A DNA stretch of 22,313 bases from positions 1-22,313 of IMG/VR virus record IMGVR_UViG_3300033571_014197; one strand, written 5' to 3'. Of this stretch, positions 1 through 22,313 are shown piece after piece; the stretch's first letter is position 1, and the number at the start of each line of letters is the position of its first letter. This DNA comes from a virus. Both the position numbers and the translations under genes were made by a program. A model generated the notes under the pieces. It saw only the letters and a list, made by a program, of their open reading frames with translations, had not been told where the DNA came from and did not search any database.

Positions 1-627
1 ATACGCTGCAACGTTGGTTTTAATGCGTGAGTCGGACGCAATCGTCCACGTGTTGGTCGTGGGCTTGGCTGCCGAGTCGGTGGAAAGCTGGAGCTGATAC
101 GAGGGGCCGGTTGTGCCAATACCTACGTTTCCAGATGACTTGATCGTCATCGGAGTGATTGACGTGGTGCCGTTTTGCAACTGGAATAAAAGTCGGGCTG
201 GGACGTTTGTTGAGGGTGTCCCGTCCACGTGCGCCGTTACGTTTGCCGCTGCTTCGTACGATGTCCCGTTTGATGCTGAAAAATACACAACTCCGATTTG
301 ATCGTTATCAATGAGGGCCGTATGCGATCCGATGGTGGCATTTCTACTCTTTTGCAGTTGAATCCAAGCGCCGTTGCCATCTGCCGAGAACCGCCTAAAG
401 TTCGCGGTTGCCGAGGAGGTTGTTGAGGCGAGGATTGCCGTTCCGCTGCTCGGCTGCTGTATCTCAAGTTTTGACCCCGGAGAGCTTGTGCCGATGCCGA
501 TGCTCCCCGTTGTCGATGCTATCGGTGCGAGGATGCTGCACTGAAATATCTCCCGCTCGGCTAAAGCCGGCAGGGGCGCCGTACAGGCTACCAGGAGCGC
601 GATGAGTGCGTTACGAGTGAGGCTCAT
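1..627 (-). CDS. Tail-fibre-like protein with signal peptide and start of S74 chaperone domain (3' end outside window)
   Basis: The open frame starts at the ATG complementary to 625-627 and has no stop before base 1, so 209 N-terminal residues are visible. Residues 1-23 form a clear Sec signal peptide: basic start, hydrophobic core, and ALA before the likely cleavage site. Two motifs of the form GxxGIGTxxP follow (about residues 42-50 and 170-178), typical of fibre and S74-type proteins. The last visible residues include SDSRIKTNV, the usual opening of the peptidase S74 intramolecular chaperone that trimerises fibres and then cleaves itself off. The S74 catalytic Ser/Lys region would lie outside the window. 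The start is one base after the upstream stop, so translation is probably coupled. A signal peptide on a phage fibre is unusual; a secreted or surface-displayed trimer is the alternative. Confidence 0.75.
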   Translation of the reverse strand, partial: MSLTRNALIALLVACTAPLPALAEREIFQCSILAPIASTTGSIGIGTSSPGSKLEIQQPSSGTAILASTTSSATANFRRFSADGNGAWIQLQKSRNATIGSHTALIDNDQIGVVYFSASNGTSYEAAANVTAHVDGTPSTNVPARLLFQLQNGTTSITPMTIKSSGNVGIGTTGPSYQLQLSTDSAAKPTTNTWTIASDSRIKTNVAAY

Positions 628-628
628 A

Positions 629-1000
629 TCAGTACATTCCAAACGCTTCGATAGCCCCTACAGTTGGCGCAACGCCCGCGTGCTTGCACTTGAGTGCGGT
701 TGCCCCAACAAACAACAACGCTTGTCTCAGGTCGGCATCATAAGCGCTGTATGCCGGCACCCTCACCGAGGTGGTGCCGTCATCCCATGAGCACAACACG
801 TCCTTGTCAGTGTTGTTGAGCACGTCCATCAGGCGAAACTGCACCCCGCCGGCGAGCACCTGAACATAGCTTGCGGTCACGCTGCCAAAGGCAAGAGAGC
901 CGCTTTTAAACTCTGCGGCCTTCGGTGTCGTTTGCGCGTGTGCTACCGAGGCACAAACCACCCCGAGGAGTACAACCAAAGTTTTTGCGGCTCTCATCAT
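629..1000 (-). CDS. Small exported protein of unknown function
   Basis: This 123-residue protein starts with two methionines and a Sec signal peptide: basic residues, the hydrophobic run TLVVLLGVVCASV, then AHA before Q23. The mature part is about 100 residues, soluble, and probably beta-rich, with two cysteines (in LCSW and LKCK) that could form a disulphide in the periplasm. GAGGC before the ATG serves as ribosome binding site and overlaps the end of the upstream gene. The next gene, also with a signal peptide, starts one base after this stop, so the two are probably co-translated and may act together outside the cytoplasm. I do not recognise the family. A virion accessory protein or a host-modifying cargo protein are both possible. 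Confidence 0.7.
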   Translation of the reverse strand: MMRAAKTLVVLLGVVCASVAHAQTTPKAAEFKSGSLAFGSVTASYVQVLAGGVQFRLMDVLNNTDKDVLCSWDDGTTSVRVPAYSAYDADLRQALLFVGATALKCKHAGVAPTVGAIEAFGMY

Positions 1001-1002
1001 GT

Positions 1003-1710
1003 CTATGCCTCTAAATCAACTTTCTTGGGGCGTCCTGCGCGCCGTGGCGTTGCCAATTCACCGTCAGGCGTCACGATCCCCTTCATTGCCTCAAGCTGTG
1101 CTGCCTGCGCCTGGATGGTCTCCTGCAGCTTGAGCATTTCCGACTTGAGAAGGTTGATTGAACCCGCGTTCTGGTTGTCGAGCTTTACCTTGCAGTTTGT
1201 TCGCGCGAACTCACGCAAGCTGTACCCGTCGGGGAGGCGGTCAACCAAGATATCAGCAGCGTCGGCGAGCTGCTCCTCGGTGTGCACGCCAAGGTATTTG
1301 AGCTCCGTGGCTAAGGTCGGCGCGATGTACTGGCATTCCTCTACAGGGGTCCCTAAGGGTATCCCCTTCCCATCACGAAACGCCTTGTAGTGGTGCCAAA
1401 ACTCGCGCCGGTGAAAGTCCTGGGCGAAATCATCTACTTCATTCTTATCGCCAGGGGTCACGACATGGACCATTTCCCGCTCAACTTCGCGCACTGCGGT
1501 TTTTACCACCTGCGTTGATCCGGTCTTTTCATTTATGCGCACCTCGACGGCATACGGCTCCGCCATGCGCTTATTGTAAAACCGGACGAATTGACGTTTG
1601 GAGTTGCCGCCTATGCGCTGCCCGTCCTGGACACTGGGGCTCACCTCCAACCCTTCAAGAGTTGGAGATCCAAACGTTGGGATTGCGGAATTGATCGGGG
1701 ATAGATCCAT
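1003..1710 (-). CDS. Virion-associated or head protein of unknown function, coiled-coil C-terminus
   Basis: This 235-residue protein starts behind an AAGGT ribosome binding site. Its central part contains a conserved-looking block, FHRREFWHHYKAFRDGKG (about residues 100-117), rich in aromatic and basic residues. From about residue 175 it forms a heptad-like helix (LLKSEMLKLQETIQAQAAQLEAM), and it ends in a basic AT-hook-like GRPKK tail. I recall proteins with a similar FHRREYWHHYKAF block close to capsid genes in other tailed phages, but cannot name a function. Its place after the capsid and decoration genes suggests a head or head-completion role (inference). The stop codon overlaps the ribosome binding site of the exported protein downstream. 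Confidence 0.7.
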   Translation of the reverse strand: MDLSPINSAIPTFGSPTLEGLEVSPSVQDGQRIGGNSKRQFVRFYNKRMAEPYAVEVRINEKTGSTQVVKTAVREVEREMVHVVTPGDKNEVDDFAQDFHRREFWHHYKAFRDGKGIPLGTPVEECQYIAPTLATELKYLGVHTEEQLADAADILVDRLPDGYSLREFARTNCKVKLDNQNAGSINLLKSEMLKLQETIQAQAAQLEAMKGIVTPDGELATPRRAGRPKKVDLEA

Positions 1711-1728
1711 GTCGTTACCTTTTACTAA

Positions 1729-2211
1729 TTACACGCCACAATTGGTCGTCATGCGCGTGACAGCCTGACACTTGTACGTGCCAGCTCCACCTGCGCCTGA
1801 CTCGGTGAGCAAAAGCCCTGCGATCTTGTCGCCGGAACCGTCGCCGTCGTCTACCTTCCCGGCGGTTGCCGAGGTGTAGAGAATAGCGTCGATTGCTGAA
1901 GCGGCACTTGTGAGCACCTTAAAGGCATCTCCCTTCTCGTCAACCGAGAACGGACCTACAAGCACCCAACCATACTGGTTGTCGGAAAAGGCAAACTGCG
2001 CCAATCCTACAGCCGTTGGGCGTGCGCCTGAGATGGTGCTCGTGAGCTCAACCGCCTCGTTGGTGGCCTTCAAGCCAACAACGGCGTACTGAGCGATCGC
2101 GCCATCTGCCTGGACGTATTTCCATACGTTCCCGCCGACAACGATCTCGTCACCGAGTCCGGAAAGTGCAACGTCATCCGCTGCGGTCAAATTTACATAA
2201 GCGTCTGTCAT
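1729..2211 (-). CDS. Putative head decoration or capsid-associated protein
   Basis: This 160-residue, acidic, Gly/Ala/Thr-rich protein is predicted to be mainly beta-strand, with no signal peptide or membrane segment. It starts 13 bases after the major capsid stop, behind an AGGGGGC ribosome binding site nearly identical to that of the gene starting at 6837. Small beta-rich proteins directly next to the major capsid gene are often capsid cement proteins, and the alternation of short strands (GNVWKYVQADGAIAQYAVVGLK) fits that class. No catalytic motif is visible. The decoration role rests on position and composition only. Confidence 0.6.
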   Translation of the reverse strand: MTDAYVNLTAADDVALSGLGDEIVVGGNVWKYVQADGAIAQYAVVGLKATNEAVELTSTISGARPTAVGLAQFAFSDNQYGWVLVGPFSVDEKGDAFKVLTSAASAIDAILYTSATAGKVDDGDGSGDKIAGLLLTESGAGGAGTYKCQAVTRMTTNCGV

Positions 2212-2223
2212 TGTTGCCCCCTA

Positions 2224-3201
2224 TTAGGAATCATGCATAACGAACGAGAGTCCGGCGCCGTTGCAGGTAAACTGCCCGATGCCGACCGTGATCGAAATGT
2301 CTACGAGTTGATTTACGGAAACGCGCTCTGGAACCGGCTGGAAGTTGAAGCCCTTGTACATCTTGAGGGCAAAGTTTTCCAAGCGGATACCGTAGCAACG
2401 ATCTGCGGCGATACGAGCTCCACCGCTGAACGACTTACCGCCAGCGAGAACCATCGTCATGCCTTCGATCACAACGTTGTCAAAACCGGCCTCAAACATC
2501 TCCTGGTTTTGTGTGAACCGCTGCTTGGCGCTCATCGCGTCGCACGCTGCGTTGTAATAAGTAGCTCCTGCAAGGCACAGCTCCGGGCCACCGTTACGCA
2601 ATACGAGGTTCTTCGAGTACCGCAAGCGGCTCTCGATGTTGCTCGAGTCAGTCGAACCCGTGAACGTCGTTGGGGCGTTAACTGCTACGTTACGAATGGA
2701 GGAGTAAGCCGACCGAGCCAATCCACCGTAGGAGCCGGCGGTTGTGTTGGTCACGATGTAGCTCTGAACACCCGCAAACGCCTTTCCGCCGAACCCAACG
2801 CCATCGCCTTGGAGGTCGGTTTCCATGTTGTTCATGAGGGAGTCTTCTGCCACCTGGTTGCGCTGCTCGAGGAGGTCAAGGAACGCGGCATCGCCCTGGT
2901 TCTGTGCCTTCTCGAGGGCGTTTACCACGACCGGGACAACGATGATCTTTGGGCTGTACTCGAACCCGGTGATCGTCTGGTTGTAGCCCAGGGTGATTTC
3001 CTCGGTTGGGTCAATGCGCTGAACGTAGTTGTTCTGCGCGTACTTGATATCTTCCCAGATAACGCGACCGCCGTTGATGGTGAGCACGCGTCCCTTCTTT
3101 CGCATAGCGAAAAGCAAAGGGATATTGTCAGCCACCGCATCCGCGGGCTTCTTCTCTCGGTATTCCCAGGTGGTAGCCTGGATCTCGGATAATCCTGCCA
3201 T
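2224..3201 (-). CDS. Major capsid protein
   Basis: This 325-residue protein is the best capsid candidate: it has the usual length, lies between a scaffold-like gene and a decoration candidate, and follows the terminase/portal/scaffold/capsid order of tailed phages. Its N-terminal part (residues 20-75) has the hydrophobic strand pattern and the FEYSPKIIVVPVVV segment, followed by a long polar helix (NALEKAQNQGDAAFLDLLEQRNQVAEDS) resembling the spine helix of HK97-fold coats. A Gly-rich region and the DAMSAKQRF element come later, then a beta-rich C-terminal third with SVNQLVDISITVG. There is no sign of an N-terminal cleaved delta domain, consistent with a separate scaffold protein. A GGAG ribosome binding site precedes the ATG. 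HK97 fold is expected from family knowledge, not shown directly. Confidence 0.85.
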   Translation of the reverse strand: MAGLSEIQATTWEYREKKPADAVADNIPLLFAMRKKGRVLTINGGRVIWEDIKYAQNNYVQRIDPTEEITLGYNQTITGFEYSPKIIVVPVVVNALEKAQNQGDAAFLDLLEQRNQVAEDSLMNNMETDLQGDGVGFGGKAFAGVQSYIVTNTTAGSYGGLARSAYSSIRNVAVNAPTTFTGSTDSSNIESRLRYSKNLVLRNGGPELCLAGATYYNAACDAMSAKQRFTQNQEMFEAGFDNVVIEGMTMVLAGGKSFSGGARIAADRCYGIRLENFALKMYKGFNFQPVPERVSVNQLVDISITVGIGQFTCNGAGLSFVMHDS

Positions 3202-3220
3202 TTGTAAGTCACTCCATATC

Positions 3221-3246
3221 GGGGTGACTCATAAACGGATCACCCC
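3221..3246 (-). other. Hairpin between scaffold and capsid genes
   Basis: GGGGTGA (3221-3227) and TCACCCC (3240-3246) are a perfect 7-base-pair inverted repeat with a 12-base loop. On the minus-strand transcript it contains the scaffold stop codon and lies just before the capsid ribosome binding site. There is no run of T after it, so it does not look like a full intrinsic terminator. It may instead set the scaffold/capsid ratio by RNA stability, processing or re-initiation. Confidence 0.5.
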
Positions 3247-4319
3247 TCTAGTTCGGCTTTTGCAGCTTCGAGTGCTTCCCTATAGGATTTAAACTTCTTC
3301 ACGGCACCCGATGAACTCGAGACGCCGCGCCCTGGAACGCTCGCCGCTGCGCGATTTGATTTGTAAAGGTGCTGTTGCGGGCTCTGAGTCCTCGGGGCTT
3401 CTGAATCGTCAACCCGACCGCCTAGAAACCTGTATGCCTCGGTGATTAGTGTCTCGGCCGAGGCTTGCGGATTTCGCGCGCGCACTGAGTTTATAAACTG
3501 CAAACTGAGTGGGGTTTTTCCAGAAACGAGGGAACCGATTTCGGTAGCCATCTTGAGTCCCGACTCGCCCTTTTCAGGCTGTACATCGGGGAAACGTGCT
3601 GAACCGGCCGCGTTTTTTGCTTGCTCGAAGGAGGACCATATAGCGTTAAGGGCCGAAGCCGCTTTCGCATTGTCCTCCTGAACTATCCTCGACTCTAAAG
3701 CATTTAAACGCTCTTGCAAAGGGCTTAGTTTCTCAGTCGTCGGATCTGGGCTCTCTGACTCTATGAGATCGCGCGGCACGGGCAAGCCGTTTGCCTTTAA
3801 GAGGGCAGCGGCTGATCGCTTCGGGTCCGCTTTAGTCTCGGCCCATAGCGCGACTGCCTTCTGTATCGCTACGTCGGCGGGCTCCTTTATGCCGCGTGCC
3901 TTGATGTATGGCTCTATCTGCTGCGCAAGGCGTCGGACGTGCTCATAATCCCTAGATGCCGCTTTAATCTCCTCAAGGCGCGACAAACGCGATTTATGAA
4001 GCCGGATCTGCGCCTCTTGTTGCTTGCGCGACAGAGTGAGGAAATCGGCTTTTTCGTCGGCTGTGAACTCTGCCGGTGGCTGTAGGGGCGGCTCGTTGCT
4101 TGCCTGTACGTTTCTATCATCTCCTGGGGCGTCAGCTCTCGTTTCAGGCTCCTCTGAAGCTCGTGCACCCGCCGTTCCCAGTCCCGCATTGTTTCCAGCG
4201 TCATCTTTTTCCGCCTCTATGGCTACCTCGAGCGCATCGCGCAACGAGAGGGTTTCTATCTTTTCAGATTCTTGGTTTTCCTCAGGTGCGTTTTCGGTAC
4301 TTCTTTCCTCGTCGGTCAT
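3240..4319 (-). CDS. Putative capsid scaffold protein
   Basis: This 359-residue, highly charged and mostly helical protein lies directly before the major capsid gene. The first 90 residues are acidic and low in complexity. Residues 90-150 contain TADEKADFLTLSRKQQEAQIRLHKSRL and another helix, a second coiled-coil stretch follows around residue 205, and the C-terminus ends in a lysine-rich helix (KKFKSYREALEAAKAELEG), as in coat-binding ends of scaffolds. There is no protease motif, so this seems a plain scaffold rather than a protease fusion. It overlaps the upstream gene by 38 bases and starts behind AGGA. Position, helix content and charge are the evidence; scaffolds diverge too fast for firmer recognition. 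Confidence 0.7.
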   Translation of the reverse strand: MTDEERSTENAPEENQESEKIETLSLRDALEVAIEAEKDDAGNNAGLGTAGARASEEPETRADAPGDDRNVQASNEPPLQPPAEFTADEKADFLTLSRKQQEAQIRLHKSRLSRLEEIKAASRDYEHVRRLAQQIEPYIKARGIKEPADVAIQKAVALWAETKADPKRSAAALLKANGLPVPRDLIESESPDPTTEKLSPLQERLNALESRIVQEDNAKAASALNAIWSSFEQAKNAAGSARFPDVQPEKGESGLKMATEIGSLVSGKTPLSLQFINSVRARNPQASAETLITEAYRFLGGRVDDSEAPRTQSPQQHLYKSNRAAASVPGRGVSSSSGAVKKFKSYREALEAAKAELEG

Positions 4320-4818
4320 CTTTTCGTCCTGCTACGTTGTAGGCGTCAAACCCCAACGCATCGGATACAATCCGATTTTGCGACTCACACTTGGCGCGCG
4401 TCTCCTCCGATAGTGGGGCGTTACCGGAGTCGATTGCGGCTACTGCTTTCCGCATGGCCTCGTGTATATCTTTCTTTCGCTCGGCGTTTATCTGCTTCTC
4501 GCGGCTCTTACGGATAGCCGAGCAATCCTGTTTCTTATCCGTGGTGAACGTACCACAAGCGCGGTCAGTTGCTAATAACTTCGCGCGCGATTCAATGACC
4601 TCACCGGTTGCCGGGTGCCGGTATGCGTCGATGGTGTCCTGAATGACGTAAGGCGCCTCGCCGAACTTTGGGAACTTTGGCGGAGGCGGTCCCTCGTGAA
4701 ACTTCCCGTCGTCGCCTCGGTGGTAGAGTCCTGAGCCGCCCTTGCCGAACATCGGAGGCCAGGAGCTTTCCTTCTCGTCGCCGTAATTAAAGATTCGCGT
4801 TTGTATCTTCTGACTCAT
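4282..4818 (-). CDS. Basic hypothetical phage protein
   Basis: This 178-residue protein of unknown function starts behind GGAG about eight bases upstream. The N-terminal third is Gly/Pro/Lys-rich (HEGPPPPKFPKFGEAPYVI), the middle contains three cysteines (in RACGTF, QDCSAI, AKCESQ) among charged helices, and the end is strongly basic (GRKDDRRGKKYRKRT). It overlaps both neighbours (32 bases upstream, 38 downstream), a sign of coupling within the structural operon. The basic tail could contact DNA or an acidic partner such as the scaffold N-terminus. I do not recognise the family. Confidence 0.6.
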   Translation of the reverse strand: MSQKIQTRIFNYGDEKESSWPPMFGKGGSGLYHRGDDGKFHEGPPPPKFPKFGEAPYVIQDTIDAYRHPATGEVIESRAKLLATDRACGTFTTDKKQDCSAIRKSREKQINAERKKDIHEAMRKAVAAIDSGNAPLSEETRAKCESQNRIVSDALGFDAYNVAGRKDDRRGKKYRKRT

Positions 4819-5299
4819 CGAATAGCTCCATGAAAAATAGGATCATCGCTTCTTCTTCCCGGCGCTCCTTGCGCTTGCGCTTTATAGCCCGGTAATTGAC
4901 CCGTTTAGGCTCTTTTATCTTGCGGTAAGGCATTAACTGCGGATCTGTCGCTACGGGGCCGGGATAACCGATAAACTGCCGCTTGATGATGCCGACCGGA
5001 GTGAATACTTGAGTGCTTGGTACAGGCGCAGCCGTAACGATTGTCTGCGTCCCAGTGCCATCTGTTACCCGCGGCTCGTATACCACCGTGCTCGGGGAAG
5101 GCGCCGAGGTGATAATTGTTACGCTGCCGGGCGTGACCGTTGGGTTGAAAACGGTTGTGCTCGAGAAGGGCGCGCCAACAACGACGATCTGTGCACCGAC
5201 CGTTACCGCCGGGGCAAACACCTGGGTTGCAGGCGTGGGTGCGTTGCAAACGATTGTTTGCCCCGCTGATTGGCTGCTAAGAAGAATCACAAGGCTCAT
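4787..5299 (-). CDS. Repeat-containing virion-type protein with charged tail
   Basis: This 170-residue protein has two parts. Residues about 14-104 consist of four imperfect repeats of 23-25 residues, starting near 14, 37, 60 and 85. Each has a hydrophobic strand, an APxPSTxVF-like segment and then a PxVTxG-like turn. Residues 105-170 are strongly basic (YRAIKRKRKERREEE) and end in an acidic helix (FFMELFDESEDTNANL). The repeats would suit a beta-solenoid or a stack of short hairpins. The start lies in an ATGA overlap with the small upstream gene, and the end overlaps the next start by 32 bases. The function is unknown; a fibre, stalk or head-surface component fits the operon. Confidence 0.6.
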   Translation of the reverse strand: MSLVILLSSQSAGQTIVCNAPTPATQVFAPAVTVGAQIVVVGAPFSSTTVFNPTVTPGSVTIITSAPSPSTVVYEPRVTDGTGTQTIVTAAPVPSTQVFTPVGIIKRQFIGYPGPVATDPQLMPYRKIKEPKRVNYRAIKRKRKERREEEAMILFFMELFDESEDTNANL

Positions 5300-5472
5300 G
5301 CGGCCTCCGTTTCTCCTACAGGCGTAGGCTCATCTCCGTTATGTACAGGGATCTCGTTATTCGGATCTAGTACCAACTCGTCATATAGATAGGGAGGTGT
5401 GTAGGGCGCTTCACCATCCCAAACTATTTTAGCAACGCATTTGCCTTGATAAATAATAGCGTAGTACGGCAT
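5296..5472 (-). CDS. Small 58-residue protein of unknown function
   Basis: This short frame begins MPYYAIIYQGKCVAKIVWDG and ends in an ATGA overlap with the repeat protein; its start lies one base after the stop of the glycine-rich protein. It thus fills the gap between two real genes exactly, with coupling at both ends, which is the main reason to call it. The first half is hydrophobic and aromatic, looking like a small beta-sheet; the second half is acidic and proline-rich. No motif is recognised. An assembly factor or chaperone for the preceding adhesin-like protein is possible but unsupported. Confidence 0.55.
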   Translation of the reverse strand: MPYYAIIYQGKCVAKIVWDGEAPYTPPYLYDELVLDPNNEIPVHNGDEPTPVGETEAA

Positions 5473-5473
5473 T

Positions 5474-6409
5474 TTAGTAATACTCCACTACTACTACTAA
5501 GCCACCGCTTCCGTTGCCCCCAGCTCCAGAGTTTGCGCCGTTGGTCGAACTTCCACCGCCTCCGCCGCCTTGTCCGTAATTCCCACCGTTACCTCCTGCT
5601 CCACCCGCAACAGTTCCTGTGTTGTTTCCGCTTCCACCACCAGCGCCAGATGTGCCGAATCCAACGGTAAATTGTGCTGTAGTTAAATAATCACCAAGTA
5701 GTTGCAAGGCGTAATTGTCTAAACCATTAGAGCCAGCCGCTCCTGTACCAGCACCACCTCCCGTGCGTGCCGCAGATTGAGCGCCGCTTATATTGTAAGC
5801 TCTGCTTCCTGCTCCACCAGCACCAGAAGCGCCTCCTGCGGAGATACCACCACCACCTGCGCCACCACTACCACCTGACTGGCTCAACATCGCAGAGGTT
5901 TGTCCGGCGGTACCGTTGGCTGCACCGCCGGTCGCTCCTGCTGCGCCAGCCAGTGAAGGAAGTTGTGGTGGTGTGCAGTTTGCTAATGCTCCGCCTGCTC
6001 CACCTGCTGCTGATGTTGCGTTACCACCAGTGCCACCACTACCAAAACGACCAACTACAAGAGTCCCAAAAGACGAGCTGGTACCTGCACCGCCATTTCC
6101 GCCATCGGTAGTATCAGTCGTGACAGCGACCGCTCCAGTACCACCAGCGCCGACTGTAACTGTTTCGGTTGCTCCTAAAGAACTGGCAGGGATATAGCGT
6201 GAGGCCGTACCCCCGCCGCCACCTCCTGCGCCTCCGGTCCTCAGTCCTCCCGATGCCCTTCGACAACCTGCGCCACCGCCACCACCTGCGCCTATGCAAA
6301 CAACATAGACGTATTTAAGTCCTGGCTGTTTAGTCCAAGTGTCGGAAGAGGTGTACTCACGAATAATCTGTATGCCACCACCAGGCAGCCTGGTAAGCGT
6401 GCCGGTCAT
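5474..6409 (-). CDS. Glycine-rich adhesin-like (receptor-binding) protein
   Basis: This 311-residue protein starts with about 45 non-repetitive residues (REYTSSDTWTKQPGLKYVYV), a pattern I recognise from glycine-rich-domain phage proteins. Most of the remainder is made of runs such as GAGGGGGAG, GGAGGGGGG and GGNGGAG. It ends in the hydrophobic GGLVVVVEYY. Similar glycine-rich domains occur in tail-tip adhesins such as gp38 of some T-even-like phages, where polyglycine helices pack into a sandwich and the loops between them bind the receptor. It overlaps the upstream gene by ATGA. Location between portal and scaffold is unusual for a tail adhesin, so a head-attached fibre is an alternative. 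Confidence 0.7.
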   Translation of the reverse strand: MTGTLTRLPGGGIQIIREYTSSDTWTKQPGLKYVYVVCIGAGGGGGAGCRRASGGLRTGGAGGGGGGTASRYIPASSLGATETVTVGAGGTGAVAVTTDTTDGGNGGAGTSSSFGTLVVGRFGSGGTGGNATSAAGGAGGALANCTPPQLPSLAGAAGATGGAANGTAGQTSAMLSQSGGSGGAGGGGISAGGASGAGGAGSRAYNISGAQSAARTGGGAGTGAAGSNGLDNYALQLLGDYLTTAQFTVGFGTSGAGGGSGNNTGTVAGGAGGNGGNYGQGGGGGGSSTNGANSGAGGNGSGGLVVVVEYY

Positions 6410-6837
6410 ATTACGATCGCCTCGGCTGGTATTGTGATCTGAGTATTGCTTTGGTCTACACGGCGCACCGATATGTCGCTGGCATTGGTAATGCCCACTA
6501 CAAGCCGCGATGAGCCGCTGAGGATCGTCATCGTGTTACCTGCGCCGCCCCTGCGGTACTCGATAGAAACAGAGCTTGTGTTTACAATGTCGAGCGAGTT
6601 GCACGCCTGAGAGCTGAAAGCGGTATAGTTAGATCCCGTAGCAGCAGTCGTGAGGCTCATGATAGTAGCCGATACCGCGCCTGGCACAGAGGACGGCATT
6701 GGATTAGCCGCCGAAACATCTGTAGCACTACCGTCAGCGCCTTCAGATATTTTGACCCTCTGATACAAAACGGAGCTGATATCGTCCGCGGCAATAGTGG
6801 CGCCGCTTCCCGGTGTGTATCCTACATTATCCGGCAT
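6406..6837 (-). CDS. Small virion-type protein
   Basis: This 143-residue protein starts MPDNVGYTPGSGATIAADD, an N-terminus I have seen in many phage and prophage small structural proteins next to portal or tail genes. The sequence is Ser/Thr/Ala-rich, beta-strand-rich and lacks charged helices, with a C-terminal domain (residues 75-143) that could be a small jelly roll or Ig-like sheet. The ribosome binding site AGGGGGC precedes the ATG. The stop overlaps the start of the glycine-rich protein, so it may be its attachment partner (inference). The exact role is unknown. Confidence 0.65.
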   Translation of the reverse strand: MPDNVGYTPGSGATIAADDISSVLYQRVKISEGADGSATDVSAANPMPSSVPGAVSATIMSLTTAATGSNYTAFSSQACNSLDIVNTSSVSIEYRRGGAGNTMTILSGSSRLVVGITNASDISVRRVDQSNTQITIPAEAIVI

Positions 6838-6852
6838 TGATGCCCCCTATGA

Positions 6853-7257
6853 TTAAAATGCAAATATCCCGCCGGCGTTAAACTGCACTACGATGTCCCC
6901 GCCGTTAGGCGTAACGGGCAATCCGCTCGAGACGGTATCGATCCACGCGATAAGAGGCGATGTGGCGGCGTTGCCGGTGTCCTTGTAAACCACAAGCGCC
7001 TCAACCGAGTTACCTGTTACCGCCGAGAACGTCGGATCGGCTGCGTCAAATACGCCGTTGGTTGTCGTTTTGCTGCCCAACGTAACAGGCGTCCCAACCA
7101 CTGCCGATGAGACGGTGCTGTAATATTGATCCCCTGCGTTGAAGCTGTACACGCCCGTGTCTACCAGGGCTATCTTTATCGTGTCAGAGCTCACGTTTAC
7201 CGACGGCGACTCGGTGAGCCGCGATGCCTTGTAAGGATTAAAGAGTGCGTTAGCCAT
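6853..7257 (-). CDS. Conserved phage structural protein
   Basis: This 134-residue protein has the pattern MANALFNPYKASRL followed by SDTIKIALVDTGVYSF. I recognise that pattern from a widespread group of phage proteins of about 130-150 residues, often encoded near head or tail genes. It is beta-rich with no signal or membrane segment, and its C-terminus (GGDIVVQFNAGGIFAF) resembles the end of that group. The start is 2 bases after the portal stop. The biochemical role in this group is not established as far as I know; a virion component is likely. Confidence 0.7.
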   Translation of the reverse strand: MANALFNPYKASRLTESPSVNVSSDTIKIALVDTGVYSFNAGDQYYSTVSSAVVGTPVTLGSKTTTNGVFDAADPTFSAVTGNSVEALVVYKDTGNAATSPLIAWIDTVSSGLPVTPNGGDIVVQFNAGGIFAF

Positions 7258-7259
7258 TG

Positions 7260-9857
7260 TTACATGCTCCCGGTTGGTTCATATCCGATAATATCGCCGT
7301 TTTGATCTCTTAAAACTTGATAGCCTTCGCCGCCTTCAACCTCAATGCCGACCATGTTGCCCTCGGGGTCACGTTGCACGCGGATCTTCTTCTTGCCCTT
7401 TGGAGGTGGAGGAGGAGGCGGAGCCGCTGCGGCACGTGCCTGCGCCATCGCTACGAACGCCGCTTGCTGCCCCTCGGCTTGCTTGTTTGCGACCTCTACG
7501 GCCTTGAGCAACTTATCAAGCTCGTACTCCTGTTGTAGCCGCGCTTCGGTTGCCCAGCGCTCCTGAAGCTCCATCTGGGTGCGCGCATCTTCCATTTGGA
7601 CGCGGTATTCCTCGAGGCGCTGTGCCGCCGTCTTGAGCTCCGTGTCTATCATGGCAAGCCGCTCGGTGGCTGCTGCCTCGTACGCGGCGCGGTTGCGGTC
7701 GTCGTTTAGCTTGGCAACCTCTATTTCAAGCTCCTGCGACCGCTGCGCAAGCTCGGTTTGCGCGACCGTTATCTCGTTCCGTACCTGCTCAAACTCAAGC
7801 TGCCGTTTGGCGAGGTTGTCGTTGGTTTGCGCCTCAAGCCGCATCTGCTCGAGCTGCGATTTGATGCTGTTTACCTGCTGCTCGAGTTGTACTCGGGCGG
7901 TTTCGATGCGCTCTGACGAAAGGATCTGGTATTCCTTTAGCTTGAGCTCCGATTCCTTCACCTGCTTCTCGAACTCAAACCGCATCATATCCGGGTTTGG
8001 CGCCGGCTCTTGATCGGCTGCGGCCTGCATCTGCTGAATCACTTGATCAATGGCCTGGGTGATCTCTTGCTGGAACATTTTGCCCTGCCTAAAGCCCTGC
8101 ACCATGAACTTTAAGGCGTGAAGCTCTATCGCTACCAGGGCAGGGGAGGAGGTCGCTATACCTGCCACCTTCTCGATTGCGCCGGTAAGGGTGTTAACCA
8201 ACTCAACCCTCATCTGCTTGTCGTATTGCTCGTTCAGGGCAATCGTAGAGTCTGTCTCAAGCTCTATGCGGAACCTCTTGCGGTCATCCTGTAAGAGGGC
8301 AAGTGCTGATTTGAAATTCTGCTGATGTACCTGGGGCGCCGTGCCGGGCAGCATGTAACGCTCGAGGGATTCGTCCTTGAAGTTTTTGAGCGCCATCTCG
8401 CATAGGAGCTCGTAGCAATTGCGCACAAACTCCTGCATCTTGCGCTGCGGCTCGGCGTGCTGGTTGAGTGCGTATTTTTCCAGCATCTGCCGTTCGCCAA
8501 ACGTGCGCTGCGTGCCGTCTGAGATAAGCCCCTGGAGGAGGTCGGATACACCCGTCAAACGATAGAGGGTGTTTAGCCGCTGCTCGAGCGCCTGGTACAC
8601 CTGCGCCAGGGCACCGACCATCTTCTCAACCGGGATATACTGCACCACGGCGTCGAGGCTGCCGCCGTTGGATACAAGCGATTGCGCCAGGTTTGGTACA
8701 CCGAAGGCATCGCCCTCGGTTGCCTCGGCTAACGCCTCTTGCAAGCCTTCCACGTTGTTGTCAAACAGGACGCGGGCGCGGATGGCCTTGGTGAGCGCCA
8801 TCATCCGGCTGAATATTGTGTGGATATCCTCGATGAGCTCTACAAGCTGGTAAAACTCGGGAACGGGCCAGAACTCGTCGGTTGCCTGGTTTGATAGAAT
8901 CGGGTCGGGAACGGGGAAGAAGTGCTCGAGGTCATACAACCCGTTTGCCTGTTCGCCTTCGTCGAACTCCTCCGGCATCTGCATCGCCTTAGGCGTGATG
9001 AACTCATTCCCTAGCTCGGGAACCCATAAAACCTTGCGTTCGTACTTATCCCAATACTCAAACACCTTTATCGTTTGGCGCTTGGGGCTTGCCTCATCGA
9101 CGCCTTCTTTTGGGTCGTCTGACTTGGCGATACTTGCGTACGCCTTTGCCCCGAACACGGCCTTAAACTGAGGCACTGAATAGTGGAGCTCAAACGCCAT
9201 CCGTTCGCAGCGGTTAAAGCGTTTGATATCGGGGTCAATATAAACCTCCTTGTAGAGGGCTTGGTCGAGGCATACGCGCTCGTTCTCTACGTCAATGACC
9301 TCATCGGTTTCGAGGTAATACCCCTCATCATCCTGCCCGATGTCGTCACTCTGTACGATATTGCCCGCGCCATCGACAAACACAACGTCGCCGGTCATCT
9401 CATCCTGCTGCGGAAAGATGCGCTCCTTAACCTTCTCTTTAACCTCATCGCGCTCGTAGTAGGCGCGCAAGATCCCGAAGTTTGTAACTAGAAAATCATC
9501 GCGGGCGGTGCTCAATACATCGAAGAAGGGAAACGACTTTGCAAGGTTTACGGCTAACCGCTCCTTAAAAAACGCTGCCGAGGCGCCCACGTTGTCGGTG
9601 CCGTCCTGGGTTGAGTCTTTGCATATTGGGACGCCCACGCGCGAAAGAAGAAGCGGTTGGCGTATCTTGAAGATGCCATACCAAGCGGGGTATTTGGCGC
9701 GGCGCTTGGCGCTGTTGGGGCTAATGGATAACAAACGGTTGTTGCGTTGGCGCTTCTTGATTTCGGACCAGGAGCGCTCCGCCCACGTGAGCCAACTTTC
9801 CCGCGCCTTCTTGGCGTCCTCAATAAACGCCTTAACTTCTTCAACCGATATTGCCAT
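7260..9857 (-). CDS. Portal protein with extended coiled-coil C-terminus
   Basis: This 865-residue protein follows the terminase large subunit with a 17-base overlap, the standard position for a portal, the dodecameric ring through which DNA enters the capsid. Residues 1-560 look like a P22-type portal: an N-terminal helical region, a central part with CLDQALYKEVYIDPDIKRFN (a conserved-looking DP element), and the helical stem segment DLLQGLISDGTQRTFGERQM. From about residue 610 to 790 it is an almost continuous Glu/Gln/Arg-rich coiled coil, then a run of seven prolines, a KGKKK patch and a short end with two related segments (RDPEGNMVGIE and RDQNGDIIGYE). The coiled coil may form a barrel like that of P22 portals, though it seems longer than needed for most families. 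Confidence 0.85.
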   Translation of the reverse strand: MAISVEEVKAFIEDAKKARESWLTWAERSWSEIKKRQRNNRLLSISPNSAKRRAKYPAWYGIFKIRQPLLLSRVGVPICKDSTQDGTDNVGASAAFFKERLAVNLAKSFPFFDVLSTARDDFLVTNFGILRAYYERDEVKEKVKERIFPQQDEMTGDVVFVDGAGNIVQSDDIGQDDEGYYLETDEVIDVENERVCLDQALYKEVYIDPDIKRFNRCERMAFELHYSVPQFKAVFGAKAYASIAKSDDPKEGVDEASPKRQTIKVFEYWDKYERKVLWVPELGNEFITPKAMQMPEEFDEGEQANGLYDLEHFFPVPDPILSNQATDEFWPVPEFYQLVELIEDIHTIFSRMMALTKAIRARVLFDNNVEGLQEALAEATEGDAFGVPNLAQSLVSNGGSLDAVVQYIPVEKMVGALAQVYQALEQRLNTLYRLTGVSDLLQGLISDGTQRTFGERQMLEKYALNQHAEPQRKMQEFVRNCYELLCEMALKNFKDESLERYMLPGTAPQVHQQNFKSALALLQDDRKRFRIELETDSTIALNEQYDKQMRVELVNTLTGAIEKVAGIATSSPALVAIELHALKFMVQGFRQGKMFQQEITQAIDQVIQQMQAAADQEPAPNPDMMRFEFEKQVKESELKLKEYQILSSERIETARVQLEQQVNSIKSQLEQMRLEAQTNDNLAKRQLEFEQVRNEITVAQTELAQRSQELEIEVAKLNDDRNRAAYEAAATERLAMIDTELKTAAQRLEEYRVQMEDARTQMELQERWATEARLQQEYELDKLLKAVEVANKQAEGQQAAFVAMAQARAAAAPPPPPPPKGKKKIRVQRDPEGNMVGIEVEGGEGYQVLRDQNGDIIGYEPTGSM

Positions 9858-11334
9858 AGCCCATGCGCGCCGCGATACGTTTCATCGTTGGTTTCGAGGC
9901 AAGCGCACGTTGTATGCGTGCCTCGGTGGGGAGTTTTTTGTCTTTGATTATTGTGTGAGCCATACAACCGAGCCTGATAGCGTCGCAGGCGTGGGTTGCT
10001 TCCCCGTGTTCGGCGGCATCCTCCTTCTTGGTTTCGGAAGGATGCCTAGGGAGGGCTGGAATGTAGTCCCTAGCATACCGGCAATCTGCCGTTACATACA
10101 ATAGGGGATATCGCAAGGGGTCGTTGCTGTCGATCTGGATACCTATCAACCGGCTCCTCATCTGTGACCACCCCGGCACGCGCGACGTATCGCCAAGCGT
10201 GAGGATCACCCCGTGCTTGCGGAATACATCGGCGATCGTTTCGCCGCCTCGGTCCTGGAAGGGGAGGGAGTCAGTGAGCGTTGGTATGCTTTCGTGACCT
10301 AAGTCACTGCGCGCGATGATGCCGGCGGCGATCTCCTCGTTGCGTGCTCGGCTGCCCTTTGCCGGGTCGCTTGGGTCACACCCGTACCATTCCCGGTACA
10401 CGACGAGCGCACCTCGAGGTAACCACCTCTTCTTACCCTCCCGGCAGGTGAACGGCTCACCGTCGGCTACCGCCATCCAATACACGGCAAACGGATCGGC
10501 TGTTCCCCAGTCAAACGTTCTGAACCTCGTCCAATGAGACGGCGGGCGAAAGTCGTATTTAATGACGTGGCGGTCCTCGTCCCACTCCGGGAAGAACTCG
10601 CCCGTGATAGCGTTCCAGTCGCCTAGGTCGAGAGCTCGAGCAAGCTGCTCGTCGCCTATACCGTCGAGGCGCCCCTTGTGCGCTTCTTCGTCTACGCTGT
10701 AGTTGTCGGTATACCTCGAGAGGAGATACTGCCGTTTGAAGCCGTCCACCGGCACAATCTGCTCGTCCCGGCATAGCTCAACGAAATTACGCTTGAAGAA
10801 CGATACCGATTGCCCGATAGGGTTTGCCGTGTACACGATGCGCGGGAACTTGCCGCGCCACTCCTCCGGCAGTAGCTTCTTCATGTCGTTTGGCATCCGC
10901 ACCCACGCGCGAAAGAACCGGATCAGGCGCTCACTTATCTGGGTTGCTTCGTCGATAACCAGTACGTGCTTTTCGATACCCTGTGCCGATGAGAACTGCC
11001 GTTCGTCCTGGCAGTGCTGGAACGCGATGCGGCTACCGTTGCAAAAGGTTATCTCACTGTCGGTTATCTTGGCGGCCTTACCCTCGAGGAGGGGCGTCAG
11101 GAGCGCGCGAAACCCGGTCGGTCCCTCTACATGGTTGTCCAGGATATCTTGGTATTTTTTGCGGATGAGGACGCATTGAAGGTTTGCGATCGCCATGCAC
11201 CACGCGATGAGGGCTACCCGTACGAAATGCGACTTTCCACCTTCTGTTGCGCCACCGAATAAGAGCTCTGTCGCCTCGGTAAGGAACGCTTGCTCCTGCC
11301 GAGGCCACAAACTGAGCTCTATATCGACGTTCAC
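9841..11334 (-). CDS. terL: Terminase large subunit
   Basis: This 497-residue ATPase/nuclease motor packages DNA into the prohead. Visible motifs are the Walker A at residues 27-36 (GGATEGGKSH), Walker B at 124-130 (VLVIDEA), the coupling motif YTANP at 168-172, and the start of the RNase-H-like nuclease at TFDWGTADPFA (about 273-283, D275 probably metal-binding). A later acidic site is likely in THACDAIR near residue 450. The start is a GTG inside a GTGA overlap with the previous gene. No inactivating change is visible. Family and length match phage large terminases well. Confidence 0.93.
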   Translation of the reverse strand: MNVDIELSLWPRQEQAFLTEATELLFGGATEGGKSHFVRVALIAWCMAIANLQCVLIRKKYQDILDNHVEGPTGFRALLTPLLEGKAAKITDSEITFCNGSRIAFQHCQDERQFSSAQGIEKHVLVIDEATQISERLIRFFRAWVRMPNDMKKLLPEEWRGKFPRIVYTANPIGQSVSFFKRNFVELCRDEQIVPVDGFKRQYLLSRYTDNYSVDEEAHKGRLDGIGDEQLARALDLGDWNAITGEFFPEWDEDRHVIKYDFRPPSHWTRFRTFDWGTADPFAVYWMAVADGEPFTCREGKKRWLPRGALVVYREWYGCDPSDPAKGSRARNEEIAAGIIARSDLGHESIPTLTDSLPFQDRGGETIADVFRKHGVILTLGDTSRVPGWSQMRSRLIGIQIDSNDPLRYPLLYVTADCRYARDYIPALPRHPSETKKEDAAEHGEATHACDAIRLGCMAHTIIKDKKLPTEARIQRALASKPTMKRIAARMGYGNIG

Positions 11335-11834
11335 TTAGGTGGCTTAGCCTCTCCTCCCCAAAAGGCGGTTTCGTTCGTGACTGTATTCAGCCAATACATC
11401 ATCTTAATTTTATCATCCCAAAATAGTCGCCACGTTTCAGGGTGCGACTCTGGCTTTGCCGTGTTAGTAACCCTTATGTGGTGAGCGCCATCGAAATAAA
11501 CGTAGCCATTCTTGTCATACTTTGGCTTTGGCTCCGAACGACTCCTTTCGGCACATTCTGGCCAAAAGCGGCCATCCTCTTTTCGGTACTTTTTGGCGGG
11601 TGGTTTCACATTGTTCCATGCCGACTCGTCTTCCCAGAACTCTGCCATAGCGAGTGATATTTTTTTTGCGATTTGCCTCACGCGGGTGCTCGATATGTCG
11701 TAATGCCTGCTTATGCCAGTTATCGGCACACCTTCCAACATGGCGCAAATGATACCTTCGCGGCGCGGCGTCAGTCGAGCTAAAGCCTTACGCAAAAAAT
11801 CGCGCCTGATGGTCCACTCTTCTAACTCGATCAC
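11331..11834 (-). CDS. HTH protein resembling sigma-70 region 4, between the terminase genes
   Basis: I take the GTG at 11834 as the start because it forms a GTGA overlap with the terminase small subunit and has AGGAAAG about eight bases upstream. The longer frame from 11915 would overlap that gene by 85 bases. The 167-residue product has near residues 15-60 a helix-turn-helix of sigma-70 region 4 type (LTPRREGIICAMLEG, then ISSTRVRQIAKKIS). The rest is basic and aromatic (WRLFWDDKIKMMYWLN near the end) and unknown. It has no sigma region 2, so it is not a full sigma factor. It might regulate late transcription or bind packaging DNA. The gene ends PPK-TGA, like its upstream neighbour. Confidence 0.65.
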   Translation of the reverse strand: MIELEEWTIRRDFLRKALARLTPRREGIICAMLEGVPITGISRHYDISSTRVRQIAKKISLAMAEFWEDESAWNNVKPPAKKYRKEDGRFWPECAERSRSEPKPKYDKNGYVYFDGAHHIRVTNTAKPESHPETWRLFWDDKIKMMYWLNTVTNETAFWGGEAKPPK

Positions 11835-12298
11835 TTGGGTGGTTCTTTCCTCGTAACGTTCACAGTGATGGATTCTATCTTGCCGGAGTGTTCGATCTCC
11901 TGCTTGTCGCCCCACTTCTTAGGAAGCAACCGCGCCGCAACCCACTTGCGGGCATCTATCTGTAGGCGTGCGAGGTTTGCATCCTCTGCGTGGTCTGCAA
12001 TCTCCACGATCTGCTCGGCGTAGTAATCTGCCTGCCGGGCTCGCGCGCGCGCGTATTGCTCGGCTAGGTCGGGTTTAGCCCCGCACCAGTCGAGGAATGT
12101 ATCAAGGTTTGGCAGGTGAGGGTCGGAACATATCCGCCTGAGCGATTCGCCCTTTGATAACCGAGTGAGGATCTCTGCGCGCACCTCGGGGTTGTCTTTT
12201 GTTGGCGGCCGCGGGGGAGGGGGTCGTTTAGGTTGTGCCATGATTCTAAGGTAAGGGCAGTCGGCGCCTTTTACAACGTCACTTGTTCCCGAACTCAT
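11831..12298 (-). CDS. terS: Terminase small subunit
   Basis: The product resembles the small terminase subunits of the Sf6 type: an N-terminal helix-turn-helix (EILTRLSKGESLRRICSD) and the pattern HLPNLDTFLDWC, then ARARQADYYAEQIVEIAD and RLQIDARKWVAARLLPKKWGD, a signature I recognise from this family. It recognises phage DNA and feeds it to the large subunit encoded two genes downstream. The start is uncertain. ATG at 12298 gives 155 residues and overlaps the upstream gene by 20 bases; the internal ATG at 12241 (MAQPKRPPPPRPP) gives 136 and looks a more natural N-terminus, but neither has a convincing Shine-Dalgarno. Confidence 0.85.
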   Translation of the reverse strand: MSSGTSDVVKGADCPYLRIMAQPKRPPPPRPPTKDNPEVRAEILTRLSKGESLRRICSDPHLPNLDTFLDWCGAKPDLAEQYARARARQADYYAEQIVEIADHAEDANLARLQIDARKWVAARLLPKKWGDKQEIEHSGKIESITVNVTRKEPPK

Positions 12299-12518
12299 CC
12301 TCGAGCAACTTACCGACGGCCTCCCAACGCGCCCCTAAAAGCCGCTTAAGCCCGCAAAGAACGTCCAAACGCATCGAGCGTGCCTTACCCTTGTCATACT
12401 GATCTATGCCCTGCGTGGTGATTTCAACGCCTAGGGATCTCAACTGCTTGGCGACGCCGTAATTGGTCAGCCCGCGTTCCTTTTTGACCTGATCGAGTAG
12501 CTTCATGCTCATAAGCAT
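12279..12518 (-). CDS. Small HTH (Cro/C1-like) regulator heading the late operon
   Basis: The product has up to 79 residues, with the pattern KKERGLTNYGVAKQLRSLG, then ITTQGIDQYDKGKA, typical of XRE-type helix-turn-helix domains. There is almost no extra C-terminal domain, so it looks like a Cro-type regulator rather than a cleavable CI repressor. Three in-frame ATG codons (12518, 12512, 12506) lie close together without a Shine-Dalgarno. A promoter predicted just upstream would start transcription near these codons, so a leaderless message is possible. The gene is the first of the packaging/capsid operon and faces the plus-strand early genes; it may control both promoters. Confidence 0.75.
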   Translation of the reverse strand: MLMSMKLLDQVKKERGLTNYGVAKQLRSLGVEITTQGIDQYDKGKARSMRLDVLCGLKRLLGARWEAVGKLLEDEFGNK

Positions 12519-12520
12519 AC

Positions 12521-12548
12521 ATTGTACATCTTTTCGTGCACGTTACAA
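12521..12548 (-). promoter_or_regulatory. Predicted promoter of the late/HTH operon
   Basis: On the minus strand, TTGTAA (12548-12543) and TACAAT (12526-12521) are separated by 16 bases and match sigma-70 -35 and -10 boxes in four and five of six positions. The predicted transcript would begin only a few bases from the ATG codons of the HTH gene. The boxes overlap the dyad at 12546-12557 and the TGTACA-type site at 12521-12529, which suggests autoregulation. Confidence 0.45.
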
Positions 12549-12557
12549 CTTTTGTTG
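12546..12557. promoter_or_regulatory. Candidate operator dyad CAAC-TTTT-GTTG
   Basis: CAAC and GTTG form a perfect dyad around TTTT. The half sites are the same as in GTTGTACAAC at 12600-12609, though inverted in order. It overlaps the -35 box of the predicted minus-strand promoter. A regulator binding both sites is a reasonable guess; the HTH protein encoded at 12279-12518 is the nearest candidate. Confidence 0.4.
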
Positions 12558-12568
12558 CATATCTTCTC

Positions 12569-12597
12569 TTGATTCACTAATCCCACTCAAGTATTGT
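12569..12597 (+). promoter_or_regulatory. Predicted early promoter, plus strand
   Basis: TTGATT (12569-12574), a 17-base spacer and TATTGT (12592-12597) match sigma-70 boxes in four of six positions each. An alternative -10, TTTAAT (12625-12630), lies further down with TG upstream, its -35 overlapping the TTGTAC dyad. Either would drive the lipoprotein gene at 12656, whose Shine-Dalgarno AAGGAGGA (12639-12646) is near perfect. Confidence 0.4.
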
Positions 12598-12599
12598 TT

Positions 12600-12609
12600 G
12601 TTGTACAAC
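12600..12609. promoter_or_regulatory. Candidate operator palindrome GTTGTACAAC
   Basis: This is a perfect 10-base palindrome. It would lie at the transcription start of the predicted plus-strand promoter, a typical place for a repressor site. The related sequence ATTGTACAT occurs at 12521-12529 over the -10 box of the opposite promoter. Confidence 0.45.
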
Positions 12610-12655
12610 GATAGTTATTCTGGTTTTAATGTGTACCTAAAGGAGGAAGCACAAA

Positions 12656-12853
12656 ATGAAGAGAATGTTGCCGGTTTTGTTGGCTGTATCTGCGGCGTTT
12701 GCCACCGGATGCAGCGGCTTGGAAATAGGCGGTAAGGCGTGGGTGATGAAGGTTGATGAGTCGTACCAGTCGCAGAAAACCCTCAAGACGCCACCCCTCA
12801 AATGCCTGTTTGTTAACTGCAAGCCTGAAGCCGAGGAGGTACTGGGATCATGA
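12656..12853 (+). CDS. Small lipoprotein, first gene of the early operon
   Basis: This 65-residue protein has a basic start, a hydrophobic stretch (MLPVLLAVSAAFATG) and a lipobox ATGC, so Cys19 would be lipidated after signal peptidase II cleavage. The mature part is only 47 residues, with two more cysteines (in CLFVNCK). S20/G21 follow the lipid cysteine and no Asp stands at +2, so sorting to the outer membrane is expected by the usual rule. The start has a near-perfect ribosome binding site. Early-expressed small lipoproteins in other phages (Llp of T5, Cor of T1-like phages) block receptors against superinfection; that role is possible here but no similarity is seen. Confidence 0.7.
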   Translation: MKRMLPVLLAVSAAFATGCSGLEIGGKAWVMKVDESYQSQKTLKTPPLKCLFVNCKPEAEEVLGS

Positions 12854-13044
12854 GTTTAGTAAACGATATCAAACAGGATCTTTTCACCTTCAAAGGGATC
12901 GCCGTCACGCTTATCACAGACATGATCGTGTTGGGCGTCCTGGGGTCGTGGATGTTTTTTAACGTTCACGTCATGGGGAACGATGTTGAGCTCTCGGTGC
13001 CGTCGTCGCGCGACGTGCAGGAGCTCACCTCACGTAGGAAATAA
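12850..13044 (+). CDS. Small inner-membrane protein paired with the lipoprotein
   Basis: This 64-residue protein overlaps the lipoprotein gene by ATGA. It has one hydrophobic segment (about residues 17-38, IAVTLITDMIVLGVLGSWMFF), preceded by a short charged N-terminus and followed by a short polar tail ending SRRK. The orientation is not clear from charge. Coupling to a lipoprotein gene invites comparison with spanin pairs, but the tail after the membrane segment is far too short for an inner-membrane spanin and there is no lysis gene alongside. A membrane exclusion or host-takeover role is more likely (inference). Confidence 0.65.
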   Translation: MSLVNDIKQDLFTFKGIAVTLITDMIVLGVLGSWMFFNVHVMGNDVELSVPSSRDVQELTSRRK

Positions 13045-13049
13045 CCAAA

Positions 13050-13084
13050 GTCGAGGGGGTCCGCAATTTTTGGACCCCCTCGAC
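13050..13084 (+). terminator. Strong hairpin without U-tract after the lipoprotein/membrane pair
   Basis: GTCGAGGGGGTCC (13050-13062) and GGACCCCCTCGAC (13072-13084) are a perfect 13-base-pair stem with a 9-base loop (GCAATTTTT). It follows the preceding stop by 5 bases and precedes the next gene by about 80. No T-run follows in the plus direction, so it is not a standard intrinsic terminator. It may attenuate, protect or process the transcript. The stretch 13085-13150 holds no other feature that I can see. Confidence 0.5.
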
Positions 13085-13163
13085 AGAACCGCCAATGAGT
13101 GCCTGACCCAAACAGGGTAGGGCGCTGATCGGCGATGTTGCCGAGATGGTCAAGGAGGACCGA

Positions 13164-13373
13164 ATGCCAACGAAAACAAAACCACCTTTCACTCTACCCG
13201 CACGGGATAAGGCCGACGCTGCCGACCTCGTGCGGCACCTGCTCGCGCTGCGTGCCGAGATCGAGCGCGTCATAGCGATGGAACACCCCGAACTATCCGA
13301 CGACGCACGTGAGCACCTTGTACAAGCTGCAACCGCAATCGTTGCCGGGTGGTATAATAGCGGCAGGGAGTAG
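13164..13373 (+). CDS. Small helical protein of unknown function
   Basis: The ATG at 13164 has AAGGAGG six bases upstream and is preferred over the start at 13146. The 69-residue product is mainly helical and charged (DKADAADLVRHLLALRAEIERVIAMEHPEL), with no membrane segment. It lies five bases upstream of the cysteine-rich gene and not far from recT, so it may belong to the recombination module. I do not recognise it. Confidence 0.6.
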   Translation: MPTKTKPPFTLPARDKADAADLVRHLLALRAEIERVIAMEHPELSDDAREHLVQAATAIVAGWYNSGRE

Positions 13374-13378
13374 GGGAG

Positions 13379-13576
13379 ATGGTCGAGGTTCGTACGCTAG
13401 AGGAGGACCAGGGGCGCCGCTGTTCGTGCTGCGGCCGTGACCTGTATCGACATTCTAAGACGTGGTGGATAGCCCGGCACGGTGAGTATTGCTCGAGGGA
13501 TTGCGCGTCGGTTGGCGCTGCCGAGCTGGAAGCGATTTTGCGGAAATTAGACAAGGAGGAGGGGAGATATGAGTAA
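13379..13576 (+). CDS. Small zinc-binding-type protein
   Basis: This 65-residue protein has CSCC (about residues 15-18) and, about 22 residues later, YCSRDC. These form a four-cysteine zinc site of the CxxC...CxxxC type, or a treble-clef-like finger. The C-terminal part is an acidic/basic helix (AAELEAILRKLDKEE). A GGGGAG ribosome binding site precedes the start, and the gene overlaps recT by eight bases. Small zinc fingers next to recombination genes are common in phages, but no specific function can be given. Confidence 0.65.
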   Translation: MVEVRTLEEDQGRRCSCCGRDLYRHSKTWWIARHGEYCSRDCASVGAAELEAILRKLDKEEGRYE

Positions 13577-14414
13577 GGATTTGGCAACGATTACCGAGGG
13601 TCCGGCGTCGATTGAAAGCTACGCAAACAACCTGCAACAAAAGCTCAGTATGGCCGTGGTGCTGCTGAAATCGGGAATGCTCCCGACCCACTACCGAAGC
13701 CCCGAAAGCGTGCTCACGGCTATCCTGTACGGTAGAGAGCTCGGATTTAGTCCCATACGGGCGCTCAACTCGATCACCGTGATTAACGGCAAACCAACCC
13801 TTGAGGCGCAAGCGTTGAAGGGGCTTGCCATCGCTCACGGCGGCAAGATTAAAACCCTGGAATGGACCGAGCGGATTTGCACGCTCGAGTGCACCCGCGG
13901 CGATTGGACCGACTCGGCGTCGTACACCTGGGAGGATGCGCAACGGGCAGGGCTCACTAACAAGGACAACTGGAAGCGGATGCCGAAGGCGATGTTGTAT
14001 GCCCGTGCGGTTTCTATCCTGGTGCGTAACATGTTCGCCGACGTTCTGGGCGGCCTCTACAGCCGGGAGGAGATGGACGAGGCGCCCGTTGTTGAGCGCC
14101 CGAAGCTCGCTAAGATCATGCCCATGCCCGACGGCGACGACATCCCCGAGCATTTTCACCGTGACCCGGCAAAGGTGCTGCAGGATGCCATCGACGGTGA
14201 GGACATTGAAGCCCTCGCGCGGTGGGTCATCACAACCCGTTGCAGCTTGCAAGGGCAGTCAGTGCGCGACGCGTACCAAGCCGACGCAATCAAACTGCGT
14301 GCCAACGTCAGCAAGCTCACCGAGCTGGACCGGCGGGCAGTAGAAGCGTTCTTTGGTGCCGTGGAAGGCGACGTGACTATTGACCTCGACACCGGAGAAA
14401 TATCAACAGAATAG
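13569..14414 (+). CDS. recT: RecT-family single-strand annealing protein
   Basis: This 281-residue protein has the RecT layout. The N-terminal part has LLKSGMLPTHYRSPESVLTA and YGRELGFSPIRALNSI (residues 35-75). Then come NGKPTLEAQALKGLA (about 77-91) and the conserved block MPKAMLYARAVSILVRNMFADVLGGLYSREEM (about 140-171). RecT anneals complementary single strands during phage recombination, usually with a 5'-3' exonuclease (RecE or similar), which is not visible here. The last 100 residues are less conserved and acidic. The start overlaps the upstream gene and has GGGGAG before it. The assignment rests on motif recognition without alignment. Confidence 0.8.
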   Translation: MSKDLATITEGPASIESYANNLQQKLSMAVVLLKSGMLPTHYRSPESVLTAILYGRELGFSPIRALNSITVINGKPTLEAQALKGLAIAHGGKIKTLEWTERICTLECTRGDWTDSASYTWEDAQRAGLTNKDNWKRMPKAMLYARAVSILVRNMFADVLGGLYSREEMDEAPVVERPKLAKIMPMPDGDDIPEHFHRDPAKVLQDAIDGEDIEALARWVITTRCSLQGQSVRDAYQADAIKLRANVSKLTELDRRAVEAFFGAVEGDVTIDLDTGEISTE

Positions 14415-14420
14415 AGTGCG

Positions 14421-14450
14421 GGCGGCGGTTCTGGGGAGGGTCGCCGCCCA
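14421..14450 (+). other. GC-rich hairpin between recT and the integrase gene
   Basis: GGGCGGCG (14421-14428) and CGCCGCCC (14443-14450) form a perfect 8-base-pair stem with a 14-base loop. It ends 15 bases before the integrase ATG, just upstream of the AAGGA ribosome binding site (about 14457-14461). No T-run follows. It could reduce integrase expression or mark a transcript end. Confidence 0.45.
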
Positions 14451-14464
14451 ACAATAAGGATGTT

Positions 14465-15520
14465 ATGAACACCCGCCCCGACCTGCGCCTCATTCAGAGG
14501 ACTACCGACCTAGGAAACAAAAATCCCATACCGTCGAATAATACCCGGTGTAACGGTAGCCGTGGGGCGTGGGGAATGTTCGACGACTTAGATCAGTGGT
14601 TCGCTTTAAAATCGAAAAACACAGCCCGACAATACAGAAAAGCCCTCGAGGAGTTTTGCACCGTGTTTGCAATCGAGCAAACGGAAGAGGGCGCTGAACA
14701 ACTGAAAGGCGTGGGCCATACCGAGGTGACGCGCTTTACCAACTACCTGCGCACGCAACCGGCACAGCCGGGCAGGAGCTCGCTTATCTCCGACCGGGTG
14801 AGCCTGGCAACCGTCAAACACAAGCTCACGGTGCTGTGTAGCATCTGGGACGAGCTCATAAACCTTGGCGCTGTGCAAACAAACCCGTGGCGCAAACCTA
14901 AACGCGACATGATGCGCGTCAAAGGCAACGATAGGCGGCCGCATGAGCTCATCCCGTTCGAGGCGGTTCGAGAATTGTTTCAGCTCAACTTCTACGGACC
15001 CGACGGTGCTCGAGACAAGGCGCTCCTCGCTGCCCTGTTTGGCGGTGCGCTTCGGTTAAACGAGGCCATAGCGTTGCGCCTGTGCGACGTTAAAGAGGGG
15101 CAGGAGGGCGCCATCATCCTGACGTTACGCAATACCAAGCGCCAGCGTGCCGAGGATCAGGCCGTAGGCGCCTGGGCGGCCGTCCATATCCGGGCATACC
15201 TCGAGATGCGCAAGCGCGACGGGGCGCAAGACATCGATCCCCTGTTTACCAAGTACAAAGCCAACAAGCCCACCAACGAACTTTTGCTCGACCGCACCGT
15301 GCGCCGAGCGTTTACCATGTACATGCGGCGCGTTGGTTTGACCGGCAATTTTAGCCCGCACTGTGCCCGCGCGACCGCTATCACTAAGCTCCTGCAGGAC
15401 GGCGTACCGCACCGGGAAGTTATCAAGTTTAGTCGGCACTCAAGCATCGCGATGCTTGAGCATTACGACAAGCTGCGCCGCGCCCAATCAGATAACGTGG
15501 CGCAACTGCTAACCTTTTAA
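14465..15520 (+). CDS. int: Tyrosine integrase
   Basis: This 351-residue site-specific recombinase has an N-terminal core-binding domain (about residues 40-145, a SAM-like helical region with NTARQYRKALEEF) and a C-terminal catalytic domain. The likely catalytic set is complete: R197 (in GALRLNEA), K225 (NTKRQ), H299 and R302 (SPHCARAT), H325 (SRHSS) and Y334 (EHYDK). A lambda-type arm-binding domain is not obvious, although the first 40 residues are basic and poorly structured. Integrases usually lie next to attP; the intergenic repeats downstream (15589-15696) are candidates. An AAGGA ribosome binding site precedes the ATG. The gene should be active. Confidence 0.93.
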   Translation: MNTRPDLRLIQRTTDLGNKNPIPSNNTRCNGSRGAWGMFDDLDQWFALKSKNTARQYRKALEEFCTVFAIEQTEEGAEQLKGVGHTEVTRFTNYLRTQPAQPGRSSLISDRVSLATVKHKLTVLCSIWDELINLGAVQTNPWRKPKRDMMRVKGNDRRPHELIPFEAVRELFQLNFYGPDGARDKALLAALFGGALRLNEAIALRLCDVKEGQEGAIILTLRNTKRQRAEDQAVGAWAAVHIRAYLEMRKRDGAQDIDPLFTKYKANKPTNELLLDRTVRRAFTMYMRRVGLTGNFSPHCARATAITKLLQDGVPHREVIKFSRHSSIAMLEHYDKLRRAQSDNVAQLLTF

Positions 15521-15588
15521 AATAGATCAAATTCCTACTTTTCAGGTGAGGGGAAATCCCTTACAACACCTTTCAGCATGATGTGTGT

Positions 15589-15696
15589 CACGGTCTGATA
15601 CACGTTGGACCTGCTCCCGCACTTTTATTTATCGGACAATAATTGACCGATAAGTAACGTTGTAGGATCGAAATTGTCCGATAATTTCAGACCGTG
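15589..15696. repeat. Nested inverted repeats beside the integrase gene (candidate attP arm or operator sites)
   Basis: Three copies of a 12-base element are present: TTATCGGACAAT (15629-15640), its near reverse complement ATTGACCGATAA (15642-15653) and the exact reverse complement ATTGTCCGATAA (15673-15684). The first two are separated by a single base and form a near-perfect 25-base palindrome. Around them lies a perfect 10-base inverted repeat, CACGGTCTGA (15589-15598) and TCAGACCGTG (15687-15696). The cluster sits in the 258-base gap between integrase and initiator genes. Integrase arm sites, excisionase sites or a repressor operator are the likely identities; no coding frame is seen here. 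Confidence 0.6.
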
Positions 15697-15718
15697 GCGA
15701 GTATAGTCTCGCCTCAAT

Positions 15719-15747
15719 AAAAAAACCCGCTGGTCTAAGGCGGGTTT
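15719..15747 (-). terminator. Intrinsic terminator facing the minus strand
   Basis: AAACCCGC (15723-15730) and GCGGGTTT (15740-15747) form a perfect 8-base-pair stem with a 9-base loop. Read on the minus strand, it is followed by a run of seven T (15725-15719), so it is a good terminator for minus-strand transcripts and a weak one for the integrase message. No minus-strand gene ends here. It may shield the repeat cluster and integrase from antisense transcription, or be part of an attachment core that matches a host terminator. Confidence 0.6.
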
Positions 15748-15778
15748 AGTGGGCGGGACCGATTGATTGAGGCAATCG

Positions 15779-16636
15779 ATGACCGCCCACAGCGATAATA
15801 CACAACCTAAGCGTCGGAAAGAAGCCGCCGGTTTCATACACGACGCAAACGCCCGAAACGATCAAAAGGTACTCCGCCTTCGCGCTGCCGGCGGGTGGGC
15901 TTATTACGGCCTTTACTTCGCTTGCCTCGAGGTGATGCGCGATGACTCGGATTTCAGCATCCACCCCGACGCCCTGCCTGCCGTTGCCCTCTCGTTGGGA
16001 GAACGCGCAACCGACTTTGAAACTTTCATAAACCTTGCTGTTAGTGTTGGCCTGTTTGAGCGTGACAACACCGGCGCCATTCGCTCCCGATCACTGCTCG
16101 AGCGCATGGAGCGTTACCAACGCGCGATTGAACAACGCAAAGAAGCCGGCAGGTTATCTGCTGAAAAACGTGCTCAACGAGCGTTGAACGACCGTTCAAC
16201 GGTCGTTAACGATTCGTTCAACGGCCCCAATAAGAATAAGAACCAGAATAAGAACCAGAATAAGAATAAGAACCAGAATAGTAATTCTAAGGATCGGAAA
16301 CGCGCGCGCGCGGAGAAGTACCGCTCGTTTGCCGAAACTGATTTTGATTTCCCTCCTCGGTGGGGCGCACAAGCCCGCGCCGCTCTCGCTCGGTGGGTCG
16401 AGTACAAGGCGCGATCCGGTCATCCCTGCGTCATCGACTCATACGCCATTCAGATGCGCCAATTTGAAACGGACCCCCGGAGATACGCGGCGCTGGTAGA
16501 TCGCGCGATAGCGAAGGGGTGGCGCGGCTTAAACGAAGAATTGGCGCTGGGGCAGGAGTCCCAATCTGACAAGCAAATAAAAACTCACCTGGATTTGATT
16601 GCAAAACTTGAAGCGGAGGAGCGCGATGCGAACTAG
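15779..16636 (+). CDS. Winged-helix replication initiator (Lin1244/DUF4373-like N-terminus)
   Basis: The ATG at 15779 has TGAGG six bases upstream and is preferred over an in-frame TTG at 15767. The 285-residue product begins with a domain that I recognise from phage replication proteins (FIHDANARNDQKVLRLRAAGGWAYYGLYFACLEVM pattern, residues 19-53). An Asn/Lys/Gln-rich linker (about residues 151-168, repeating NKNQ) and a basic RKRARAEKY stretch follow, then a C-terminal helical domain. The gene is followed by a helicase-loader-like gene, as with lambda O and P. The DNA for the linker contains iteron-like repeats, so the origin probably lies inside the gene. Initiator role is inferred from domain type and position. 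Confidence 0.75.
   Translation: MTAHSDNTQPKRRKEAAGFIHDANARNDQKVLRLRAAGGWAYYGLYFACLEVMRDDSDFSIHPDALPAVALSLGERATDFETFINLAVSVGLFERDNTGAIRSRSLLERMERYQRAIEQRKEAGRLSAEKRAQRALNDRSTVVNDSFNGPNKNKNQNKNQNKNKNQNSNSKDRKRARAEKYRSFAETDFDFPPRWGAQARAALARWVEYKARSGHPCVIDSYAIQMRQFETDPRRYAALVDRAIAKGWRGLNEELALGQESQSDKQIKTHLDLIAKLEAEERDAN
16187..16280. repeat. Probable replication origin inside the initiator gene
   Basis: A perfect 10-base inverted repeat with a one-base centre (AACGACCGTT, 16187-16196; AACGGTCGTT, 16198-16207) is followed by a second dyad, AACG-ATT-CGTT (16208-16218). An A-rich block follows in which AGAATAAGAACC occurs at 16233-16244, 16245-16256 and 16263-16274, with half units AGAATA at 16257 and 16275. 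The order of palindromic sites and then a purine/AT-rich iteron block resembles the lambda origin within O. Confidence 0.55.
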
Positions 16637-17150
16637 CGAAATGGGCAAGATTCTCACAACGGCTTTCCTTGGGTGGCCGCACTTTGTCGTCACCGAGCCG
16701 ATGATCCGTTTGTGGTGTGACTCATTCCCCTCGATCACCCCGACCGAGATGTGGGACGTGATGCGCGCGGCGCTCAAATCCCACACCGGGAACTTCCCGC
16801 CCACTATCGGGCAGGTGTACGCAACGCTCGAAAGCATGAAGGGCGCAGACGAGCTCACCGACGGGGAAGCCTGGGGCGTTGTCACCGAGGCCGTACGGCG
16901 CTTTGGTCGGTACTCCCCAGGGCAGGCGCGGGAATACCTCCGCTCGAAAGGCGGTGAGCGCCTCGTTGCTGCGGTGCGGTCCCTTGGGTGGCCTGATATC
17001 TGCGCGTGGCGCGGGGAGGATGAGGCGGCAAACCGGGCGCACTTTTGGCGGGTGTACAGCGGGCTTCGCGCGCGTGACGAAATCCGCTCGAGGATGGCGC
17101 CGGCGATTGCCGCAAAGGTCATGCCTGTGCTCGAGGAGGTGGCGAAATGA
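16626..17150 (+). CDS. Helicase-loader-like replication protein (G39P-like)
   Basis: The ATG at 16626 has GGAGGAG upstream and overlaps the initiator stop by 11 bases; an alternative TTG lies at 16599. The 174-residue product has, in its first 75 residues, the pattern of loader/inhibitor proteins such as G39P of SPP1: AFLGWPHFVVTEPMIRLWCD, SITPTEMWDVMRAALK and NFPPTIGQVYATLE. G39P-type proteins bring the replicative helicase to the initiator at the origin. The C-terminal half is basic (WRVYSGLRARDEIRSRMAP) and may bind the helicase or DNA. With no helicase gene visible, the partner is probably host DnaB. Together with the gene upstream this forms a compact replication module. Confidence 0.7.
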   Translation: MRTSEMGKILTTAFLGWPHFVVTEPMIRLWCDSFPSITPTEMWDVMRAALKSHTGNFPPTIGQVYATLESMKGADELTDGEAWGVVTEAVRRFGRYSPGQAREYLRSKGGERLVAAVRSLGWPDICAWRGEDEAANRAHFWRVYSGLRARDEIRSRMAPAIAAKVMPVLEEVAK

Positions 17151-17362
17151 AACCCACTGGCAGAGTTGAGATCGTTATGGGGCGCAAGCTCTATGAGCTC
17201 GAGGACAACTTTTACCGCGACGACACGGGGCGCCTCTACGATTACCGATACGGGCGGCTGTACTGCGAACGACGGCCCGGCGTTTGGTACTTGATTCAAC
17301 CCCCGCCTGTGGTGCCGGTGGCTCCTGATTACGGTCCTTACGACGACAAGGAGGGGTTTTAA
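17147..17362 (+). CDS. Small tyrosine-rich protein of unknown function
   Basis: This 71-residue protein overlaps the loader gene by ATGA. Residues 10-45 are rich in tyrosine and charged residues (ELEDNFYRDDTGRLYDYRYG), and a proline-rich segment follows (IQPPPVVPVAPDYGPYDD). It looks like a short beta-hairpin protein with a flexible tail. No family is recognised. The tight coupling to the loader and the following gene suggests that it belongs to the replication operon. Confidence 0.6.
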   Translation: MKPTGRVEIVMGRKLYELEDNFYRDDTGRLYDYRYGRLYCERRPGVWYLIQPPPVVPVAPDYGPYDDKEGF

Positions 17363-17689
17363 ATGCTGAAGATTGAAAACGCCCGAGAGCACCTGATCAA
17401 CCACGGGGCGCACCCGAAGCGGGTCGATGCCTTCATTAAAAGTTTCACCGCGAACCCGGCTGTATGGCGGCAGTTTGAACGCTACGCCCTGGACGCAATC
17501 CAAACCCAACGCAAGCTCGGCGCGAAAGCCATCATGGAGCGCGTCAGGTGGGAAACCGAGATAGAGCGCAACGAGGATTTCAAGGTGTCAAACAATTGGA
17601 CGGCGTATTACGCGCGGATCTTCGCGCTCAAATACCCGGCCTTTCGAGACTATTTTGATTTTAAGCGTATGAAGGGGGTCGCCGTATGA
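17363..17689 (+). CDS. Conserved phage protein of unknown function
   Basis: This 108-residue protein contains NPAVWRQFERYALDAIQTQ, AKAIMERVRWETEIE and FKVSNNWTAYYARIFALKYPAF. The pattern (WE...N.. AYYAR...P.F..) matches a group of small proteins very common in phages and prophages of many bacteria, usually encoded near replication or recombination genes. It is expected to be helical and soluble. The biochemical role is not known to me. The start directly follows the previous stop, with GGAGGGG upstream. Confidence 0.75.
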   Translation: MLKIENAREHLINHGAHPKRVDAFIKSFTANPAVWRQFERYALDAIQTQRKLGAKAIMERVRWETEIERNEDFKVSNNWTAYYARIFALKYPAFRDYFDFKRMKGVAV

Positions 17690-17889
17690 GGAGTGATATC
17701 GAATTTCTTTTGCTGTTTGCGAGCTTCTTCTCGCTTGCCGGGTTTTTTCTCGGCGTGCATATGCGCCAACGACTAACCGCTATTCAGCTTGGCCGCGCCT
17801 TTGAAGAGGGGAAGTTGAGCGGGATCGCCGAGGCTGCGATCTACATGCAACCGGCTGCCAACAAGCGCGCGCTGCAGCGGGTGAAATGA
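17686..17889 (+). CDS. Small single-pass membrane protein
   Basis: This 67-residue protein overlaps both neighbours by ATGA. Residues 6-24 are hydrophobic (EFLLLFASFFSLAGFFLGV), followed by a basic patch (HMRQR) and a helical soluble tail (LGRAFEEGKLSGIAEAA). The topology is probably N-out, C-in by the positive-inside rule. It could anchor a replication or regulatory component to the membrane, or act as a small toxin-like or exclusion factor. No family is recognised. Confidence 0.6.
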   Translation: MRSDIEFLLLFASFFSLAGFFLGVHMRQRLTAIQLGRAFEEGKLSGIAEAAIYMQPAANKRALQRVK

Positions 17890-18131
17890 GCGAGCTTTTT
17901 GACCAGATAAAGTTGGCAGTACCTGACACGCCTAAAGACTTTGAGGTCACACTATCGCGTTCTGAGATCGGCGCGATGCTTCGGACCGCGATGTTGCAGG
18001 GTGCTCAGATCCTGCTCGAGCAAGCACGGCAACGGCAGTTTGTGTTGTTACAGCATAGCAAGCGCGTGCCGGTCGTGGAGTTTGAAAGATTACGCCGTTT
18101 TGTGGAGGGCAATCATGAACCTAAATCGTAA
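17886..18131 (+). CDS. Small helical protein of unknown function
   Basis: This 81-residue protein starts in an ATGA overlap and ends 17 bases inside the MarR gene. The middle is a helix-forming stretch (SRSEIGAMLRTAMLQGAQILLEQARQ) and the end is basic. No DNA-binding motif or membrane segment is clear. Its tight overlap with the regulator gene downstream suggests co-expression. Confidence 0.55.
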   Translation: MSELFDQIKLAVPDTPKDFEVTLSRSEIGAMLRTAMLQGAQILLEQARQRQFVLLQHSKRVPVVEFERLRRFVEGNHEPKS

Positions 18132-18555
18132 GGAGCGCACCGTCTGGCAACTGTTCGCAGTAGCTAATCAGGCACGCCACCACCTTAACCAGGTGCTCGG
18201 GCGTTACCAGATGACGACAACGAGCTTTCATATCCTGCGCGTGGCTATCACTGCTGGCATGCCCGTGTCAGTGACCGAGCTTGCCAAGGCGGCCTCGGTA
18301 CCGCGGCCGGATATGACGCGCATCCTCGACCGTATGGAGCGCATGGGGTGGGTGTACCGCACCCGGAACCCTGAGGACCGGCGGATCGTATCGGTACGCG
18401 TGACCGATGAGGGGCGTGCCGCGTTGAGTGAGGTTGAGGAGCTCGCGGCGCAAGCCTGTGAGGAGATCACCAAGTATTTCGATGACGCCGACATGATCGG
18501 CTTGTCTGAGCATTTCAAAAACATCGTAGACGCTGTGGAGGAACATTATGCGTAA
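18115..18555 (+). CDS. MarR-family transcriptional regulator
   Basis: The ATG at 18115 (GGAGGG five bases upstream) gives 146 residues, the normal size of MarR proteins; the same frame remains open upstream to 17941 but lacks such a start. The winged helix-turn-helix is complete: residues 50-80 (VSVTELAKAASVPRPDMTRI, then LDRMERMGWVYR) and the wing with the signature PEDRRIVSVRVTDEGRAAL (86-104). Helices at both ends would form the dimer interface. MarR proteins repress genes until a small ligand or oxidant is sensed; the target here is unknown. It is a complete bacterial-type regulator in a phage early operon, and may act on host genes. Confidence 0.85.
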   Translation: MNLNRKERTVWQLFAVANQARHHLNQVLGRYQMTTTSFHILRVAITAGMPVSVTELAKAASVPRPDMTRILDRMERMGWVYRTRNPEDRRIVSVRVTDEGRAALSEVEELAAQACEEITKYFDDADMIGLSEHFKNIVDAVEEHYA

Positions 18556-18838
18556 GGTTTGGATTCATTCGTTTTTGAGAGAGGACGGCGCCCGCGTGCC
18601 GTACCGCGTTAGTAGTCACGCCGACTGCCTGCTGCCCTACGACAAAGACGACCGCATCGAGGAGGGGTGGTTCGTCACCCCGTACGACCTCGAGATGATG
18701 CTGAAAGACGCATTCGAAGCGGCGCGCAAAACTTCTTTTCTCTGGTACGTACACGACACGTTCGACGCATGGGTGGCGCAACGCCTATCGGTGCGGTGCG
18801 CTCTGGCAGATGCGGTGCAACCAGGGGAAAGAAAATAA
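18548..18838 (+). CDS. Hypothetical protein coupled to the MarR gene
   Basis: This 96-residue protein overlaps the MarR gene by eight bases and has a GAGGA ribosome binding site. It contains a beta-like N-terminus (VWIHSFLREDGARVPYRV), an acidic loop (LPYDKDDRIEEGW) and a helix (DLEMMLKDAFEAARKT), then WYVHDTFDAWVAQR. No family is recognised. The coupling raises the question whether it is a partner or target of the MarR protein. Confidence 0.55.
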   Translation: MRKVWIHSFLREDGARVPYRVSSHADCLLPYDKDDRIEEGWFVTPYDLEMMLKDAFEAARKTSFLWYVHDTFDAWVAQRLSVRCALADAVQPGERK

Positions 18839-18841
18839 CAG

Positions 18842-18957
18842 GGGTGGGCAAGGTAAAAGGTTTTTGCGCCGCGTGACACAAACGCAACGCATGATGCCGA
18901 GCTTTAAATTGCGGTTTTTGCAAACGCCTTGCCCTCCCTGACCTACCAAGTTTTTTA
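18842..18957 (+). ncRNA. Structured intergenic element (possible RNA leader or small RNA)
   Basis: A 130-base gap in an otherwise overlapping operon contains nested inverted repeats. GGGTGGGCAAGG (18842-18853) pairs with CCTTGCCCTCCC (18927-18938) apart from one T-T mismatch. Inside lie GCGT/ACGC, GCAT-G-ATGC, and GCG-TTT/AAA-CGC (18911-18927). GGTTTTTGC occurs twice (18859 and 18913). A six-T run (18951-18956) follows, just before the GAGGA ribosome binding site of the next gene. The element could be a structured leader that controls the following gene, an attenuator or a small RNA. No coding frame is supported. Confidence 0.4.
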
Positions 18958-18968
18958 GCTGAGGAAAA

Positions 18969-19223
18969 ATGGCACTACTTATCGAATCAATGACTAAGTT
19001 TCACACAACCCAATGGGAGATCCGCGTGTGGCGGCAGGAGGGGATCGAGTTTGACCACACTACGGGCACCAACTCCGACCTGCTCGAGATCCTCGCCGAT
19101 GCGGAAGGGCTCACGGCTCGGGCAATCGTCGATCGGGTAATGGAGATCCCGCGTATCAACGCAATCGAGATCCTCGACCGGGTGAGCAAAAACGGCATGG
19201 TTGCTTATGCGGATTGGCCATAA
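18969..19223 (+). CDS. Hypothetical helical protein
   Basis: This 84-residue protein begins behind GAGGA, downstream of the structured element. The second half is strongly helical (EILADAEGLTARAIVDRVMEIPRINAIEILDRVSK), the first half beta-like with WEIRVWRQEGIEFDH. It ends in a TAATG junction with the next gene. The family is not recognised; expression may be governed by the leader upstream. Confidence 0.6.
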   Translation: MALLIESMTKFHTTQWEIRVWRQEGIEFDHTTGTNSDLLEILADAEGLTARAIVDRVMEIPRINAIEILDRVSKNGMVAYADWP

Positions 19224-19456
19224 TGGGCGCCACCTGCATGTTGCAGCTTCACCCGCCGGTCTGGGTGGTAACGCCCAAAGGGGAGGGGTTTGCCATCGTG
19301 CTGATCGATTACGGGCCGCACCTTAACTCGGTGTGGCTTGTACAGCTGTTCGACTCGGGTGAAGTAATTCACGTCGATAGTGCTGAGATCCGAGTCGGTG
19401 GCAACGAGATGTACGACATCCCCGATCCTAAACCATTTACTGAAAGGAATATTTGA
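19223..19456 (+). CDS. Small SH3-like phage protein
   Basis: The ATG at 19223 shares one base with the preceding stop (TAATG); a TTG at 19214 is less likely. The 77-residue product has the strand pattern PPVWVVTPKGEGFAIVLIDY, then VWLVQLFDSGEVIHVDSAEIRV, which fits a small five-stranded barrel like KOW/SH3 folds. I recall similar short proteins from other phages and prophages. The role is unknown; binding to a nucleic acid or to a protein would suit the fold. Confidence 0.65.
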   Translation: MGATCMLQLHPPVWVVTPKGEGFAIVLIDYGPHLNSVWLVQLFDSGEVIHVDSAEIRVGGNEMYDIPDPKPFTERNI

Positions 19457-19458
19457 CC

Positions 19459-20439
19459 ATGTACGGATTAGACTATTTAGGGCTTCCAAAGTTTGTTGAT
19501 CTCGCCGTCAAAAAACACCCTCAAGGGTGGGCGGCGGGCTGTTTTGCCGAGACGTTTGGGAACGCCTTGCCGGCGATCCGTAAGCTGCTTGAGACGGGGA
19601 AATGCCCCCTGTTCCGCGTGCACCTAATGTGGAGCGACGCGCATAACTTCGGCGCGGGTGACATCCCCAACGTGCGCACGCTTGCCAGGCGGTGCGAGCT
19701 TTTGAAACGCGCGTTCCCGCAAGTTGAGATCGAGGTTTCCCCGTTTTGCGAGCACAACCTTGCAAACCCTGATCCATACCTCGAGATAGTCAAAACCGAG
19801 GCGCCAGGGTGCACGCCCGTGAATACCCCTTGGAAGGGCGGGATCTCGAAGCGCTTTAAGAACGAGATACACGGCGACCACGCCGCACTGAGAGGTGCGT
19901 ATAACTACTCCTGGGACGGGATTTCGTGCGTCGATGGTGACGTTGAGAAGAACAAGGCGGCGCACGCCCGCGCGCAAGTGTACTTCTTTTGGCATCCGGC
20001 ATTTAACGGGCGCCTCAACACCAACGACAAAACACCGCGCCCGGAGCGCAAGGCATGGCCGACTGCGGATCTCATTGACTCGATGATCTACCTGCAAAAC
20101 GCGGCGGGCTCGGTTAAGTACCGGCGCAACTTCCTGTGGAAGAGTCACGCGGACCGGCACGAATCGCCTCCTGAACCTCGAGCATACAAACCCGTGCTTA
20201 TCATGCCGCCACAAGCCCGTAAGGTTGAACTGGTCGCCGATAATGGGCAGGTGGTGGCAACGGCAGGACCGGCGCTCCCGTTCAATGACGGGCGTTTTCG
20301 GTACTACTGGAACGAGTACGGCTACAGGATAGCGGAGAACGCCGTGCGGCTTCACGGCAAGCCAACCGCAAAACTGGTCGTCGATGGTCGTGAGCTCGGG
20401 GTTGTAAACGCTGCGTTTAGAGGGGGGTCATTTAGATGA
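19459..20439 (+). CDS. Possible TIM-barrel glycoside-hydrolase-like protein
   Basis: The ATG at 19459 (AGGA ten bases upstream) gives 326 residues; a TTG at 19453 is an alternative. Alternating strands and helices suggest a (beta/alpha) barrel: LFRVHLMWSDAHN, VEIEVSPFCEHNL (possible acid E in a strand-end motif), GAYNYSWDGISCVDGD and QVYFFWHPAFNGR. The last 75 residues (from about 250) look like a beta-sandwich (VELVADNGQVVATAG, AKLVVDGRELG). The layout resembles glycoside hydrolases with an accessory domain, but I cannot name a family or prove catalysis. No signal peptide is present, and the position among early genes is odd for a lysin or depolymerase. A sugar-modifying or host-takeover function is possible. 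Confidence 0.5.
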   Translation: MYGLDYLGLPKFVDLAVKKHPQGWAAGCFAETFGNALPAIRKLLETGKCPLFRVHLMWSDAHNFGAGDIPNVRTLARRCELLKRAFPQVEIEVSPFCEHNLANPDPYLEIVKTEAPGCTPVNTPWKGGISKRFKNEIHGDHAALRGAYNYSWDGISCVDGDVEKNKAAHARAQVYFFWHPAFNGRLNTNDKTPRPERKAWPTADLIDSMIYLQNAAGSVKYRRNFLWKSHADRHESPPEPRAYKPVLIMPPQARKVELVADNGQVVATAGPALPFNDGRFRYYWNEYGYRIAENAVRLHGKPTAKLVVDGRELGVVNAAFRGGSFR

Positions 20440-20621
20440 GTAATGAGCGGTATGAGTTTTGGAAATGCCCCGATTGTGACTGCGTGCAAAACCTTAAGGC
20501 CGGCGGGAACGGTGAGACGCAAGAACGTTGTGACGATTGCGAGGAGATGTATTTTCCGGCGGACCACCTGGTCTCGTGGGAAGATTTTTGGCGGTATTGT
20601 CAGGAGTTAAAACATGGATAA
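20436..20621 (+). CDS. Small zinc-ribbon protein
   Basis: This 61-residue protein overlaps the preceding gene by ATGA. It has CPDCDC near residue 11 and CDDCEE near residue 32, a pair of CxxC knuckles typical of zinc ribbons. The remaining C-terminal part is aromatic and acidic (SWEDFWRYCQELKHG). Such short ribbons are frequent in phages; DNA, RNA or protein binding are all possible. Confidence 0.65.
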   Translation: MSNERYEFWKCPDCDCVQNLKAGGNGETQERCDDCEEMYFPADHLVSWEDFWRYCQELKHG

Positions 20622-20817
20622 AGAAACTTGGATCAGTGTTGATGAGCGTATCCCCGACTCGACGGGGTGGTATTTGGCTGTGCGTAAGGGTGAGACGACG
20701 ACAGAATATTTCCATAAAGGCGAGATGGGGATCGGGCATTGGACGTTGGACGAGATTTACCGCTCAACTCCGACGCATTGGCAACCGTTGCCTGAGCCAC
20801 CAAGGGGGGAGAAATGA
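20614..20817 (+). CDS. DUF551 domain protein (short copy)
   Basis: This 67-residue protein consists of a DUF551-type domain: it starts ETWISVDERIPDSTGWYLAV and ends THWQPLPEPP, the two signatures of this family in phages. The function is unknown. A second, longer DUF551 gene lies at 21128-21499, with the same ending (LPEPPxxEK). Overlaps eight bases with the gene before it and by ATGA with the XRE gene after it. Confidence 0.75.
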   Translation: MDKETWISVDERIPDSTGWYLAVRKGETTTEYFHKGEMGIGHWTLDEIYRSTPTHWQPLPEPPRGEK

Positions 20818-21128
20818 AAACACCTAAGCAGATAACAGAGGAAGATTTAGAGTGGATGGACGCGCCGCTAGGCTCTATGAAGTCGGCGTATGTGGTCAAG
20901 CTCCCGCCGTTGCAGATAGGAGGGCGCATAAAGCTAGTGAGGATGCTGCGAAACCTTACCATGCGAGAGCTTGCAAGCAAGTGTGGGGTATCGCAGACGG
21001 CGATAATGAAGTGGGAGCAAGGGGAGGTCCCTCCTAACTCAAGTCGAATCACTCAACTATGCAAGGTGCTCAACATCCCTGTAGGGGTGCTGTTCGCTAG
21101 AAGGCTAAGTTTGCAAGCGGAGGAATAA
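20814..21128 (+). CDS. XRE-family HTH regulator
   Basis: This 104-residue protein contains a helix-turn-helix of XRE type in residues 36-95 (GGRIKLVRMLRNLTMRELAS, KCGVSQTAIMKWEQGEVPP, then ITQLCKVLNIPVGVLF). The first 13 residues (MKTPKQITEEDLE) do not belong to the domain. They resemble the N-terminus of the DUF551 protein that follows (MKTPEQMAEEYIE) at both protein and DNA level. It may regulate the early operon or its own promoter. The gene ends in a TAATG junction with the next. Confidence 0.8.
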   Translation: MKTPKQITEEDLEWMDAPLGSMKSAYVVKLPPLQIGGRIKLVRMLRNLTMRELASKCGVSQTAIMKWEQGEVPPNSSRITQLCKVLNIPVGVLFARRLSLQAEE

Positions 21129-21499
21129 TGAAAACACCTGAGCAGATGGCAGAAGAATATATTGAGAGCTTTAAAGGCGATAAGTCTATCCTTGGCGGCA
21201 AGATAGGGCTTAGTGCTTGTAGGCTCTCTTTCCTCGCTGGCTACAAAGCCGCGCAGGAGCATAATGCTGACGCCAGCAAAATGGTTTGGATCTCCGTGAA
21301 GGATAGGCTGCCGGAGAACAAGTACATCACTGTGCTTGTTCATTTTAGGGTGCCTGAAAGCAAGGCAAAACTGTATGGATTCGGGTACTGCGAAAGCGAT
21401 GGCCCAGTTACATGGTACGTTGATCATAATCGTTACAAGAGTCCGGTAGATGTCACCCACTGGATGCCGCTACCTGAGCCGCCAAAGGCTGAGAAATAA
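21128..21499 (+). CDS. DUF551 domain protein (long copy)
   Basis: This 123-residue protein has an N-terminal helical part (MKTPEQMAEEYIESF, then GLSACRLSFLAGYKAAQEHN), typical of many phage DUF551 proteins. The DUF551 domain proper runs from about residue 54 (WISVKDRLPENKYITVLV) to the end (THWMPLPEPPKAEK). It starts with one shared base after the XRE gene. It is the last gene of the plus-strand operon. The function is unknown; compare the short copy at 20614. Confidence 0.78.
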   Translation: MKTPEQMAEEYIESFKGDKSILGGKIGLSACRLSFLAGYKAAQEHNADASKMVWISVKDRLPENKYITVLVHFRVPESKAKLYGFGYCESDGPVTWYVDHNRYKSPVDVTHWMPLPEPPKAEK

Positions 21500-21511
21500 C
21501 ACCCGCGCCAC

Positions 21512-21547
21512 TGTGAAAAAATATAGTTCTGTTCACACGTATATTTT
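21512..21547. terminator. AT-rich hairpin between convergent operons
   Basis: AAAATATA (21518-21525) and TATATTTT (21540-21547) are a perfect 8-base inverted repeat with a 14-base loop, overlapping TGTGAA/TTCACA (21512-21517 and 21532-21537). A T-rich stretch follows. The site lies 13 bases after the last early gene and faces the tRNA operon, so it may end transcription from both sides. The remaining gap 21548-21771 holds only weak hairpins (such as GCTTTT/AAAAGC near 21599-21612) and no credible gene. Confidence 0.4.
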
Positions 21548-21771
21548 ATTTTGTCGGGGTTTGTGTATTACACTCCCTCGGCGCTACCGGTGGTACGGGC
21601 TTTTCAAAAAGCTAAATGCGAAGGTACGGTTTTTCGGTGAGTCCAAAGGGCTGTGACACGGCCAGCCACGCCGAGATAGGCTCGTACGGGCCGACAAGCC
21701 GCACATCTATTGAGCTTAGTCCATGCGAGCACGCCAGTTTGACCATCGGCACGCCTTTGTCCCTGAAAGAT

Positions 21772-21847
21772 TGGCTGATCGGGCAGGGCTCGAACCTGCA
21801 ACGAGGCGATTAACAGTCGCCCATTCTACCGATTGAATTACCGATCA
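21772..21847 (-). tRNA. tRNA-Asn (GTT anticodon)
   Basis: On the minus strand, 76 bases fold into a complete cloverleaf. The acceptor TGATCGG pairs with CCGATCA; the D arm is ATTC/GAAT with loop AATCGGTA; the anticodon stem GGCGA/TCGCC encloses CTGTTAA, with anticodon GTT; the variable loop is TCGTT; the T arm is GCAGG-TTCGAGC-CCTGC. Discriminator G and an encoded CCA (21774-21772) complete the 3' end. The sequence is related to, but clearly different from, bacterial tRNA-Asn of the E. coli type. The first three bases, TGA, are also the stop codon of the nuclease gene, so both should be on one transcript. Confidence 0.93.
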
Positions 21848-22117
21848 GTGCTTGGGCGATGTCGCCTCTATCGCCTCCTCAAGGCTGCGCACAACCGCTC
21901 GAGGACCGCGCCACCACTCGAAAAACGCCTTCTGCCCGTCGCTGAGTTTACCATTTGCGGTCTTAACTTCAACGAGGATGTTGTGATCCCCGTTCCCGAC
22001 GAGGAGATCCGGCGCATCCTGCCCGAGCCGATGGAGCGACAACACCGACCGCCCAACGGCACGCAAGCCGTCGGCGATCTCTTTGTGGTTGGCATCGACT
22101 CGAGCGGCGCGGCGCAT
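21845..22117 (-). CDS. PD-(D/E)XK nuclease (VRR-NUC-like)
   Basis: This 90-residue protein shows the catalytic pattern of small PD-(D/E)XK nucleases. E13 stands in the first helix, P36-D37 in DAPDLLVG, and E50-x-K52 in NILVEVKTANGKLSDGQ, followed by Q62. Small VRR-NUC-type enzymes in phages are expected to cut branched or single-strand/double-strand junction DNA; the exact substrate is not predictable. It may act in recombination or in resolving DNA before packaging. The start shares one base with the stop of the holin-like gene (TAATG), and the stop codon lies within the tRNA. Confidence 0.78.
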   Translation of the reverse strand: MRRAARVDANHKEIADGLRAVGRSVLSLHRLGQDAPDLLVGNGDHNILVEVKTANGKLSDGQKAFFEWWRGPRAVVRSLEEAIEATSPKH

Positions 22118-22313
22118 TACTTAGAGCTCAACACCCCACTGATTTGAGAGGTCGCTGTAACGCGCCCTAGGAGCGCCAACAACGCGCCCGCACCTGCGAG
22201 CCATGGTGTGACCTGGGGCGGTAGGAAACCCGAGCCTAAAAGCTGCTGTACAGTGTCAGATGCGGCAGGGAGGAGGGCGATCAACGCTCCCCAGAATGAT
22301 TTTGATGCGATCA
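22117..22313 (-). CDS. Holin-like membrane protein (5' part outside window)
   Basis: The frame enters from the right edge and ends at the TAA complementary to 22117-22119. Visible are 64 C-terminal residues with two hydrophobic segments: FWGALIALLPAAS, then WLAGAGALLALLGRV, and a short tail TATSQISGVLSSK. The pattern SKSFWGALIALL ... LLALLGRVTAT resembles a group of small phage holins with a conserved GR near the end of the last helix. Such proteins form the membrane holes that start lysis. A lysin gene would be expected upstream, outside the window. The gene overlaps the nuclease start. Confidence 0.6.
   Translation of the reverse strand, partial: IASKSFWGALIALLPAASDTVQQLLGSGFLPPQVTPWLAGAGALLALLGRVTATSQISGVLSSK

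Follow-up and report, generated by a model that had tools for sequence, protein, structure and literature searches.

A viral nuclease gene ends on the first three bases of a tRNA-Asn gene

In a virus record from IMG/VR, a small nuclease gene has a stop codon formed by the first three bases of a tRNA-Asn gene. We asked whether this overlap couples expression of the nuclease to processing of the tRNA, as a first-pass annotation of the sequence had proposed, or whether it is a consequence of tight gene packing. The window analyzed here is the whole record IMGVR_UViG_3300033571_014197, with a length of 22,313 bases. It encodes a portal protein, terminase subunits, a RecT-like annealing protein, and a tyrosine integrase (14465-15520), as identified by Pfam and PHROG matches, and this set of genes points to a tailed, probably temperate phage.

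Near the right end of the window, a small ORF, the nuclease, and the tRNA-Asn form a leftward group. The small ORF (22117..22311, minus strand), delimited from the sequence and the ORF list, is partial at the window end. Its Pfam match to DUF7940 is weak and below the cut-off, and it possibly encodes a membrane protein such as a holin. The stop codon of the small ORF overlaps the ATG of the nuclease gene in the sequence TAATG. The overlap shows the tight packing of the leftward operon and makes translational coupling of the two genes probable. A convergent DUF551 gene (21128..21499, plus strand; Pfam PF04448, E 2e-13) ends beyond the tRNA.

The nuclease, the tRNA, and their shared triplet

The nuclease gene (21845..22117, minus strand) encodes a protein of 90 residues, the translation of which ends with SPKH before the stop codon. 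The protein was assigned to small PD-(D/E)xK nucleases with a VRR-NUC domain based on a match to Pfam PF08774, which is a marginal pass (24.1 bits at a cut-off of 23.8, E 4e-5), and on PHROG matches to endonuclease and Holliday junction resolvase families. The PD-(D/E)xK catalytic residues are present as P36-D37 and E50-V-K52, and nine sequences share P36, D37, E50, and K52 without exception. Close relatives share 98-99% protein identity despite up to 29 differences in 270 bases. A sequence search for a relative of the nuclease in the PDB found none, and its bacterial homologues are represented by one distant match from a Flavobacteriaceae MAG.

The tRNA-Asn gene (21772..21847, minus strand; anticodon GTT) is the single tRNA identified by ARAGORN in the whole window, and the Rfam tRNA model RF00005 matches positions 21775-21847 with a score of 61.8 bits. 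The gene has the characteristics of a bacterial-type tRNA-Asn: a cloverleaf, the GTT anticodon, a U1-A72 pair, G73, and an encoded CCA end. The acceptor stem is composed of seven perfect base pairs (TGATCGG/CCGATCA) and is followed by GCCA. Two relatives, IMGVR_UViG_3300027805_000077 (L002) and IMGVR_UViG_3300042906_001457 (L005), also bear the tRNA, and 98.4% of cells are paired in the three tRNAs. The tRNAs of the window and L005 differ in 15 of 76 bases, all located in the D stem, anticodon arm, and variable region, whereas the acceptor and T arms are unchanged. Five pairs have changed on both sides between the two, and the preservation of the fold through these compensatory changes indicates a real, maintained tRNA, with transcription, maturation, and charging with asparagine predicted. 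Three related sequences are too few to attribute the lack of change in the acceptor stem solely to the stop codon.

The two genes meet in the sequence CCC AAG CAC TGA/TCGG, in which the slash marks the end of the nuclease gene. The shared TGA (21845..21847, minus strand) is the stop codon of the nuclease and, read from 21847 to 21845, bases 1-3 of the tRNA and the 5' end of its acceptor stem; a protein gene and a tRNA gene on the same strand have three bases in common. The first-pass annotation had placed the nuclease stop at tRNA positions 1-3, and ARAGORN, Rfam, and the ORF translation agree with it to the base. It had also called for a check of the conservation of the junction, which is identical to the base in L002 and L005.

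Relatives of the junction and overlaps at other viral tRNAs

In two further relatives, L003 and L004, the nuclease has 98% identity to that of the window and the same TGA is retained, without the tRNA. Their stop region reads CAT TGATCAGCC, in which TGATC corresponds to the start of the tRNA and GATCAGCC to its end. A deletion joining the two GATC copies, which lie at the base of the acceptor stem, would produce such a junction, although the string is short and may match by chance. Over the 270 bases of the nuclease gene, the window differs from L002 in 10 positions and L005 differs from L003/L004 in 14, whereas the distances across the two pairs are 26-29. Given these distances and the presence of the tRNA in the window, L002, and L005 only, the simplest history is that the cluster ancestor carried the tRNA, which was lost once in the L003/L004 lineage. 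As to the suggestion of the first-pass annotation that the tRNA may have integrated into the gene end, the pairwise differences favor the ancestral tRNA with a single loss. The nucleases of L006 and L007 are approximately 83% identical to that of the window; their genes have a different end, and the junction holds no tRNA. Since L003/L004 carry the nuclease without the tRNA, and L006/L007 carry it without a tRNA at the junction, the nuclease is independent of the tRNA, and its stop codon persists in L003/L004, where the tRNA is missing. The allele without the tRNA provides a clean natural comparison. Short junction patterns were found in 33 and 27 viral stretches, among which the nuclease was encoded only in the four contigs already known.

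On the side of the tRNA opposite the nuclease, gene content varies: the window has the DUF551 gene, L002 an HNH/recombinase-like gene, and L005 a different ORF of 110 aa. The HNH/recombinase-like gene (L002:3340-3798) is convergent, and its TGA is supplied by the 3' acceptor strand of the tRNA; in L002, the acceptor stem thereby ends protein genes on both strands. About 200 bases of the window (21571-21770), positioned between GTGTATT and the 3' end of the tRNA, are absent at the corresponding place in L005. The segment is an indel-prone convergent intergenic region.

To place the junction among other stop/tRNA overlaps, we surveyed mechanically 684 other viral tRNAs, the loci of which had been gathered by a tRNA-Asn pattern and are not a random sample. 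An upstream ORF on the same strand, at least 70 aa long and with its stop within 100 bases of the tRNA, was present for 174 of the 684. None of the 684 has an upstream ORF of at least 70 aa ending at bases 1-3, and only 17 of the 684 tRNAs start with a stop triplet. Stops straddling the first base of the tRNA or positioned inside it occur in 21 cases, or in 18 of 149 (~12%) after the removal of duplicate proteins, and the stops inside the tRNAs are mostly formed by the U8-A9-G10 triplet. Because of these counts, we regard the general overlap of stop codons with tRNA genes as ordinary in phages, and the exact form at bases 1-3 as less common. The recognizable genes with a stop inside a tRNA are from unrelated viral contigs and encode HNH endonucleases, a carbamoyltransferase, a JmjC-like protein, and a PD-(D/E)xK protein. 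HNH endonuclease genes end inside tRNA genes at L134:162-671, L222:7773-8411, and L176:6234-6710, and the PD-(D/E)xK endonuclease ORF L130:659-1106 ends inside a tRNA-Asn gene at U8-A9-G10. Phage genes on L134, L202, L206, L222, L130, and other contigs resemble that of the window in that the stop of a same-strand gene lies inside or straddles the 5' part of a tRNA. However, most of them use U8-A9-G10 or straddle the first base, whereas the window uses bases 1-3. No direct report of phage tRNA/stop overlaps emerged from literature searches.

Processing at the junction and competing explanations

The 5' ends of tRNAs are made by RNase P, and a transcript containing both genes that is cut at 21847/21848 is therefore expected to lose the nuclease stop and become a non-stop message. 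The statement of the first-pass annotation that maturation destroys the stop follows from RNase P chemistry, but its placement of the cut exactly at the stop is less certain: the C at position -1 can pair with G73, and RNase P could therefore cut one base earlier. C-1:G73 is the single possible pair between the leader and the RCCA sequence, which is below the two pairs reported as the threshold for slowing RNase P (PMC9433436). The leader of the window has A at -2 and that of L005 has U at -1, bases that are favored by E. coli RNase P (PMC9433436).

We found no sigma-70-like promoter in positions 21300-22313 and no intrinsic terminator near the junction. An A/T-rich inverted repeat at approximately 21515-21575 folds no better than shuffled sequences. 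Pairing is possible between the final 30 coding bases of the nuclease and the anticodon arm of the tRNA (21772-21877, minus strand). In the window, the resulting misfold is 11.5 kcal/mol more stable than the leader with the cloverleaf, a difference reached by 6 of 1000 synonymous leaders, and the pairing of the nuclease tail with the tRNA might link translation to tRNA folding. A conserved switch built on the misfold was rejected. The misfold is strong in the window but unexceptional in L002 and L005, and for this reason we treat it as lineage-specific or due to chance.

With high probability, the locus is a compact gene junction that closes a leftward phage operon at its downstream end, with the tRNA as the operon tail and without a regulatory role. 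The tRNA gene starts flush with the last nuclease codon, and its 5' TGA doubles as the stop. The tRNA would most likely be transcribed as the tail of the operon composed of the small ORF, nuclease, and tRNA-Asn, and ribosomes would complete the nuclease on nascent, uncut transcripts. Afterwards, the tRNA would fold, and RNase P would cut at or next to the stop and free it. The used nuclease message would decay or, if translated still, would be a non-stop message for host ribosome rescue. Synthesis of the nuclease and processing are probably successive in time, because translation can arrive at the stop while the tRNA is still incomplete, and the tRNA 5' end would be covered by a ribosome positioned at the stop. 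The overlap, the structurally conserved tRNA, the shared junction of the tRNA-bearing relatives, and the relatives with the nuclease and its stop but without the tRNA are observed directly, whereas we infer co-transcription, cutting by RNase P, the order of events, and the absence of a regulatory role. Counterpoints to the tight-junction explanation are that the sub-type at bases 1-3 is rarer than the general class of overlaps, and that the nuclease tail pairs strongly with the tRNA in the window, though not in the relatives.

It is quite unlikely that the overlap is a regulatory device, in which RNase P strips the stop, one transcript yields either the tRNA or full-length nuclease, and maturation of the tRNA lowers nuclease output. 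The geometry permits such a device, the junction is identical in three phages, the leader bases at -2 and, in L005, at -1 suit the E. coli enzyme, and the same mechanism was proposed for the tRNA-Sec nested in selB (PMC8124441). However, two equally close relatives keep the nuclease and TGA without the tRNA, more distant homologues end differently and have no tRNA at the junction, and three closely related phages are too few to show selection on the junction. Ribosomes can also be expected to finish the nuclease before the tRNA is fully transcribed. The coupling of nuclease expression to tRNA processing put forward in the first-pass annotation thus has no support. We consider very unlikely an extended form of control in which the shared TGA would be a one-way switch, with the nuclease made until RNase P removes the stop, and translation of the nuclease tail would free the tRNA from the leader misfold, so that the two genes control each other.

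An origin by integration is unlikely as well. In that case, the tRNA would either be transcribed from a promoter of its own within the nuclease gene or be part of an attachment site, and integration into a host tRNA-Asn gene would have brought it into contact with the stop as a side effect. In favor are the tyrosine integrase of the phage and the position of the tRNA next to the convergent, indel-rich intergenic region. However, the tRNA is complete and not a 3' part, and a search of 84,980 species genomes with a tRNA-Asn pattern containing this acceptor stem gave no match and hence no host tRNA, which makes an attachment-site origin less likely. The lack of sigma-70-like promoters at the locus speaks against a separate promoter if the host uses promoters of this type. 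The first-pass annotation had named a separate tRNA promoter, combined with different junctions in all relatives, as evidence against coupling; the junctions of L002 and L005 are the same as that of the window, and no sigma-70-like promoter was detected. It is extremely unlikely that the overlap results from chance or an annotation artefact, with the tRNA or nuclease ORF not being a real gene. The VRR-NUC match is just above the cut-off, but the nuclease has homologues with invariant catalytic residues and a protein sequence conserved despite the base differences, and the tRNA shows compensatory changes.

Comparison with known junctions of protein and tRNA genes

Among the closest known systems is selB/selC, in which the tRNA-Sec gene is nested in or overlaps the 3' end of selB (PMC8124441). 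It was proposed in 2021, and published as a hypothesis, that tRNA processing, by producing a non-stop message, represses the protein encoded upstream (PMC8124441). As in the window, the same-strand protein gene runs into the tRNA gene, processing would leave a non-stop message, and close relatives with and without the overlap exist in both systems. However, the ORF in selB-selC spans all or half of the tRNA and adds an extension to the protein, whereas in the window the stop codon alone is shared and no residue is added. The selB-selC overlap spans many genera, whereas the junction of the window is known in three close phages. The junction described here is thus a further case of a known arrangement, and the idea of a non-stop message has already been published for selB/selC.

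Operons of mRNA and tRNA cut by RNase P, such as secG-leuU of E. coli, were reportedly described by Mohanty and Kushner in 2008. They resemble the window in that a tRNA at the end of a protein-coding transcript is freed by endonucleases. The coding region and tRNA of secG-leuU are, however, separated, whereas those of the window have three bases in common. In the tRNA punctuation of mitochondria, excision of the tRNA defines the end of the upstream message, as it would in the window. The mitochondrial stop is often completed by polyadenylation, whereas the stop in the window is encoded in full, and cutting would remove it.

An overlap that did govern the nuclease level would be a very small case of a gene closed by RNA processing. 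As found, the junction mainly shows the compact packing of phage tRNA genes. Stop codons inside tRNA genes recur across phages, and cutting by RNase P may thus leave non-stop messages of their upstream genes.
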